A model generated the notes under the pieces. The model made no database searches, was not told the DNA's origin, and worked only from the letters and a program-made list of their open reading frames with translations. Shown here piece after piece: positions 1 through 64,000 of a stretch of DNA of 64,000 nucleotides. Positions within the stretch are counted from its first letter, which is position 1. The number at the start of each line of letters is the position of its first letter. The position numbers and the translations under genes are program-made. Source of the DNA: Bacteroidota bacterium (GTDB taxonomy: Bacteria > Bacteroidota > Bacteroidia > Bacteroidales > Paludibacteraceae); NCBI GenBank assembly GCA_022708505.1, contig JAKIYP010000001.1, positions 19,832-83,831 of the forward strand, given 5' to 3'.

Positions 1-1301
1 GCTCCAACACATTTCGATCCGAGACCAGAGTGAATTGAAAACGCGAAATCAAGGGCAGTAGCTCCTTTTGGCAGTTTATGTAAATCGCCGTTAGGTGTAA
101 ATACAAACACCTCCTCGTCATAGAGATTCAACTTGAACTCATCCATGAAGTCAATGGCATTCAACTCCGGGTTTTCCAGGATTTCACGGATACTCTTCAA
201 CCATTCATCCATATCAGAATCACCCTGAACACCTTTGTATTTCCAGTGTGCCGCCAATCCCTTTTCAGCAACCTCATCCATTCTCCTGGTCCTGATTTGC
301 ACCTCAACCCACTTGTTTTGCGGTCCGAGTACCGTGGTATGCAGACTCTCATAACCGTTTGATTTGGGAATGGAAAGCCAGTCACGCAATCGTTTCGGGT
401 TCGGCTGATACATATCGGCCACCACAGAATAAGCCTGCCAGCAGGCAGCCTTCTCCTTTTCCTGCGGTACATCAAAAATAATTCTGATCGCGAAAAGGTC
501 GTAAATATTCTCAAACGAGGTATTTTGCTTCTTAATCTTGTTGTAAATGGAATGAATCGACTTGGTACGTCCTTTAATCGAGAATTCATAACCCATTGTA
601 GATAACTTCTCTTTTAAAGGTTCGATAAATTCACGAATGTATTTTTCCCTGGACCTTTTCGTTTCATTCAGTTTATGAGCTATTTCTGAATAAATTTCCC
701 GGTTGGTAAACTTCAGCGATAAATCCTCAAGCTCCGTTTTAATGGCATACAAGCCCATTCTGTGGGCCAGCGGAGCATATAAAAACGAACACTCCCGGGC
801 GATATTCAACCTGGCATCATCCGGGTATTCATGCAAATTTCTCATTACCTGCATCTGTTCCGCTATGATAATCAGAATCACCCTGACATCTTCAGCAAAA
901 GTCAACAATAGTTTCCTGAAATTTTCCGATTCAAGAGAAGCACTTCTTGCATACAATTCCCGGACACGCAATAAGCCGGAAATCACCGGTCCGACCGGAG
1001 TTCTGAACCGATGCTCGATATCTTCAATGCGAATCAGGTTATCCCTTACCATTTCGTGCAGCAAAAAGGCAAGTACTGCCGTTTTGCCCAGCCCGACTTC
1101 TTCGAGGATAATTTCTGTGACATTCAGTTTATACAACACCGGATTTCCGGGATAGACAGACTTTGAGGCCGGATGCAGATAATACTGCTTATACAGGCGT
1201 TTTAATTCCAACCTTTCTGCATGAGAAAACAATTTCCCGTGAGACCTGAGAAAACCTGTATAAGACTGAACTATTGGCGATTGTTTTGACATCACATGCA
1301 T
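1..1301 (-). CDS. relA: RelA/SpoT-family (p)ppGpp synthetase, 3' end outside the window
   Basis: Stringent-response alarmone enzyme; 433 residues are visible and the C-terminal part lies beyond base 1. Residues 1-200 correspond to the HD hydrolase domain but the metal ligands look lost: the usual HD pair reads LLHEMV (82-83 are H-E), and the region normally containing a D..HN motif reads AEQMQVMRNL (147-156). The synthetase domain is intact: GRTKSIHSIYNKI (244-256), DLFAIRII (268-275), KSNGYESLHTTV (313-324) and EVQIRT (333-338). A TGS domain begins at about 397 (EEVFVFTPNGDLHKLPKG). I infer a synthesis-only RelA-like enzyme. The start is ATG at 1301; a second ATG three codons later is an alternative. 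It is divergent from the gene at 1616. Confidence 0.93.
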   Translation of the reverse strand, partial: MHVMSKQSPIVQSYTGFLRSHGKLFSHAERLELKRLYKQYYLHPASKSVYPGNPVLYKLNVTEIILEEVGLGKTAVLAFLLHEMVRDNLIRIEDIEHRFRTPVGPVISGLLRVRELYARSASLESENFRKLLLTFAEDVRVILIIIAEQMQVMRNLHEYPDDARLNIARECSFLYAPLAHRMGLYAIKTELEDLSLKFTNREIYSEIAHKLNETKRSREKYIREFIEPLKEKLSTMGYEFSIKGRTKSIHSIYNKIKKQNTSFENIYDLFAIRIIFDVPQEKEKAACWQAYSVVADMYQPNPKRLRDWLSIPKSNGYESLHTTVLGPQNKWVEVQIRTRRMDEVAEKGLAAHWKYKGVQGDSDMDEWLKSIREILENPELNAIDFMDEFKLNLYDEEVFVFTPNGDLHKLPKGATALDFAFSIHSGLGSKCVG

Positions 1302-1446
1302 GTTAACAATTTATTGGTGTGGAATCACAGTACAATGCAAATATACGACAGATTTAGAAAGTAAGATAGTTGTAAGTCTGATTTTTAGAGAAATTCACCT
1401 AAATACTACCGACAAGATAAAATAAATCAAAAAAACCTTTCATATT

Positions 1447-1478
1447 ATTGGCAAGATTGGATTTTCTTTTTAAATTTG
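1447..1478 (+). promoter_or_regulatory. Bacteroidota-type promoter for the 1616 operon
   Basis: TTG at 1448-1450, a 20-base spacer, then TAAATTTG at 1471-1478. This matches the phylum consensus of a -33 TTG and a -7 TAnnTTTG. It would give a leader of about 130 bases before the ATG at 1616. The rest of the 314-base gap between relA and that gene shows nothing else I can name. Confidence 0.75.
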
Positions 1479-1615
1479 CATGCTCAAAAACTTTTTGAGA
1501 CAAAGTTGATCCGTTCAGCTAAATACAATTAATTCAAAGAGATGAAACGTGCATCAAAAGTAAAGTAATATTTTAATGAACGTTTAATAAGACAGGAAAA
1601 AATTTAACATTTCAT

Positions 1616-2299
1616 ATGAAAACAACAATCAAAGTTCTACTGTTCGCTGCTATCGGAATGCTTACATATTTATGTATCATGAGTATTCTTACTCCCATTA
1701 AGTTTGAACGTGAAAGAGCACAAAGAGAGAAGGTCGTAATCGAAACACTTATCAATTTGAGAACAGCTCAGATTGAGCACAGAGATCAAAAGGGTTATTA
1801 CACCGGAAGTCTGGATTCTCTGGTTACGTTTATTAAAACAGGTAAGAAAAAAGTCGTTCTCAAAGAAGGCGTTTTGTCCGACGCACAATTGCTGGCCGGA
1901 TTAACCGAAGCCAAAGCTGCTGCAATCGTGCGCAGGGGAAATCAACGTGAAATTACGGAAAACGGACTTACAGGATTCCGTCGTGACACAACCACGGTTT
2001 CACTTTTGCAGGCATTGTATGAAAACAAATTCACGCCTCAACAAATTGAGAATCTGAAATACATTCCTTTCTCGGAACAAGTTGTTTTTGAGATGGAATT
2101 AAACAACAGTTATGTAAGTTCAAACGGCATTTCGATTCCATTATGCGAAATCCGTGCGCCATACAGAACTTTCCTCTTCGACGTGAACCGTCAGGAAACA
2201 TTAAACCTGATTGATTTACAGGAAAAGTTGGAAAAATATGCCGGTCTAAAAGTAGGAGCAGTCAACGAGCCTAACAACTTTGCCGGTAACTGGGAATAA
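1616..2299 (+). CDS. Single-pass membrane protein, pseudopilin-like periplasmic part
   Basis: 227 residues. Residues 7-27 form one hydrophobic helix after a short Lys-containing N-terminus; the rest is soluble and presumably periplasmic. Just after the helix comes a charged helical stretch (about 31-50) and then HRDQKGYYTGSLDSLVTFI, which resembles the 'GYYP.SLDELV' region of type II/IV pseudopilins. No prepilin peptidase site (GFTLIE) is present, so this is only a resemblance. It is followed after 18 bases by a DUF3822 gene and then rsmD, and all three are probably cotranscribed from the promoter at 1447. No function is assigned. Confidence 0.8.
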   Translation: MKTTIKVLLFAAIGMLTYLCIMSILTPIKFERERAQREKVVIETLINLRTAQIEHRDQKGYYTGSLDSLVTFIKTGKKKVVLKEGVLSDAQLLAGLTEAKAAAIVRRGNQREITENGLTGFRRDTTTVSLLQALYENKFTPQQIENLKYIPFSEQVVFEMELNNSYVSSNGISIPLCEIRAPYRTFLFDVNRQETLNLIDLQEKLEKYAGLKVGAVNEPNNFAGNWE

Positions 2300-2317
2300 T
2301 CCATTAAACGGGGAGAG

Positions 2318-3034
2318 ATGCATATAAACCTCACCGATAAGTCATATAGTTTATCCATCCGGATGTCTCCGGATGGATTTTCTTTATCTGTATACTCAGA
2401 AGATAATGATTTGTTATCCTCAGAACGTCACAGTATACATAATGCTGATTTGACACAATGTTTGGGTTCAGTATGCGCATCATTACCCGGGTTTACATCT
2501 GTCAGTCTGGTTACTGTAGCAGATGTATACACACTGATTCCTGCCATTCATTTCGATGCGGATAAAGCAAAATATTTTTTACAGTTACAACATCCTGCTC
2601 TGACAGAAGCATCACAAGTTCTTCACACCTATTATCAGCATACCGGTTCCATACTCATTTATGCATTCGACAAACAAGCTATCAAAGCAGTACAAACTAT
2701 TTTCCCGCAGATAAGCATACAACATCACCTGCACCAACTGATTGAAGCAAACCAGAAAGCAACCGGAGAACAGATATCAATTTGGCTCAGATCAGGGAAA
2801 GCCGACTGTCTGGCCTCGCGCGGCAACAGCATACAACTGCTCAACAGCTACCCTTTTCAGACTGAAGAAGATATTGTTTACCATGTATTGAACATACTGC
2901 ATCATTTGCATTTCAACCACGAAACGATACAAATTACAATTTACAGGGAAAGCGATATCAGCATACTTCCTGAAGATATCCTGAGAAATTATTTTCCATC
3001 GATCAATCTTAAAAACATTCCGACAGCGATATGA
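2318..3034 (+). CDS. DUF3822 family protein
   Basis: 238 residues with no signal peptide or membrane helix. The opening (MHINLTDKSYSLSIRMSPDG, then SVYSEDNDLL) is the recognisable start of the Bacteroidota-specific DUF3822 family, thought to have an actin-like, PilM-related fold. I see no catalytic motif. Its stop overlaps the ATG of rsmD by four bases (ATGA), so the two are translationally coupled, and linkage to rsmD is common for this family. Function is unknown. Confidence 0.85.
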   Translation: MHINLTDKSYSLSIRMSPDGFSLSVYSEDNDLLSSERHSIHNADLTQCLGSVCASLPGFTSVSLVTVADVYTLIPAIHFDADKAKYFLQLQHPALTEASQVLHTYYQHTGSILIYAFDKQAIKAVQTIFPQISIQHHLHQLIEANQKATGEQISIWLRSGKADCLASRGNSIQLLNSYPFQTEEDIVYHVLNILHHLHFNHETIQITIYRESDISILPEDILRNYFPSINLKNIPTAI

Positions 3035-3576
3035 GAATCATCAGTGGAAAGTTCAAGGGAAGACGCATACAGGCAAGTTCGAAAATCACAGCGAGACCCA
3101 CAACTGATTTTGCCAAAGAAGGATTGTTTAATTTATTAAACAACAGGATTGACTTTGAAGGAATCAGGATGCTCGACTTGTTTGCGGGCACAGGAAGCAT
3201 CGGTATAGAATGCATCTCAAGAGCATGCAGGGAAGTTGTTGCCGTTGAGCTAAATGAGAAGCACGGGACTTTTATCCGCAAAGTTTGCAGCGAACTGAAA
3301 ATTGACAATTACTTCCTCCATAAAGCTGATGTATTCAGGTTCATACCTGCTTGTCACAGCAAATTCGATTTGATTTTTGCAGACCCTCCTTATGATCTTG
3401 AGAAATTAACAACACTTCCCGATTTGATTTTCAGTCACGATTTACTGGAAGAAGATGGTCTCTTCATCCTGGAACATGGGGCAAAGCATCAATTTGACAC
3501 CCATCCGGATTTTCTATTCCATCGGAAATACGGCAATGTCAACTTTAGTTTTTTCGGAAAAAATCCGGGTGCTTAA
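3031..3576 (+). CDS. rsmD: 16S rRNA (guanine(966)-N(2))-methyltransferase RsmD
   Basis: 181 residues, normal length for RsmD, a cytosolic SAM-dependent enzyme that methylates G966 of 16S rRNA. N-terminal RIISGKFKGRRIQ and RPTTDFAKEGLFNLL are typical. SAM-binding motif I is LDLFAGTGSIGIECISRA (about residues 48-65) and the catalytic motif is DPPY in LIFADPPYDL. The start ATG overlaps the stop of the DUF3822 gene. It is convergent with the lipoprotein gene four bases downstream, and no terminator is visible between them. Confidence 0.95.
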   Translation: MRIISGKFKGRRIQASSKITARPTTDFAKEGLFNLLNNRIDFEGIRMLDLFAGTGSIGIECISRACREVVAVELNEKHGTFIRKVCSELKIDNYFLHKADVFRFIPACHSKFDLIFADPPYDLEKLTTLPDLIFSHDLLEEDGLFILEHGAKHQFDTHPDFLFHRKYGNVNFSFFGKNPGA

Positions 3577-3580
3577 ACTT

Positions 3581-4105
3581 TCAGGGTTTAATAGGAGTTT
3601 TGAGTTTTACAACAGCATAATTGGAACCATATCCACCACCATCAAACTTAGCATCCGAAATAACCGTCATTTCAAGCTGGGCATCCGTTGTCGGTTCTAA
3701 CGCGACATAACTGAAAACCATAAATAAGGTACTATAAAGTGGATCAAGGTAAAATTCCCCCTTGTCATAGTCTGAGTTTGAATTGAAAGTCGAATCCAGT
3801 CTCTCAACCGGAGGCAGCAATATTTTTGCAGCATTAGCCGGTGTATGTTTCAGGCTCAACGCTGTCAAACGGTTCGCATAGGCCTCAAATCGCACAGCAA
3901 ACAGTACCGTATCACCAACCTGAATTGTATCCATCAATAACAGCCCCTGCTCTCCGGTTACTTCAATATCAAGCGAATCATTGTTATTGGTTAACGGGCG
4001 TTGCATGAGAAAGATACCCGGGGTATAATTCGATTCCCCTGAAAAGTCACAGGAAACTACAAAAAGAGAGACCACAAACAACAAAGGGGAAAGTACTTTT
4101 TTCAT
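3581..4105 (-). CDS. Small predicted lipoprotein, unknown function
   Basis: 174 residues beginning MKKVLSPLLFVVSLFVVSCD, a lipoprotein signal with the modified Cys at about residue 19. The mature part is probably beta-rich (alternating hydrophobic strands such as GDTVLFAVRFEAY and LFMVFSYVAL). I chose ATG 4105 because the longer reading frame would start inside the neighbouring tRNA. I do not recognise the family; many Bacteroidales lipoproteins of this size are uncharacterised. Confidence 0.8.
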   Translation of the reverse strand: MKKVLSPLLFVVSLFVVSCDFSGESNYTPGIFLMQRPLTNNNDSLDIEVTGEQGLLLMDTIQVGDTVLFAVRFEAYANRLTALSLKHTPANAAKILLPPVERLDSTFNSNSDYDKGEFYLDPLYSTLFMVFSYVALEPTTDAQLEMTVISDAKFDGGGYGSNYAVVKLKTPIKP

Positions 4106-4171
4106 ATTAGTTTTTTTAAATAAAACACAAAGGACAGTGTGATTAAGAAACTCAGACGAGTTTTGAAAAAG

Positions 4172-4244
4172 TCGGGGTGACAAGACTCGAACCTGCGACC
4201 TCTACGTCCCGAACGTAGCGCGCTACCAACTGCGCCACACCCCG
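4172..4244 (-). tRNA. tRNA-Pro (anticodon CGG)
   Basis: A full cloverleaf on the minus strand: acceptor CGGGGTG/CACCCCG, D-arm GCGCAGTTGGTAGCGC, anticodon stem CTACG/CGTAG with loop TTCGGGA (anticodon CGG), and T-loop GGTTCGAGTC. The discriminator base is A at 4172 and CCA is not encoded. A minus-strand TACTTTTG at 4262-4269, just upstream, could be its -7 element. Confidence 0.95.
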
Positions 4245-4309
4245 ATCTTAATTTGGAGTCGCAAAAGTACAAAGTTTTTTTTAATAATGAAACAAGACGC
4301 ACTGTATTT

Positions 4310-4343
4310 TTGTTAGAATTTAAACTGAAAATAAGTATCTTTG
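4310..4343 (+). promoter_or_regulatory. Probable promoter of the HAD-hisD-hisC operon
   Basis: TATCTTTG at 4336-4343 fits TAnnTTTG. The best upstream TTG (4310-4312) is 23 bases away, slightly longer than usual. It lies 20 bases before the ATG at 4363. Confidence 0.45.
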
Positions 4344-4362
4344 CAAAAAATATTTTTAACAG

Positions 4363-5103
4363 ATGTTTGTCACAGAAATAAAAAAATTCATTCAACAAAA
4401 TAATTATCCTGAATTTCAACTCAAAGCGGTCTTTTTCGACATGGATGGTGTTCTGCTTGATTCAATGGAGAATCATTCACAGGCATGGGTAAAAACGATG
4501 AACGGACTGGATATTCCGTTCACAATCGAGGAGGCATACCTCAATGAAGGGCGTGTTGGTCATGATACCATCAACAGCGCCTACATGAGGACATTTGGAA
4601 GAACAGCGACGCTGGAGGAACAAGAACAAATTTACGAAACAAAAACGCTGCATCTTGAGGCACTCGGTGAAATTCTGACCATGCCGTATGCAACTGAATT
4701 GATTGAAAAAGTAAAACAACAGAATCTGACTATTTTTCTGGTAACCGGTTCAGGTCAGCCTTCATTGTTGAACAGCTTGGATGATTATTTTCCGGATGTT
4801 TTCGTAAAAGAAAGAATGATAACGGCTTATGATGTAAAACAAGGTAAACCCTCGCCGGAACCTTATCTTAAGGCATTAGAGAAATCAGGACTCAACCCCT
4901 GGGAAATTGTGGTAATAGAAAATGCACCGCTTGGAGTTGAGTCATCAGTTGCCGCAGGTCTGTTTACAATAGCTATCAACACCGGACCTATTGATACGGA
5001 AGTACTTGCTTCCAGCGGAGCAAATTTGGTTTTATCAGGAGGAATGAAGGAACTATATAAGCAATGGAATGATTTTTACCAGGCGTGTCAGGCTATAAAA
5101 TAA
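4363..5103 (+). CDS. HAD-superfamily phosphatase, beta-phosphoglucomutase-like
   Basis: 246 residues, cytosolic. HAD motif I is FFDMDGVLLDS (nucleophile first Asp, acid/base second Asp) at about 24-34, followed by the helical cap of the phosphoglucomutase-like subfamily. Motif II is LVTGSG, motif III is the Lys in KQGKPSPEPY, and motif IV is VVIENAPLGV (E in place of one usual Asp). It lies 6 bases before hisD and is probably cotranscribed with hisD and hisC. That position suggests a histidinol-phosphate phosphatase role, but the fold subgroup also covers sugar-phosphate phosphatases and mutases, so the substrate is inference only. Confidence 0.85.
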   Translation: MFVTEIKKFIQQNNYPEFQLKAVFFDMDGVLLDSMENHSQAWVKTMNGLDIPFTIEEAYLNEGRVGHDTINSAYMRTFGRTATLEEQEQIYETKTLHLEALGEILTMPYATELIEKVKQQNLTIFLVTGSGQPSLLNSLDDYFPDVFVKERMITAYDVKQGKPSPEPYLKALEKSGLNPWEIVVIENAPLGVESSVAAGLFTIAINTGPIDTEVLASSGANLVLSGGMKELYKQWNDFYQACQAIK

Positions 5104-5109
5104 CTACTT

Positions 5110-6399
5110 ATGCAAATAATTAAATATCCCGCCCGTGAGACATGGAACAGCTTGCTTACCCGACCGGTATTCGACAGTTCCAACCTTTTTGCATCTGTTA
5201 GTCAGGTTCTGGAGGATGTGCGTGCGAATGGAGACAAGGCTGTAAAAAAATACACCCAACAATTCGATGGCGTTGATATGGATGCTATTGAGGTCACCAA
5301 AACCGAAATTGAGTCAGCAGAAAAGTCGGTTGCGCCATTATTGAAACAGGCAATCGAAATGGCCAAACGAAATATCTGGAAGTTTCATTCAGAACAGCAA
5401 CCAGAACTAAAGGAGATTCAGACTTCGCCCGGTGTTTATTGCTGGCAGAAAGCAATTGCCATCGAAAAAGTGGGTTTATATATTCCCGGTGGCACAGCAC
5501 CATTATTTTCGACAGTGCTGATGCTGGCTATTCCGGCACAAATTGCCGAATGCAAGGAAATCATTTTATGCTCTCCACCTGACAAATCAGGCAATATTCA
5601 TCCGGCAGTTTTATACGCGGCAAAGGTTGCCGGCGTGCATCGCATCTTCAAAATCGGTGGCACTCAGGCCATTGCAGCAATGGCTTATGGTACCGAAACA
5701 GTTCCTAAAGTGTATAAAATTTTCGGTCCGGGCAACCAGTATGTAACTGCTGCCAAGCAACTTGTATCACTGAAAGATGTGGCTATTGACATGCCTGCCG
5801 GTCCGTCGGAAGTAGAAGTCCTTGCTGATGAAACTGCCAACCCGGCTTTTGTGGCTTCGGATTTGCTTTCACAGGCAGAGCATGGTGTCGACAGTCAATC
5901 CATTCTGATAACAACAAGCGAGGAATTGATTGAAAAAGTACTGGAAGAAATTAACATCCAGTTAGCAGAACTTCCACGCAAGGAGTTTGCTAAAAAAGCA
6001 TTGGAGCATAGTAAAATCATATTGGTTAAAACCCTGGAAGAGGCTGTTGAAATGACCAATGAGTACGCTCCGGAACATTTGATTATTGCCACCAGATATT
6101 ACAAGGGAGTTGCAGAGAATATTGTAAATGCCGGTTCCGTATTTTTGGGTAATTATACACCCGAGAGTGCCGGCGATTATGCATCGGGTACCAATCACAC
6201 GCTGCCAACTAATGGTTATGCTAAGGCATATAGTGGTGTGAATCTGGATAGCTTCCTGCGCAAAGTTACCTTCCAGGAAATTACGAAAGAAGGCCTGACT
6301 AACCTCAGCAACGCCATAATCCTGATGGCCGAAAACGAGGAATTGCAAGCGCATAGCAATGCGGTTAAAATCAGGTTACTCGAAGACAGGGACGAATAA
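5110..6399 (+). CDS. hisD: Histidinol dehydrogenase HisD
   Basis: 429 residues, standard length. It catalyses the last two steps of histidine synthesis (L-histidinol to L-histidine, NAD- and Zn-dependent). Recognisable blocks are KVGLYIPGGTAPLFSTVLML, GPGNQYVTAAKQLV, DMPAGPSEVEVLAD, LLSQAEHGVDSQSILIT (Zn-ligand region), EYAPEHLII and GNYTPESAGDYASGTNHTLP. The start is ATG just after the HAD stop. hisC follows 126 bases downstream; no hisG or hisB is adjacent, so the rest of the pathway is elsewhere. Confidence 0.97.
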   Translation: MQIIKYPARETWNSLLTRPVFDSSNLFASVSQVLEDVRANGDKAVKKYTQQFDGVDMDAIEVTKTEIESAEKSVAPLLKQAIEMAKRNIWKFHSEQQPELKEIQTSPGVYCWQKAIAIEKVGLYIPGGTAPLFSTVLMLAIPAQIAECKEIILCSPPDKSGNIHPAVLYAAKVAGVHRIFKIGGTQAIAAMAYGTETVPKVYKIFGPGNQYVTAAKQLVSLKDVAIDMPAGPSEVEVLADETANPAFVASDLLSQAEHGVDSQSILITTSEELIEKVLEEINIQLAELPRKEFAKKALEHSKIILVKTLEEAVEMTNEYAPEHLIIATRYYKGVAENIVNAGSVFLGNYTPESAGDYASGTNHTLPTNGYAKAYSGVNLDSFLRKVTFQEITKEGLTNLSNAIILMAENEELQAHSNAVKIRLLEDRDE

Positions 6400-6400
6400 T

Positions 6401-6448
6401 GAAAACCGGTAGATAATTTTGGAAACCGGGGACGAATTTTGGAAACCG
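6401..6448. repeat. Short direct repeats between hisD and hisC
   Basis: About two and a half copies of a 20-21 base unit, GAAA(A)CCGG..GA..AATTTTG, start at 6401, 6422 and 6442. The last copy runs straight into the perfect palindrome at 6449. Confidence 0.7.
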
Positions 6449-6476
6449 GTAGAGACGCGATTAATCGCGTCTCTAC
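6449..6476. repeat. 28-base perfect palindrome (REP-like)
   Basis: GTAGAGACGCGATT followed by its exact reverse complement AATCGCGTCTCTAC, between hisD and hisC. No loop and no T-tract follow, so it is not a simple terminator. It resembles short palindromes dispersed in intergenic DNA of many Bacteroidota. Confidence 0.85.
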
Positions 6477-6525
6477 GCACAATCACAATCAACATCCCAC
6501 GACAAACATTAGACAATAAATTCAA

Positions 6526-7554
6526 ATGAACATCAAAAATATATTACGGAAAAATATCGCGGAATTGCAACCTTATTCCTGTGCAAGGGATGAGTTCAAG
6601 GGAGAGGCATCGGTGTATTTAGATGCAAACGAAAATCCATACAATGCTCCGTATAACCGCTACCCCGATCCTTTGCAATGGAAAGTCAAGGAAGCCATAT
6701 CTGAAATTAAGCATGTTCCGGCGACCAATATCTTTTTAGGCAACGGCAGCGACGAACCGATAGATTTACTCTTCCGTGCGTTTTGCGAACCCCGCATCGA
6801 CAATGTGGTGGCCATTGAGCCGACTTACGGCATGTATAAGGTCTGTGCGAACATCAACGACATCGAATACCGCAAGGTATTGTTAAACAACTCTTTTGAT
6901 TTTTCTGCGGACGAGATGTTGCAGGCCGCCGATGAGAAAACAAAACTGATGTGGCTGTGTTCACCCAATAACCCAACCGGCAACAGTCTGAATCAGGATG
7001 AAATCGCGAAGCTACTCAAAAACTTTAAGGGTATTGTTGTTGTTGACGAAGCCTATATCGATTTTTCATCCCAACCCGGTTTTGCTACAAAGCTTCATGA
7101 ATTTCCAAATTTAGTCATCCTGCAAACATTCTCAAAAGCCTGGGGCAGTGCAGCAATTCGTCTCGGCATGGCTTTCGCTTCCGTGGAAATTGTACAGGTA
7201 CTGAATAAAATCAAATATCCGTATAACATCAATATCCTGACACAGAAACAAGCTTTGAAAGCCCTGCAGGAAAAAGAACAGGTCAGCAATTGGGTACAAG
7301 CACTGATTTCGGAAAGAGCCTGGCTGACAGATGAACTTCAGAAACTGGATATCATCAAACACATCTACCCTACTGATGCCAATTTTGTGCTGGTGAAAGT
7401 CGATGATGCCAATGCGGTATATCAATATCTGGTCAATAAAAGCATCATCGTACGAAACCGCAACACGGTATCTTTATGCTTAGGTTGCATCCGGATTACA
7501 GTTGGAACAAGGGAAGAAAATGAGGTGCTGATTGAGAATCTGAAAGGGTTTTAA
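6526..7554 (+). CDS. hisC: Histidinol-phosphate aminotransferase HisC
   Basis: 342 residues; a PLP-dependent fold-type I aminotransferase converting imidazole-acetol phosphate to histidinol phosphate. Features: YLDANENPYNAPYNRYPDP near the N-terminus (substrate binding), NIFLGNGSDEPIDLL, WLCSPNNPTGN, VVDEAYIDF, the PLP Lys in QTFSKAWGSAAIRLG, and a C-terminal RITVGTREENEVL. Domain order and length are normal. It is the third gene of the HAD-hisD-hisC set and ends before the large inverted repeat at 7605, which could act as its terminator. Confidence 0.96.
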   Translation: MNIKNILRKNIAELQPYSCARDEFKGEASVYLDANENPYNAPYNRYPDPLQWKVKEAISEIKHVPATNIFLGNGSDEPIDLLFRAFCEPRIDNVVAIEPTYGMYKVCANINDIEYRKVLLNNSFDFSADEMLQAADEKTKLMWLCSPNNPTGNSLNQDEIAKLLKNFKGIVVVDEAYIDFSSQPGFATKLHEFPNLVILQTFSKAWGSAAIRLGMAFASVEIVQVLNKIKYPYNINILTQKQALKALQEKEQVSNWVQALISERAWLTDELQKLDIIKHIYPTDANFVLVKVDDANAVYQYLVNKSIIVRNRNTVSLCLGCIRITVGTREENEVLIENLKGF

Positions 7555-7604
7555 ATTCTTTTTTCAACCATATAAGTCATAGAAGTTACATATAAGCATG
7601 TTGG

Positions 7605-7708
7605 TTTTACAGAAAAGTCACAGGTTAAATTTTAAAATCCGCAAACTCGCCTTTTCAAGGCTCAAACAGCGCGTCTCTTAAAATTTAACCTGTGACTTTT
7701 CTGTAAAA
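7605..7708. repeat. Long inverted repeat, 31-base perfect arms
   Basis: Arms at 7605-7635 and 7678-7708 are perfectly complementary (TTTTACAGAAAAGTCACAGG... against its reverse complement). The 42-base centre holds a second small hairpin, GCCTT-TTC-AAGGC (7649-7661), flanked by AAACTC and CTCAAACA. It sits between convergent hisC and the TonB receptor gene. It could terminate both transcripts, but the structure is far longer than a terminator needs and looks like a miniature mobile element. Confidence 0.9.
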
Positions 7709-7718
7709 AACCAGTTTC

Positions 7719-10049
7719 TTACAAGTTCAGTTTCAATCCTGCATAGAACGAACGAGGTAAAGACGGACCATACATATATCCTGCATCACGGGTTTCTCCG
7801 GTATCAAAATCCTGCTGAAAACTATTGAAGATATTCTGAATACCACCATTCAGCTGTAACTTTGCACCTTTACTTAATTTGAAATCGTAGGATAGCTTTA
7901 ATCCCAAATCAAAGAAATCTGGCGTCCAGACTTCTGTATCATCATCAACTTCAACACCATAATGCTGAACAAGCATGCTCCCTGTGTAAGTCCCCGACAA
8001 AGCAACTGTCATTTGTTTCAACGGGTTATAGGAGGTCGTCAGATATCCGTACAGGTTGGGGGAACGGAACATCTCCCGACGGGGTGCCAGATTTGGGTTT
8101 TCGCTCCAGCTTTCCGCCTCTTTGTATAAACTTTGCTGAATGGTAAAGCCGGCCTGTATATTTGTTTTGACAGATGGAATAACCTTCCCCTCAATATTAA
8201 TTCCTTTCACTACAGCTCCTGAACCGTTTTTACGCATCAACTGAGTCTGACCGGTGGCATCCACTCCCGCTTCTTCGAGGTAAAACACATCATCTATTTC
8301 TGTGTAAAAGCCTTCAACAAGCAGGTTAGTCTGTACTTTTCCAAAATTCCTATAGAAATCAGCCGAAACACTGTAACTCCTTGAATGTTCCGGCTTCAAT
8401 TCAGGGTCAAGCACAATAATCTGCACCACACCTCCCACAGCCGTCAGGTGCAGGTCTTCATCGAAAGCCTGAGGCGCACGAAAACCTTCGGCATAACTGG
8501 CACGAAAATTCACCCACTCTTTGGGATTGTAACGGAGGTTCACCCTCGGACTAAAAATAGGCTTCTCAATTAGGTTGTGTTTGTCATAACGCAACCCCAT
8601 CAGCAAACTTAACGTTTTGTTCTTCCATTCGTTCTGAAGGAAAATGCTTTTAATATTCATTTCCTGATTGATCTGACGTTCATAAGCCAATTGTTCATCT
8701 GTCAGTTTATTGTAGTTATACTCTGTGCCAACAGTAAAATCAGAAGACATAAACAACAGTTTGTCAAACGAATACGCATACTGCGCACCGGCCACCCAGG
8801 AAAGATCGTTGGTCAAACCGTACGCATTCGGATCCTGACCGGCGCCATAATAACTGTCTCTTTTTATTTTTTGCGCAGAGGTAAACAGGTTCAACCGGTG
8901 TTTGTAATCAGGTGTAAAAAAATCCCATTTTACCCCTCCGGTATTGATGTTGTGATCAGTTTGTTCGGTAATATCCGCCTGATGAGCAGGCAAATGTAAT
9001 TTGTTACCACCCCGGCGAAATTCGCTCAGGTTATGATATTCAGCGGTTAGTTTACTTTGATCTCCGGTTTTAAAGTAGGAACGGAAACCGATGTTTCGGG
9101 CTGTTATCAATCCTATTTCCGTAAAACCATCTCCGTTGGCATCCCATCCTTCCCGCTGACGGGAAGAACCGTAAATACTTACCCCGGTACGATAATCATC
9201 AGCAACCAGCGCGGCATTCACCGAAGTGTTGATATCCGCAGAAGTTCCACCGATGAACATGGTTGAATTGCTCACGGTCAGACTGCTACTCAGAGGTTCT
9301 TTGGTGATGATATTGATAGTTCCCGCGATGGCATTGGAACCAAACAAGGCTGAACCACCGCCACGAACCACTTCCACACGGTCGATCATATTGGCCGGAA
9401 TCTGCTCGATGCCATACACGCCGGCCAAAGCACTGAAAATAGGACGACTATCAATCAGAATTTGAGAATACGGACCTTCGAGTCCGTTGATTCTGACTTG
9501 TTGAAAACCACAGTTCTGACAGTTATTTTCAACACGAAGTCCGGGCTGAAAATTCAATCCCTGAGCCAGACAAACCGAGTTGGTGTTCTCTAACAATTTA
9601 GCTGTTACCACGTTCACGATGCTGGGGGCTTCTCTTCTTCTGGTCTCGTTTCGGTTTGCCGATACAACGATATTATCGAGCATCACGGCATCTTCTTCCA
9701 TTTCGAAATTCAACTCGATGGATTTTCCGCTTTCTAATTTAACCCTGGCTTCTTTCGTTTTATAACCAACTCCCGATGCAACAACCGTCAGCTCATCAGC
9801 CGGCAGATTACGCAGATTAAAATGTCCGGTAGCATCTGTTGCTGTACCCAGGGTGCTGCCTTTTACTCTGATGGTAATAAAACTAATGTGCTCAGAGGTG
9901 TTTTTATCGACTGCATGCCCAAAAACATTGGCATCGGTCTTTCTGACACGGGCGGTAACATTCTCAATCGATTCTTCTGCAATATACTGTGTCTGTGCAT
10001 ATAATACAACAGAACAAAACAACAGGGCAATAAATACTTTAAGCTTCAT
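7719..10049 (-). CDS. TonB-dependent outer membrane receptor
   Basis: 776 residues: signal peptide (1-19, MKLKVFIALLFCSVVLYAQ), a carboxypeptidase-regulatory-like beta-sandwich at about 40-115 (NVFGHAVDKNTSEHISFITI), a plug domain at about 125-250 (TonB-box-like DNIVVSANR; VRINGLEGPYSQILIDSRP; IEQIPANMIDRVEVVRGGGS), then a 22-strand barrel ending in an aromatic strand (RSFYAGLKLNL). It imports a scarce ligand using TonB-ExbBD energy. The plug has a Cys pair, NCQNCG, at about 175-180. The His-rich membrane protein just upstream suggests a metal or metal-complex substrate; this is inferred from context. No SusD partner is present, so it is not a polysaccharide (SusCD) system. Confidence 0.93.
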   Translation of the reverse strand: MKLKVFIALLFCSVVLYAQTQYIAEESIENVTARVRKTDANVFGHAVDKNTSEHISFITIRVKGSTLGTATDATGHFNLRNLPADELTVVASGVGYKTKEARVKLESGKSIELNFEMEEDAVMLDNIVVSANRNETRRREAPSIVNVVTAKLLENTNSVCLAQGLNFQPGLRVENNCQNCGFQQVRINGLEGPYSQILIDSRPIFSALAGVYGIEQIPANMIDRVEVVRGGGSALFGSNAIAGTINIITKEPLSSSLTVSNSTMFIGGTSADINTSVNAALVADDYRTGVSIYGSSRQREGWDANGDGFTEIGLITARNIGFRSYFKTGDQSKLTAEYHNLSEFRRGGNKLHLPAHQADITEQTDHNINTGGVKWDFFTPDYKHRLNLFTSAQKIKRDSYYGAGQDPNAYGLTNDLSWVAGAQYAYSFDKLLFMSSDFTVGTEYNYNKLTDEQLAYERQINQEMNIKSIFLQNEWKNKTLSLLMGLRYDKHNLIEKPIFSPRVNLRYNPKEWVNFRASYAEGFRAPQAFDEDLHLTAVGGVVQIIVLDPELKPEHSRSYSVSADFYRNFGKVQTNLLVEGFYTEIDDVFYLEEAGVDATGQTQLMRKNGSGAVVKGINIEGKVIPSVKTNIQAGFTIQQSLYKEAESWSENPNLAPRREMFRSPNLYGYLTTSYNPLKQMTVALSGTYTGSMLVQHYGVEVDDDTEVWTPDFFDLGLKLSYDFKLSKGAKLQLNGGIQNIFNSFQQDFDTGETRDAGYMYGPSLPRSFYAGLKLNL

Positions 10050-10149
10050 TTATATAAAGATTTTCTGAATAAATACACTATAATAGCTGACCGAAAAGGA
10101 TATTCCGGTTAAACAAGACACAAAACTGTATCTTCAAACGAATGTAAAT

Positions 10150-10491
10150 TCAGACTTGGGGAGGTGGACGGGAAAAACAAGAAGTAAGAAAAGCGACTGT
10201 TCTGACATGTTGATTATGGGTAGCTGTAAAGATCGCGCTCAATTCAAATACAGCCAAAAGCGACAGACCCAGGACAATCAATCCAACAATAAAACCAGAT
10301 AATTTATCGATTAACTGAAAAGACGCTGTATTATGCTGGTGATTAGACTCTGAAGAAAATGGATGAGAGTGAACAATCAGGCGATTATTATCATCAACAT
10401 GGACGTGTTTGAAAAAATTAGTGGACGCAAAATAAAAGACAAATAATATTGTCAGCAGATAACCCGAAATTTGTCTTTTATTGTTTTGCAT
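10150..10491 (-). CDS. Small His-rich membrane protein, probable metal-uptake accessory
   Basis: 113 residues with two hydrophobic helices (about 9-26 and 64-90). Between them is an external loop rich in His: FKHVHVDD, IVHSHPF, SNHQHN. The C-terminus carries CFSRPPPQV. Similar small proteins with a Cys/Pro-rich tail (DUF2946-like in other phyla) sit next to metal-linked TonB receptors. It lies 100 bases upstream of the TonB receptor on the same strand, so the two are probably cotranscribed. I infer periplasmic metal (Zn, Cu, Ni or Co) binding; the metal cannot be told from sequence. Confidence 0.75.
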   Translation of the reverse strand: MQNNKRQISGYLLTILFVFYFASTNFFKHVHVDDNNRLIVHSHPFSSESNHQHNTASFQLIDKLSGFIVGLIVLGLSLLAVFELSAIFTATHNQHVRTVAFLTSCFSRPPPQV

Positions 10492-10636
10492 TTCGCAAAA
10501 AAAATAAATGGATAATTGATTGATGTGGTTGTATTTTTATACCGCCAGAAAAACAACACAAAGATACGGTGGGAATTTAATTCCAACAAATGAAAAGCAT
10601 CCCTATTTTTAGGTATTTTTCTGCAAAAGAAGATCT

Positions 10637-11596
10637 TTACCTCAGCCCTCTCAGGAATGACCCTGCATCCATCCGCTTTTTCCCGGGCGCCTGGATTTCT
10701 GTCAGGTTGATGAAGCCATCTTTCAGGGCAATTTTCAGGAATTTCTTTCCATCGGTATGAACAGAGCCGGGTTCAAGCTTGTGATTGGCATATTCCTTTT
10801 CAGTCTTAAAAACTTTGCATACCATTGGTTCAGAGAAACCAGGAAGCTGGATTTCCGTCCACGCAGCCGGATATGGCGACAAGCCCCGCACCAGATTATA
10901 TACCTCTTCGACAGATTTAGATAAATCAATCCGGCAATTGTCTCTAAAGAGCTTTGGAGCTGATTTTAACGCGACGTCACCCGTTACGAAAACCGATTGG
11001 TCTATGGCATCTGCCTTACCTTCAGCAATCAAATCAACCGTCTTTTTTACCATTTGCGCACCCATCACCATCAGTTTGTCATGTACTACCCCCGCATCAT
11101 CTTCATCGGCAATGCTGATTTTCTCCTGCAGGATGATTTTACCGGTATCAATTTCGTGGGTCAGGAAAAAAGTGGTTGCGCCGGTTTCTTTTTCCCCATT
11201 GATAATTGCCCAGTTGATGGGAGCAGCACCCCGGTATTGAGGTAACAGAGACGCATGCAGATTAAATGTTCCGAATCGGGGCATATTCCAAACCACTTCC
11301 GGCAACATACGGAAAGCCACGACAATCTGCAGGTCAGCTTTTAAAGCACGAAGTTCCTGCAAGAACAACTCATCTTTCAGTTTTTCCGGCTGCAATAAGG
11401 GTAAGTTTTGCTCAAGGGCATATTGTTTCACCGCCGAGAACTGAATTTTATGTCCACGACCAGCCGGTTTATCTGGCATTGTCACCACACCCACCACCTG
11501 ATAGTTATTTTCCACCAGTATCTTGAGGCTCTCAACCGCAAAATCGGGTGTTCCCATAAATACAATACGCATCTTATCTGAAATTTGAGCATTCAT
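10637..11596 (-). CDS. fmt: Methionyl-tRNA formyltransferase Fmt
   Basis: About 319 residues; formylates Met-tRNAfMet using 10-formyl-THF. N-terminal domain: RIVFMGTPDFAVESLKIL, GVVTMPDKPAGRGHK, FNLHASLLPQYRGAAPINWA (catalytic Asn/His and the conserved loop) and THEIDTGKI (catalytic Asp). The C-terminal OB-like domain starts at about 210 and ends GSFLRGLR. I chose ATG 11596, which overlaps the stop of the upstream glycosyltransferase as TAATG; ATG 11605 and 11572 are alternatives. Confidence 0.95.
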   Translation of the reverse strand: MNAQISDKMRIVFMGTPDFAVESLKILVENNYQVVGVVTMPDKPAGRGHKIQFSAVKQYALEQNLPLLQPEKLKDELFLQELRALKADLQIVVAFRMLPEVVWNMPRFGTFNLHASLLPQYRGAAPINWAIINGEKETGATTFFLTHEIDTGKIILQEKISIADEDDAGVVHDKLMVMGAQMVKKTVDLIAEGKADAIDQSVFVTGDVALKSAPKLFRDNCRIDLSKSVEEVYNLVRGLSPYPAAWTEIQLPGFSEPMVCKVFKTEKEYANHKLEPGSVHTDGKKFLKIALKDGFINLTEIQAPGKKRMDAGSFLRGLR

Positions 11597-12777
11597 TACT
11601 TCCAACTGATGTATTTGGCCTTACTACCCATTCTTCCGAATGTCATGATATGGGCATTGATAACAGGCAATATAATATCGAACAACAACAATGTCAGTAC
11701 ATATTTTCTACCTCCGAAATACAGGGATGTTTTATTGATGATAAACAACTGTAAAACAAACCGGGCAATAAACAACAAAGCAGTTGCACCCAACAACAAC
11801 CAGTTTGCCGACCATGCTGACAATACAATCAGTGCGATAAACGACAAATAAAACAGTCCCCGAACGAGTGGCTCAACTACCAGCGAAATTTTACTTTTTT
11901 CCCGGTAATAGGTTGAAACCGACAAATGTCTTTCTTTCTGAAAATACCAGTTACGAAAATTCTTTTTCGGGTTCGACCAGGTAATACTCTCTACCGACGT
12001 TTCAATACGGGTATTTTCCTTTGTTGCAGCATGATTCACCATCAGATCATCATCGCCTGAACGCAGGTGAAGTGTCGAAGCAAAACCATTCTGGCGAAAG
12101 AAGACATCTTTTTTATACGCCAGGTTACGTCCCACCCCCATATAGGGATTACCCGCTTTTGCAAATCCCAGATACTGGAGCGCATTGAATAAGGTATCGT
12201 AAGTAATCAGTCTGTTGATAAACCCTTTTTCCTGTAAATAAGCTCCGTAACCAAGTACAAATTCAGCTTTAGGAGTAAAATTCCGGGCCATCGAAGCAAT
12301 CCAGTTCTTACTTTCAGGCAGGCAGTCGGCATCGGTGAACAACAACCAATCGTTTTTAGCTGCTTTGATTCCCAGGGTGAGAGCAAGTTTTTTGGTACTC
12401 AGGTTTTTAGCTCCATCGGGAACAAAAGTCGAACGTAGATGAGGATAAATCTTCTTAAAATCGCGCAATAAAATCTCCGTCATTTCATCTTCACCATCGT
12501 TAACCACAATCACCTCATAATCCGGGTAATTTTGCGACAACACTTCAGGCAAAAACTTTTTCAGGTTTTCCAGTTCGTCTTTTGCACAGATAATTACCGA
12601 CACCGGCAACTGTTCCCGTTGAAAATCCAGCTTACCTTCTTTGTCTTTTTTGTTGTTTCGTATGACAATCCGGATATGAGTGAGGTAATAATACACCTGA
12701 TATATAAAAGTCAGCAACAACACACCGAAAATGATTAATTCAGTGAGTGAAAATTCAAAGCCCAATAAATATAACAT
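11596..12777 (-). CDS. Membrane-bound family 2 glycosyltransferase
   Basis: About 393 residues. N-terminal helix (IIFGVLLLTFIYQVYYYL), a GT-A fold domain with VSVIICAKDELENL, EVIVVNDGEDEMT, WLLFTDADCLPES (DxD motif, metal/nucleotide-sugar binding) and SGDDDLMVN, then two or three C-terminal helices (about 300-375). Family 2 enzymes of this shape transfer sugars at the inner face of the cytoplasmic membrane; donor and acceptor cannot be deduced. I prefer ATG 12777 over 12807, since the protein then starts MLYLLGFEFSLTE. TAAATTTG on the minus strand at 12831-12838 may be its -7 promoter element. fmt overlaps its stop. Confidence 0.88.
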   Translation of the reverse strand: MLYLLGFEFSLTELIIFGVLLLTFIYQVYYYLTHIRIVIRNNKKDKEGKLDFQREQLPVSVIICAKDELENLKKFLPEVLSQNYPDYEVIVVNDGEDEMTEILLRDFKKIYPHLRSTFVPDGAKNLSTKKLALTLGIKAAKNDWLLFTDADCLPESKNWIASMARNFTPKAEFVLGYGAYLQEKGFINRLITYDTLFNALQYLGFAKAGNPYMGVGRNLAYKKDVFFRQNGFASTLHLRSGDDDLMVNHAATKENTRIETSVESITWSNPKKNFRNWYFQKERHLSVSTYYREKSKISLVVEPLVRGLFYLSFIALIVLSAWSANWLLLGATALLFIARFVLQLFIINKTSLYFGGRKYVLTLLLFDIILPVINAHIMTFGRMGSKAKYISWK

Positions 12778-12870
12778 ATAGCAAATATTTTCCGTTTTCA
12801 GACCCAAATCAGAGGGATAAAAAATCCATGCAAATTTAGCATTTATTTTGCAGAATATAATACTTTAGAA

Positions 12871-13034
12871 ACCACAAAAGGCACAAAAGAAAGACTCAGG
12901 AAACACAAAAGGAAATTTTAAACCACATTTGAAACATTAGTTTAAACTTTTAAATCTTTAAAACCATATAAGCCATATAAGTTACATTTAAGCTATTAGT
13001 TATTCGCTATTCGCTCTTTTGTGCCTTTTGTGGT
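12871..13034. repeat. 164-base element bounded by 20-base perfect inverted repeats
   Basis: ACCACAAAAGGCACAAAAGA at 12871-12890 has its exact reverse complement at 13015-13034. The interior (no reading frame) includes AACCATATAAGCCATATAAG at 12962, which also occurs in similar form at 7566. This looks like a miniature inverted-repeat element. It fills most of the gap between the glycosyltransferase and the HhH protein. Confidence 0.8.
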
Positions 13035-13039
13035 GAAAA

Positions 13040-13966
13040 TCATTCAAATTTTAAATAAGGTTTAATCTTCAACAGAATCGAATCATTCAACTCCGAAAGA
13101 CCTTTAAAATCAGCTAAACCTGTTAATTTACCTTTTTTTCTGCGCAATTCGTAAATTTGTCTGGCCTGGTAGAAATTCAGGTAAGGATGTGCTCTGAGTT
13201 TGTCAACCGAAGCTGTATTGACATTGATTTGATTTACCAGCGATGGATTGACGGTACAAAAAGGCTTGATTTTCGCAAAGTTTTCAGGTGTCATGCCATA
13301 AACTTCACGGAGTTGTTCCACACAGGTAAAACCACCTGTCTGTTGCCGGAAACGAATGATGGAACGGGCATAACCCTTACCAATTCCTTTAACTTGCATC
13401 AATCCGGCTGTGTCGGCTGAATTCAACTCCACGATGGTAACTACTTTATCTTTGTCATCATGCGCAGCGTTAACATCTGCAGTCCCGAGATTTCCGGATG
13501 ACAGGGAGATATAGGGTTCGAGTTCCAGGTATTTTTCCTCCGAAACACCATAAACCCGTGAAAACGATTCTTTGTCCCTAAACCGTCCTCCTTTTCCCCT
13601 GTACTTTATTATATTGGCTGCAACATAAGGCTTTAACCCAAGATCAGTAAAACCGGCTGAATCCAACACATTCGGATCAAAGGGGAATAACATGCAGGGT
13701 TCTTCTTTATTTTTTTCTTTGTAGAAAGAATTATATTTTCTCTCAAGTGATTCGAAACGCTGTTTTTCTCTCAAGCTATCTAATGACACAAGAGATTTTT
13801 TAAAATCTTCAAACTCTGTGATATCGGCAGAATCTGCAACAAACGAAATATCGTCTGAGCAACGGGGAAGATAATAGTTGGTGATGGAAGAAATCACTAT
13901 CAAAAAAACAACCAAAATAATTCCGGCACGTTGAGAGCCGGAGAAGAAGAAAAAATCTTTCCACAT
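13040..13966 (-). CDS. Membrane-anchored helix-hairpin-helix protein (ComEA-like)
   Basis: About 308 residues. MWKDFFFFSGSQRAGIILVV begins an N-terminal anchor (helix about 13-30), followed by a charged linker and three HhH units: about 100-160 (GLKPYVAANIIKYRGKGG), 185-240 (LMQVKGIGKGYARSIIRFRQ, the most canonical GIG hairpin) and 250-305 (NTASVDKLRAHPYL). HhH repeats bind DNA backbone without sequence specificity; ComEA uses two in DNA uptake. A DNA-binding envelope role is inferred. Start ATG 13966 is favoured over 13975 because related proteins begin MWKDFF. Confidence 0.85.
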   Translation of the reverse strand: MWKDFFFFSGSQRAGIILVVFLIVISSITNYYLPRCSDDISFVADSADITEFEDFKKSLVSLDSLREKQRFESLERKYNSFYKEKNKEEPCMLFPFDPNVLDSAGFTDLGLKPYVAANIIKYRGKGGRFRDKESFSRVYGVSEEKYLELEPYISLSSGNLGTADVNAAHDDKDKVVTIVELNSADTAGLMQVKGIGKGYARSIIRFRQQTGGFTCVEQLREVYGMTPENFAKIKPFCTVNPSLVNQINVNTASVDKLRAHPYLNFYQARQIYELRRKKGKLTGLADFKGLSELNDSILLKIKPYLKFE

Positions 13967-14017
13967 GATAAACAAACAATAAACTGGTTAAAACAAACGC
14001 TTAGAGAAAATCAAAGT

Positions 14018-14323
14018 TTACACTTCATAATCCACGCAAGCGCGGGATATTTTTACTTTTCCGATATAGGCTGCCACTCTTTTATGCTCTGGATGTACCT
14101 GATAAGCATCCAGGTCAGCCATAGAATCAAATTCAGTATACAAGGATAAATCAAAGTTACCTACAGGAGCTTCCGGATGATTAATTCCCACCTCTATTTT
14201 ACGCAACTGAGGAACTAAATTGATGAGATTTTCCAACTCCTTTTTTATGTATTGCATGATCTCAGCTTTATTTTTACCTTCTGCTTCATCAACAATACAA
14301 AAAAACACAATATGCTTAATCAT
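14018..14323 (-). CDS. Dabb family protein (stress-responsive A/B barrel)
   Basis: 101 residues, a single dimeric alpha/beta barrel domain: MIKHIVFFCI at the start, the conserved VPQLRKIEVGINH block, FDLSLYTEFDSMADLDAYQVHPEH in the middle and a final strand at ISRACVDYEV. The family has members induced by salt or oxidative stress, but no reaction is established for this type. It is separated from the HhH gene by about 50 bases on the same strand. Confidence 0.88.
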   Translation of the reverse strand: MIKHIVFFCIVDEAEGKNKAEIMQYIKKELENLINLVPQLRKIEVGINHPEAPVGNFDLSLYTEFDSMADLDAYQVHPEHKRVAAYIGKVKISRACVDYEV

Positions 14324-14377
14324 TGAATTAACTATTTAATTGTTAACTAATATCTGTTTTTCCGTTTTCTGCTATCT

Positions 14378-14396
14378 GGGCGCAAGCATTGCGCCC
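14378..14396. repeat. REP-like palindrome
   Basis: GGGCGCAA-GCA-TTGCGCCC, 8-base perfect stem, in the gap between the Dabb gene and the 14430 gene. It is flanked by CGTTTTCCG/CGCTTTCCGC-type repeats seen elsewhere in the window. Confidence 0.7.
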
Positions 14397-14429
14397 CTAC
14401 GTTTTCCGTTCTTCGCTTTCCGCTGTTCA

Positions 14430-14807
14430 CTACTTACAGCTCACCTTATAACTCTTGTTATTCACCCTTAAAAAATAAATACCCTCTCCGGTAGGAATAA
14501 AGAAACGACCCGAAACCAGTTCACCACTCCAAAGTAACTGTCCGGTTAACGCGAATAACCTGACATTGTTATTCGGTCTGGGAAAATACATGTAAATACC
14601 GGCAGAGGTAGTATAGTAACTAAAACCTTCAGCAGAAATAATTTGTTGACTCGTTGCAGACGATCGTTCAGAATCAGTTCTGGAAAATTCGCCTGTACCT
14701 TCAATCCTGATGACTGACGGTCTGTTCTGATCTTGCTGGGCAGCTAATTTAGCAAAAAATGAGAACATCAAAACGATTAAAAATAATATGTAAAGTCTTT
14801 TACACAT
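14430..14807 (-). CDS. Small secreted protein with T9SS-tail-like C-terminus
   Basis: 125 residues. Signal peptide about 1-23 (cleavage near KLAAQ). The C-terminal 45 residues (VRLFALTGQLLWSGELVSG and GEGIYFLRVNNKSYKV) look like a type IX secretion sorting domain: two strands, a Gly-Ile-Tyr turn and a final Lys-Val strand. There is almost no cargo domain, only about 55 residues. It could be a T9SS substrate remnant or a short secreted protein; the porU/porV pair in this window shows the organism has T9SS. No other family is recognised. Confidence 0.7.
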   Translation of the reverse strand: MCKRLYILFLIVLMFSFFAKLAAQQDQNRPSVIRIEGTGEFSRTDSERSSATSQQIISAEGFSYYTTSAGIYMYFPRPNNNVRLFALTGQLLWSGELVSGRFFIPTGEGIYFLRVNNKSYKVSCK

Positions 14808-14853
14808 GTTGAATAGATAAAATAATTTTCAATATTAATAACGCATAACGTGT

Positions 14854-16428
14854 TTATACAGGATTCATTCTTTTGGGATAATCAACTGTGTAATGCAACC
14901 CCCTGCTTTCTTTTCTTCTCAGGGCATGTTTAATGATCAGGTATGCCACACTGATAACGTTTCTGAGTTCGCATATTTCCCTTGAAACCACCGATCTATC
15001 GAACAAATCCTCTGTTTCTTTAAATAATATTTCCAGGCGGCTCATGGCCCTTTTCAACCGGAGGTTAGAACGAACAATGCCTACATAAGTACTCATAATT
15101 TGCTCCACTTCCCTGAAACTCTGGGTAATCAACACCATTTCTTCCGGGAGTTTGGTTCCTTCATCGTCCCAGTCAGGAATCAATTCATTCCACTTGTATT
15201 CTCCAATACGCTCAACAGCATCTTTTACCGCCGCATCGGCATACACGATGGCTTCTATCAGCGAATTTGATGCCAAACGATTTGCACCATGCAAACCTGT
15301 GCAAGAGCATTCGCCGGCAGCGTACAAACGATTAATTGATGAGCTGGCATTCAAATCGACTGCAATACCACCACAAAGATAATGCTGTGTGGGCGAAACC
15401 GGGATAAAATCTTTGGTAATATCAATTCCCAACTCCAAACATTTCTTATAAATATTGGGAAAATGATTTTTTGTTTCTTCCGCCTCCTTATGCGTCACAT
15501 CCAGATACACATAATCATGTCCCCGTGTTTTCATCTCATTATCAATCGCTCTCGCTACGATATCACGGGGCGCCAGCGAACCCCTTTCATCATATTTATG
15601 CATGAACTCACGTCCGTCCTGCGTCCGTAATACAGCTCCATAGCCTCTGATAGCCTCCGTAATCAGGAAGGTTGGCCGCTCTCCGGGATGGTATAATGCC
15701 GTTGGGTGAAACTGTACAAATTCCATATCCCTGATAACGCCCCGTGCCCGGTGAACCATAGCAATTCCATCTCCCGTAGCCACATCCGGATTAGTCGTTG
15801 TTGCATACACGCTTCCGATACCCCCTGTTGCAAGCAGGGTTACCTTCGACAGGAAGGTATGAATCTGGTTCGTTTTGTTATCCAGCACATAAGCACCATA
15901 ACACTCAATATTCGGGGTGTGCATGGTAACCACTTCTCCCAAATGGTGCTGCGTAATTATCTCAATGGCAAAATAATTTTCAAAGACCTCAATATTCTTT
16001 TCGGAACGAAGTTTTCGGATCAATGCCTGTTGAATCTCAAATCCGGTATTGTCTTTATGATGCAGAATCCGGAATTCAGAATGGCCACCTTCTTTGTGCA
16101 AATCGAACTTACCATCCTCATCACGATCGAAGTCAATTCCCCAGCTTAGCAACTCCTCTATTTGAGCAGGAGCTTCCCGGATAACTTTCTCAACAGCAGC
16201 CAAATCACAATGACCATCACCGGCATTCAATGTGTCTTCAATATGCTTTTCAAAACTATCGGGACTGTATGTCACAGCCGCGATACCACCCTGGGCATAC
16301 GCCGTATTCGAATCATCCAGCGACGATTTACTGAGCAGCGCAACCGTACCATACCGGGAAGCTTTCAATGCAAAACTAATACCGGCGATACCACTGCCAA
16401 TAACCAAAAAATCAAATTTCCGTGTCAA
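14854..16428 (-). CDS. nadB: L-aspartate oxidase NadB
   Basis: 524 residues, usual length. A flavoprotein oxidising L-aspartate to iminoaspartate, the first step of de novo NAD synthesis. FAD-binding motif GSGIAGISFALKASRYG at 11-27; SSLDDSNTAYAQGGIAA; FHPTALYHPGE and EAIRGYGAVLRT (active site region); the HYLCGGI and ECSCTGLHGANRLASNSL blocks; C-terminal helical domain from about 430. It ends with a short gap to the acetyltransferase-like gene upstream on the same strand. nadA and nadC are not in view. Confidence 0.96.
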   Translation of the reverse strand: MTRKFDFLVIGSGIAGISFALKASRYGTVALLSKSSLDDSNTAYAQGGIAAVTYSPDSFEKHIEDTLNAGDGHCDLAAVEKVIREAPAQIEELLSWGIDFDRDEDGKFDLHKEGGHSEFRILHHKDNTGFEIQQALIRKLRSEKNIEVFENYFAIEIITQHHLGEVVTMHTPNIECYGAYVLDNKTNQIHTFLSKVTLLATGGIGSVYATTTNPDVATGDGIAMVHRARGVIRDMEFVQFHPTALYHPGERPTFLITEAIRGYGAVLRTQDGREFMHKYDERGSLAPRDIVARAIDNEMKTRGHDYVYLDVTHKEAEETKNHFPNIYKKCLELGIDITKDFIPVSPTQHYLCGGIAVDLNASSSINRLYAAGECSCTGLHGANRLASNSLIEAIVYADAAVKDAVERIGEYKWNELIPDWDDEGTKLPEEMVLITQSFREVEQIMSTYVGIVRSNLRLKRAMSRLEILFKETEDLFDRSVVSREICELRNVISVAYLIIKHALRRKESRGLHYTVDYPKRMNPV

Positions 16429-16441
16429 AACTTTATCTTTT

Positions 16442-17566
16442 TCAGAGCTTTTTAATATATGCCCTGCGTTTTTTATGATTTACGTACTCAAAACTATCCC
16501 ATTGGGAAGCCATTTTGGTGTTGGACTCGAGTTCGGGATTGGTTTCAGCAAACTTGTAACCGTTCTTTGCGGCATTAGGCATCATTTCTGCAAAAACGAT
16601 GGCATTCACACCTTTATTCTGATAATCGGGATGCACCGACATCAAATACAAGTCAATCAGGTCGTTTTTTTTCAATGCCTGCAACATATACCACCAGCCA
16701 AAGGGAAACAAGTGCCCTTTTGCTTTTTGCAAAGCTTTTGTAAAACTTGGCATTCCTACTCCAAGGGCAACCAGATTATCCTGTTCATCAACCACCAACA
16801 CCACCGTGTCCAAACGGAAAAAACTAAAATATAATTTGATATAAAAATATATCTGGTCATCGTTTAATTTTGTATAACCGAATAAATCCTTATAACTATC
16901 ATTCAACAAGTCAAATATCTTTTTAGCATACCGTTTTACGACCTCTTTCTTCGACTTCAGTTTCACCGGTTTGAGTTTGTATTTTTGTTTTACAATCTCA
17001 GCAATTCTGAAGAATCTTTCTGGAAAAACTTCCGGTACTGTAATCAGGTATTCATTCCAGTCGATTTCCTTAACAAATCCCCTTCTTTCATAGTGCTGAA
17101 TATAATAGGGATAATTGTAAATAGTCGCCAGCGTACTTGCTTTATCATATCCTTCAATCAGAGCGCCTTCATTATCTAGGTCGGTAAACCCGAGCGGACC
17201 ATGCAGGTGATCCATACCTTTCGATCTGGCCCAATTCTCCACTGCATCAAACAGGGCATCAGACACCTCCGTATCATCAATAAAATCAATCCATCCGAAA
17301 CGAGCATTCTTGTGATTCCACGTTTCATTGGCAACCGGATGAATAATTCCCGCAATACGACCCACGATTTCTTTCCCGCGATAAGCCAGAAAATATGCTG
17401 TATCACAAAAATCAAGCGCCGGATTCTTTCCTTTCGACAAGTTCATCAAATCATCCATCATCAAAGGAGGAGCAGCGTATGGACACTCTTTATACATGTT
17501 GATACCAAACCAGATAAACTTCTTCAACTCACTTTTTGTTCTGACTTCCTTTATGACAACCGACAT
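16442..17566 (-). CDS. GNAT-like acetyltransferase family protein
   Basis: 374 residues, soluble. It belongs to a conserved bacterial family with two GNAT-like halves: the N-terminal half starts VVIKEVRTKSELKKFIWFG and contains GKEIVGRIAGI, and the C-terminal half has LMSVHPDYQNKGVNAIVFAE, the acetyl-CoA-binding-like helix, followed by ETNPELESNTKMASQWDSF. Substrate unknown. It lies 13 bases upstream of nadB on the same strand, so the two may be cotranscribed. Confidence 0.82.
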   Translation of the reverse strand: MSVVIKEVRTKSELKKFIWFGINMYKECPYAAPPLMMDDLMNLSKGKNPALDFCDTAYFLAYRGKEIVGRIAGIIHPVANETWNHKNARFGWIDFIDDTEVSDALFDAVENWARSKGMDHLHGPLGFTDLDNEGALIEGYDKASTLATIYNYPYYIQHYERRGFVKEIDWNEYLITVPEVFPERFFRIAEIVKQKYKLKPVKLKSKKEVVKRYAKKIFDLLNDSYKDLFGYTKLNDDQIYFYIKLYFSFFRLDTVVLVVDEQDNLVALGVGMPSFTKALQKAKGHLFPFGWWYMLQALKKNDLIDLYLMSVHPDYQNKGVNAIVFAEMMPNAAKNGYKFAETNPELESNTKMASQWDSFEYVNHKKRRAYIKKL

Positions 17567-17693
17567 CTTAAATTAAATTAGGGTTCGTATTAGAATCAAT
17601 TCGGGCGTAAAATTAAAGTATTTATTTATAAATACAGCAATTTACATTTTAATAATGACATCTATCAAAAACAAGTTATTGATTTTAAAACAC

Positions 17694-19172
17694 TTAATCA
17701 ATTCTTAATTTTGGTTTTTTGATATAAAAAAGTATAAGCATTGCGACCGCTGTGCCAATCCCAACACTATAGGAAATAACCGGCGACAACCTGAACCCCT
17801 CCGGAGCCAGCAAAATATACGTAACCGTAACAGCAGTCATGAAAATAGCAGGCAATAAAGATATTCCATAAAATTTTTTACGTTTTGCCAGATAAACCGT
17901 AATGGCCCACAGGGTAAACACCGACAAAGTCTGATTCCACCACGCAAAGTATCTCCAGATTATATCAAAATTGATCTGTAACAACGCAAAAGTGATGATG
18001 AAAATCGGCAATGCCAGTATCAATCGGTTTTTAAACGAATGTTGGTCGAGTTTGATAAAGTCGGCCGTCATTAACCTGGCTGACCTCAACGCGGTATCTC
18101 CTGTTGAAAGAGGAGCTGCTACCACACCCAACAGAGCAAGGAATCCTCCAACCGGACCAAGCCATGACTTGGCAATTACATCCACAATAACAGCGGGCTT
18201 GTTAGCTGTAGGCGCCAAATCCGCCACGAACTGCTGCAGGCCCTCAACAGATCCAAAGAAACTGGATGCCGCTGCCGCCCAAATCAACGCGACTATTCCT
18301 TCCGCTACCATCGAACCATAAAACACCCTACGCCCGAATTTCTCGTTCTGGATGCACCGCGCCATCAGTGGTGACTGGGTAGCATGAAATCCTGAAATAG
18401 CTCCACAGGCAATAGAAATAAACATCATAGGAAATATTGGGAGATTATTTGGATGCTGATTGGCAAAGCCTTCTGTGAACTCCGGAACGGGAGCGTTATT
18501 AATATACATAGCAGCCATAATGCCAACTGCCATAATCAGCAAGGCAACACCAAAAAAAGGATAAATTTTACCGATAATCTTATCGATAGGCAGCAATGTT
18601 GCCAGAATATAATATGCAAAAATAATGACTGCCCACCAGATGACACCAATATAACCTGAAGTCATATTATTCAACAGTTCAGCAGGACCTGAGACAAATA
18701 CTGCTCCCACGAGCACCATCAGACCAATAGAAAAAAAGCGCATGAAAATTTTCACTTTACCACCCAATTCTCTTCCAACAAGCTCAGGCTGACCGGCGCC
18801 GTTGCTTCTCACAGACATCATGCCGGATAGATAATCATGTACAGCTCCACCAAAAATAGTCCCCAGCACAATCCACAGAAAAGCTGCGGGACCGTACATA
18901 ATGCCCATGATGGCACCAAAAATAGGTCCGAGTCCAGCAATATTCAGAAACTGAATTAAAAACGCTTTCCACCAGGGAAGCGGGACATAGTCAACACCAT
19001 CGGGATTGGCAACTGAAGGTGTAGGACGATCTTTTTCAACACCAAAGACACGTTCTGTGAATGCTCCGTAGATAAAATAACCTGCTATTAAAAGCAACAC
19101 AGCAAAGGTAAAAGATATCATGATTAACGGTTTAAAATTATGCCAGGAATATTCCTGAAAATTCAACCGCAA
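17694..19172 (-). CDS. cstA: CstA-family carbon starvation / peptide transporter
   Basis: 492 residues with about 13 to 14 membrane helices. The conserved blocks are DYVPLPWWKAFLIQFLNIAG, GPIFGAIMGIMYGPAAFLW, GGAVHDYLSGMMSVRSNG and SGFHATQSPLMARCIQNEK. CstA and YjiY relatives take up peptides or pyruvate. It is shorter than the roughly 700-residue E. coli CstA, but this short form is usual in the phylum. feoB lies 17 bases upstream on the same strand, though the link may be only positional. Confidence 0.92.
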   Translation of the reverse strand: MRLNFQEYSWHNFKPLIMISFTFAVLLLIAGYFIYGAFTERVFGVEKDRPTPSVANPDGVDYVPLPWWKAFLIQFLNIAGLGPIFGAIMGIMYGPAAFLWIVLGTIFGGAVHDYLSGMMSVRSNGAGQPELVGRELGGKVKIFMRFFSIGLMVLVGAVFVSGPAELLNNMTSGYIGVIWWAVIIFAYYILATLLPIDKIIGKIYPFFGVALLIMAVGIMAAMYINNAPVPEFTEGFANQHPNNLPIFPMMFISIACGAISGFHATQSPLMARCIQNEKFGRRVFYGSMVAEGIVALIWAAAASSFFGSVEGLQQFVADLAPTANKPAVIVDVIAKSWLGPVGGFLALLGVVAAPLSTGDTALRSARLMTADFIKLDQHSFKNRLILALPIFIITFALLQINFDIIWRYFAWWNQTLSVFTLWAITVYLAKRKKFYGISLLPAIFMTAVTVTYILLAPEGFRLSPVISYSVGIGTAVAMLILFYIKKPKLRID

Positions 19173-19189
19173 AAATAATCATTTTTTTC

Positions 19190-21670
19190 CTAAAAAAGAC
19201 TACCAACCTGATAAACCAGAAATGCTACCAGCCAGGCAAGTCCGGTCGTATACACCATGGTAAATATAGCCCATCCCCAGTTGGCTTCCTTACGGATAGC
19301 CGCAATTACGGCTACACAGGGGAAGTATATCAGGATAAAGAGCATAAAAGCAATACTGACTAAAGGTGTAAACACCTGTTGGCCTTTCAACACACCCGTG
19401 TTGTGTTTTTGCTCCACCAACTTATATTTAAGTGTCTCCTGCGCTTCATCGCCCGCATCTACTCCCGATTGATACAATACAGCCATGGTGCTGACAACAA
19501 TTTCCTTTGCTGCCAGTCCCGTTAAAATACTCACACCCATTTTCCAGTCAAATCCCAATGGACTGATGACGGGTTCAACGGCATGCCCCATCCTTCCTAT
19601 ATATGATTTCTCTTGTCTTTCTGACTCCCGGGCTATTTCGAGTTGTTGTATCTGCAATTCTTTTTCGCTACCAGCTATTGTTTTTTGTTGTTCAATCTGC
19701 TGAATCCGAGTGTCGTAGTCAACTGAGTACTCCACATCGCGTGGATAATAACCTAATGCCCAAATAATAATGGAAGCAATTAAAATAACATTTCCCATTT
19801 TCTTGAGGTATTCACGCCCCTTGTGCCACATGTGCATGAGGGTATTACGCATGGTAGGGATGCGATAGGGAGGTAGCTCCATTACAAAAGGCACGTCTTT
19901 TTTGGCAAAGGCTACTCTTTTCATGATCAGGGCAGTAACGATTGCCAGCAAAATACCGGTAAAATAAATTGAAAACAACACGATTCCCTGATTTTTAGGA
20001 AAAACGGCTGAAATCAGCAATACATAAACCGGGAGTCGCGCACTACACGACATAAACGGGGTAATAATCATCGTCAGAATGCGGTCTTTGCGGTTTTCAA
20101 GAGTACGGGTAGCCATAATGGCAGGCACATTGCAACCGAACCCCATGATGAGTGGAATGAATGATTTACCATGCAGACCGATTTTATGCATCAGTTTATC
20201 CATGATGAAAGAAGCCCTGGACATATAACCCGTATCTTCCATCAGCGAAATAAAGAAAAATAAAATCAGGATATTGGGCAGGAAGATGATTACACCCCCC
20301 ACACCTCCAATCACGCCATCGACCAGCAAAGCTTTCAGCGGACCTTCCGGCATGACACCTGAAACCCAATTACCAAGCAACCCGACACCAGCATCGATCC
20401 ATTCCATGGGATAGCTACCCAATGTAAAAGTAGCCTGAAACATCAGCCATAAAAAGAAAAAGAAAATTGGAAACCCCCAGAACCGATGGGTAAGCAAATC
20501 GTCAATTTCACGAATTACACGCTTTTCTTTCTTCGACTCTTTGTAGGTTTCACGAAGTGCTCCGGCGATAAAACCGTATTTTGCATCCGTCAGGATGGTT
20601 TCAGAGCTTTCACCATATTCGGACTCCAGAAAATGAATATTTTTCTTTGTTGTCGCTTTGATTTCGTCTGCATTCGGCAGGGATTTGAGCATCTTTTTGA
20701 TAGGCTTATCCTGCTCCAGTAACTTAATAGCAATAAAACGCGATGAGATTTTATCCGTTACAGACGGATTTTTCCAAACTACATCCTGAATTTCCTTGAT
20801 ACTTCTTTCAATCAGCTTTCCATAATTGATGTGAACGTGACGCACTATCGGATCCTTATCCTCATAAACCTCAATCAATTTGGAAAAGAGTTTTGAAATA
20901 CCTTTACCTTTTGAAGCTACAGTTGGGATGATGGGTATCCCCAACATTTTACCAAGGGATTTGTAATCAAAATCAACTCCTTTCTTTTTCAGTTCATCGT
21001 AAATATTCAGCGCGATTACCACTTTGATATTCATATCGATAAGCTGGGTTGTCAGAAACAGGTTCCTTTCTAAGTTGGAGGCATCCACGACATTAATGAC
21101 AATGTCCGGCATTTTCTCCAGAATATGGGTGCGCACATACAACTCTTCCGGTGAGTATTCGGTAATGGAGTAAGTTCCAGGTAAATCAACAATATTGAAA
21201 GTATACCCTTCCTGTTTAAACTTAGCCTCCTTGGCATCGACCGTAACACCACTGTAGTTTCCTACCCGCTCATGAGACCCGGAAGCATAATTAAACAAAG
21301 TCGTTTTACCACAGTTGGGATTTCCAACAAGAGCAACATTGATTACCTTTCCTTTTTCAATGGCCGTTTTTTTCAGGGTTTCTTCATCAATAGTTCCGCC
21401 AAAATCATCCAATAAAACCTCTTCCGCATGTTCTGCAGAAACAACTTCAACCAACTCGGCCTCACTCCTGCGTAATGAAATCTTGTAACCCATGATCTCA
21501 TACTCGATTGGGTCGAGCAATGGGGCACTTTTGATGACCGTAACCTTCTTTCCTTTCACAAACCCCATTTCAGTTATACGTTTGCGAAAAGCCCCACGAC
21601 CGAGCACCTTGGTGATAATTGCTTCGTCGCCACTTTTTAAGTCGGAAAGAAAAAATTGTTTGGTATTCAT
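19190..21670 (-). CDS. feoB: Fused FeoA-FeoB ferrous iron transporter
   Basis: 826 residues. FeoA SH3-like domain at 1-75 (FLSDLKSGDEAIITKVLG; ITEMGFVKGKKVTVI), then the FeoB G domain with G1 GNPNCGKTT at 116-124, G3 DLPG in IVDLPGTYSITEYSPEE and a G4-like ALNIYDE, a GDI region, and the membrane part from about 390 with the two Gate motifs (PFMSCSARLPVYVLL; the other near ILTGLAAKEIVVSTM). Imports Fe(II) across the cytoplasmic membrane. The FeoA fusion is common in Bacteroidota. No separate FeoC is seen. Confidence 0.96.
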   Translation of the reverse strand: MNTKQFFLSDLKSGDEAIITKVLGRGAFRKRITEMGFVKGKKVTVIKSAPLLDPIEYEIMGYKISLRRSEAELVEVVSAEHAEEVLLDDFGGTIDEETLKKTAIEKGKVINVALVGNPNCGKTTLFNYASGSHERVGNYSGVTVDAKEAKFKQEGYTFNIVDLPGTYSITEYSPEELYVRTHILEKMPDIVINVVDASNLERNLFLTTQLIDMNIKVVIALNIYDELKKKGVDFDYKSLGKMLGIPIIPTVASKGKGISKLFSKLIEVYEDKDPIVRHVHINYGKLIERSIKEIQDVVWKNPSVTDKISSRFIAIKLLEQDKPIKKMLKSLPNADEIKATTKKNIHFLESEYGESSETILTDAKYGFIAGALRETYKESKKEKRVIREIDDLLTHRFWGFPIFFFFLWLMFQATFTLGSYPMEWIDAGVGLLGNWVSGVMPEGPLKALLVDGVIGGVGGVIIFLPNILILFFFISLMEDTGYMSRASFIMDKLMHKIGLHGKSFIPLIMGFGCNVPAIMATRTLENRKDRILTMIITPFMSCSARLPVYVLLISAVFPKNQGIVLFSIYFTGILLAIVTALIMKRVAFAKKDVPFVMELPPYRIPTMRNTLMHMWHKGREYLKKMGNVILIASIIIWALGYYPRDVEYSVDYDTRIQQIEQQKTIAGSEKELQIQQLEIARESERQEKSYIGRMGHAVEPVISPLGFDWKMGVSILTGLAAKEIVVSTMAVLYQSGVDAGDEAQETLKYKLVEQKHNTGVLKGQQVFTPLVSIAFMLFILIYFPCVAVIAAIRKEANWGWAIFTMVYTTGLAWLVAFLVYQVGSLF

Positions 21671-21827
21671 GAATACATGATTTTAAACCGGAGATTTCAC
21701 CACCTGATAAAATATAGAACTGTTGTTTTCAACTGCCAGAATTTGAACAACAAAGAAAAACATTTTCGGAGAGACTAACAATCCCCTTTTTTAGGTATTC
21801 TGCATAAAAAAAACTGTATTGATGAAA

Positions 21828-21859
21828 AAATCCCCGGCAACGAACGCTGTCGGGGATTT
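21828..21859 (-). terminator. Rho-independent terminator of gapA
   Basis: Stem AAATCCCCGRC / GYCGGGGATTT (12 positions with one G-T type mismatch), loop ACGAACGC, followed on the minus strand by a run of T. It lies 18 bases beyond the gapA stop. Confidence 0.85.
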
Positions 21860-21877
21860 AACATATCAGGGATAAAA

Positions 21878-22950
<1,073 letters not shown>

Positions 22951-23109
22951 AATAAATGTTGATTATTTTCATTTTGCAATCCATAGTTGACAAATTGTAA
23001 GAAACTAATTTCCTGACATTTGAGAAAGTTTATTATTTCATATTTATTTTATCCTGGAAATACGAAAAATCTATTTAGTTCACGTCTGTGGTGTTCGGGA
23101 AAATTCATG

Positions 23110-23117
23110 TATATTTG
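23110..23117 (+). promoter_or_regulatory. -7 element upstream of the DUF3127 gene
   Basis: TATATTTG fits TAnnTTTG, 19 bases before the ATG at 23137. The -33 position has only CTGTG, so the upstream half is weak. Confidence 0.55.
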
Positions 23118-23136
23118 CATTCAAAAATTTTAAATA

Positions 23137-23514
23137 ATGGAAATTTCAGGAAAAATTATTGCAGTATTACCGTTACAAACAGGTGAAGGTAAAAACGGTC
23201 CCTGGCGCTCACAGGATTATGTGTTAGAAACACAGGAACAATACCCCAAAAAAGTATGCTTTAACCTATTCGGAAATAAAATTGATCAGTTTCCGATTGC
23301 CATCGACGATCAGGTGAACGTGAGTTTTGACATAGAAAGCCGTGAGTGGAACGGACGTTGGTTTACCTCAATCCGTGCCTGGAAAGTTGAAAAAGCTGCT
23401 GTTAGCGGCGAAACAGTCGATTCAGTTGCCAATTCGTTTGGAGCTCCTCCCCCTCCGGTTCCCCCGGTATTTGACGCTTCGCCGGCTGACGAAGGATCTG
23501 GCCTGCCTTTTTAA
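23137..23514 (+). CDS. DUF3127 domain protein
   Basis: 125 residues. One small OB-like domain (1-90): MEISGKIIAVLPLQTGEG, WRSQDYVLETQEQYPKKVCF, VNVSFDIESREWNGRWFTSI. The Pro-rich, acidic tail ends PADEGSGLPF, like the partner-binding tip of single-stranded DNA-binding proteins (usually D-D-x-L-P-F). The family is widespread in Bacteroidota and has no proven function; an SSB-like nucleic-acid role is an inference from the fold and tail. mnmA begins 24 bases downstream. Confidence 0.88.
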   Translation: MEISGKIIAVLPLQTGEGKNGPWRSQDYVLETQEQYPKKVCFNLFGNKIDQFPIAIDDQVNVSFDIESREWNGRWFTSIRAWKVEKAAVSGETVDSVANSFGAPPPPVPPVFDASPADEGSGLPF

Positions 23515-23537
23515 TTCGTTTTGACAGTACACAGCTA

Positions 23538-24596
23538 TTGAATAAAAGACAAAAAGTATTGTTAGGCATGAGTGGCGGCACTGATTCATCGGTGGCCGCC
23601 ATGCTTTTATTACGCAAGGGATATGACGTACAGGGAATAACTTTTCGTTTTTATGAAGGTGATAAAAGCGCTACAGAACATATTAAAGATGCTGAATCAG
23701 TATGCCATAAAACCGGCATTCCACATCATGTTTATGATGCGCGTGTTGTTTTCAAAGAGAAAATTATCGATTATTTCGTTCAGGAGTATTTAGCCGGAAG
23801 AACTCCTTTTCCCTGTGCTAAATGCAACAACGAACTGAAATGGAAACTTATTTTTGAAGAAGCGGAGAGGTTGGGATGCGATAAAGTAGCCATGGGGCAT
23901 TATGCACGCATTCTTCTTGAAAACGGAAAATACTTCATCGGTGAGGCGCCGGACAAGGACAAAGATCAGTCATTTTTTCTGTGGGGACTTCAACAGGAAC
24001 AATTAGCCAACATCCTCTTCCCCCTGGGCAATTTGCATAAAACTGCGGTAAGAAAACTGGCAGCTGAGTATGGCTTTCAGAAAATATCTGAAAAGAAAGA
24101 CAGTTTAGGAGCCTGTTTTTGTGCCGGAGATTACCGCCCCTTTCTGAAATCACAGTTAATCACTCCCGAAAAACATATATTCCCGGGTGACTTTATCGAC
24201 GAATCTGGAAAAGTTCTCGGCAAACATGCAGGGTTTCCCCTTTATACGGTAGGCCAGCGACGCGGACTTGGAATACACCTGAACAGGGCGGTTTTTGTAA
24301 AAGAAATCCTTCCTGAAGACAATAAAATTGTATTGGCTCCGCTCAAGAGTTTATACAAAACAAATTTTCTGGTAGAGCATTACAGATTAATTGACCCGAA
24401 TCTGTTTTCTGAACAGTTCGACACCATCACCCGTATCCGATACCGCAAACAGAACACGCTGAGTAAAATAAGCATCATCAGCAACCAGTTGCTACGGGTT
24501 GAACTGGCTGAACCGCTTGAGTCAATTGCCCCCGGACAAACAGCTGTCTTCTATCGGGACGGCAAAGTATTGGGTGGAGGCTTCATTGCCGGATGA
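23538..24596 (+). CDS. mnmA: tRNA-uridine 2-sulfurtransferase MnmA
   Basis: 352 residues; thiolates U34 of tRNA for Lys, Glu and Gln using a persulfide relay. The PP-loop SGGTDSS is at 12-18, followed by a central domain with DKDQSFFLWGL. The catalytic Cys pair appears to be in FPCAKCN (Cys93, Cys96) and GACFCAGDY (Cys193, Cys195), a variant with extra Cys compared with the E. coli form; the phylum often has two mnmA paralogues. The start is TTG at 23538: no upstream ATG is in frame, and the next ATG (23568) would remove the front of the PP-loop. Convergent with the gene at 24604. Confidence 0.92.
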   Translation: MNKRQKVLLGMSGGTDSSVAAMLLLRKGYDVQGITFRFYEGDKSATEHIKDAESVCHKTGIPHHVYDARVVFKEKIIDYFVQEYLAGRTPFPCAKCNNELKWKLIFEEAERLGCDKVAMGHYARILLENGKYFIGEAPDKDKDQSFFLWGLQQEQLANILFPLGNLHKTAVRKLAAEYGFQKISEKKDSLGACFCAGDYRPFLKSQLITPEKHIFPGDFIDESGKVLGKHAGFPLYTVGQRRGLGIHLNRAVFVKEILPEDNKIVLAPLKSLYKTNFLVEHYRLIDPNLFSEQFDTITRIRYRKQNTLSKISIISNQLLRVELAEPLESIAPGQTAVFYRDGKVLGGGFIAG

Positions 24597-24603
24597 TTTC
24601 CGG

Positions 24604-25857
24604 CTAAAAAACATATCCCAGATTCAGAGATAAAGGTACTTTTACAGCATCATTGTTGGGGAAGATATTTCCGTTTGAATAATGTCCGATTTTCAGCTCA
24701 GCATTATATTTCCTGTCTTCTCCAAAGAAGATCCCGGCACCCATATTATCCATAAAAGTAAACTTCTCTCCGGTATCGTAACCGTCGATTATTTTCTTTG
24801 ATATAAATGTCGGAGCAGCAACCGTGTAATAAAAATAGGCATCGAAAAGTTTTGTCTGCAGGAAATTCAGTCTGAAAACCGGAAACAGCGAGAATGTAAA
24901 GAACTGCTCTTCAGGTCCGGTTGTATTTCCATGCATGCCGGTGGTTTGCCATACAGATGCGTTAATTCCCCAATCGAGTGCGAAAAACTTCGCGCTGTGA
25001 AAAACATTCCGCTGATAATTGAGCGACAGACCTTGTTTAACATGCGCCATACCTCCCCAGAAAATGGGGAAATACTTATTAGACACAAAGTCATTCACTC
25101 CATAACCCATCAAGTTAGTGGTATATCCGACTTGAAACCACTGTTTCGGATGAATCATACCTCCATCCGCTGTTTTCTGAATCTGTTTTTCAGTATAAGG
25201 AATGAAATTATAGGAAAAACCCGTACCGATAAAAGATGTTGGCGGTTGATTCCTCTTAGCTGAAGCCGGAGAATAATTGCTGACAAGTTGTAAAGCCCAT
25301 TTTTTATTGATGTGGTATTTTAGCCCGGCTCCAAACAGGAAAGTGGCAAAATTTGCATCTTTTACCACCGGACTTCCCGATGCATCTTCAAAACCAGCCC
25401 TGGTGATTATCCCCAAACCACCTTCACCATAGACCGAGAACTTATCACCAATGGGTAATTTGCCTTTCAAGGTGAAACCACCAACATTCGTCCAGACCGA
25501 CTTCGTATCAAAAACATCACTCCCATCAACTTTATATCGATATTTCACCCAGCCAACCGGTCTCATATAAGTAATTTGTGCAGCCAGATAATCGTTAAAA
25601 TCATATCCCCACAGCACAAGACGTACCGCCATATTAGGCACATTAACACTTTCAAGCGTGTATCCCGGCTCCATCTGGGCTTGTCCAAACGGATAATTTA
25701 TATATCCAAGATTTACTTCGAAATAAGACCGTTGTAATAATGGCGGAATTTGAGCCCTTTCATCCTGAGCAGACAAACTGAAGATACTAAATAAAACAGC
25801 AAGCAGAATAAGACTTGTAAGATGTGATTTGTGGTTTGATTTCATCATTATATACAC
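24604..25857 (-). CDS. Outer membrane protein with PagL-like lipid A deacylase domain
   Basis: 417 residues. Signal peptide ending near SLSAQ (about 30). Residues about 40-215 look like an 8-strand OmpA/OmpW-like barrel (YFEVNLGYINYPFG to FIGTGFSYNF). Residues about 235-417 form a second barrel related to PagL acyloxyacyl hydrolases; its end, KIGHYSNGNIFPNNDAVKVP, has the H-x-S-N catalytic signature, though the usual acidic residue is not obvious. It would remove a lipid A acyl chain at the outer membrane. lpxB lies 8 bases upstream on the same strand, which fits lipid A work. Start may be the second or third Met (25848/25845). Confidence 0.82.
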   Translation of the reverse strand: MYIMMKSNHKSHLTSLILLAVLFSIFSLSAQDERAQIPPLLQRSYFEVNLGYINYPFGQAQMEPGYTLESVNVPNMAVRLVLWGYDFNDYLAAQITYMRPVGWVKYRYKVDGSDVFDTKSVWTNVGGFTLKGKLPIGDKFSVYGEGGLGIITRAGFEDASGSPVVKDANFATFLFGAGLKYHINKKWALQLVSNYSPASAKRNQPPTSFIGTGFSYNFIPYTEKQIQKTADGGMIHPKQWFQVGYTTNLMGYGVNDFVSNKYFPIFWGGMAHVKQGLSLNYQRNVFHSAKFFALDWGINASVWQTTGMHGNTTGPEEQFFTFSLFPVFRLNFLQTKLFDAYFYYTVAAPTFISKKIIDGYDTGEKFTFMDNMGAGIFFGEDRKYNAELKIGHYSNGNIFPNNDAVKVPLSLNLGYVF

Positions 25858-25865
25858 GATATCGA

Positions 25866-26999
25866 TTATACTTTTTTATGTTGATAAATGCATGTTGCAG
25901 CCCTTCTGGCCGTACCGGGTTCACCCAGTTTATCCCTCAGCACTTTATAGGAAGCTATCATCTCATTTCTGTATTGATCATCCCTTAGAATCCTTGTCAT
26001 TTCATCAATCAGGTTGTCCGTGGTAAACAAATGAGCAAACAACTCCTTCACTACCTGCTTCTCAGCCAGGATATTAACCAATGATATGAATTTTGTCTTG
26101 ATAACAATCTCTTTAGCCCAATAAGCTAATCTGCCAAGCATGACATGGTACACCACCACCTGTGGAGTTCCAATCAGGGCTGTTTCCAAGGTTGCTGTAC
26201 CCGAATTTACGACAGCCAGATCGGCATGAAAGATTAACTGATACGGATGATGTTTAATAACCGGATAACTGTTTCCGTCCATAAACTCATGATAGAATGC
26301 TGTGTGCACCGAGTTAACACCTGAAATAACAATCTGATATTCGGGGAATTTCCTGGCAGCAGCAATCATTTTAGGGAGACAAGCAGCAATCTCTTGTTTA
26401 CGACTACCCGGAAGCAATGCAATGATGGGTTTATCGGACAAAAAATATTTTTTCTTAAAGTAACTTGTCTCTTCCGTTTTATCAAGATGCTCATTTACAG
26501 AGTCAACCGATGGATTACCAACATATTTAACATCGTACTGATGAGAAGCATAAAACTCCTTCTCAAACGGAATAATCGCGAGCATCTGTGTTACATCGCG
26601 TTTAATCTGTTTAACCCGATGTGATTTCCAGGCCCAAACGGAAGGCGATATATAATAGTAAACCGGAATTCCCGTCTTTTGACGTACAAATTTGGCTATA
26701 CGTAAATTAAAACCGGGATAATCAATCATGACTACCACATCAGGCTGAAAATCAAGAATGGCTTTTTTACATACCCGCATATTCTTGAGGATGGTTGAAA
26801 GATTCTTCAACACAGCCCAAAATCCCATAAATGCCATTTCGCGAATATGCTTAATTGGTTTTACACCACTGGCTGCACGCATCAGGTCTCCACCAAAGAA
26901 ACGTATTTCGCAAGTAGAATCCAGCTTCTTCAACTCTTCTATCAGAGAAGATCCGTGTAAGTCTCCCGATGCCTCTCCTGCTATAAAAAAATACTTCAT
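25866..26999 (-). CDS. lpxB: Lipid-A-disaccharide synthase LpxB
   Basis: 377 residues. A GT-B glycosyltransferase (family 19) that condenses UDP-diacylglucosamine and lipid X. It opens MKYFFIAGEASGDLHGSSLI, the family signature, and carries DYPGFNLRIAKFVR, YYISPSVWAWKSHRVKQIKR, FEKEFY, YVGNPSVD, ALLPGSRKQEI and VVNSGTATLETALIGTPQVV. I chose ATG 26999, which starts exactly at the signature; the longer frame overlaps comM. Part of a comM-lpxB-PagL-like run. Confidence 0.96.
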   Translation of the reverse strand: MKYFFIAGEASGDLHGSSLIEELKKLDSTCEIRFFGGDLMRAASGVKPIKHIREMAFMGFWAVLKNLSTILKNMRVCKKAILDFQPDVVVMIDYPGFNLRIAKFVRQKTGIPVYYYISPSVWAWKSHRVKQIKRDVTQMLAIIPFEKEFYASHQYDVKYVGNPSVDSVNEHLDKTEETSYFKKKYFLSDKPIIALLPGSRKQEIAACLPKMIAAARKFPEYQIVISGVNSVHTAFYHEFMDGNSYPVIKHHPYQLIFHADLAVVNSGTATLETALIGTPQVVVYHVMLGRLAYWAKEIVIKTKFISLVNILAEKQVVKELFAHLFTTDNLIDEMTRILRDDQYRNEMIASYKVLRDKLGEPGTARRAATCIYQHKKV

Positions 27000-27016
27000 G
27001 TACAAATATAAATATA

Positions 27017-28555
27017 TTATCCCGCCCAACCTTCCCGGTCGAGATTTCTGTAATTAATTGCTTCCGCTATATGATGTGAACAAATTTGTTCAGAACCGTC
27101 CAGGTCTGCAATGGTTCTGGAGACTTTCAATATCCGGTCATACGCACGAGCCGACAAATTTAATCTTTTCATTGCATTTTTGAGCAATTCTGCACCAGAT
27201 TTATCCGGCACGGCAAATTTTCGCTGCAATTTTGAAGACATTTGCGCATTGCAATAAACCCCTTCAATGTCCCTGAACCGCATTTCCTGAATCTGTCTGG
27301 CTTTGATAACCCGATTCCTGATTTCTTCACTTTTTTCCGCTTCTCTTTGTTCTGATAGTTTCTCAAAGGGAACCGGAACTATTTCAATATGTATATCAAT
27401 CCTGTCCAACAATGGTCCGGATATCCTGCTCAGATACTTTTGAACTACACCTGAACCGCAGACACAAGCCTTTTCCGGATGATTGTAATAACCACAGGGG
27501 CAAGGATTCATAGACGCTACCAACATAAAACTTGCGGGATAGTCGACCGAAAATTTTGCCCGGGAAATCGAGATCTTCCTATCCTCCAGCGGCTGCCGCA
27601 TCACTTCAAGCACTGATCGCTTAAATTCAGGCAGTTCATCCAAAAATAAGACACCGTTATGTGCCAGCGAAATCTCTCCTGGTTGCGGGAAAGCGCCCCC
27701 TCCTACCAATGCCACATCTGAAATTGTATGATGCGGACTACGAAACGGACGTTGCGAAACCAGTGCAGAATTATTATCTGTATTTCCGGCAACTGAGTGT
27801 ATTTTTGTCGTTTCGAGCGCCTCTTCCAGTGTCATCGGCGGCATAACTGTAGGCAACCGTTTTGCCATCATCGACTTTCCTGCTCCGGGCGGTCCAACTA
27901 AAATAATATTATGCGAACCTGCGGCAGCAACTTCCAGTGCCCGCTTTACATTTTCCTGTCCTTTTACGTCTGAAAAATCTATTTCAACCTGATCACGCGC
28001 CACATTAAACATCTCTTCTGCGTTTAATTTAATTGGCTGCATAACAGAGTCGTCATTCAAAAAAGCAATCACCTCCGTAATATCCTTCACACCATACACA
28101 TCTAATCCAGTCACTACAGCAGCCTCTTTCGCATTTTGATAAGGCACAAGTAATCCTTTAAAACCGGCTTCCCTTGCTTTAACGGCGATGGGTAATGCTC
28201 CTTTAATTGGTTTCATTCCACCATCAAGCGACAATTCCCCCATCAGGACAAACTTTTCAAGTAAATCTGTCTTTATCTGGTTTGATGCGGCCATAATCCC
28301 TACAGCCAGGGGCAAATCATAAGCAGAACCTTCTTTCCTGATATCTGCCGGAGCCATATTAATAACCACCTGCATCCTGGGCAGTCTTTTGCCTGAAAAC
28401 GAAAGGGCTGAGGCTATTCTTTCATGACTTTCCCTGACTGCATTATCAGGCAAACCAACAATTAAGAAACGTATCCCCTGACTTACATTCACCTCTATCG
28501 TCACAATTGTGGCAGATATACCCTGCAATGCAGCACCAAATGTTTTTACCAACAT
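27017..28555 (-). CDS. comM: YifB/ComM-family Mg-chelatase-like AAA ATPase
   Basis: 512 residues. N-terminal Lon-like domain (MLVKTFGAALQGISATIVTI; FLIVGLPDNAVRESHERI), AAA+ module with Walker A GPPGAGKSMMAKRLP, Walker B VLFLDELPEF, a zinc-type CPCGYYNHPEKACVCG insertion, and C-terminal Mg_chelatase_C. In Vibrio the homologue is a hexameric helicase needed for branch migration in natural transformation. ATG 28555 is chosen because family members begin MLVK. lpxB follows after 17 bases. Confidence 0.94.
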   Translation of the reverse strand: MLVKTFGAALQGISATIVTIEVNVSQGIRFLIVGLPDNAVRESHERIASALSFSGKRLPRMQVVINMAPADIRKEGSAYDLPLAVGIMAASNQIKTDLLEKFVLMGELSLDGGMKPIKGALPIAVKAREAGFKGLLVPYQNAKEAAVVTGLDVYGVKDITEVIAFLNDDSVMQPIKLNAEEMFNVARDQVEIDFSDVKGQENVKRALEVAAAGSHNIILVGPPGAGKSMMAKRLPTVMPPMTLEEALETTKIHSVAGNTDNNSALVSQRPFRSPHHTISDVALVGGGAFPQPGEISLAHNGVLFLDELPEFKRSVLEVMRQPLEDRKISISRAKFSVDYPASFMLVASMNPCPCGYYNHPEKACVCGSGVVQKYLSRISGPLLDRIDIHIEIVPVPFEKLSEQREAEKSEEIRNRVIKARQIQEMRFRDIEGVYCNAQMSSKLQRKFAVPDKSGAELLKNAMKRLNLSARAYDRILKVSRTIADLDGSEQICSHHIAEAINYRNLDREGWAG

Positions 28556-28700
28556 AGTTATTCGGTTTTTGTATAACAAACAGTAACGGGTGCAAAAATA
28601 CAATTAATCTGAGAGATTTACACAATCCAAACTTTAAAAAAACAACGCAAAATGTATAAATAATTTATTTCTTCATGCATTTGTAAACAGGTGGAAAAAG

Positions 28701-28734
28701 AAAAAGGTTGCAATATATCAATTGCAACCTTTTT
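28701..28734 (-). terminator. Terminator of ahpC
   Basis: Perfect 14-base stem AAAAAGGTTGCAAT / ATTGCAACCTTTTT with a 6-base loop, followed on the minus strand by TTTTTCTTTTT, 21 bases beyond the ahpC stop. It can fold on both strands. Confidence 0.88.
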
Positions 28735-28755
28735 AAAATTAAGTTTAATACGGGA

Positions 28756-29388
28756 TTAATGACCTGACAGGTAACTTGAAATACCGTCCTGCGTTGGTTT
28801 CAATGCTTTATCACCTTTCTTCCAGTTAGCAGGACAAACTTCGCCATATTCTTCCGTAAACTGAAGTGCATCAATCAAACGAATCACCTCATCCACACTA
28901 CGTCCAAGCGGCATATCATTCACAACCTGGTGACGAACCACGCCATTTTTATCAATCAGGAATAAACCGCGGTAAGCCTTGGCTTCTCCAACAAAAACTT
29001 CATTACCTTCTTCATCATAGGTTTCCTCACCAGCCAACACATCATAGGCTTTTGAAATGGCAAGGGTCTGATCCACAACAATCGGATATTTTACGCCCTG
29101 GATTCCTCCTTCATTTGTTGGCGTCTGAAGCCATTTCCAATGTGAGAATTCCGAATCGGTAGATGCTCCGACAACGACAACATTACGCGATTCAAATTCA
29201 GCTATCTTATCCTGAAAAGCAATTAATTCAGTCGGGCAAACAAATGTAAAGTCTGCCGGATAAAAGAAAAACACTACATACTTTTCACCCTCATATTGTT
29301 TAAGGGAAAAATTTTCTACAATCTCACCTCCGTTAACCACTGCCTTGGTGTTAAATACAGGAGCTTTTTTACCTACTAATACTGACAT
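28756..29388 (-). CDS. ahpC: 2-Cys peroxiredoxin AhpC/PrxA type
   Basis: 210 residues, cytosolic thiol peroxidase. Peroxidatic Cys51 in FTFVCPTELIAFQ, active-site YPADFTFVCP (P..T..C), resolving Cys in GEVCPANW near residue 170, and a GASTDSEFSHWKW loop. The C-terminal arm is that of dimer/decamer-forming Prx1 types. Monocistronic, with its own promoter and terminator. No ahpF is adjacent. Confidence 0.96.
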   Translation of the reverse strand: MSVLVGKKAPVFNTKAVVNGGEIVENFSLKQYEGEKYVVFFFYPADFTFVCPTELIAFQDKIAEFESRNVVVVGASTDSEFSHWKWLQTPTNEGGIQGVKYPIVVDQTLAISKAYDVLAGEETYDEEGNEVFVGEAKAYRGLFLIDKNGVVRHQVVNDMPLGRSVDEVIRLIDALQFTEEYGEVCPANWKKGDKALKPTQDGISSYLSGH

Positions 29389-29431
29389 ATTACTTTATTT
29401 TGATTAAAAATTTAACTATTTCTTACGAATG

Positions 29432-29439
29432 CAAAGTTA
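29432..29439 (-). promoter_or_regulatory. -7 element of the ahpC promoter
   Basis: Minus-strand TAACTTTG fits TAnnTTTG, 44 bases before the ahpC ATG. No clear -33 TTG at the right distance. Confidence 0.5.
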
Positions 29440-29509
29440 GATTGTTTCATCAAAAAAATGACATAAAAAGCTATCGAATGTTTTTATAGTAATATAGACG
29501 TTTTGGATA

Positions 29510-29555
29510 GCGGAGAACGGAAAGCGAAGAGCTAATAGCTAATAGTGAATAGCTG
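29510..29555. repeat. Dispersed intergenic repeat copy
   Basis: GCGGAGAACGGAAAGCGAAG then AGCTAATAGCTAATAGTGAATAGC. Related pieces occur at 39544-39582 and, inverted, at about 13000 and 14400. No reading frame. Confidence 0.6.
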
Positions 29556-29558
29556 ACT

Positions 29559-30044
29559 TTAGACATTAGACTGAAAAATTAAGACTGTCGCATAGGCAGC
29601 CATGCCTTCTGCGCGACCAACAAAGCCCATTTTCTCGGAAGTTGTCGCTTTAATGGAAATCTTATCTGTAGATGTATCCATCACTTCTGCCAGACAGATC
29701 TGCATTGCAGGAATGTGTGGATTAATTTTTGGTTTTTCAGCACAGATGGTGCAATCGGCATTCCCAAACTCATAACCTTTTGAACGCAACAGTTGCATGG
29801 TTTGCTTCAGGAGGATTTTACTATCTACATTTTTATATTCTGCCGCTGTATCCGGGAAGTGGAATCCGATATCACGCAGATTTGCTGCACCCAACAAGGC
29901 ATCACAAAGGGCATGAATCAATACATCAGCATCAGAATGACCGAGAAGGCCGACAGCATGCTCAATTTTAACACCCCCAAGCCATAAATCCCTCGAATGA
30001 GCAAATTGATGCACATCGTAACCAAAACCTACACGAATATTCAT
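29559..30044 (-). CDS. ispF: 2-C-methyl-D-erythritol 2,4-cyclodiphosphate synthase IspF
   Basis: 161 residues, trimeric zinc enzyme of the MEP isoprenoid pathway. Starts IRVGFGYDVHQFA (Asp10 and His12 bind Zn), then GLLGHSDADVLIHALCDALLGA, DIGFHFPDT and ISIKATTSEKMGFVGRAEG. Full length. It is 29 bases downstream of porV on the same strand and could be read from the porU-porV transcript. Confidence 0.96.
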   Translation of the reverse strand: MNIRVGFGYDVHQFAHSRDLWLGGVKIEHAVGLLGHSDADVLIHALCDALLGAANLRDIGFHFPDTAAEYKNVDSKILLKQTMQLLRSKGYEFGNADCTICAEKPKINPHIPAMQICLAEVMDTSTDKISIKATTSEKMGFVGRAEGMAAYATVLIFQSNV

Positions 30045-30073
30045 CGGTTATATCTAAAAATGAAACAACAATT

Positions 30074-31225
30074 TTATCTCATCAGATTCTGCAATCCGAA
30101 CAAGTCGAAGGACAATGAGAAACGCAATGTCTGATCAAGTGGGTTTGTCTGCGCTACTGAAATAACATAAGAAGCATCCAGTTGGAACATATTCAGTTTA
30201 AATCCGGCTCCCGCAGTAAAGAACTTACGGTTACCTTTATTCTGATGCTCATTAAAATATCCTGCTCTGACAGAGAACTGGTTGTTATACACATATTCAG
30301 CGCCTATCGACCAGGCAATCTCCTGTAATTCTTCTTTCACTCCACCGGGGGCATCACTGAAAGATGAAAAAATACCCTGCAATGAAGTCATGTCATTGTA
30401 ATAATTTACATTCTCAGCTGTTTTTGTATAATCGATGGTTGGCACTAACATTTTATAAGCATCAGCACTGAAAGACAACCGCTGATATTCATCAATCGGA
30501 TAATCGAAGGAAGTACCCAAACGCAAATTTGTCGGAATAAAATAACTGGACGCAAACTCGTCATAAGAAATTTTCGACCCAATATTAGAAACATTCAAGC
30601 CAAGAGCAAAAGTTCCATCACCTGTATACATTTGCACCGGCGTCCGGTAATACATGGCAACATCAGCAGCAACAGCCACACCCGGATAGATTTCAGATCC
30701 ACTGTTAGTCAGGTTCTTACCATTATTCAGGTCAGAATAGATTAAACGCAAAGCGGCAGCTGCCGAGAAATTATCGAATAACTTTTGGGAATAAGCGACA
30801 TCCAATGCAAACTCATTGGGAAATGCGGTTGCATATTCTCTGCCCTCGTAATCTGTCATTACAATTTCACCTAAAGAAAAATACCGCAAAGAAGCACTTA
30901 ATGCTCTTCGCTGATCAAACTTCCAATAACCGGTGAGATAAGTGAGATTAATATCATCTACTAATTGTCGTAACCAGGGAGTAAATGAAAATGATAACCC
31001 GGCATCACTCTCGGCAAATACATATTTGGCCGGATTCCAGAATTGAGAATTTACATCAGCAGAAGTTGCGGCACCTAAATCTCCCATACCCGCTCCCCTT
31101 GCATCAGGAGAAATAGTAAGTGAGGGAACTGTATAACCTACCGGATTAATCTGAACTTCTTCCTGTGAATACGCGCTAAACGATATTGCAAACAAAAGGA
31201 TGATTAAAAATAAATTTTTTCTCAT
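30074..31225 (-). CDS. porV: Type IX secretion outer-membrane shuttle protein PorV
   Basis: 383 residues, 14-strand FadL-like barrel with signal peptide ending FSAYSQ (about 21). Characteristic start of the mature part: INPVGYTVPSLTISPDARGAGMGDLGAATSADVNSQFWNPAKY; ends FSLSFDLFGLQ. PorV receives T9SS cargo and delivers it to the PorU sortase. It is the gene immediately downstream of porU, the usual arrangement. Confidence 0.95.
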   Translation of the reverse strand: MRKNLFLIILLFAISFSAYSQEEVQINPVGYTVPSLTISPDARGAGMGDLGAATSADVNSQFWNPAKYVFAESDAGLSFSFTPWLRQLVDDINLTYLTGYWKFDQRRALSASLRYFSLGEIVMTDYEGREYATAFPNEFALDVAYSQKLFDNFSAAAALRLIYSDLNNGKNLTNSGSEIYPGVAVAADVAMYYRTPVQMYTGDGTFALGLNVSNIGSKISYDEFASSYFIPTNLRLGTSFDYPIDEYQRLSFSADAYKMLVPTIDYTKTAENVNYYNDMTSLQGIFSSFSDAPGGVKEELQEIAWSIGAEYVYNNQFSVRAGYFNEHQNKGNRKFFTAGAGFKLNMFQLDASYVISVAQTNPLDQTLRFSLSFDLFGLQNLMR

Positions 31226-31322
31226 TGCTATAATCTTTCTTAATTTTTTATGTCTTAACGCAGACTTGTATGATTAATATCTTTAAACGAAAAATAATGG
31301 TTTTATTGTATTGCCTCCAATC

Positions 31323-34300
31323 TTATTCTACAACTATAAGTTTATTCATTCTGGAACGAACTACTTTCGAATTTGTTTGAATAGATATACGATACAGATA
31401 GACTCCTGTTGAAAGTCTTCTACCTGTCATGTCACTTACATCCCAGTTGATTTCATCGAGGGTGGATTGTTTAAAACTCCATATCTGACGACCGGAAAGA
31501 TCGTAAATATCAACCTGCGTGTTCATCACAGATTCAGGACGATCGTGTTCCACAACAAACTTTGTATAGGACTTAACCGGATTCGGATAATTTTTGACAC
31601 TGAAGATTTCGGGTTCCAACCCTTTTACCACTTCAAATTCAATAGTCTGAACGGATGAATTATTCAACAAGTCCCAGACCCTGAATGTAAGCGTATGTTT
31701 TCCGGAACGTAACTCAGGCAATTTAAATCTGACTGTCCCCTGAGAATAGTCATTCATTGCCGACTTATAATAATCATTCAGCACATAAGATTTACTCGGA
31801 TCCTCATCAATCACCAGCAATATATCATGTCCGATACCACTTCCTACCTGGTTAATGCCATTAACATCACTTACGTGGGCTATAAACAAGGGCGTTTCAT
31901 TTACTTTATCCCCAGATTTAAAGCCAGCGGTATTCAGATACATGTTAATTTCAGGACCTTCCGTTTCGTAGAACACATCGGGGTTTGAACCTCCAATGAT
32001 AAAATTCTCATAAAACCCCTGGGCTTCATAGCCATTATCATCACAAGAAGCATAAAAATTGACTCTTCCGCTCCCATAATTATATTTTATATCCTTAGGC
32101 AACATAAAGGTAAGTTCAAAATTTCCATTTACTACCTCAGCTACTCCGGAAAATAACTTATTCTGTCGATCATTAAAATTAAATGTTTTTGATTCTCCAT
32201 GATTTCTCAAACTGGAAATTCGTTGAACTTTATCAAAAACAGATGCATTCAGAAATCCGTTAAAGCCATCTACTTTATTCCCCTCATTGTCTGCGATATA
32301 CCCTGCAAACTTTGCAACTGAAAGTGCCCTAAGCGTATCGTTACCCTGTACGTCATTATCATTTATTTTCTGAACAACGACCTTGTATTCATTTGGATAA
32401 GTCAGTCTGACTGCAGGGTCTCCCATATACACATACGACAATTTATTTATCTCATTACCCAGGTTGTTTTTGGCGCGAGCAATCACATCTCCAACCCTGA
32501 GGTTTTTTCCATTTTCCTTATAAAACAGGAAATGATTTATCCATTGATTAATATATCTGTTCTGAGACGCGTAAACTGGTCTCGCTGCAGAAATAATTCC
32601 AATGCCGCCGCCGACAGGATTAAGCAATACATGTTCTCCCGCCGAAACAGTTGGCAGGTCAAACTGAAGGAAGTTACAGGTAGCAGCGACCCATAATGGT
32701 AAACTTTTGTTCGACAGGTTTTTCACATCGGCTGTCGACAAAATCTGTTCATTGGTCCAGCCTGTCGCACCGGCATGCCCCACAAAGTTCAGCATAAACA
32801 TTCCGTTTCTCAATAAATTATGGAACTGAGCACGGGCAACAGGATACGACTCACCACTTGCATTTATTTCCTGTTGATAAGCATCCAGATAAATTTTAGT
32901 TATTTGCATGGATGGATGTGCCCTGCCAATCATAGAGGCAACACTGTCGGCCTGTTCCATGTGTAAAAATCCGTCACCATCATCGGCCAGATAACAAATC
33001 TGATTTTTCCAGATACCCCGATTCTCATTCTTCATGTAATTGATTGTTTTGGTAACTACATCAGTAGCCTCCTGAACAGTTGACACAGGGAATCTTCCAA
33101 CTCCGATATCCATGGTATGTGATGGAATCTGTGTACCCTCTGAATCTTCAAGGAACGTAAAATAATCGTCAGTCAGGTATGAAAGTGTTTCAACCAATGA
33201 ATTTTCAGTTTGATAAGTCAACACATAGCTCTCACTCGAAGACGACAAAACCTTGCGATTATCGAATGACCCTCTGCCAAACAACAACAAATATTTAGGA
33301 CGTTTTGTCAGATCTCCCGACTGTGTTGCTCTGTCATACAACATCTTCATCATCCAGCGATAGGCTGTTGCATCCGGAGTCCCGGAAGAGAATTCATTGT
33401 AAACCTGTTCTGTAGTTACTGCTTCAACAGTGATTTCACCCATATCGTTGTGAGCTTTTGCCAGTCTCTGTGCTTGCTGCAAAAAATTAGGATGGGCAAT
33501 AATTACCATGTCTGTCGGCAACATGCCATGTAAATTCTGATTAGCTACATTACCCAAAATTTCCGGCTTCGGGAAGGAGGATCCGGCCTTGGGATCAATC
33601 GCCAGATATGTTTTAGGTGTTTTGTTGTTTCCATAGAAACTCAGCATTCCGTTATTAGCCTGAGCTGTAATACGGGTTATATTTACATGATCGGTAATAT
33701 CCCATATTTGCACATTAGTGCCTGCATTTGCAAGATTGAACTTACTGTATGTATCATTCCCGATAAAATCGGGATATTGAAAGCGCATGGCAGCTCCTGA
33801 CATGGTAAGCGACCGGCGTGCATTAACTTCAACATAATTCAGATACCCTTTGGATGACGATACCGGCTTTATATACGTCAGATTAAAATTCAGCAGATCC
33901 TGTTCGGGAGTAAATGTGAAAATTCCATTTGCAGCACGGGCTTTTTCGTAATTGTCATTTTCTGTTTTCTTGGCTACCGAAAGTGATTCGGTCTGCTGAT
34001 CATTTAATTTTAACTGAAAAGTTGATATCTCGGACGATGTGGCAGCAACATCAAGACGTACCTTCACAGTATTGGCATTTTTCACGAGGTTCGGAAAATT
34101 AAAATTTAGGTTTAACGACAGCATATCGCCAAAAGTTTCGCCATAAAAATCTTTACCTGAACTGGCTATACTATTCAATTCTTTTTCATGTACTGCATAA
34201 TCGGTAAATTCATTTACCTCATTGTATGACGCTCCGTTCGGTAAAACGACTTCAGTCTCTCCAATTTTTCTTACCTCTGTATCTGCTGAACTTACAAAAT

Positions 34301-34733
34301 AGTATCCATAATTTGAATAATGATTCAACAGATGGATATACATTCCTCTGTTTATATCGTAAGTCCATGAATTAACCCCCTGTGCATAAAACAAGATATA
34401 ATCTCCCGCGTTAAAAACGCCATCGGAACCAGTTTCCATATGAATGGCAAGCTCCGGTAAATCATCATTTTTAGGCTGGAGAAAACTCTGATTTAACAAT
34501 GCACCACCATATCCATAAATCTTTACCTTCTGCGGATCAACTCCCATTGCAGACAAATCCTCATAGGTTAATTTATACACTCCAGACTCTTTGATACGAA
34601 TCTTAACAAATTTACCCTGAGCAAGTACTGATGCGGTTTTATATGCATGTAAACTCCCATAAGCCTCTGAATAACTGGCTAATGCCAACAGGCTTATAAA
34701 AAATATAATTATTTTATTGCGAAAGTTTCTCAT
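31323..34733 (-). CDS. porU: Type IX secretion system sortase PorU
   Basis: 1136 residues. Signal peptide (to about 25), N-terminal beta domains, a gingipain-like C25 cysteine peptidase domain at about 390-770 with His653 (MLNFVGHAGATGW) and Cys686 (WVAATCNFLQFD), then an immunoglobulin-like part and a C-terminal signal (ARRED-type tail: NYPNPVKSYTKFVVEHD; TGVYLYRISIQTNSKVV). PorU removes the C-terminal signal of cargo and attaches it to anionic LPS. Length and order are typical. Confidence 0.95.
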   Translation of the reverse strand: MRNFRNKIIIFFISLLALASYSEAYGSLHAYKTASVLAQGKFVKIRIKESGVYKLTYEDLSAMGVDPQKVKIYGYGGALLNQSFLQPKNDDLPELAIHMETGSDGVFNAGDYILFYAQGVNSWTYDINRGMYIHLLNHYSNYGYYFVSSADTEVRKIGETEVVLPNGASYNEVNEFTDYAVHEKELNSIASSGKDFYGETFGDMLSLNLNFNFPNLVKNANTVKVRLDVAATSSEISTFQLKLNDQQTESLSVAKKTENDNYEKARAANGIFTFTPEQDLLNFNLTYIKPVSSSKGYLNYVEVNARRSLTMSGAAMRFQYPDFIGNDTYSKFNLANAGTNVQIWDITDHVNITRITAQANNGMLSFYGNNKTPKTYLAIDPKAGSSFPKPEILGNVANQNLHGMLPTDMVIIAHPNFLQQAQRLAKAHNDMGEITVEAVTTEQVYNEFSSGTPDATAYRWMMKMLYDRATQSGDLTKRPKYLLLFGRGSFDNRKVLSSSSESYVLTYQTENSLVETLSYLTDDYFTFLEDSEGTQIPSHTMDIGVGRFPVSTVQEATDVVTKTINYMKNENRGIWKNQICYLADDGDGFLHMEQADSVASMIGRAHPSMQITKIYLDAYQQEINASGESYPVARAQFHNLLRNGMFMLNFVGHAGATGWTNEQILSTADVKNLSNKSLPLWVAATCNFLQFDLPTVSAGEHVLLNPVGGGIGIISAARPVYASQNRYINQWINHFLFYKENGKNLRVGDVIARAKNNLGNEINKLSYVYMGDPAVRLTYPNEYKVVVQKINDNDVQGNDTLRALSVAKFAGYIADNEGNKVDGFNGFLNASVFDKVQRISSLRNHGESKTFNFNDRQNKLFSGVAEVVNGNFELTFMLPKDIKYNYGSGRVNFYASCDDNGYEAQGFYENFIIGGSNPDVFYETEGPEINMYLNTAGFKSGDKVNETPLFIAHVSDVNGINQVGSGIGHDILLVIDEDPSKSYVLNDYYKSAMNDYSQGTVRFKLPELRSGKHTLTFRVWDLLNNSSVQTIEFEVVKGLEPEIFSVKNYPNPVKSYTKFVVEHDRPESVMNTQVDIYDLSGRQIWSFKQSTLDEINWDVSDMTGRRLSTGVYLYRISIQTNSKVVRSRMNKLIVVE

Positions 34734-34821
34734 TGATAAAACATGATTTGATGTAATTTCACCGGTTTTCTGTTAAACGTAAACTATAATTGTTTGTTGT
34801 AGTGTTTATAGAATGATAACA

Positions 34822-35433
34822 TTATTTAATTTTAAAATCAAACATCTTTTGATCAAATATGTAACCTTCCAGCCGGTCACCAACCTGTACCTTTCCTACT
34901 CCAACCGGAGTTCCGGTAAATAAAATATCACCAATTTTCAGGGTAAAGAATTTACTTGTGTAAGCAATTAATTCATCCACAGGAAAAATCATGTCCTTCG
35001 AATTGCCTTGCTGAACTGTTTTTCCATTGATATCTAAATGAAATTCAATATTTTGAACATCACTAATTTCAGAAACGGGTATAAAGTTTCCAATAACGGC
35101 TGAGTTGTCGAAGGCTTTGCTAATTTCCCACGGATGACCGTTCGATTTCAGTTTTCGCTGAATATCACGTGCCGTAAAATCAACACCAAGACCAATTTCA
35201 GCATAATACCGGTGAGCATATTTTTTCGCGATATTCTTTCCTAACCTGTTGATTTTAACAATCAACTCTGTTTCATAATGCAACTCATCCGTAAAATCCG
35301 GAATAAAAAACGGCTTATTATTCTTTAACAATGCCGTATCCGGTTTCATAAAAACAACAGGTTCTGAAGGATTTTTGCTGTTTAGCTCTTTGTTATGCTC
35401 GACGTAATTTTGTCCGATTGCCAGAATTTTCAT
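34822..35433 (-). CDS. Fumarylacetoacetate hydrolase (FAH) family protein
   Basis: 203 residues. Typical core of the FAH fold: EPVVFMKPDTALL, a metal-binding E..E..D set in LHYETELIVKI, GVDFTARDIQ, SKAFDNSAVIG, and a final GDILFTGTPVGVG. Members hydrolyse, decarboxylate or isomerise beta-keto acids (for example acylpyruvate or oxaloacetate). The exact substrate cannot be told. It lies 11 bases downstream of rex on the same strand. Confidence 0.9.
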   Translation of the reverse strand: MKILAIGQNYVEHNKELNSKNPSEPVVFMKPDTALLKNNKPFFIPDFTDELHYETELIVKINRLGKNIAKKYAHRYYAEIGLGVDFTARDIQRKLKSNGHPWEISKAFDNSAVIGNFIPVSEISDVQNIEFHLDINGKTVQQGNSKDMIFPVDELIAYTSKFFTLKIGDILFTGTPVGVGKVQVGDRLEGYIFDQKMFDFKIK

Positions 35434-35444
35434 GCAGTAAACAA

Positions 35445-36104
35445 TTAAATGTGTAATTCTTTCAGGGCATTCAGACGATTGAACATAACAGCCAGATGTG
35501 CATATATGGATGTATTTTGCACCACGATATTTTCCGGAACAACAATTCTGTAAGGGGTAAAATTCCAGATTGCCTTGATACCGCCTGCCACCATTACTTC
35601 CGAAACTTCCTGTGCTTTATCTACCGGAACAGTCAATATCCCGATATTTACCCCTGTCTGTTTCTGAAGCTCAGCAAACCGTTCGATATGATGAATGGGG
35701 ATGTGATTGATCGAAGTCCCCGACAATTCATATTTCACATCAAATCCGGCCATGATTTCCAGTCCGAATTGCTCCAGTCCGTTATCATGCATCAAAGCGC
35801 CTCCCAGACTTCCAACACCAAAAAGATAGGCCTGATGAGAATTGGTAAACCCAAGAAACCTATCTAATACAGCAACTAATTCTCTCACATCATAACCAAC
35901 ACGGGTTTTACCGGATATTTTCACGTACGATAAATCTTTGGCAACCATTGATGCATCAACGGAAATATTCCTGGCTATCTGTGTTGAAGAAAGATACGAC
36001 TCTCCTTGTTTCAGCACTAATTTGGCATATGCAAGATACCACGGCAACCTTCTCAGGGTAGGTTCCGGCACATGAAATTCTATTGCGCTTTTTAAATGAG
36101 GCAT
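35445..36104 (-). CDS. rex: Redox-sensing transcriptional repressor Rex
   Basis: 219 residues. N-terminal winged helix (EPTLRRLPWYLAYAKLV; SSTQIARNISVDASMVAKDLSYV; GKTRVGYDV) and C-terminal Rossmann domain with YLFGVGSLGGALMHDNG (NADH-binding GxGxLG). Represses fermentative and respiratory genes when NADH is low. Starts 84 bases from leuS in a divergent pair, and the FAH gene follows. I found no clear Rex box near it. Confidence 0.94.
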   Translation of the reverse strand: MPHLKSAIEFHVPEPTLRRLPWYLAYAKLVLKQGESYLSSTQIARNISVDASMVAKDLSYVKISGKTRVGYDVRELVAVLDRFLGFTNSHQAYLFGVGSLGGALMHDNGLEQFGLEIMAGFDVKYELSGTSINHIPIHHIERFAELQKQTGVNIGILTVPVDKAQEVSEVMVAGGIKAIWNFTPYRIVVPENIVVQNTSIYAHLAVMFNRLNALKELHI

Positions 36105-36153
36105 TTAAGTCCTAAAATAGATTTGACCTGCAAAAATAATCAAATATTTTAAT

Positions 36154-36161
36154 TAATTTTG
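36154..36161 (+). promoter_or_regulatory. -7 element of the leuS promoter
   Basis: TAATTTTG fits TAnnTTTG, 27 bases before the leuS ATG. The -33 TTG is not clear at the usual spacing. Confidence 0.5.
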
Positions 36162-36187
36162 CACGTTTATTTTTTTAAAGAAATATT

Positions 36188-39100
36188 ATGGAGTACAATT
36201 TCAGCGAGATAGAAGCAAAGTGGCAGGCATACTGGAAAAATAACCAGACTTACAAAACAGATGTTGATTTACAAAAACCCAAATATTATGTATTAGACAT
36301 GTTCCCCTATCCTTCCGGAGCCGGTTTACACGTGGGACATCCACTGGGATATATCGCATCTGATATCTACAGCCGCTACAAAAGACTTCAGGGTTATAAT
36401 GTTTTACATCCGATGGGATATGATGCTTATGGATTACCTGCTGAACAATACGCCATCCAAACCGGTCAACACCCTGCTGTAACTACAGCAAAAAATATCG
36501 CCCGTTACAGAGAGCAATTGGATAAAATCGGCTTTTGCTACGACTGGGATCGCGAAATCCGCACTTGTGAACCGGATTATTATCACTGGACTCAGTGGGC
36601 TTTTATTCAAATGTTCAATCATTATTTCGATACAAAGTTGCAAAAAGCGATGCCGGTTGAGCTGTTGGTTAAGCATTTTGAAAAAAGTGGCACACAGGAT
36701 ATTAATGCGCATGGGACCGAAGAACTTTGTTTTACGGCATCTGAGTGGAATTCTAAATCAGAGAAAGAACAACAGGAAATACTGCTCAACTACCGCATCG
36801 CTTACCTGGCCGACCTGAAAGTAAACTGGTGCCCGGCTCTCGGAACCGTACTCGCGAATGATGAGGTGAGCGAAGGGGTATCTATTCGCGGAGGACATCC
36901 GGTGGAACAAAAAGTTATGCGTCAGTGGAGTTTGCGGGTTTCGGCCTACGCTCAAAGACTGCTGGACGGATTATCGAAAATCGACTGGACCGACTCGCTG
37001 AAAGAAACACAGAAGAACTGGATTGGTCGCAGCGAGGGTGCTGAGATACACCTCCCCCTGGCCCCCTCCAAAAGAGGGGGAATTGAGGGAAAACCCGTTC
37101 ATTCTCAAATAATAAATTTCCAAGAAAAAGATATCCCTTTATATTATACTGCCGATAAACTTGATTGGAGCTTACTTATTGATCATGCCAAAGCGATGCG
37201 TAGCGAGCCTACTGAGTCTGAAAGCATTCTATGGGAAATGTTACGAGCCAATAAAACCGGATTTAAATTCCGCCGGCAACATCCTGTCGATAAATTTATA
37301 CCCGATTTTGTTTGCATTGAAAAGAAATTGATTGTTGAAGTTGATGGCGATTATCATTTTACCGAAGAACAGATTGAACTTGATAAAGCGAGAACACACA
37401 TACTGGAATTATCCGGATATAAAATGCTTCGTTTCACTAATGATGAAGTAAAATCGACACCGCATTTCGTAATTGAGAAAATCAAAAGTGAGCTGACAAA
37501 AGAGAACTCAAATGATTCGGAAGGCCAGAATCATTCTGCAACTTCCCCCTCCCTCGGAGGGGGCCAGGGGGAGGTGATTGTCTTTACTACCCGTGCGGAT
37601 ACCATATACGGTGTTACATTCATAGTGCTCGCTCCTGAAAGCGAGTTGGTTGAAACATGCACCACTCCTGAACAAGCAGCAGAAGTACAAGCCTATATCG
37701 ATACAACAAAGAAGCGAACCGAACGGGAAAGAATCGCCGACCGTCGCGTTACCGGGGTTTTTTCAGGCTCTTACGCTATCAATCCGGTCAGTGGAACAGA
37801 AATTCCGATCTGGATTTCGGATTATGTGCTGGCCGGATATGGAACCGGTGCTATCATGGCGGTACCTGCACACGACAGTCGCGACTATGCTTTTGCCAAA
37901 CACTTCAACCTGCCGATTATCCCATTAATTGAAGGTTGCGATGTGTCTGAAGAAAGTTTTGATGCAAAAGAAGGCATCATGATGAATTCAGGTTTTCTGA
38001 ACGGCTTAACGGTTAAAGAAGCCATTGAAAAAGCAAAAACTTATGTAGAAGAAAAAGGAATCGGCAGAATCAAGGTAAATTTCCGCCTACGTGATGCCAT
38101 TTTCAGTCGCCAGCGTTACTGGGGTGAGCCCTTCCCTGTTTACTACAAAGACGATATGCCCTACATGCTCGATGAGAGCAAATTACCATTGATACTTCCT
38201 GAGGTGGATAAATTCCTGCCGACTGAAAAAGGGGAACCACCATTAGGCAGGGCAAAAAACTGGCATACAGCAGATGGTTTTCCATTGGAATTATGTACCA
38301 TGCCCGGATTTGCCGGTTCGTCTGCATACTACCTGCGCTACATGGATCCCAAAAACGACAAGGCATTGGTTAGCAAGGAAGCGAACGAATACTGGCGCAA
38401 TGTCGATTTATATATCGGTGGGACGGAACATGCAACCGGTCACCTTGTTTACAGCCGTTTCTGGAATAAATTCCTGTTTGATCTTGGATTGGTTTGTGAG
38501 GATGAACCGTTTAAGAAACTGATTAATCAGGGAATGATTCAGGGACGGAGTAATTTTGTGTACAGGGTGAAGCACCCCCTTCCAACCTCCCCCGAAGGGG
38601 GAGGAGATACGCACTCCTCAAGTACGCAAAGCCCTGAAAGTGCGCTCACTCCTCCCCCTTCGGGGGAGGTCGGGAGGGGGTCGGGGTGCTTTGTTTCTCT
38701 CGGCTTAAAAGACCAATACGACACTACTCCAATCCACGTCGATGTTAATATCGTTTCAAATGATATACTGGATATTGAAAAGTTCCGTTCCTGGCGTCCG
38801 GAATTTGCAGATGCTGAATTCATCCTTGAAGATGGAAAATACATTTGCGGATGGGCAGTTGAAAAGATGTCTAAGTCCATGTTTAACGTGGTGAATCCGG
38901 ATGATATCGTGGAAAGATACGGAGCCGATACCCTGCGCTTGTATGAGATGTTTCTGGGTCCGCTCGAACAATCGAAACCATGGGATACCAACGGCATTGA
39001 TGGAGTGCACCGCTTCCTGAAACGCCTCTGGGCGCTGTTCTATAAAGAGGGTGAATCGTTACTCAACGAGGATCAACCTTCAGCAGAAGAACTCAAAATT

Positions 39101-39544
39101 TTGCACAAGACAATAAAAAAGATTACTTTCGACATCGAGAACTTTTCATTCAACACATCTGTTTCTGCTTTTATGATTTGCGTGAATGAATTGTCGGCGC
39201 TTAAATGCAGCAAAAAAGCAATTTTGGAACCTTTAGTGATTTTACTGGCTCCATTTGCACCGCATATCGCGGAGGAACTGTATCATGCGCTTGGACATAC
39301 CGGCACTGTTTGTGATGCCGCATTTCCGGTTTGCAATGAAGCATTCTTAGTTGAATCGACCGTGAAATATCCGATTTCATTCAACGGGAAAGTAAGGTTT
39401 ACACTGGAACTTCCGGCCGACATGAACAAGGCGGATGTGGAAAAAGAAGCGCTGGAAAACGAAAATACGATTAAACAACTGAACGGAGCAACCATTAAAA
39501 AGGTGATTGTGGTACCCGGGAAGATTGTGAATATAGTTATTTAG
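36188..39544 (+). CDS. leuS: Leucyl-tRNA synthetase with two in-frame insertions
   Basis: 1118 residues, about 216 more than its own core, so it is abnormally long. Class I synthetase: HIGH-type HVGH at 48-51 and KMSKS at 893-897; the CP1 editing domain has [10 protein letters not shown] (466-475) and [15 protein letters not shown] (conserved Asp at 563). Residues 288-463 are an inserted DUF559 endonuclease domain that interrupts the entrance to the editing domain. Residues 795-834 ([10 protein letters not shown] to GEVGRG) are a second low-complexity insertion between YRVK and [14 protein letters not shown]. Both are multiples of three and free of stops, and the catalytic and editing motifs are intact, so the enzyme is probably active. 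Single transcript; divergent from rex. Confidence 0.95.
37049..37576 (+). mobile_element. 528-base in-frame element with DUF559 endonuclease, inside leuS
   Basis: Bounded by inverted repeats at 37049-37084 and 37540-37576; the outer 21 bases of each arm (CACCTCCCCCTGGCCCCCTC...) are perfectly complementary, and each arm contains its own hairpin (CCCCCTC/GAGGGGG). Exactly 176 codons, open in the leuS frame. It encodes [10 protein letters not shown], then a DUF559 (Vsr/PD-(D/E)XK-type) domain at leuS residues about 330-445: [28 protein letters not shown] and VEVDGDYH, with Asp373, Glu384 and Asp386 as likely catalytic residues, and ends [11 protein letters not shown]. There is no Met before residue about 336, so it seems to be made only as part of LeuRS. 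Confidence 0.88.
38571..38690 (+). mobile_element. 120-base in-frame palindromic element without a domain, inside leuS
   Basis: Left arm 38571-38606 and right arm 38649-38690 are reverse complements (AGCACCCC..., CCTCCCCCGAAGGGGGAGG) apart from a 6-base gap and one or two mismatches; the arm cores are hairpins with a GAA loop. The centre (42 bases) has no recognisable domain. It encodes 40 residues rich in Pro, Gly and Ser, in frame. Similar C-rich arms to the endonuclease-bearing element 1 kb upstream. Confidence 0.85.
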
Positions 39545-39688
39545 CGGAAAGCGGAGAGCTAAAAACGAATAGCGAATAGTGGAGGGTTGAATGACCAAGT
39601 GCAAATTAAGAGAAGGTTGCCACGTCGTTCACTTTGTGAACTCCTCGCAATGACAGACTGGCAACCGTAGACCGTAGACTGTAGACTT
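39544..39688. repeat. Composite intergenic repeats after leuS
   Basis: In order: GCGGAAAGCGGAGAGCTAAA and ACGAATAGCGAATAGTGG (39544-39582, same family as 29510); GGTTGCCACGTCGTTCACTTT..GAACTCCTCGCAATGAC (39615-39655), which contains the palindrome GTTCAC-TTT-GTGAAC and resembles a repeat common in Bacteroidota; and a 7-base tandem GTAGACC/GTAGACT/GTAGACT (39667-39687). Confidence 0.65.
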
Positions 39689-39699
39689 TTGACAATATT

Positions 39700-40584
39700 A
39701 TGACATTACAATCAAGCACCAAACAAACCTGGATCAGCATACGTCAGTATGTCCTGATTACCTTCGGTTTATTCCTTTATGCAATTGCATGGAAGGGCTT
39801 GCTGATTCCACACCAGATAACGGGTGGAGGGGTTACCGGTGTCGGGGCTTTGCTTTTTTACGCGACTGGCATCCCCATTTCAGCTACTTACCTGACTATC
39901 AACCTGATATTACTTATCGTAGCTTATAAAACCGTCGGCAAACAGTTCAGCGTTCGAACCGTGATAGGCGTGGGGATTCTGACATTCTTTTTAAGCGTTA
40001 TACCTGAATTTCCCCGGGGAACTTTTGTACAGGAAAGTGAAAGTTTCATGGCTTGTGTGCTGGGTGGCTTAATCATGGGAAGTGGAATCGGACTTATTTT
40101 CATCAACAATGGCAGTTCGGGAGGTACTGACATCATTGCCAAGGTCATTAACACACACCGCAACATAACCCTTGGCAGAGCGTTGTTGTACACCGATGTA
40201 TTAATCATTTCGTCTTCTTATTTTCTGGAATTCGGCAGCTTAGAGAAAATCGTTTACGGACTTACCACCTTAGCTGTTTCAACTGTGGCTGTCGACATGG
40301 TTGTAAACGGGGTTAGGCAATCGGTACAGTTCTTTATTTTTTCGAAGAAATACGATGAAATTGCCAACAGGATTAACTCGGAACTGCACAGAGGGGTAAC
40401 CATTTTAGATGGCACAGGTTGGTATTCAAAAGAACCGGTCAAGGTTATTACCGTGCTGGCAAGAAAGAATCAGTCGGTAGCTATTTTCAGAATCGTAAAG
40501 GAAATTGACCCCAACGCGTTTGTATCTCAATCTTCAGTAATCGGGGTGTATGGAGAGGGATTCGATGTAATCAAATCGAAATAA
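39700..40584 (+). CDS. YitT family membrane protein (DUF161/DUF2179)
   Basis: 294 residues: about six membrane helices in the first 190 residues (ITFGLFLYAIAWKGLLIP; GGGVTGVGALLFYATGIP; FINNGSSGGTDIIAKVIN), then a cytosolic DUF2179 ferredoxin-like domain from about 205 (RGVTILDGTGWYSKEPVKVI; FRIVKEIDPNAFVSQS). Function unproven. Starts ATG 39700 after a repeat-rich gap. Confidence 0.9.
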   Translation: MTLQSSTKQTWISIRQYVLITFGLFLYAIAWKGLLIPHQITGGGVTGVGALLFYATGIPISATYLTINLILLIVAYKTVGKQFSVRTVIGVGILTFFLSVIPEFPRGTFVQESESFMACVLGGLIMGSGIGLIFINNGSSGGTDIIAKVINTHRNITLGRALLYTDVLIISSSYFLEFGSLEKIVYGLTTLAVSTVAVDMVVNGVRQSVQFFIFSKKYDEIANRINSELHRGVTILDGTGWYSKEPVKVITVLARKNQSVAIFRIVKEIDPNAFVSQSSVIGVYGEGFDVIKSK

Positions 40585-40626
40585 AGACAGGATTTACCAA
40601 AGCTCTGGAGAAAATAATCAACAATA

Positions 40627-42078
40627 ATGAGTGATAATTTCAAAAAAAACATGATTGGTGCCCTCACCTGGAGTTCGGTGAATATCTTTGGCGTGCAATC
40701 GGTTCAATTGATTATTGGCATTATCCTGGCCAGGGTCCTGATGCCCGAGGATTTCGGGTTAGTGGGTATTCTGTTTGTCTTTTTCGGGTTATCAACTGTA
40801 CTCATCGATGGTGGATTTGGACAAGGACTGATAAAAAAACCAGATGCCAACAAAGAGGATTTCAGCACCGTTTTCTTTTTAAACATCTTTCTGTCGATCC
40901 TGTTGTACATTATATTGTTTTTTTCTGCTCCTCTGATAGCCGCATTTTTCTCTCAGCCGGATTTAATTTCACTGGCCAGGGTTGCTTTTCTTGCTGTGCT
41001 TATATTTCCTTTGTACCAAACCCAGCAAATACAATTACTCAGGAAACTAAACTACAAGAAGCTGGCATCAGTGAATATTGGCAGCGTGGGGTTGAGCGGT
41101 GCAATTGCCGTTGTCATGGCGGTTAACGACTACGGCGTATGGTCACTGGTCTATCAGCAACTGCTGTTTCACTTTTTCAGGTTTGTTTTTTTCACGCTGC
41201 AAAACCGTTGGAAACCTGCTTTGACATTCAAATCTGCAACCATTCGGGAATTGTGGCGATTTACCTTACCCCTGCTCGGACAATCGTTGCTAAACGTCAT
41301 TTTTAACCAGATTTACATCGTGATCATCGGGCGGTTCTACCCCATCGGGCAGGTGGGTTATTTTACCCAGGCAAACAAATACAGTGAAACAGTCAATGCC
41401 GCCACGCAGAACATTCTTTCGATGGGGACCTTCCCCTCTTTTACGAAAATCCAGGACGATAAAGAGCGCTTGCTACGTGTTTACAAAAGACTCATTTCTT
41501 CCGTTTCGATGATAACTTTTCCGTTGGTAGTTTTTTTGATTGTAGCAGCCGAACCCATTGTTGTAACGCTCATCTCTGAAAAATGGTTGCCCTCGGTTGT
41601 GTTATTACAGTTGTTATTACTTGCCAATATCTTCAACCCGCAATATACCATCAATATCAACATCCTGAATGCAACAGGAGCATCCGGCACCACACTGAAA
41701 CTTGAAATAATCAAAAAATCCCTGATTATGGTTTCAATTTTAGCATGTTTTAGTTTCGGGATCGAAGCCATGCTTGCTGGATTTGTAGCAGCAAATGTAC
41801 TGGCTTACGTGATTTCGATGGTATCGATTAAGAAGGTGTTGAAACATTACTACAGGCATCAGATAGGGGATGTGATTCAGAAACTGATAATAGCAATTAT
41901 CTTAGGAGTATTAGTTGGGTTCTACAACTATATTTCACTTGGATATTTCGTTAAATTGCTTGTACAAGGGATTTCATATATTATACTATATCTTTGCGCG
42001 ATTAAACTGTTTTATCCGGAAAATTTCAAAGAAATAAAAGCACTAACCTCAATAAATAAAAACCAGCATGAATTTTAG
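40627..42078 (+). CDS. Wzx-like polysaccharide flippase (MOP superfamily)
   Basis: 483 residues with 14 or so predicted helices and the N-terminal signature of the lipopolysaccharide biosynthesis/PST family (GALTWSSVNIFGVQSVQLIIG; LARVLMPEDFGLVGIL; STVLIDGGFGQGLIKKP). It moves undecaprenyl-linked glycan units across the cytoplasmic membrane. The gene after it overlaps by 11 bases and is a methyltransferase, and a set of glycosyltransferases lies on the other strand, all consistent with surface glycan synthesis. Confidence 0.92.
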   Translation: MSDNFKKNMIGALTWSSVNIFGVQSVQLIIGIILARVLMPEDFGLVGILFVFFGLSTVLIDGGFGQGLIKKPDANKEDFSTVFFLNIFLSILLYIILFFSAPLIAAFFSQPDLISLARVAFLAVLIFPLYQTQQIQLLRKLNYKKLASVNIGSVGLSGAIAVVMAVNDYGVWSLVYQQLLFHFFRFVFFTLQNRWKPALTFKSATIRELWRFTLPLLGQSLLNVIFNQIYIVIIGRFYPIGQVGYFTQANKYSETVNAATQNILSMGTFPSFTKIQDDKERLLRVYKRLISSVSMITFPLVVFLIVAAEPIVVTLISEKWLPSVVLLQLLLLANIFNPQYTININILNATGASGTTLKLEIIKKSLIMVSILACFSFGIEAMLAGFVAANVLAYVISMVSIKKVLKHYYRHQIGDVIQKLIIAIILGVLVGFYNYISLGYFVKLLVQGISYIILYLCAIKLFYPENFKEIKALTSINKNQHEF

Positions 42079-42811
42079 TGAAGAAATAAATCAATATCTT
42101 AAAGGAAAGCTATTTTCAAATGCACTTTATGTAAACTTCTCTCCAAATAAATTTTTATTGCAATCAAGAATAAAAAAAATATCAGGAATAGTAAAAGATA
42201 AGAATATTATTCATTTGGGCTGCGCTGATCATTTGGACCTGATAGAATACAAAATGAAACGCGGGAAGTGGTTACATGGGCTACTGATTGAAACCACAAA
42301 TCAATGCATCGGCATCGACATCAACAGTGAAGCAATCAATTACCTGAAAGAAAAACACAATATCCCCAATATATATTGTAAAAATATTGAAGACGATAAT
42401 GATATTGAAGGGATTTTAGGAGATACAAAATGGGATTTTCTCCTCTTGGGGGAAATTATTGAACACATGAATAATCCGGTAGCATTTTTACAGCATCTAC
42501 ACGAGAAATTCAAAGGCAAAACAGACAGAATCATCATTACCGCTCCAAACGTTTACAATATTTTTAACGCAAAAAAAATACGCAAAAACATGGAAGTTAT
42601 CAATACAGATCACCGGTATTGGTTTTCACCTTACACATTAACAAAGGTTGTAATGGAAAGTGGTTTTAGTGACTGTGATTTGTGTTTTGTTGAACATGTA
42701 AAGCTACCATTAATAACAGAAGTACGAAAACAAATTTATAAGATACTAAAAAGACCTCTGTACCTCAATGCTTCTTATTATTCAACTTTAGTAATAGTTG
42801 CAAAATTCTGA
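42068..42811 (+). CDS. SAM-dependent methyltransferase, class I
   Basis: 247 residues. Rossmann-type motifs: IIHLGCADHLDLIEYK (motif I variant), CIGIDINSEAINYLKEKHNI (acidic residue binding SAM ribose), DFLLLGEIIEHMNNPVAFL, RIIITAPNVYN. The pattern matches class I small-molecule methyltransferases of glycan clusters. Target unknown, perhaps a sugar residue. Overlaps the flippase gene by 11 bases. This stretch is noticeably richer in A and T than its neighbours. Confidence 0.85.
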   Translation: MNFSEEINQYLKGKLFSNALYVNFSPNKFLLQSRIKKISGIVKDKNIIHLGCADHLDLIEYKMKRGKWLHGLLIETTNQCIGIDINSEAINYLKEKHNIPNIYCKNIEDDNDIEGILGDTKWDFLLLGEIIEHMNNPVAFLQHLHEKFKGKTDRIIITAPNVYNIFNAKKIRKNMEVINTDHRYWFSPYTLTKVVMESGFSDCDLCFVEHVKLPLITEVRKQIYKILKRPLYLNASYYSTLVIVAKF

Positions 42812-42827
42812 TTTACGTGTATTGATT

Positions 42828-44036
42828 TTAAAAATCCTTTAAGAGCTGTATAAAAGCGTGATAGTTTTGTTCAGCATTGAAATTTTGTTCCCAATGTTCG
42901 CGAGCATTTTCACGTAAAGTAACGTTATTCTTCTGAACAAACTCTTGGATCATATCAGCAAGAAATGCCTCATCAATTCTTGATGGTAAGAGAATTCCAT
43001 TACTGTTGTTTACTAATTCAGATACACCTCCAACATCCGTCGCCATTGCCGGAATACCAAAAGACATGGCTTCCATTATTGAGACCGGAATACCCTCAGT
43101 ACTACTCACGTTGATAAACAAATCAATATAATTCTCCTGATAGAACTTAATCACTTCTTCGTTTGTTTTTAGTCCTAACCAGTTCACTTCAATATTGTCA
43201 GGCAATTCATAACTCATTGCTTGTAATACAGAACGCAACGGTCCATCACCGATGTGAGTCCATTTTATTTTGAATTCAATCAAATGTAAAGCCTTAATTA
43301 TTAATTGTATTCGCTTAATCTCTACTAAATTAGAACAACTAACCAAGTGAAAACAGTCTACATCTGTACGATTTATCAGATTTACACCTTGATCCAGAAC
43401 TCCAAGTCTTGAAACAAATATTTTATTTTCATTCACCAATTGCGGGTATTTACCCAATAAGTAACGACGACCGTAATCTGAGATGGTAATAAACTTATCA
43501 ATTGAGGGAAAAACGTAACGACGAAAAGGTATATAACTGGCTTTAACCTCTTCATATAGATCACTTCCGTGAAAACGAACAACAATCGTTGAAGAATATT
43601 TTTGTTTCAATACAGGAGCCAACATGACCGATTTATCACCCCAATAGAAATATAGAATATCATTTTTTTTAGGATTGATATGCTGCCTCTTATAAATACA
43701 TCTGAAACGAAAAAGGAACGTGAAAAATTCCCATGTTTTTTTAGAGTCTTTATATGGCTTACTAATTTTCCACTCGGTAAGTGCAAACATAATGGGCGAA
43801 AGGTTACATAATCCGGATAAGATAAACTTTAATCTATCTTTTTTTGTGTCTACTGAAAGTAACGGTTTTAGTATTATTACATTTGGAGGTACTTCTCTAA
43901 TATTTTTATCTGCCTGTAGTGGAATTATGAAGACTGACTGAAAATTATCGGCTAAGTACTTAATTTCATTCATCAAAAAAGTTTCACCATTTCCATAAGG
44001 AAATGTATTTGTAAAAAGATATATATTTCTTTCCAT
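42828..44036 (-). CDS. Family 4 glycosyltransferase
   Basis: 402 residues, GT-B fold, no signal peptide. N-terminal FTNTFPYGNGETFLMNEIKY; C-terminal half with a donor site: LVSCSNLVEIKRIQLIIKAL, WTHIGDGPLRSVL, NVSSTEGIPVSIMEAMSFG (EX7E type acidic pair) and PAMATDVGGVSELV. Likely adds one sugar to a surface glycan. AT-rich like the adjacent methyltransferase, which suggests horizontal exchange. Convergent with it, 16 bases apart. Confidence 0.9.
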   Translation of the reverse strand: MERNIYLFTNTFPYGNGETFLMNEIKYLADNFQSVFIIPLQADKNIREVPPNVIILKPLLSVDTKKDRLKFILSGLCNLSPIMFALTEWKISKPYKDSKKTWEFFTFLFRFRCIYKRQHINPKKNDILYFYWGDKSVMLAPVLKQKYSSTIVVRFHGSDLYEEVKASYIPFRRYVFPSIDKFITISDYGRRYLLGKYPQLVNENKIFVSRLGVLDQGVNLINRTDVDCFHLVSCSNLVEIKRIQLIIKALHLIEFKIKWTHIGDGPLRSVLQAMSYELPDNIEVNWLGLKTNEEVIKFYQENYIDLFINVSSTEGIPVSIMEAMSFGIPAMATDVGGVSELVNNSNGILLPSRIDEAFLADMIQEFVQKNNVTLRENAREHWEQNFNAEQNYHAFIQLLKDF

Positions 44037-44059
44037 ACTTTCTTGATTATATTTACATA

Positions 44060-45130
44060 TTACATTTCCAACACCTCTCCAACCGCCCTTTCCGCAGCCT
44101 TCCCTTTTCCATACAAATCAACACCGAAATCCGACTGTTTATTACTGAAATACCGAAACGCATCCAGCAATAAATCGATATTAGTCCCGACAATCCGGTT
44201 AAATCCATGTTCTACTAATTCCACCCACTCGGTTTGCTCGCGTAAGGTGATGCAATGCCTCCCGAAGAAAAAGGCTTCTTTCTGCACGCCCCCACTATCA
44301 GTCACAACCAACTTGCAATGTTTTAGCAGCATGATCATATCAAAATATCCTACCGGGTCGATGATGGTAAATGCCGGTTTCAGATTCATTTGTTGCAGGA
44401 TGTTACGGGTACGGGGATGTAGGGGAACTACCACCTGAATCTCTTTGTTTATCAGATTCAGACCAGAAATAATTCCCTGCAATTTAACCGGATCGTCGGT
44501 ATTTTCCTGCCGGTGAATCGTCGCCAGCACAAAATCAGTTAAGCCAAGCTGACCGATAATCTGTGATTTCTCCTGAGCCTTTTGTGCGTAATACATAGCG
44601 GCATCCTGCATCACATCGCCATTCTTTACGATTTGCGCGGTATAGTTATCGAAACCTTCGCGTTTCAGGTTATGAACTGCTGTTTCGGTTGGACATAACA
44701 ACAGGCTGGAAATCCTGTCGGTGAGGATACGGTTGATTTCTTCCGGCATCGTCATGTTAAACGAACGTAAACCGGCTTCGACATGTATCACGGGAATATG
44801 TAGTTTAACCGCTGCCAATGCTCCGGCTAAGGTCGAATTCGTATCACCATACACCAACACGCCCTCCGGTTTTTCTTTCAACAGAATCTGCTCAATTCCT
44901 TCCAGCATCCTGCCGGTCATAGCCCCATGAGAAACACCGTGAATGTCTAACTGATAAGCAGGTCTGGGAATTTCCATTTCTTCAAAAAACACGTCCGACA
45001 TATTGGTATCGAAATGTTGCCCCGTATGTATAATCTGCTCTTCAATACCGCAAAGCGTAAACTGGCGACTTAATGTCGCTGCTTTTACGAATTGCGGACG
45101 AGCGCCTACGATGGTTATGATTCTCTTCAT
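44060..45130 (-). CDS. wecB: Non-hydrolysing UDP-N-acetylglucosamine 2-epimerase
   Basis: 356 residues. Makes UDP-ManNAc from UDP-GlcNAc. Start KRIITIVGARPQFVKAATLS, IIHTGQHFDTNMSDVFFEEM, GVLVYGDTNSTLAGALAA, HVEAGLRSFNMTMPEEINR, LVPLHPRTR-type PLHPRTRN, VTDSGGVQKEAFFFG, TLREQTEWVELVE. All are standard for WecB. A glycosyltransferase lies 15 bases upstream. Confidence 0.95.
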   Translation of the reverse strand: MKRIITIVGARPQFVKAATLSRQFTLCGIEEQIIHTGQHFDTNMSDVFFEEMEIPRPAYQLDIHGVSHGAMTGRMLEGIEQILLKEKPEGVLVYGDTNSTLAGALAAVKLHIPVIHVEAGLRSFNMTMPEEINRILTDRISSLLLCPTETAVHNLKREGFDNYTAQIVKNGDVMQDAAMYYAQKAQEKSQIIGQLGLTDFVLATIHRQENTDDPVKLQGIISGLNLINKEIQVVVPLHPRTRNILQQMNLKPAFTIIDPVGYFDMIMLLKHCKLVVTDSGGVQKEAFFFGRHCITLREQTEWVELVEHGFNRIVGTNIDLLLDAFRYFSNKQSDFGVDLYGKGKAAERAVGEVLEM

Positions 45131-45145
45131 CTGCGTATAATTTGG

Positions 45146-46474
45146 TTAGACAGGATTAACAGGTTGTGATTTCTGATAAAGCTGATCCAATAGCCCGGTC
45201 AGTTTTCCGGTCAGTTTTCTTCTGCTGAATTGACTGATGACTTCTCTATCTGCATCAACAGACAAAGTTCCGGCTTTATATTGCTGATAATAAGCCTGTA
45301 TTTTTTCTTTTAACAACACAGCATCTGAGAAATCAAACATTACACCGGCATTGGTTTGTTTTAAAATTGCTGCTGCATCGCCATCTGTGTAACCGATACC
45401 GACAACTGGCCGACCAGACTGCAAATACTCAAACAATTTGCCGGTAACAATGGATTTAGTATCCGGATTCTGTACCAGACAAAGTAACAACAACTGTGAA
45501 CCGCGTTGCAATCTTATCGCCTCGTGATGTGGCACATAAGCTGATAATTCCAGATTAGCTTCCAAATCGCTTGCTTTGATGTCGTTAAGCACTGAACCAT
45601 CCACGCTTCCGGTCAACCGTATTCGTAAATCCTTTCTGAAATCTGCATTTTCGAGAGCAATTTCCTGTAATATTTTCCAGAGCACCTGTGGATTTTGCTT
45701 TTCAGTCAGCAGTCCGGTATGTGTAATCACAAACTGTTCATCCGGTTTAACTGCCTCCTGTACAAAATCTTCCTCATCATATCCGTTGGCAACAACAGCA
45801 AGTTGCTGATACCGATATCGCGAGAATTCCTGCTGCATGTGCTCCGAGACAACTAAAGTCAAATCGGCTTCCGCTATTGTTTTTTTCTCTAACTGTCGAT
45901 GACGAAAATCTACCGGAAGACTTAACTTCAAATCTTTATAATAAAAGATACCGGTCCACGGATCCCTGAAATCCGCTATCCAGGGCAGTGCCGGGAATTG
46001 CTTTTTCAACCGGCGACCGATTAAATGAACCGAATGCGGCGGGCCAGTCGTGATGATAACATCAACAGGATTGGTGCTCAGGTATTTTTTCAGAAAGCGA
46101 ACAGAGGGACTTACCCAACACACCCGGGGGTCGGGTATAAATAAATTACCACGCAGCCAAATAGATAACTTATCTTTCCAGTTTTCCTGCTTTGCATCCG
46201 TTACAAATCCCGCTTGTATGGATTTGTCTTTTTTACCTGTAAATTTACGGTACAGCGCGTAGGGCTCCCAAATCGGGCGACGAATAACCGTAATATCCGC
46301 TGGCAAGTCCTTTTCAAAACTTGCATCAACTACCGGATAATCTGCATTTTCAGGAGCGTAGATTACAGGCTCCCAACCAAAATCACGCAGATACTTGACA
46401 AACTTCACCCACCGTTGCACGCCTGAGCCGCCACTGGGAATCCAGTAATATGTAATAATCAGCGCTTTCTTCAT
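45146..46474 (-). CDS. Glycosyltransferase, GT4-like
   Basis: 442 residues, GT-B fold. Starts KKALIITYYWIPSGGSGVQR (substrate loop with Gly-rich turn), VDVIITTGPPHSVHLIGRRL, IADFRDPWTG, FVITHTGLLTEKQNPQVLWK and SIVTGKLFEYLQSGRPVVG. The family is common in capsule and O-antigen loci. Sugar unknown. It is upstream of wecB in a run with gltX (24 bases away). Confidence 0.88.
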   Translation of the reverse strand: MKKALIITYYWIPSGGSGVQRWVKFVKYLRDFGWEPVIYAPENADYPVVDASFEKDLPADITVIRRPIWEPYALYRKFTGKKDKSIQAGFVTDAKQENWKDKLSIWLRGNLFIPDPRVCWVSPSVRFLKKYLSTNPVDVIITTGPPHSVHLIGRRLKKQFPALPWIADFRDPWTGIFYYKDLKLSLPVDFRHRQLEKKTIAEADLTLVVSEHMQQEFSRYRYQQLAVVANGYDEEDFVQEAVKPDEQFVITHTGLLTEKQNPQVLWKILQEIALENADFRKDLRIRLTGSVDGSVLNDIKASDLEANLELSAYVPHHEAIRLQRGSQLLLLCLVQNPDTKSIVTGKLFEYLQSGRPVVGIGYTDGDAAAILKQTNAGVMFDFSDAVLLKEKIQAYYQQYKAGTLSVDADREVISQFSRRKLTGKLTGLLDQLYQKSQPVNPV

Positions 46475-46498
46475 GAAACGGCGATCAGATAACGTAAC

Positions 46499-48019
46499 TT
46501 ATTTTCCGATAACGTCCAGGGCTTTTCTTAACCTGGTCAGTGTTTCTTCTTTTCCGATGATGTCGATGATATCAAACATGTGCGGACCTTTCGACTCTCC
46601 TACGATGCAAAGCCGGAAAGCATTCATCACAGCCCCCATGCCATAACCCTTTTCTTCCATCCAGTTTTTAACCACATATTCGGTATTGGCTGCTGAAAAG
46701 TCCTCTGTTTTTTCGAGCAAATCCATCAAACCCAGTATGTGATTTGGGGACTCAGCTTTCCAGCGTTTCTTAATGGCCGTTTCACAATATTCTTCAGGAG
46801 CCTGAAAAAAGAAGGACGACTGCTCCCAGATTTCCTGCACGAAATTGGCTCTTTCCCGTACCAATCCCACAATTCGTTTTACCTTTTCTGAATCCTCAAT
46901 AATATCTTTTTCAATCAGCAAGTGCTGGAATAAATCCGTTATTTCTTCCAGTGGTTTCATCTGCAAATACTGATGATTGAACCATTTTCCTTTTTCATAA
47001 TCGAATTTTGCTCCGCTCTTGCTTACGCGGTCCAGCGAAAACAACTCAATCAATTCATCCATGGAGAAAATCTCCTGTTCCGTTCCGGCATTCCAACCCA
47101 GCAAAGCCAGGAAATTCACCACGGCTTCGGGGAAGTAACCCGATTCCCGGTAACCGGAAGATACTGTACCCGACTTGGGATCGTTCCATTCCAGCGGGAA
47201 AACCGGAAAGCCCAGCCGGTCGCCATCTCTTTTGCTGAGTTTGCCATTTCCGTCGGGTTTCAGCAACAAAGGCAGGTGGGCAAATTGAGGCATATTCGCT
47301 TCCCAACCCAAATATTGGTACAGCAACACGTGCAGCGGAGCCGACGGCAACCATTCTTCACCGCGAATCACATGCGAGATTTCCATCAGGTAATCGTCCA
47401 CCACATTGGCCATGTGATAAGTCGGCAACCCATCGGATGATTTAAACAACACCTTATCATCGATAACTGAAGAATTGATAAGCACTTCACCCCGGATTAA
47501 ATCCTGAACCATAATTTCCTGATTCGGTTCAATTTTGATACGCACCACATACTGTTCACCCGAAGCAATGCGATTATTAACCTCATCTACCGGCAACGTA
47601 AGCGAGTTCTTCATCAACCCGCGTGTTGTTGCATCATACTGAAAATTAGGAATTTCCGCTCTTTTTGTCTCCAATTCAGTCGGTGTATCGAAAGCGATAT
47701 ACGCCAGTCCCGCATCCAGCAACTGATCAACATATTGTCTGTAAATAGATTTCCTTTCACTCTGGCGATAAGGAGCATGAGTCCCCGGTTTTTCAGCCCC
47801 TACCCCTTCATCAATATGAATACCCAGCCAGTTCAACGCTTCTACAATATAATCCTCTGCACCCAGCACAAAACGGGAAGAATCGGTATCCTCGATACGC
47901 AGCAGCATATCGCCACCATGTTTTTTAGCAAACAGGTAATTATATAACGCGGTTCTCACACCCCCGATGTGGAGCGGTCCGGTCGGACTCGGGGCAAATC
48001 TTACTCTTACTTTCTTCAT
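46499..48019 (-). CDS. gltX: Glutamyl-tRNA synthetase
   Basis: 506 residues. Class [22 protein letters not shown] (HIGH-like HIGG), [33 protein letters not shown], and KMSKS-like [11 protein letters not shown] (LSKRDG). C-terminal anticodon-binding helical bundle. Full length. Promoter at 48041 precedes it. Confidence 0.97.
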
Positions 48020-48040
48020 TGATTTTTAGTAAATAATGTG

Positions 48041-48071
48041 CAAAAATAAGAAAAAAGATTAGTTGGTCAAC
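48041..48071 (-). promoter_or_regulatory. gltX promoter
   Basis: Minus-strand TTG (48070-48068), a 19-base spacer and TATTTTTG (48048-48041), about 20 bases before the gltX ATG. Confidence 0.7.
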
Positions 48072-48134
48072 TCGTTTGCAATCAATTCCGCTTGTTTCAA
48101 CAAAGATTGAGTCCTTTTGGCTTGTCAACCATTG

Positions 48135-48278
48135 TTAAAATTCAGAAATTCTCCAGTTACCTGTTTTGTCACTTCCGACCCGTTCAATGATACCTGATTT
48201 TTTTAGTTCTTGAATATGTCTTTTTATAGTAGCCGTAGAATAACCTGTTTTATCGGCCGTGATTAACGCATTTCGAAG
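48135..48278 (-). pseudogene. Winged-helix regulator remnant (C-terminal fragment)
   Basis: 47 codons without a start; the frame is closed upstream by a stop at 48281. It reads ADKTGYSTATIKRHIQELKK and GIIERVGSDKTGNWRI, an HTH followed by a wing, as at the C-terminus of AlbA/RecG-like or Fic-associated transcriptional regulators. Only the end of that gene remains, next to the abiE operon. Part of the 272-base gap between gltX and abiEii. Confidence 0.65.
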
Positions 48279-48291
48279 TTACCTTTTTATT

Positions 48292-49298
48292 TTATTCATC
48301 TATTTTTATATTTATTTTTCTTATTATGTCAGTCAGTTCCGATATTCTTGTAATCAATTCTTCGAATGTTTTTTTTGATTTGTCGTAGATAAAACTTTCT
48401 CGTAAGTTTTCGTAATCCTTTTTCCAATCGTTGCGTAACTTTACAGGAGGACAAATTTGTATAGTGTCAGGATAATGCGTCCGATAATCCATATTTTGAA
48501 TACTACTGAATTTTTGTCGATGTTTGATTATGGTTTTATATAATTCCGTATTTTGCAATGCTAATTCTGAATACGGACTGTCCATTATTTTTTCTAAATC
48601 GTATAGATGTCTCGACATTCTTTCTGTGCGTGGATTATCTTTTTGATATTCTTCGTGCAATAAGAATATCTTCTCTAAAAAAGTGCGTTCTGGCAATACG
48701 GACTTAAACATACATTTAATTTCGTTGTCTATTTCCGGATATTGGGAATTAATGAGTGTTGCAATTTCTTGTTTTAAATACGGCTCATCGAGCGACATTG
48801 CACTAAATTCAATTTTCACAACAGGCAAAATATAATCAATTTCTGTGGTGAGAATACTTTTGTATTTTACTTCAACAGTTGTAATCATTTCGCTACTATT
48901 CTCTGTAACAAGTTTTATCTCATAATCAGTTATACCATTAGAAATTAAGAATTCGTTTAATTCATCTATTAGTGTATCTTCAATATAATGAAATGTTTTT
49001 CGACGGATTTCTGTACGCTGTTTTTTAGTCTCTTCTGGCAAACCAAAGAATGTGCGACTTATTGCCAAGTCAATATCTTCACTAAAACGATTAATTAGCC
49101 CCCACGCCTTACTTAAAGAAGTTCCACCTTTGAATTGTAAAAAATTACCCCACGATGTTTTTGACAAAGCCATCAGAACAACACTTACCCTACCCACCAA
49201 TCTTTTTCAACAGCTTGTTCAACAATATTCCTTGCAGCTGCTGTCTGTTGAAGCATTACAAGTTTTTCATCATTATTGTATTGAAACCAAATGCTCAT
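48292..49298 (-). pseudogene. abiEii: AbiEii/AbiGii-type nucleotidyltransferase toxin, frameshifted
   Basis: The N-terminus is in one frame (ATG 49298, MSIWFQYNNDEKLVMLQQTA, AVEKDWWV, stop at 49187) and the rest in another (from about 49188, SVVLMALSKTSWGNFLQFKGG). The joined protein would have the normal family order: VEKDWWV, then GGTSLSKAW and RFSEDIDLAI, the nucleotidyltransferase motif. The break is an exact tandem GGGTA duplication at 49187-49196; removing one copy restores the frame. AbiEii toxins transfer nucleotides to tRNA acceptor stems (known for the MenT relatives). The ATG overlaps the antitoxin stop as ATGA. A TTG at 49200 could still make a shortened 302-residue protein. Confidence 0.85.
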
Positions 49299-49921
49299 TT
49301 TGTCGTCGTTTTAATGATTGGTAAAAGTAATTCCTTAATCCACACAGGGGATAGGTATAAATCGTGCATCATTGTCGCTTTTTCGTTTACACTACTTTCT
49401 GAAATAAGATTAAATATTTTATTCCTAATTTCGTTTGTAACTCGATTTTCACCAAGTTCTTTCAAAGCTATGATTATTAATGGCAAAAGTTTACCTTTAA
49501 ATTGAAAGTTTTTTTGAACAGCATTTTTAAAAATAATATTTCTTTCTCCAACTTTTACTTTTCGTTTTGCTCCATTTGTAATATAGACAGCATTCATCGG
49601 TACTTGTGTCGAAAACCCCAAGATGTTTAATGCTGTATCGCCTGTTGGCATAATTTGCGCTTTGTCACGTTCAGCAATCTTTTGGGCAATTTGGTCTAAT
49701 GTGGGATACAAAATACCGAATTGTGTTTTTTTGGGGTTCATATAAATGCCTGTCGCCACGCGAATAATTGTCCCTTCGTTCTGCAAACGTGATAGTGTCC
49801 GTGTTACAAGATTATCATTGTTCACACTCTCAAAATCACTGATTGTAAACAATTCACCAGCCTTGATGCGCTTTATCTGTTCTCTTATTGTTTGTGAAAT
49901 ACTGTCTTCCATATTTTGCAC
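49295..49921 (-). CDS. abiEi: AbiEi-like antitoxin (DUF6088 family)
   Basis: 208 residues. N-terminal winged helix (REQIKRIKAGELFTISDFES; VTRTLSRLQNEGTIIRVATG; then IYMNPK), typical of AbiEi antitoxins that autorepress, and a C-terminal domain (MPTGDTALNILGFSTQVP) that blocks the toxin's effects (type IV antitoxins do not touch the toxin). Start ATG 49921, or 49912. A palindrome overlapping the promoter at 49955-49977 is the likely binding site. Confidence 0.85.
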   Translation of the reverse strand: MQNMEDSISQTIREQIKRIKAGELFTISDFESVNNDNLVTRTLSRLQNEGTIIRVATGIYMNPKKTQFGILYPTLDQIAQKIAERDKAQIMPTGDTALNILGFSTQVPMNAVYITNGAKRKVKVGERNIIFKNAVQKNFQFKGKLLPLIIIALKELGENRVTNEIRNKIFNLISESSVNEKATMMHDLYLSPVWIKELLLPIIKTTTK

Positions 49922-49954
49922 AAATTATCTGTCTGATATATTCGGTAAATTTCG

Positions 49955-49977
49955 GACAAATATACGGCATATTTGTC
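49955..49977. promoter_or_regulatory. 23-base operator-like palindrome of abiE
   Basis: GACAAATAT-ACGGC-ATATTTGTC, perfect 9-base arms, covering the -7 box at 49957-49964. A repressor bound here would block RNA polymerase. A weaker imperfect inverted repeat lies at about 49931-49957. Confidence 0.7.
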
Positions 49978-49987
49978 ATTAATTCAA
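49957..49987 (-). promoter_or_regulatory. abiE promoter
   Basis: Minus-strand TTG (49987-49985), a 20-base spacer and TATATTTG (49964-49957). The start of transcription would fall near 49950, about 30 bases before the antitoxin ATG. Confidence 0.75.
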
Positions 49988-50035
49988 CCGCCTTGAGTTA
50001 ACGAATTTGGTTTTTATGCTTGTGTGTCATGGACG

Positions 50036-50075
50036 GCACTAAGCGACAAACCCAATCGGGTTTGTCGCTTAGTGC
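50036..50075. repeat. Perfect 18-base hairpin at the end of the 50069 gene
   Basis: GCACTAAGCGACAAACCC at 50036-50053, loop AATC, exact complement at 50058-50075. No T-tract on either side. It overlaps the stop of the gene at 50069, immediately beside GTTAGGTGC (50078-50086). Confidence 0.85.
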
Positions 50076-50641
50076 ATGTTAGGTGCTGGTGTTAGTTTAT
50101 CAATAGTTTTTTGGTTTAATCTATTCAAGAATATTGAATCGTGTATTAACGTAACTTTCAATTGTTCTACAAAAGCCTCATTAGTGAGAACTTGCTTAAT
50201 AATAGAGTCAGTATAATAATTTCTATAATTCACGTTGTAATCTTTTTTCTCAATTTCGCTTTTGGAGAACACAGTATTCATTAATTTTATCCCTGGGTCA
50301 ATGGCAGTAAGACTTAAAGCGAAAATGGAAATAGTTATTGCAATTTTATTGTAGTTTTTTTCTTTCTTCTTAATGTATTTCGCTATTCCCAATTTTATTG
50401 CTTTATTCCCTTCTGGCGTAATCCTGATATGAAATTCTGTATTTCCGTAAAGATCAACAGAATAATATTCAACCAATTTGTAGTGTTTAATTAAATAAGA
50501 CATGACTAATCTTATTTCTCTTACATCAAACCCTTTCTCAGAGAGATACTCTTCAGTGTTATTAGTATTAAATTTTCCATTCTTGTTTCTCATGTGTTTG
50601 AGCAACAAATCGGCAATTTCTATTTCTCTGTCATTTAGCAT
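50069..50641 (-). CDS. Hypothetical protein with winged-helix-like N-terminus and a membrane helix
   Basis: 190 residues. Residues 1-85 look like a small winged helix (REIEIADLLLKHMRNKNGKF; VREIRLVMSYLIKHYKLVEY), residues about 98-118 form a hydrophobic helix (IAITISIFALSLTAIDPGI), and the rest is polar and helical. AT-rich, isolated, accessory-type gene. GTTAGGTGC near its end and GCACCTAAC at 50668-50676, upstream of the start, form an inverted pair. Not recognised as any known family; no function assigned. Confidence 0.7.
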   Translation of the reverse strand: MLNDREIEIADLLLKHMRNKNGKFNTNNTEEYLSEKGFDVREIRLVMSYLIKHYKLVEYYSVDLYGNTEFHIRITPEGNKAIKLGIAKYIKKKEKNYNKIAITISIFALSLTAIDPGIKLMNTVFSKSEIEKKDYNVNYRNYYTDSIIKQVLTNEAFVEQLKVTLIHDSIFLNRLNQKTIDKLTPAPNMH

Positions 50642-50832
50642 TTGTCTTTTCTTTATTTTTTACACATGCACCTAACTCATACACACCCTCACCTCAACCC
50701 CAATAATATAACACATATCATTTCACAATCACCATATACATTATGCACCTTTCATCTATTCCAAAGCACATCATCAAATTTTAAGTGTCTCAAAAAATCA
50801 ACTCTAATTTCACCACCGCAAATATATAAAAA

Positions 50833-50860
50833 AAAAACCTAACAAAATGTTAAGGTTTTT
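50833..50860. terminator. Terminator-like hairpin
   Basis: AAAAACCTAACA / TGTTAAGGTTTTT with one bulged base and a short A-rich loop; flanked by a T-run on both strands, so it may be bidirectional. No gene ends here, which is odd. Confidence 0.55.
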
Positions 50861-51104
50861 CATGTTGAATTCATACAAAGACAAAAAGAGGCGTAATCTT
50901 GTCTAAAGTATTTTTATCTAACAATCAATTGATAACAGCTTCTCTTTCTTTGTCTCCAATCTCAGAGACAGAGAGACTAAGATAGGGCTTTAGGTTTTTC
51001 AAAGCTAAGAAAAATAGTTTAAAGGTGTTCAAAATCCATTTTTTAAGATGAATCTTACATGGTATTAAACATAGCATTACCTTGTAAACGATAAAACACG
51101 GTAA

Positions 51105-51315
51105 GCAAATTGATGCTACAAGCCTTACAAATTGGTGCAACAAGTAGCGCATTTTGATGTTACAAAGGGCTTATTGAGCTATTGTGCAATTACATTCGGG
51201 GAGGAAAAGCAACATCGCTCAGGATGATAGAGCAACTGCATTCGATGTTGTTGAGCTACATTGTTCACTTGCAAAGAGCAACGTTGCTCTATGGCGATGA
51301 ACTATGTTGCTCTTT
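51105..51315. repeat. Degenerate 22-23 base periodic repeat
   Basis: A core GC(A/T)AC recurs at 51115, 51137, 51159 (as GTTAC), 51209, 51232, 51255 and 51278, with a related GAACTA at 51300. The flanks are partly conserved: TTGATGCTACAA, TTGGTGCAACAA, TTGATGTTACAA, then AGAGCAAC and AGCAACGTTGCTC. The interval is 22 in the first part and 23 in the second, so it is not codon-periodic. Confidence 0.6.
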
Positions 51316-51335
51316 AAGGAAGGTTTATAAACGAC

Positions 51336-51360
51336 AAAAACCGACTATATGTCGGTTTTT
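51336..51360 (-). terminator. Terminator of the tRNA-Val pair
   Basis: AAAAACCGAC-TATAT-GTCGGTTTTT, perfect 10-base stem, loop of 5, directly after the tRNA genes on the minus strand, with a T-run following. Confidence 0.88.
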
Positions 51361-51365
51361 TCAAG

Positions 51366-51440
51366 TGGGCGTTGACGGATTCGAACCGCCGACCCTCTGC
51401 TTGTAAGGCAGATGCTCTGAACCAGCTGAGCTAAACGCCC
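51366..51440 (-). tRNA. tRNA-Val (anticodon TAC), copy 2
   Basis: Acceptor GGGCGTT/AACGCCC, D-arm AGCTCAGCTGGTTCAGAGC, anticodon stem TCTGC/GCAGA with loop CTTACAA (anticodon TAC), T-loop GGTTCGAATCC, discriminator A. CCA not encoded. Identical to the copy 38 bases upstream at 51479. Confidence 0.96.
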
Positions 51441-51478
51441 GAAAAAGTTGTGTGTTTTATAATAATATCGATTTGATG

Positions 51479-51553
51479 TGGGCGTTGACGGATTCGAACC
51501 GCCGACCCTCTGCTTGTAAGGCAGATGCTCTGAACCAGCTGAGCTAAACGCCC
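51479..51553 (-). tRNA. tRNA-Val (anticodon TAC), copy 1
   Basis: Same 75-base sequence as the copy at 51366. The two genes lie in tandem on the minus strand and probably form one transcript ending at 51336. Confidence 0.96.
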
Positions 51554-51683
51554 GATATTTTACATCAAGATCTTTACTTCTAAAGCGGTGCAAAGATACT
51601 ATTAATTTTGAATTCTCAAAAAAGTTTTGAAAAAAAACATAAATAGAAAGTAAAATTTCTGATATTTTCGAGACTTTTTGTTC

Positions 51684-54323
51684 TCAATTTAGAATATCTT
51701 TTTGGACATTCACTGTCACCTGAGAATTGTCAGGAGAATAATCAAATAACAAATCTCCTTTTTTTGCAAACATTCTAATGTAGTTCAATCCATACCAAAC
51801 TACCAATTTACCCACTTTAATGCCTGACAAAACATCAATTTTATAATCGCCGTTTTGCAATTCTGAAATGGAGATTGTACTGTTATTGGTAATTTTCACT
51901 TTATCGAACGAGATGTCACTACCACCATCAGTCTGAATGGAAATAACCCCTTTTGAGTTTTTCACAAAATTAATTTTACCCAGATTTTTATAAATATTCG
52001 GACAAGAATTCTTAAAATTCGGATTACTGCGATTGATGGCTTCTCTGATTTTTTCACCGGTAAGACTAACCCCCATAAACCTTACTAACCTGATGCCTGC
52101 CATGAGTCCGGCCATCGACTTCTCAGTCTGTTTTTCGATAAACTTCCTGGTTTCCTGTTCAAGCAATTCGACTACATCCAACGAAGCTGCAGAAGCAAAA
52201 GCAACCGACTTCTCATTCCCGGCAAGTGCCAGTGCATTGTTAGTCATACCATTATAATATATGACACCTCTCTCGTCGACATACAATCCCTGATCCATTT
52301 CAGCCAATTGATTTGCTGCATGTTTAAGACTTTCTCTCACACCATTATTATTGAAAACAATTGAGAAAGCAGTAGAAAATGAATCAGGTAAAACTTCCAG
52401 TCCACCTTTGTTTAACCAAAGCAGCGATCCGGAAGGTGAATAGGCAGCCACAAACAAATCGGCTTTATCCTGAGCTGATGAAATACTTTTACCTTCAAGA
52501 CGAATGCTGCCTGTAAATACACCTGCCACAACAATATTACCAGATGGGGTTGTCTCAACTGACATACCAACTGCATTACCACCATTCGACATGATTGATT
52601 TTGCCCAAACAGGTTGCCCAACACGGTTCATTTTTGCCACAAAACAACTATGAGCCTGTGATGCCCCCATCAGATTGATTCCTCCAAGTGCAGCAGACTC
52701 AGCAAAATAGCCCGTCAGTAAACTACTACCGTCACCCAGCAATTTACCATTCTTTCGAATACTGCCCTTGTATAAGCCTGATTTCTGAGCAATTTCCCAT
52801 TGTTTATCAATTGCCAGATCATCTGCATTTCTGTTTTCGACCTTACAAATCACCGGCGATACAGTTTTATATTGCGGCATACTCAAGCCAACCGGTGCAT
52901 TGATATAGGTCGGATCAGTTACAAAATATTTTGCATTCCCAAATTCAAAATAATCTCCGGAGACAGGAACTGTAAAGGCCACTGCCGCTGCGACATGGTC
53001 GGGATATTCCAAACCAACAACCTTCAATCCCAATGTTTCACGCACGAGATATGTAAATAACACCGAACGATCTTCACAGTCAGAATATGGATAATATAAC
53101 ATTTCATCTGCAAAGAAAAATTTCTCCCGACCAAACTGTTCCGGGTCTGTTTTATACGGGAAAGCGGTCTGTACAAATTGCAGGATAAACGCAACAGCCC
53201 TTTTCTCATCCATTTGAGATACAATAGGCAAAATGGCATTAGCAAGGGATTCTTTTGCCTGCACAGATGCTGCAGCATTAAAATAAACACCTAAATCAAC
53301 CAAAGGGTAATTTTTATAGAACTCAACTAAATCCGGGTCATAACTCACGCCAATATTATAATCCCGATCTTCAAATTTGAATGAAATCTTTTTATCAACT
53401 TTCCTACCTGCAAAAGTTACAGGTGACATAATATTGAAATCGATTTGCCGACCTGTTTTTAAATAATCCTTATCATAAGTATAATAACTACCGGAACCCA
53501 GTTTTGGATACACATAATAATTTAATCCGCCTAAATTGAGGTAACTTAACTGATATATTTCCTGCAATGAGGGCAGTAATAATGCTACATCACGATCCTG
53601 GTATGCAACACGAACTCCATAACCAGAACGAACCAAGATAAACCAAGTCAGCAACCTGGAAAGATTTTCATTACCAGGATATAAATTCTTAGCAAATTCA
53701 TTGGTTATCATTAAATATCCAAAATCATTGATATTCATATCTACCTTCGTTTGCAACAAGTTGTCAATAGTTGGGGTGTATTCTGTGTTGCTGGCATTCT
53801 CCCAGAAAGCAGCGATTGATTGTTGATTTACCGATGGAAAAACACATTGCGATAGTTTTTGGTCGTATGGTACGATAACCTGTCTTCCATAAAACGGAAA
53901 AGAAGCTATCCGCATATTTCTTTCATCACCCACAGGTTTACGAATTGGCTCCACTTGCGGTGGAAGACTTAACATGGTATTTCTTTCCGGGGCAATGGTT
54001 TTTAATGCTATTGCAGATGTTTCAGCAGATGTTTGAGAATATATTGGAGATTCTTTGGGTTTTGGTCGCTCAGGTACTTTGTTGCCTGCAAAAGCCTGGT
54101 AATTCTCCCATTCTTTTTTCAGGTAATCTGTCCATTCCTGATCACGCATAGCAACATAATCAGCATATTCTTTCTGTAACTTTGCCATCCCTTCAAGTTG
54201 TTTTTCGGCAAACTTTTGCATTTCAGCTTGCTGTTGTCTTTTATACTCTTCAAAAGTCTGGGCAAATAAAGCACCACTAAACAGCATCAAAAGTGCTGAT
54301 AAATAAACAATACTTGTTTTCAT
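51684..54323 (-). CDS. Secreted transglutaminase-like protein
   Basis: 879 residues. Signal peptide about 1-21 (cleavage after LFAQ), then a coiled, charged segment at about 22-80 (EEYKRQQQAEMQKFAEKQLE). The middle domain is a transglutaminase-like fold with a full triad: Cys416 (YPYSDCEDRSVLFTYL), His443 (EYPDHVAAAVAF) and Asp470 (FVTDPTY). The C-terminal 350 residues are beta-rich, ending in SQVTVNVQKD. Such domains act as peptidases, amidases or crosslinkers in the periplasm; the substrate is unknown. Divergent from the barrel gene at 54699. Confidence 0.8.
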   Translation of the reverse strand: MKTSIVYLSALLMLFSGALFAQTFEEYKRQQQAEMQKFAEKQLEGMAKLQKEYADYVAMRDQEWTDYLKKEWENYQAFAGNKVPERPKPKESPIYSQTSAETSAIALKTIAPERNTMLSLPPQVEPIRKPVGDERNMRIASFPFYGRQVIVPYDQKLSQCVFPSVNQQSIAAFWENASNTEYTPTIDNLLQTKVDMNINDFGYLMITNEFAKNLYPGNENLSRLLTWFILVRSGYGVRVAYQDRDVALLLPSLQEIYQLSYLNLGGLNYYVYPKLGSGSYYTYDKDYLKTGRQIDFNIMSPVTFAGRKVDKKISFKFEDRDYNIGVSYDPDLVEFYKNYPLVDLGVYFNAAASVQAKESLANAILPIVSQMDEKRAVAFILQFVQTAFPYKTDPEQFGREKFFFADEMLYYPYSDCEDRSVLFTYLVRETLGLKVVGLEYPDHVAAAVAFTVPVSGDYFEFGNAKYFVTDPTYINAPVGLSMPQYKTVSPVICKVENRNADDLAIDKQWEIAQKSGLYKGSIRKNGKLLGDGSSLLTGYFAESAALGGINLMGASQAHSCFVAKMNRVGQPVWAKSIMSNGGNAVGMSVETTPSGNIVVAGVFTGSIRLEGKSISSAQDKADLFVAAYSPSGSLLWLNKGGLEVLPDSFSTAFSIVFNNNGVRESLKHAANQLAEMDQGLYVDERGVIYYNGMTNNALALAGNEKSVAFASAASLDVVELLEQETRKFIEKQTEKSMAGLMAGIRLVRFMGVSLTGEKIREAINRSNPNFKNSCPNIYKNLGKINFVKNSKGVISIQTDGGSDISFDKVKITNNSTISISELQNGDYKIDVLSGIKVGKLVVWYGLNYIRMFAKKGDLLFDYSPDNSQVTVNVQKDILN

Positions 54324-54698
54324 AATATTAACTTAATAAATTAAAACTCTTGTATATCTGGATTGAAAACCATCGCGACTGGAACAAATTGCGTCACCAG
54401 TCTGTATTTTGCTGAATGAAAAGAATATACATTTTATTAAGAAACAGTTCTAACAACCAAATCAAGCGTACAAATATATATATTATTTGTACAAATATGG
54501 AGATAATTCACGAATATTTTTCAATATCTATTTTGTATTTTTAATTATTATTATATTTTTGTTGTGTTAATAATAAGTGAATAAATTACCAACTGATTTT
54601 ACAGTTATATTTTCATTTTTCTTTTATCACTGTTTGATTACCTTCAGTTTGTTTGTATCTCTGATTCTGAATTTAAACACCTTAAATATTTTACGGTT
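54324..54698. promoter_or_regulatory. 375-base divergent intergenic region with an operator-like palindrome
   Basis: No gene. It must hold the promoters for the 51684 gene (minus) and the 54699 operon (plus). A palindrome GTACAAATA-(7 bases)-TATTTGTAC at 54468-54492 contains a minus-strand TATATTTG (54478-54471), and a nearby second ACAAATATGG follows. The rest is AT-rich without a clear plus-strand TAnnTTTG. Confidence 0.55.
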
Positions 54699-56411
54699 AT
54701 GAAAAAACACCTCCTGCTCCTCTCTGCAACGATCCTTGCATGTAGTCTGAATGCCCAGAATGATGTTCCTAAGTCACTTGAAAGGGGATTAATTCCCTCT
54801 ACTTACAACCGGAACGCACTTACGATTGTGATTCTTGATAACAATTGTACCTATATTTCCGACATTAAACAAGCTACCGATAATATTATCATCCCTGAGA
54901 AATTTGATGACAATACGGTATTAACCAAATGTATTAAATCGGCATCTGGTAAAGATGAAATTTTATCAACGATTAATCAATCTAAATTGGGCAATCAAAT
55001 TCTTTCAACCTGGTTTTCACGTTCTGCAGAGGGCGATTTCAACATGTCGCTGATTGCTGAAAGAGGTATGTATAATGCAACTGCCGACGACATGATTAAA
55101 GCTTCTGCTTCCAAAATTGGAATGAACAAAATAAAAGATGCGGGACAGGCATTGGTAAACAACAGTTACATACAGGTAATTGAGTTTAAAGATGTAATTA
55201 CCATGAAGGAGTATTACGACAAACAGGATGCTGCAAATTACAATTATGCAAAGGCCAATAATACGCAATACAAACCTGTTGAACGTACCAAAAACGGATG
55301 GAAAGGAAGTTCGGTTTCCTATTTATTCAAGATTGACCCTGCCTATGTGGATTTGCTATTCAATGACATGTGGATTTATGCTGATGACGACCCGGCAGTC
55401 AGAACACAAAAAAAGGAATTGTTCGACAATGCAAACTTCAGTTTCAGTTTTGTTATGGAAGTTGCAAACGAAGCCGAGGGAACACAGGACAATCCGAATC
55501 CAAACACAGGATTACCTGTGCAATTAACAAGGGAACAACTCTTTGCCAGGTTAGTTAATAGTGGTATTAAAGCCTCATTATATGAATTTGAAACAAAATA
55601 CGAACCTTTCCGGGTAAAAACAGCCCTTCAGACCAGAAAGCCCTTACAAGCAAAAATCGGAACAAAAGAAGGTATTGGAGTTGATCAGCGTTTCTTCGTA
55701 CTCGAAAACATCATGAATTCAAAAGGAGAAATCAAATCAAAAAGACAAGGAGTTATACTCGTAAAGAAAGTTGAAAACAATTCTGTTGTTGCGACTGCCT
55801 CAAATATTCCGATGTCCAAATTCTATCAGACTGCTGGCAAAAGATTAGAACCGGGTATGACCATGCAACAACGCAATGACTATGGTGTTGGGCTTTCGAT
55901 GGGTGCTGGTGGAGGTGCTTTGGGTGGATTTTACATGAAAGCCGAGGGAAATCTGGCAACTATTTCTCGCATGTTACCGGGAATCGAAAATTTAATAAAA
56001 GTAACCCAATTGAAAGTGTTTGGTTCTGTAGCATTTGACGCCAAGGATTATACTACATTCGATGAAACCACATTCACCAGGGTCCAATTAGGTATTTCAA
56101 AAGGTTTTTATTTTATGAGAAATTTTTCCATAGCACCATTTATAGCGTACGGTTCTGAAAGTGCAACTCCCATGTCATATCCTGAGGGGTACACCATTAA
56201 TGCTGACTTTTTAAATATTGGCACATACTTTACAGCCAATATCTTATACAATCTTCAATTAGTGGCAACCTTGAATATTTATGGATTATTAGGTACTGCT
56301 TATGAAAAATATGACGGTGAAATAACAGGAACCTATCCTTATTCTTATGACTATTATTTTGATGGGCGAACAGGCGCCAATTTGGAATTTGGATTAAGAT
56401 ATGAATTCTAA
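54699..56411 (+). CDS. Outer-membrane beta-barrel protein of the 54.7-60.3 kb operon
   Basis: 570 residues. Signal peptide MKKHLLLLSATILACSLNAQ. N-terminal two thirds soluble and beta/alpha mixed (contains VKTALQTRKPLQAKIGTKEG and an SH3-like stretch), C-terminal third (about 395-570) a glycine- and aromatic-rich barrel ending in LEFGLRYEF, the terminal aromatic outer-membrane signature. First gene of a plus-strand operon of five. Not recognised as a named family. Confidence 0.8.
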   Translation: MKKHLLLLSATILACSLNAQNDVPKSLERGLIPSTYNRNALTIVILDNNCTYISDIKQATDNIIIPEKFDDNTVLTKCIKSASGKDEILSTINQSKLGNQILSTWFSRSAEGDFNMSLIAERGMYNATADDMIKASASKIGMNKIKDAGQALVNNSYIQVIEFKDVITMKEYYDKQDAANYNYAKANNTQYKPVERTKNGWKGSSVSYLFKIDPAYVDLLFNDMWIYADDDPAVRTQKKELFDNANFSFSFVMEVANEAEGTQDNPNPNTGLPVQLTREQLFARLVNSGIKASLYEFETKYEPFRVKTALQTRKPLQAKIGTKEGIGVDQRFFVLENIMNSKGEIKSKRQGVILVKKVENNSVVATASNIPMSKFYQTAGKRLEPGMTMQQRNDYGVGLSMGAGGGALGGFYMKAEGNLATISRMLPGIENLIKVTQLKVFGSVAFDAKDYTTFDETTFTRVQLGISKGFYFMRNFSIAPFIAYGSESATPMSYPEGYTINADFLNIGTYFTANILYNLQLVATLNIYGLLGTAYEKYDGEITGTYPYSYDYYFDGRTGANLEFGLRYEF

Positions 56412-56428
56412 ACATTTAAATCTTTTAT

Positions 56429-56941
56429 ATGAACACTAAAAACATTATATTAATTGTACTTTCCATTGTTGTATTAACTTCAATTAACGGGCAATCCCGC
56501 AAGGATTTAAAAGCCATTTACCACAGTCAGTACAGCTACGAAGTGATGTGTCTGGGTGTGGGTCAGGACGGCACCAAAGCCATCAAGGTATGGAGTTATG
56601 GCAAAACAGCTGAAATAGCAGCACACAATGCCAAAAGAGATGCCGTTGCAGCTGTAATTTTCAAAGGCGTTCCCGGTGGTAACGGAGCTGCGCCTACTCC
56701 GCCTATTTTAGGTGTCGATGGCTACGAAAAAAACCAGACTTTTTTTGATGAATTTTTCAAAGCCGGGGGAATGTATCTCGGATTTATTAACCTGACAGCC
56801 GATGGAGTTCCCAGTGGAGCTGACAGAATAAAGACTGATAAAGGATTCAAAGTAGCCATATATGCTTCTGTGAATTTTGACGCACTAAGAAAATACCTGG
56901 AAGAACAAGGAATAGCCAGACGACTTGATGCTGGTTTTTAA
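56429..56941 (+). CDS. LPP20-like secreted protein
   Basis: 170 residues. Signal peptide ending TSINGQ (about 22). The mature part, EVMCLGVGQDGTKAIKVWSY and TAEIAAHNAKRDAVAAVIFK, fits the LPP20/FlgP-type pattern (an early Gly strand, then a helix 'A..nAkrdA...l'). Not a lipoprotein: no Cys at the cleavage site. Second in the operon, 17 bases after the barrel gene. One of three similar proteins in the cluster. Confidence 0.7.
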   Translation: MNTKNIILIVLSIVVLTSINGQSRKDLKAIYHSQYSYEVMCLGVGQDGTKAIKVWSYGKTAEIAAHNAKRDAVAAVIFKGVPGGNGAAPTPPILGVDGYEKNQTFFDEFFKAGGMYLGFINLTADGVPSGADRIKTDKGFKVAIYASVNFDALRKYLEEQGIARRLDAGF

Positions 56942-56976
56942 ACACTTGTAAATAATAACTTATAAAGCAATACACC

Positions 56977-57948
56977 ATGAAAAAAACACTTATTTTATTT
57001 GTGATTACCATTATTTGTGCTTCTGTTTCGGGACAGGCAAAGAAACCAACCATCATGGTTGTTCCCAGCGATGCGTTTTGTATCAGCAAGGGATATTTTA
57101 CAACCGTCAATCTGAACGGAAGCGAACAAAAAATTCCTGATTTCAAGAAAGCCATGCAGGAAGACAGTCAGATACGCTTAGTGATTACCAAAATGGGAAG
57201 CATCATGTCGGACCGTGGATTTCCGCTTAAAGATTTGGAACAAACACTCAAAAGCATTGAAACTGAAAGTGCCGAGTTGGCTATGATGGCTTCTAAATCT
57301 TCCGGCGCCGCCATCAGTGAATCGCCGATAGACATCCTGAGAAGAACCGCAAAGGCAGATATCATCATGGATTTGGATTACACAATCAAACGGCAGGGAC
57401 CAAGTCAGATTATCACATTCAATCTAAGGGGATTAGATGCTTACTCAAACAAACAAGTTGCTGCTGCTGCCGGTGTGGGAGCTCCATCTTCATTTGCAAC
57501 AGCTGATTTACTGCTGGAAGAAGCTGTATTAAGTCACATGGATGCTTTCAACGGTCAGTTAAGTAAACATTTTGAAGACATGTTTACCAACGGTCGTGAA
57601 GTAACGGTAGTTGTGCGTGTCTGGACAGGAGCTCCAGTGGATCTGGAAGAAGATTTCGATGTAAATGGAACTACTGATATGCTTTCAATACACATTGAAA
57701 ACTGGATGGCGGAAAATACGGTATCAGGAAGATTTTCAACCAGCGATGCTACTGAAAATGTGCTGAAGATGGAACAGGTTCGTATTCCTATGATGTATAA
57801 AAGCTCCAGTGGCAGGGAAATGGCGATGGATACACGTCGTTTTGTATCAAATTTAAGCAGGTATCTCGCCAACGCCCCTTTCAATATTGAAACTAAAATA
57901 TATCAACGCGGATTGGGTGAATGTTGGTTAATCATCGGAGAAAAATAA
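56977..57948 (+). CDS. DUF6175 family periplasmic protein
   Basis: 323 residues, signal peptide ending SVSGQA (about 20). Recognised by KKPTIMVVPSDAFCISKGYF and ITKMGSIMSDRGFPLKDLEQ with a tail FNIETKIYQRGLGECWLIIG. It looks like a CsgG/TolB N-terminal-type fold (VVPSD; a strand-helix with SDRGF). Function unknown. Operon member, 35 bases after the LPP20-like gene. Confidence 0.8.
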   Translation: MKKTLILFVITIICASVSGQAKKPTIMVVPSDAFCISKGYFTTVNLNGSEQKIPDFKKAMQEDSQIRLVITKMGSIMSDRGFPLKDLEQTLKSIETESAELAMMASKSSGAAISESPIDILRRTAKADIIMDLDYTIKRQGPSQIITFNLRGLDAYSNKQVAAAAGVGAPSSFATADLLLEEAVLSHMDAFNGQLSKHFEDMFTNGREVTVVVRVWTGAPVDLEEDFDVNGTTDMLSIHIENWMAENTVSGRFSTSDATENVLKMEQVRIPMMYKSSSGREMAMDTRRFVSNLSRYLANAPFNIETKIYQRGLGECWLIIGEK

Positions 57949-57963
57949 TTAAAATCGATAAAC

Positions 57964-59031
57964 ATGAAAAATCTCATCAAACGATTGATATTGCTACTCA
58001 TAATTGCAGTTAGTATACCCCACTCATTTGGGCAGAACAGTGCTGCACAAAGCGATGACTTCAAACGCATCGCCATTGCACCCACCTTATCTCCTGAATT
58101 GAACAATTACCCTCAGGCCTCATTGAATATTCTGAAGAATAAGATGAAGAATATCGTAAGTCTGAATGGCATGAGTGCCCTGGAAGGCAGCAACATCTTC
58201 ATTATTTACCCGCAAATTTCGGTGATTAAAAGTGAAGTTACAGCAACAAGTCCTGCTATGTATGCATTGCGACTGGAAGTGATTTTTAATGTAGCCGATT
58301 TCTACACCGGGAATGTTTATGCCAGTGCTGCTCACGAAGTGGCAGGTGTGGGCAGAACAGAACAGGTAGCCTATAATGCTGCTTTTCAGCAGATACCCGA
58401 CAGAGCCGGCAAATACAAGGTAATGATGGAAAAAGCCAAAACAGAAATCATTGGATATTACAACACCCACTGCGACCTGGCTATTTCACGCGCTAAAAGC
58501 CTTGCTGCACAACGAAGATGGAGCGATGCACTCGATTTATTGAATTCGGTTCCTCCCGTATCCCGCGAATGCTTCGATAAAGCTAACCTGGCTGCTGAAG
58601 AAATTGCACGTAACATGCCGGTTATCATCCCTACAGAACATCCCGTTGACGATGCACAGGCAAAAGCGAAAGAAGTTGAAACCCAAGACATGGTAGAATT
58701 GGGCAACAATGTATTTATTCGCTATAAAAGTGCCAGGTTAATTGGTGATATTACAACAGTCTATTTTGAGCTGATAAGTAGAAACGAAGATGATTTCGAC
58801 CAACATTTTTACAGAATCTACGAGACATTCATCATCAACGAAAAAGGAGAAGAACTGCGGATAAAACAAATGAAAGTCGGAAAAAAGGAAAGCAATTACT
58901 ACATAAAAGCCACGCTCATTCCGGAAGTAAATACCGAGCTGGTATGCGAATTTCCGAAGGTTAAAGAAATAAAAATGCTTCGGTTTATGATAAATGACAA
59001 TCTTTTCAGGTTTAAAAATATTGTGCTTTGA
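57964..59031 (+). CDS. Periplasmic protein, CsgG/TolB-like N-terminus
   Basis: 355 residues. Signal peptide (about 1-23, ending SFGQ). Residues 30-175 resemble a CsgG-like or TolB-N fold: KRIAIAPTLSPELNNYPQAS, GSNIFIIYPQISVIKSEVTA, YALRLEVIFNVADFYTGNVY; then a TPR-like helix pair (LAAQRRWSDALDLLNSVPPV) and a beta domain at about 240-355 (VFIRYKSARLIGDITTVYFE). No named family. 15 bases after the DUF6175 gene. Confidence 0.75.
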   Translation: MKNLIKRLILLLIIAVSIPHSFGQNSAAQSDDFKRIAIAPTLSPELNNYPQASLNILKNKMKNIVSLNGMSALEGSNIFIIYPQISVIKSEVTATSPAMYALRLEVIFNVADFYTGNVYASAAHEVAGVGRTEQVAYNAAFQQIPDRAGKYKVMMEKAKTEIIGYYNTHCDLAISRAKSLAAQRRWSDALDLLNSVPPVSRECFDKANLAAEEIARNMPVIIPTEHPVDDAQAKAKEVETQDMVELGNNVFIRYKSARLIGDITTVYFELISRNEDDFDQHFYRIYETFIINEKGEELRIKQMKVGKKESNYYIKATLIPEVNTELVCEFPKVKEIKMLRFMINDNLFRFKNIVL

Positions 59032-59050
59032 AACTAAAAAACAACTCGCT

Positions 59051-60331
59051 ATGAGAAGAATCATATTTTTAAGCTTCATCCTGCTATCGATAGCGGCAGT
59101 TGCACAAGTATCGGTACTGGAGAAAAGCGGAAAGAAACCGGGATGGATTATGGAGATGGAACGGGGCTTCATTATTGGAATTGGAAAAGCAGGTGATATT
59201 CAACTGGCTCAGGACAATGCCATGCTACAGGTTAAAGCCCAGATTGTAAGCTCTGTTGCAGATAACATTGTTTCAAGTTCGGAATTGAGAACTATTGAAG
59301 TTACGGCTGAGAATATCTCAAAACAATTTCAGAGTTTTTCAGGCGTCATCACTTCCCAATCGGCTACTCAGGATTTCCTGCACGGCATTTCGAAAGTTAA
59401 CGTGAGTGACTTTTATTGGGAAAAACTGCAGGATAAAAATACCAAAGCAGTATATTATCAGTATTTCATCAAGTATCCTTTCAGTCAGTGGGACCTGGAA
59501 AAATTGGTAGCTGATTTCAAAATGAAAGACAGGGAATTGACAGAAACATTAGAAAAAACACTGGAACGTCTTAACACCTTTAAATCAATCGAGGAATTAA
59601 GAGAATGTAAATCTATACTGACCGGATTACAACAATACTTTATAGATCAACGCAAAACAAAAGCACAAATCGGAATCGAGCGTGCTTTACAACTTCTTGG
59701 CTCTGTCATAATCAGGAATGAAAACAGCTCATTGGGCATTTTGCGTTATGCTTTGTACATCGACAATCGCATCGTGACCTATTCTTCCCGTCCAACTGTC
59801 AAGGCACCCTGTGCAATTATTGAAGACCGGAAAACCGGCACAGAAATTTGCGAAATGAAATACCGCTATGATGAGTGCTATGGAGATGTTGATAACAAAA
59901 TTTTCATTAGTTACAACATTCCTGAAGGGAAAAAAGCCGAAAACACCTTTTACTTCGACATCAACGAAAATAAAGCTGAGTTAAATCTGATTGGCACGAT
60001 CAGGATAAACGGTGGAGATATCGACAATGAGGTTGTAAGAAATGCAAGTTGCAAAATAGAACTTTCATCCAAGTTTGATAGTCCGACAACCATCACCAAC
60101 ATTACCCTGGAATGGAAGCAAAACGGAATAGTCATCGACATTCCGGTCAATCAAACGATTAAAGGAAAAGGAGTTCATGTTGTAGAGTACATCATACCTT
60201 CTATCCCGATGGCAGCAGTGTCAACCATGTTGTTCCCCGAAAATAAGGTGAATGGTTCAATAACCTATACATCAGGTAACCAAACACAACGAATCAGAAT
60301 TTACCAACGGGATTATATTACCTCCTGGTAA
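59051..60331 (+). CDS. LPP20-like protein, longer form
   Basis: 426 residues with signal peptide MRRIIFLSFILLSIAAVAQ. The start of the mature part matches LPP20: KPGWIMEMERGFIIGIGKAG, then DIQLAQDNAMLQVKAQIVSS ('A..nA...ak..i'), and a conserved YYQYFIKYPF. Central coiled helix (KDRELTETLEKTLERLN), C-terminal beta domains. I chose ATG 59051; the longer frame would overlap the previous gene and lose the signal. Last in the plus-strand operon, convergent with the gene at 60333. Confidence 0.78.
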   Translation: MRRIIFLSFILLSIAAVAQVSVLEKSGKKPGWIMEMERGFIIGIGKAGDIQLAQDNAMLQVKAQIVSSVADNIVSSSELRTIEVTAENISKQFQSFSGVITSQSATQDFLHGISKVNVSDFYWEKLQDKNTKAVYYQYFIKYPFSQWDLEKLVADFKMKDRELTETLEKTLERLNTFKSIEELRECKSILTGLQQYFIDQRKTKAQIGIERALQLLGSVIIRNENSSLGILRYALYIDNRIVTYSSRPTVKAPCAIIEDRKTGTEICEMKYRYDECYGDVDNKIFISYNIPEGKKAENTFYFDINENKAELNLIGTIRINGGDIDNEVVRNASCKIELSSKFDSPTTITNITLEWKQNGIVIDIPVNQTIKGKGVHVVEYIIPSIPMAAVSTMLFPENKVNGSITYTSGNQTQRIRIYQRDYITSW

Positions 60332-60332
60332 A

Positions 60333-61712
60333 TTATTTTAAAATAGCCTCTTCTATCTCTCTGAAATAGCGGGTGTTGATCTGTTTAACAAATTCGTTAT
60401 AAGCTTCAATGCCCGCTTTCCCGGGAGTCAGTTGCATTCCTTTCACCGGCGATATTTCTGTAATATATTTAATTTTGTTGTTGGTATCAGTCACAACAAT
60501 GGTACCCGTTAGTATGCTGGTATAAATACCGTTAGCGAAACTTTGCTGTTTAGTTTCTGTTTCAACAACGCAAACAAAATCCTCGCTGTTATTCTCAGAT
60601 GCATATCCTTTTGATTTACTCAGATTGACAAACGTTTTTCTAACCATCCCATCTGATATTTCAACACCTGCATTGCTTTCCTTTATTTCAAACCTGATTG
60701 TCGGCTTAGAAATGTAAACAGGTATGGTAAGTGTATTGAGAGAAATATCGAGGATGGCCCTGCGAACCACGAAATCGGCGGACGACTCAACCAGCATTGT
60801 ATTTATATCCGGCATCACCCTAAAAGTCTCCTCTTTATTCAAAGAACGGGTTTTACCAATTGAAAACTGAGCCTGACCCTTTTCATCCGTAATCACGATT
60901 GCAGGTTGAATAGCTCTTTCAGAATAGTGCGCCAACAATGGAAATCCTGAAACAGGCTTGCCTTTTTCATCCATCAGGCGAAAAGTGAGCTTATCACGGT
61001 TAATTTCTCCGGATGAGATCACCTGAATTTCAGGATGCGATGGTTCAATCTTCAGCGAAGATAATATAGCATTCAGCCGCGAAAAGGACTGGACAACCAG
61101 ATTTTGTTCCTTGTTGTCGATTGACACGACAATAGTCTCATTCAGATAGAGTTTAACAGCATCAACCGTTTTGGCATAATTTACCAACGCCTGTTTCAAA
61201 TCTCTATTTTTTTCAGCATCTGTTGCAAGTTTAAAATAAGATGCCGCATTCTGCACTGCCGCCTGTCGCTTCAGTTGTTGCTGTTCATAATATTTCCTTT
61301 TCGATAAGCGGTAGTACACCCAGTAGTTTTTCTTATCGGCATAGGTTGCCACCAACTCATATCCATCCAGTTCGGTGGAAACCCGCGAACGAATCAGCGA
61401 GTTGAATTCATCTTTTATTTTATCATCTCTTACCAATGTCACCAATACATTGGAAGAAAAAAGTTGTACCGATATCTCGGATGCCAGTTCGTTAAGCGCA
61501 TCCTTACGGGCTCTTTCGACATGGGTGTTTTGTTTTTTATAGATGGGTGCAGAACCAATACCAATAAAATACTCCGGGTCAGAAAGCTGGGTATTCACCC
61601 AATCAGGAACTATTTTTTTCCTGAAGCATGCATGCACATTGACACCTTGCATCAACAGCACCAAAACGAAACAATAAACTGAGATCTTGATCGAAAATTT
61701 ATTTCTCGGGAT
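60333..61712 (-). CDS. LPP20-like protein with PASTA/CNA-like beta tail
   Basis: About 459 residues. MIPRNKFSIKISVYCFVLVL signal, with Cys just after VHA (possible lipoprotein). LPP20-like part: VPDWVNTQLSDPEYFIGIGS, THVERARKDALNELASEISV, YWVYYRLSKRKYYEQQQ; a helical region follows, then beta domains (KLTFRLMDEKGKPVSGFPLL is a CNA-B-like strand; SKPTIRFEIKESNAGVEISD). Starts within the last 14 bases of the upstream gene (ATG 61712). Same strand as the next two genes. Confidence 0.72.
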   Translation of the reverse strand: MPRNKFSIKISVYCFVLVLLMQGVNVHACFRKKIVPDWVNTQLSDPEYFIGIGSAPIYKKQNTHVERARKDALNELASEISVQLFSSNVLVTLVRDDKIKDEFNSLIRSRVSTELDGYELVATYADKKNYWVYYRLSKRKYYEQQQLKRQAAVQNAASYFKLATDAEKNRDLKQALVNYAKTVDAVKLYLNETIVVSIDNKEQNLVVQSFSRLNAILSSLKIEPSHPEIQVISSGEINRDKLTFRLMDEKGKPVSGFPLLAHYSERAIQPAIVITDEKGQAQFSIGKTRSLNKEETFRVMPDINTMLVESSADFVVRRAILDISLNTLTIPVYISKPTIRFEIKESNAGVEISDGMVRKTFVNLSKSKGYASENNSEDFVCVVETETKQQSFANGIYTSILTGTIVVTDTNNKIKYITEISPVKGMQLTPGKAGIEAYNEFVKQINTRYFREIEEAILK

Positions 61713-63066
61713 CATAAGCTCTGATTTTTTTAAACATATCCATGGCAGCAACCGATGCAAAGTTTTGCTCAAATGACGCTTTTTCGGTCAACACCGTCCG
61801 GGCATCAAACAATTGCCTCATTGAATTCAAACGTGCCTGGTCTGTATACATTGTATCTCTCCTTCCCTCCCCCCAATCGCCGGGAAACAAGTCACGTTGG
61901 TCATATTCACTGCTCGCGTAAACAACCTTGTCTGAATATGTTTTCTCAATTATATCCGCTGCAACTACAATGGTATTTTCGACCCGGATAAACTCATAAC
62001 CGAACTGAATCGTTGCATGAGCTGTTTGTGAACATTCGAGATAATACACCTTTCTGAATTTTTGCTGCCTGTCTTTGTCTGTATAACGCAGAAATGCCTT
62101 TCGTTCCGTTTTGTTGATTTTCGAAACGGAGTAAACCGATTTTTTGATATCACCCGACAAAAATACCCTGATGGGAATCACCAGACTGGCATCGAATGGC
62201 AAATTATGTTGCAGGGCAAGTCGTTGCTCCTCCAACATACGACGTGTGTAATCGGTTGATACTATCTTCAGCAAAGGATCGTTTTGTTTAGCAAACTCCT
62301 GTTTAGTCATTTGTTCAATTTCCGAGGCCAGAAAAGGGTAAGCATAAGCCTGCTTAAATGGCTGAATGGCAATGGTAAGCACAGCATATTGCAGGGATTC
62401 TTTTTGCAGGGACGCGGCATCTTTGTATGTCGGATTGACTTTCAACAAACGTCCAAAAGCAAAATAAGCGGAACGATACAACCTGCCATCAAAATACTTG
62501 CGTCCCTCTCTGTATATCGGTTCACAAACGGCAAAAGCATGCAACTCGATGGCACGTTCATAATTCCGGTCAATGCTCATTACCTCCTGAAACAGCCTTT
62601 CTGCCTCACTGAACTGCTCTTTGTCGAGCGCTTCCTGTGCTTTTGTATAGGTTACCCGTAAATGGCGGATTTTCGCCTCGTCAAATTGTCCCCGGGCTTT
62701 ATGACTGACATCAAAATCAACCTTAAATTCCGCCGTCTTTTGCTGCAGGTTCTGCAATTCAAGGAAATAAGCCACAACCTGATTATCCTGTAATGCCATA
62801 TATGCATCGTTGATTTTCGATTCCAGCTCGTCACCGTATCTTTTCGCTGCACGCATCAGTCCGATTCGGGCATCATCATTTTTTTCAAACTTCTTCCGAA
62901 GCGAAAAAACATAATTATCCACAGCCTGACGGTACATCTCAGCCTGTTCATACTTAACAGCCTGGCGCACATATCTTTTTGAGGCGCAACCGGCCAAAAT
63001 CAACAGGAATAAAGCTATGAAAAACCAATTAAAAACGTTATTATTAAGTCTGATCATTCGCAACAA
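61699..63066 (-). CDS. Lipoprotein with TPR and CsgG-like domains
   Basis: 455 residues. Lipobox LILAGCAS; TPR-like helices at about 35-60 and 130-200 (DKEQFSEAERLFQEVMSIDR; GRLYRSAYFAFGRLLKVNPT); then TIAIQPFKQAYAYPFLASEI with KIVSTDYTRRMLEEQRLALQ, the pattern of CsgG/LpoB-like folds (strand 'iAvlPF', then 'v.R..l..il.Eq'). Probable outer-membrane lipoprotein. Start ATG 63066 or 63057. Overlaps the downstream gene by 14 bases. Confidence 0.75.
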   Translation of the reverse strand: MLRMIRLNNNVFNWFFIALFLLILAGCASKRYVRQAVKYEQAEMYRQAVDNYVFSLRKKFEKNDDARIGLMRAAKRYGDELESKINDAYMALQDNQVVAYFLELQNLQQKTAEFKVDFDVSHKARGQFDEAKIRHLRVTYTKAQEALDKEQFSEAERLFQEVMSIDRNYERAIELHAFAVCEPIYREGRKYFDGRLYRSAYFAFGRLLKVNPTYKDAASLQKESLQYAVLTIAIQPFKQAYAYPFLASEIEQMTKQEFAKQNDPLLKIVSTDYTRRMLEEQRLALQHNLPFDASLVIPIRVFLSGDIKKSVYSVSKINKTERKAFLRYTDKDRQQKFRKVYYLECSQTAHATIQFGYEFIRVENTIVVAADIIEKTYSDKVVYASSEYDQRDLFPGDWGEGRRDTMYTDQARLNSMRQLFDARTVLTEKASFEQNFASVAAMDMFKKIRAYDPEK

Positions 63067-63073
63067 AAAATCA

Positions 63074-63841
63074 TTAATTCAAACTACTGATGGTAAACCC
63101 ACCTTCAATCTCACCCCTATTAATTTTGAACACATTCCAACCATTTCCTGTTTTTCCTACAGGCACATAAAAGGTGTTGGTTAATTCGTTGTTGTTATAA
63201 ACCCTTACAACAGCTTTTGATTTAGAAAGCGCGTTGGATAAAGCCCTGTTAGTGTTCGTATAATCATGAACGTAACAGGTATAAACCGCGTTTTTATCAG
63301 CACGGTAAATGGTAATTGTTTCCGGTCCGTACCCATTCGTATCGTCCCGGTCGAGCCGTGCTGCTCCATCTCCTGAACTATGCATCTTGTGATAAGAAAT
63401 GTGATAGGCACCTTCTTTCACCAGATGTAAATCGAGATCCGACGGACTGCTATCCCAATCCAGCACAATGCGCACAGCCCCTAATTCAGTTCTGGGAGAT
63501 ACCGTAAATCGATTATAAAAAATTGTATTGGCAATAACTTCAAAGCGATAATTCGCGGTAATATATCCGTTCTTAGAAAATGAAAAGTAATAAATACCAT
63601 CCGCTTGTTTCTCAAAAAGAATTTTACCTCCTGGGTCGGTTGTAAACTCACCAACATCCCTGATATTGATTACACCATCCGAAACCACATCACCTGTAAG
63701 AGCGTCAAAGAAACGCAGGGTAAACTTATCCTCGTGCATTTCAGTCTGCACATCTTCGAGCAAATCACGCATCTTGTCGATTTGCGAATTCGCTGCAAAA
63801 TAAATGACCGATAACAAAATCAAAACAAGTCCTCTTTTCAT
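63074..63841 (-). CDS. YfaP/DUF2135-like secreted protein
   Basis: 255 residues. Signal peptide ending AANSQ (about 19). Carboxypeptidase-regulatory-like domain at about 35-110 (TLRFFDALTGDVVSDGVINI), then the DUF2135/YfaP block VRIVLDWDSSPSDLDLHLVK with AYHISYHKM and LDRDDTNGYGPETITI, the Asp-rich signature. No enzyme motif. First of three minus-strand genes of the cluster, 7 bases before the lipoprotein gene. Confidence 0.8.
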   Translation of the reverse strand: MKRGLVLILLSVIYFAANSQIDKMRDLLEDVQTEMHEDKFTLRFFDALTGDVVSDGVINIRDVGEFTTDPGGKILFEKQADGIYYFSFSKNGYITANYRFEVIANTIFYNRFTVSPRTELGAVRIVLDWDSSPSDLDLHLVKEGAYHISYHKMHSSGDGAARLDRDDTNGYGPETITIYRADKNAVYTCYVHDYTNTNRALSNALSKSKAVVRVYNNNELTNTFYVPVGKTGNGWNVFKINRGEIEGGFTISSLN

Positions 63842-63913
63842 AATAATTAAATTTAAATTTTATTCACCTTACAATATAGTACTCCCCATTATTAGGACAA
63901 TTTCAGCAGCAAG

Positions 63914-64000
63914 TTAAGATATTTTTTTTTGCTGCAATCTCTGTTTCCATTCGGACAAAACGGGTAATAACTTTTGGGGCCGTCCCATCGAGCCCGAAAA
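63914..64000 (-). CDS. C-terminal end of a protein running off the window
   Basis: 28 codons and a TAA: SGSMGRPQKLLPVLSEWKQR and so on to KKIS. The upstream part lies beyond base 64000. Too little to name the family. Confidence 0.55.
   Translation of the reverse strand, partial: FSGSMGRPQKLLPVLSEWKQRLQQKKIS

Follow-up and report, generated by a model that had tools for sequence, protein, structure and literature searches.

How does a nuclease domain come to be encoded in the middle of a leucyl-tRNA synthetase, between two inverted repeats? We followed this question from a single leuS gene into related genomes. The gene lies in a window of 64 kb (the whole stretch of DNA that was analysed), which is part of contig C86 of a draft genome of 2.4 Mb that is 75% complete; the best-matching named records are Paludibacter sp.

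A nuclease domain in the leuS frame

In the window, leuS spans 36188–39544 on the plus strand as one open frame of 1118 aa with two in-frame inserts, whereas the uncut leuS genes of relatives without the nuclease (empty alleles) have stop-to-stop frames of 917–1014 aa. The first insert is a 528-bp element (37049–37576, plus strand) that is open in the leuS frame, with no stop in it, and lies between the conserved stretches GRSEGAE and FTTRADT. Its left arm (37049–37082) consists of an outer C-rich stretch and an inner hairpin with a modest fold of its own (z –1.6), and its right arm (37543–37576) has a fold of its own that is not unusual (z –0.5). The arms are 34 nt each, 91% complementary and 460 nt apart, and by eye their outer 21 bases pair perfectly. 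When we searched the 64-kb window for a 19-base arm stretch with up to three mismatches, the two arms were the only matches (0/100 in shuffled sequence).

Between the arms, residues 332–436 of LeuRS (37181–37495, plus strand) match the DUF559 family (PF04480), a nuclease domain of PD-(D/E)XK or Vsr fold, with an E-value of 2.1e-30 and 105.2 bits against a curated cut-off of 20.6, and LeuRS domains flank this match on either side. The open frame, the arms and the Pfam match confirm what a sequence-only reading of this DNA had described, an in-frame, palindrome-ended DUF559 block of 528 bases in leuS. The acidic residues singled out in that reading, D373, E384 and D386 (codons within 37304–37345, plus strand), are invariant in 11 full-length LeuRS and, as D48, E59 and D61 of the domain, in 60/60 aligned domains (the window's own and 59 taken from the 81 copies of loci L188–L267). 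Of the synthetase motifs, HVGH does not vary either in the 11 aligned LeuRS, and KMSKS varies hardly or not at all. At an E-value of 0.001, Pfam found only DUF559, MTES_1575 and LeuRS families in the leuS product, and no protein-splicing (intein) domain.

An AF2 model of the domain (pLDDT 86.4) matched the folds of NGO0050 (3hrl, E 1e-7) and of the catalytic domain of the homing endonuclease I-Bth0305I (3r3p, E 2.4e-5), and more weakly that of Vsr (1cw0, E 5.5e-3). By these Pfam and fold matches, the enzyme of the element is a DUF559 member with a Vsr-like PD-(D/E)XK fold and a predicted nuclease. Its dN/dS values of 0–0.29, from 34 non-independent pairs, point to purifying selection. The insertion place in LeuRS is probably a surface hairpin or loop; since a full-length LeuRS model built from 11 sequences reached a pLDDT of only 44.3, this placement comes from sequence alignment and general knowledge of LeuRS.

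Occupied, empty and scarred genes

When we queried 200 family genomes with leuS, we found a match in 190 and the nuclease inside leuS in at least 12 of the 200, the window's genome included. We then compared 42 leuS genes, these 12 full alleles and 30 others hand-picked from the listing. Read from the sequences, 26 of the 42 are empty and 4 carry arm scars, so that the search for clean alleles among relatives, which the sequence-only reading had proposed, did turn them up. The scars are in-frame arm remnants; L098, L101 and L104 keep the right arm and L136 keeps the left arm. On a host tree, the presence of the element requires nine changes, six of them forced by starred branches, and the closest pair of a full and an empty allele (L126 and L113) is 94.3% identical in the host part.

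Between the conserved codons, empty alleles have 30–36 nt and full alleles 480–597 nt. The window has 531 nt there, which means that most of the short variable segment is missing from its leuS. In L129, the element occupies the place of 15 nt, the turn itself, in the empty L124. The element thus stands where empty alleles have a short segment or a turn, and host bases are missing at it. The proposed insertion into leuS therefore holds in that the block is present, but it is not a plain addition of 528 bases.

Two other arrangements were seen among these leuS genes. In L134 (G038), what splits leuS at the KNW..PLEL place (locus 1269–1733, minus strand) is a PDDEXK_3 gene (PF13366, E 2.8e-34), from a nuclease family other than DUF559. 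The insertion has matching ends by eye, TCTTGAACCA and TGGTTCAAGA, and the second half of leuS starts with its own Met; this is either another nuclease element or a LeuRS made in two pieces. In L105 (G001) and L133 (G071), a different insert of about 80 and about 45 extra residues, with ISQKYYD or ISKKYYD in common, lies between NFVYR and HVDV, the place of the second palindrome in the window's leuS, and looks like another kind of insertion.

The leuS query also matched DUF559 within many other long frames of the family genomes. From these matches we retrieved 53 loci with 54 domains, along with 7 further loci, and named the hosts by Pfam on cluster representatives. In the family set the hosts are ileS (at two places), valS, metH, purL, uvrA, SpoIID, type ISP enzymes, a DegT aminotransferase, PrmC, FemAB and a TPR protein; the phylum and named-record sets add UvrD-like proteins, Lhr, RecG, methylmalonyl-CoA mutase, IspF, HsdR and methylase proteins. 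The ileS of L074 is occupied at both ileS places, and for metH we could compare occupied, empty and scarred (L154, L164) alleles within the genus. Among cultured isolates, Dysgonomonas PF1-14, Dysgonomonas 521 and Flavobacterium subsaxonicum carry the element near position 294 of leuS, Pedobacter Leaf194 near position 530, and Mucilaginibacter OK268 in an Lhr helicase. In Marinilabilia rubra, a DUF559 domain lies in ileS with no arms by the score described below. One leuS, L195 (Bacteroidetes MAG 341R), contains two DUF559 elements, near 294 and near 530.

DUF559 occurs in 222 of 395 genomes of the phylum, and among the 150 best-scoring copies listed for these genomes 47 lie in frames of at least 400 aa. 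Within the genus, 48 genomes gave 88 full-length copies, 39 of them in such frames. In the fetched set the count is 133/168, which is no natural fraction because this set was drawn mainly from long-frame copies. In restriction or methylase hosts, which these counts include, DUF559 might be a native domain. In the IspF frames the nuclease comes first, and in the cell it may be separate from its host. Stand-alone nuclease genes were never in a frame spanning the element (0/23), and 8/23 had open frames entering from both sides; among three of these eight examined by Pfam, two sit between two different genes. A purely local oddity is ruled out by occurrence in the family, phylum and named-record searches. 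These comparisons extend the sequence-only reading to many host genes, the whole phylum, scars, loop replacement and nuclease-free in-frame palindromes, and at the level of sequence, nuclease elements with palindromic ends make up a family that spans the phylum and lies in frame in core genes.

Arms and nuclease-free palindromes

To quantify how often DUF559 copies are flanked by arms, we took as arm score that of the strongest inverted repeat between the two 250-nt flanks of the domain, with a threshold of 13, and left out copies less than 60 nt from a sequence end and DNA-identical copies. We found that 129 of 168 distinct copies reach this score, compared to 5/322 random places in the same loci and 32/300 mispaired flanks, and that 39/168 are armless by this score. 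A chance palindrome is ruled out by the random places and by the shuffles of the window's arm. The idea that such arms would surround DUF559 genes elsewhere is borne out by these 129 copies, but not by L002, the sole other DUF559 gene of the window's genome, which is a distant relative and has no arms. When the two members of a pair lie in different host genes, the similarity of their arms follows that of their nucleases (Spearman 0.36; maximum of 500 permutations 0.14), and in G072 the five occupied host genes have five differing arm sequences. By eye, we saw neither a target-site duplication nor a common target motif in 83 flank pairs, in which the arm ends are fuzzy.

Palindromes of this kind are also found without a nuclease. 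The second insert of the window's leuS (38574–38681) is a nuclease-free, in-frame palindrome of 108 bases with a DNA fold of –44.5 kcal/mol (z –9.4). It is common to G061 and absent from most relatives, which read YRIKDTNTFVS or similar at this place. At a third place in leuS, palindrome-derived inserts are seen by eye in L101, L119, L126, L128 and L130. The window's own genome has short in-frame palindromes in alaS (L004) and purL (L007) and one directly downstream of tuf; those in alaS and purL translate to LPPTPSQGGG and LPPTPSKGGG, and of the 9 purL genes we looked at, 4 encode a similar peptide at the corresponding position.

Across the 48 genus genomes, we counted 220 palindromes of one type compared to 9 of the reversed pattern. 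Palindrome count rises with the number of DUF559 copies (rho 0.45, p 0.001), a correlation that is partly built in because the arms themselves are counted. The median is 4 palindromes in genomes with full-length DUF559 and 1 in genomes without it (p 0.05); 6 of the 34 genomes with it have no palindrome of the counted type and 6 of the 14 without it have at least two. Two other repeats lie in the window. An inverted repeat at 7605–7708, with 38-nt arms that are 92% complementary and 28 nt apart, is unlike the GC-rich arms, and at 51359–51555 there are two tandem 84-nt copies on the minus strand, 98% identical and tRNA-like by eye.

Mobility of the element and its possible explanations

To identify whether element lineages stay with their host genes, we placed host labels on trees of the nuclease. 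In a tree of 74 rows the labels change 18 times (least possible 11; shuffled mean 50.2); a broader tree of 167 rows, in which resolution is poor, needs 49 changes (least 29; shuffled 121.5). Lineages thus mostly stay in one host gene but do switch. The insert of the TPR protein is nested in a metH clade, and that of FemAB in a DegT clade. In G042, apparently a single ileS, on two contigs that share about 200 nt, has two copies at two places; these are identical at 416 of 433 nt (96%), and the match ends near CAGACCCCCC...GGGGGGTCTG.

Mapped on an empty leuS, the inserts cluster at two positions: 37 distinct copies lie around 294, under record names that span Paludibacter to Flavobacteriaceae and Chitinophagaceae, and 7 lie around 530. 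At 294, host similarity and nuclease similarity are weakly correlated (rho 0.18, p 0.001; 26 sequences, 325 pairs). Vertical inheritance alone is ruled out by this weak correlation together with the nine changes of presence on the host tree. At leuS we thus find recurrence at a site and patchiness among relatives, which are expected of a homing element.

We compared synonymous divergence of nuclease and host in seven leuS pairs. In L237/L259, nuclease dS is 0.61; among ten leuS blocks, the value is 0.56 in the one adjoining the insert and 1.77 to saturation in the remaining nine. In L126/L127, nuclease dS is 0.34 and leuS ranges from 0.72 to saturation. In L237/L243, nuclease dS is 0.40, with nine leuS blocks at 1.14 to saturation and one at 0.23. 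In L243/L259, nuclease dS is 0.47 and leuS 0.34–1.65, and this pair looks vertically inherited. The remaining three pairs, with nuclease dS of 1.9 or saturated, are too diverged to tell. The nuclease is thus far less diverged than its host gene in 3/7 pairs, as homing predicts, in a sample that was partly picked as outliers (the two L237 pairs topped the list of host-versus-nuclease outliers). The earlier likening of the block to a homing gene without splicing is consistent with the recurrent leuS site and with these three pairs, and mobility of the element is supported by these sequence comparisons.

Taken together, these data show an element between conserved stretches that is patchy at the same sites, has lineages that changed host gene and has nuclease-free in-frame kin. 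With a probability of about 0.6, we read it as a selfish nuclease element with palindromic ends that makes its home within the reading frames of host genes; it would be homing-like, splicing-free and adapted to being translated through. The occupied places would be surface loops, and the nuclease would be made as part of the host protein, with no splicing. It would cut or nick an empty allele at that place, and repair would copy the element from the occupied allele into the empty one; we infer cleavage, this route of transfer and homing from the patterns above, and homing would explain recurrence at one site. Rare jumps would carry the element elsewhere, with the hairpin arms as the ends recognised by the nuclease, and in essential genes the survivors would be only the landings that are in frame and tolerated by the fold. 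The arms would then be read as linkers rich in Pro, Gly and Ser. Essentiality of the host gene would shield the element from crude deletion, so that it would leave by in-frame loss, and scars would result. The missing host bases are not given by plain homing into an intact site, although later trimming could account for them.

The same patterns can be read as transposition. The DUF559 enzyme would work in the manner of RAYT or IS200/IS605 enzymes, with the hairpin arms as its substrate; the element would be released or copied and would integrate at loops, and recurrence at leuS 294 would reflect target preference and survival of the sites that the fold tolerates. The REP-like ends (outer stretch plus hairpin), the covariation of arms with the enzyme, the nuclease-free palindromes in leuS, alaS and purL, the host-gene changes, and the replacement of host bases with no duplication seen by eye all fit; however, the fold is PD-(D/E)XK and not HUH, and homing predicts both the recurrence at one leuS place, with 37 copies from distant families, and the lower divergence of the nuclease in three of the seven pairs. 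We consider transposition unlikely, though worth keeping in mind. Movement of the palindromes by an HUH (RAYT-type) transposase or by recombination, with DUF559 as a passenger carried between two of them, seems to us improbable. HUH genes of the Y1 family are present in 12/12 carrier genomes tested, and in three of five genus-mates with 0–1 palindromes, the other two having none, so that HUH presence did not separate these rivals. Palindromes in genomes with no full-length DUF559 (e.g. G186, G203, G194 and G213, three of these four less than 90% complete) would suit a passenger, but the covariation of arms and nuclease, the kept active-site residues and low dN/dS, and the partly built-in rise of palindrome counts with DUF559 in the 48 genomes speak against one.

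We think it very improbable that DUF559 is an accessory domain of ancient origin, retained because it serves the host in repair, regulation or defence through LeuRS, and often lost. Purifying selection, a leuS place conserved across families and the vertical look of L243/L259 would be expected of such a domain, yet the same domain occurs in many unrelated proteins, its presence is patchy and leaves scars, two near-identical copies sit in what looks like one ileS, and host and nuclease are only weakly correlated. To an assembly artefact or a dead allele we give almost no weight, even though the window comes from a 75%-complete draft and leuS of G038 is broken into two frames. The same insert is found in G061, a 99%-complete genome with a leuS host part 99.4% identical to the window's, and leuS is open over at least 1084 codons in 10 of the 12 full genomes (in G010 it ends at the contig end and G038 is the broken one). 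Each of the 12 has a single leuS; the sequence-only reading had asked for a clean second copy, and none was found, in the window's genome within its 75% completeness, the further weak leuS hits (E 4e-7 or worse, 26–37% identity) being presumably other synthetases. For the family, the cultured isolates (Dysgonomonas, Flavobacterium subsaxonicum, Pedobacter, Mucilaginibacter) refute an artefact.

Our preferred reading, a homing-like nuclease element, can be set against known systems, of which the element resembles Rickettsia palindromic elements (RPE), REP/RAYT units and homing endonucleases while lacking a defining feature of each of the last two. RPE, as described in a review, are in-frame palindromes of about 150 bp in many unrelated protein genes (PMC10969869). 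The likeness, drawn from that description and not from RPE sequences, is that here too palindromes lie in frame in protein genes; unlike RPE as described there, the element brings along a nuclease gene, is met repeatedly at fixed places and belongs to Bacteroidota. In REP/RAYT units (REPtrons) and TIRtrons, a published account places an enzyme gene between inverted palindromic units, with dispersed enzyme-free units and some REPs inside genes (PMC3733652). Palindromic units flank an enzyme and occur solo elsewhere in our element as well; in contrast to that account, the enzyme between the arms is a PD-(D/E)XK DUF559 nuclease, not an HUH tyrosine transposase, and the nuclease-bearing unit itself lies in frame inside core genes.

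With homing endonucleases (EDxHD family, I-Bth0305I) and inteins, going by a review (PMC3943268), the element has in common a selfish nuclease in conserved genes, recurrent sites and a matching fold. It differs from them in its palindromic arms, its host-gene changes and the lack of any splicing domain found, and from the EDxHD enzymes as that review describes them in consisting of DUF559 alone, without extended DNA-binding regions. In fungal mitochondria, rps3-LAGLIDADG fusions join a homing endonuclease sequence in frame to a host protein, described for one gene of a few species (PMC7902536), whereas our element is internal, in many genes and palindrome-ended. VsrA of Caulobacter is a Vsr-like DUF559 protein from a separate gene with a predicted role in mismatch repair (PMC12907096); it belongs to the same domain family as the element, yet is no mobile element by that account. 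In our reading, the element behaves as a homing endonuclease would if it had REP-type ends; it is a member of neither REP/RAYT units nor inteins, since a search for the defining parts of both came up empty. The sequence-only reading knew of no formal description of this arrangement, and we found none in the literature searched, outside of which lie most subscription-journal papers and all bioRxiv preprints.

We see even odds for a broader proposal, that this is a class of autonomous mobile element made for life in essential protein genes, having given up its stop codon, kept its length in frame and turned its palindromic ends into protein linkers. Such an element would need neither intein nor intron because the host protein puts up with it at loops, would home into empty alleles and would seed nuclease-free in-frame palindromes across the Bacteroidota proteome. 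According to the review cited above, a splicing device is what frees homing endonuclease genes to enter conserved sequences (PMC3943268); if our reading is true, no such device is needed for a selfish nuclease to settle in the middle of essential proteins. It would also account for puzzling extra domains within core enzymes of the phylum, tRNA synthetases among them, point to a function of many DUF559 genes, show one way in which proteins acquire domains and linkers, and make the natural sites into markers of where essential proteins tolerate large insertions. Armed DUF559 copies inside long frames were also seen in two records named outside Bacteroidota, a Candidatus Aminicenantes MAG (L265) and a Candidatus Saccharibacteria record (L197), which reflect either transfer or misbinning.
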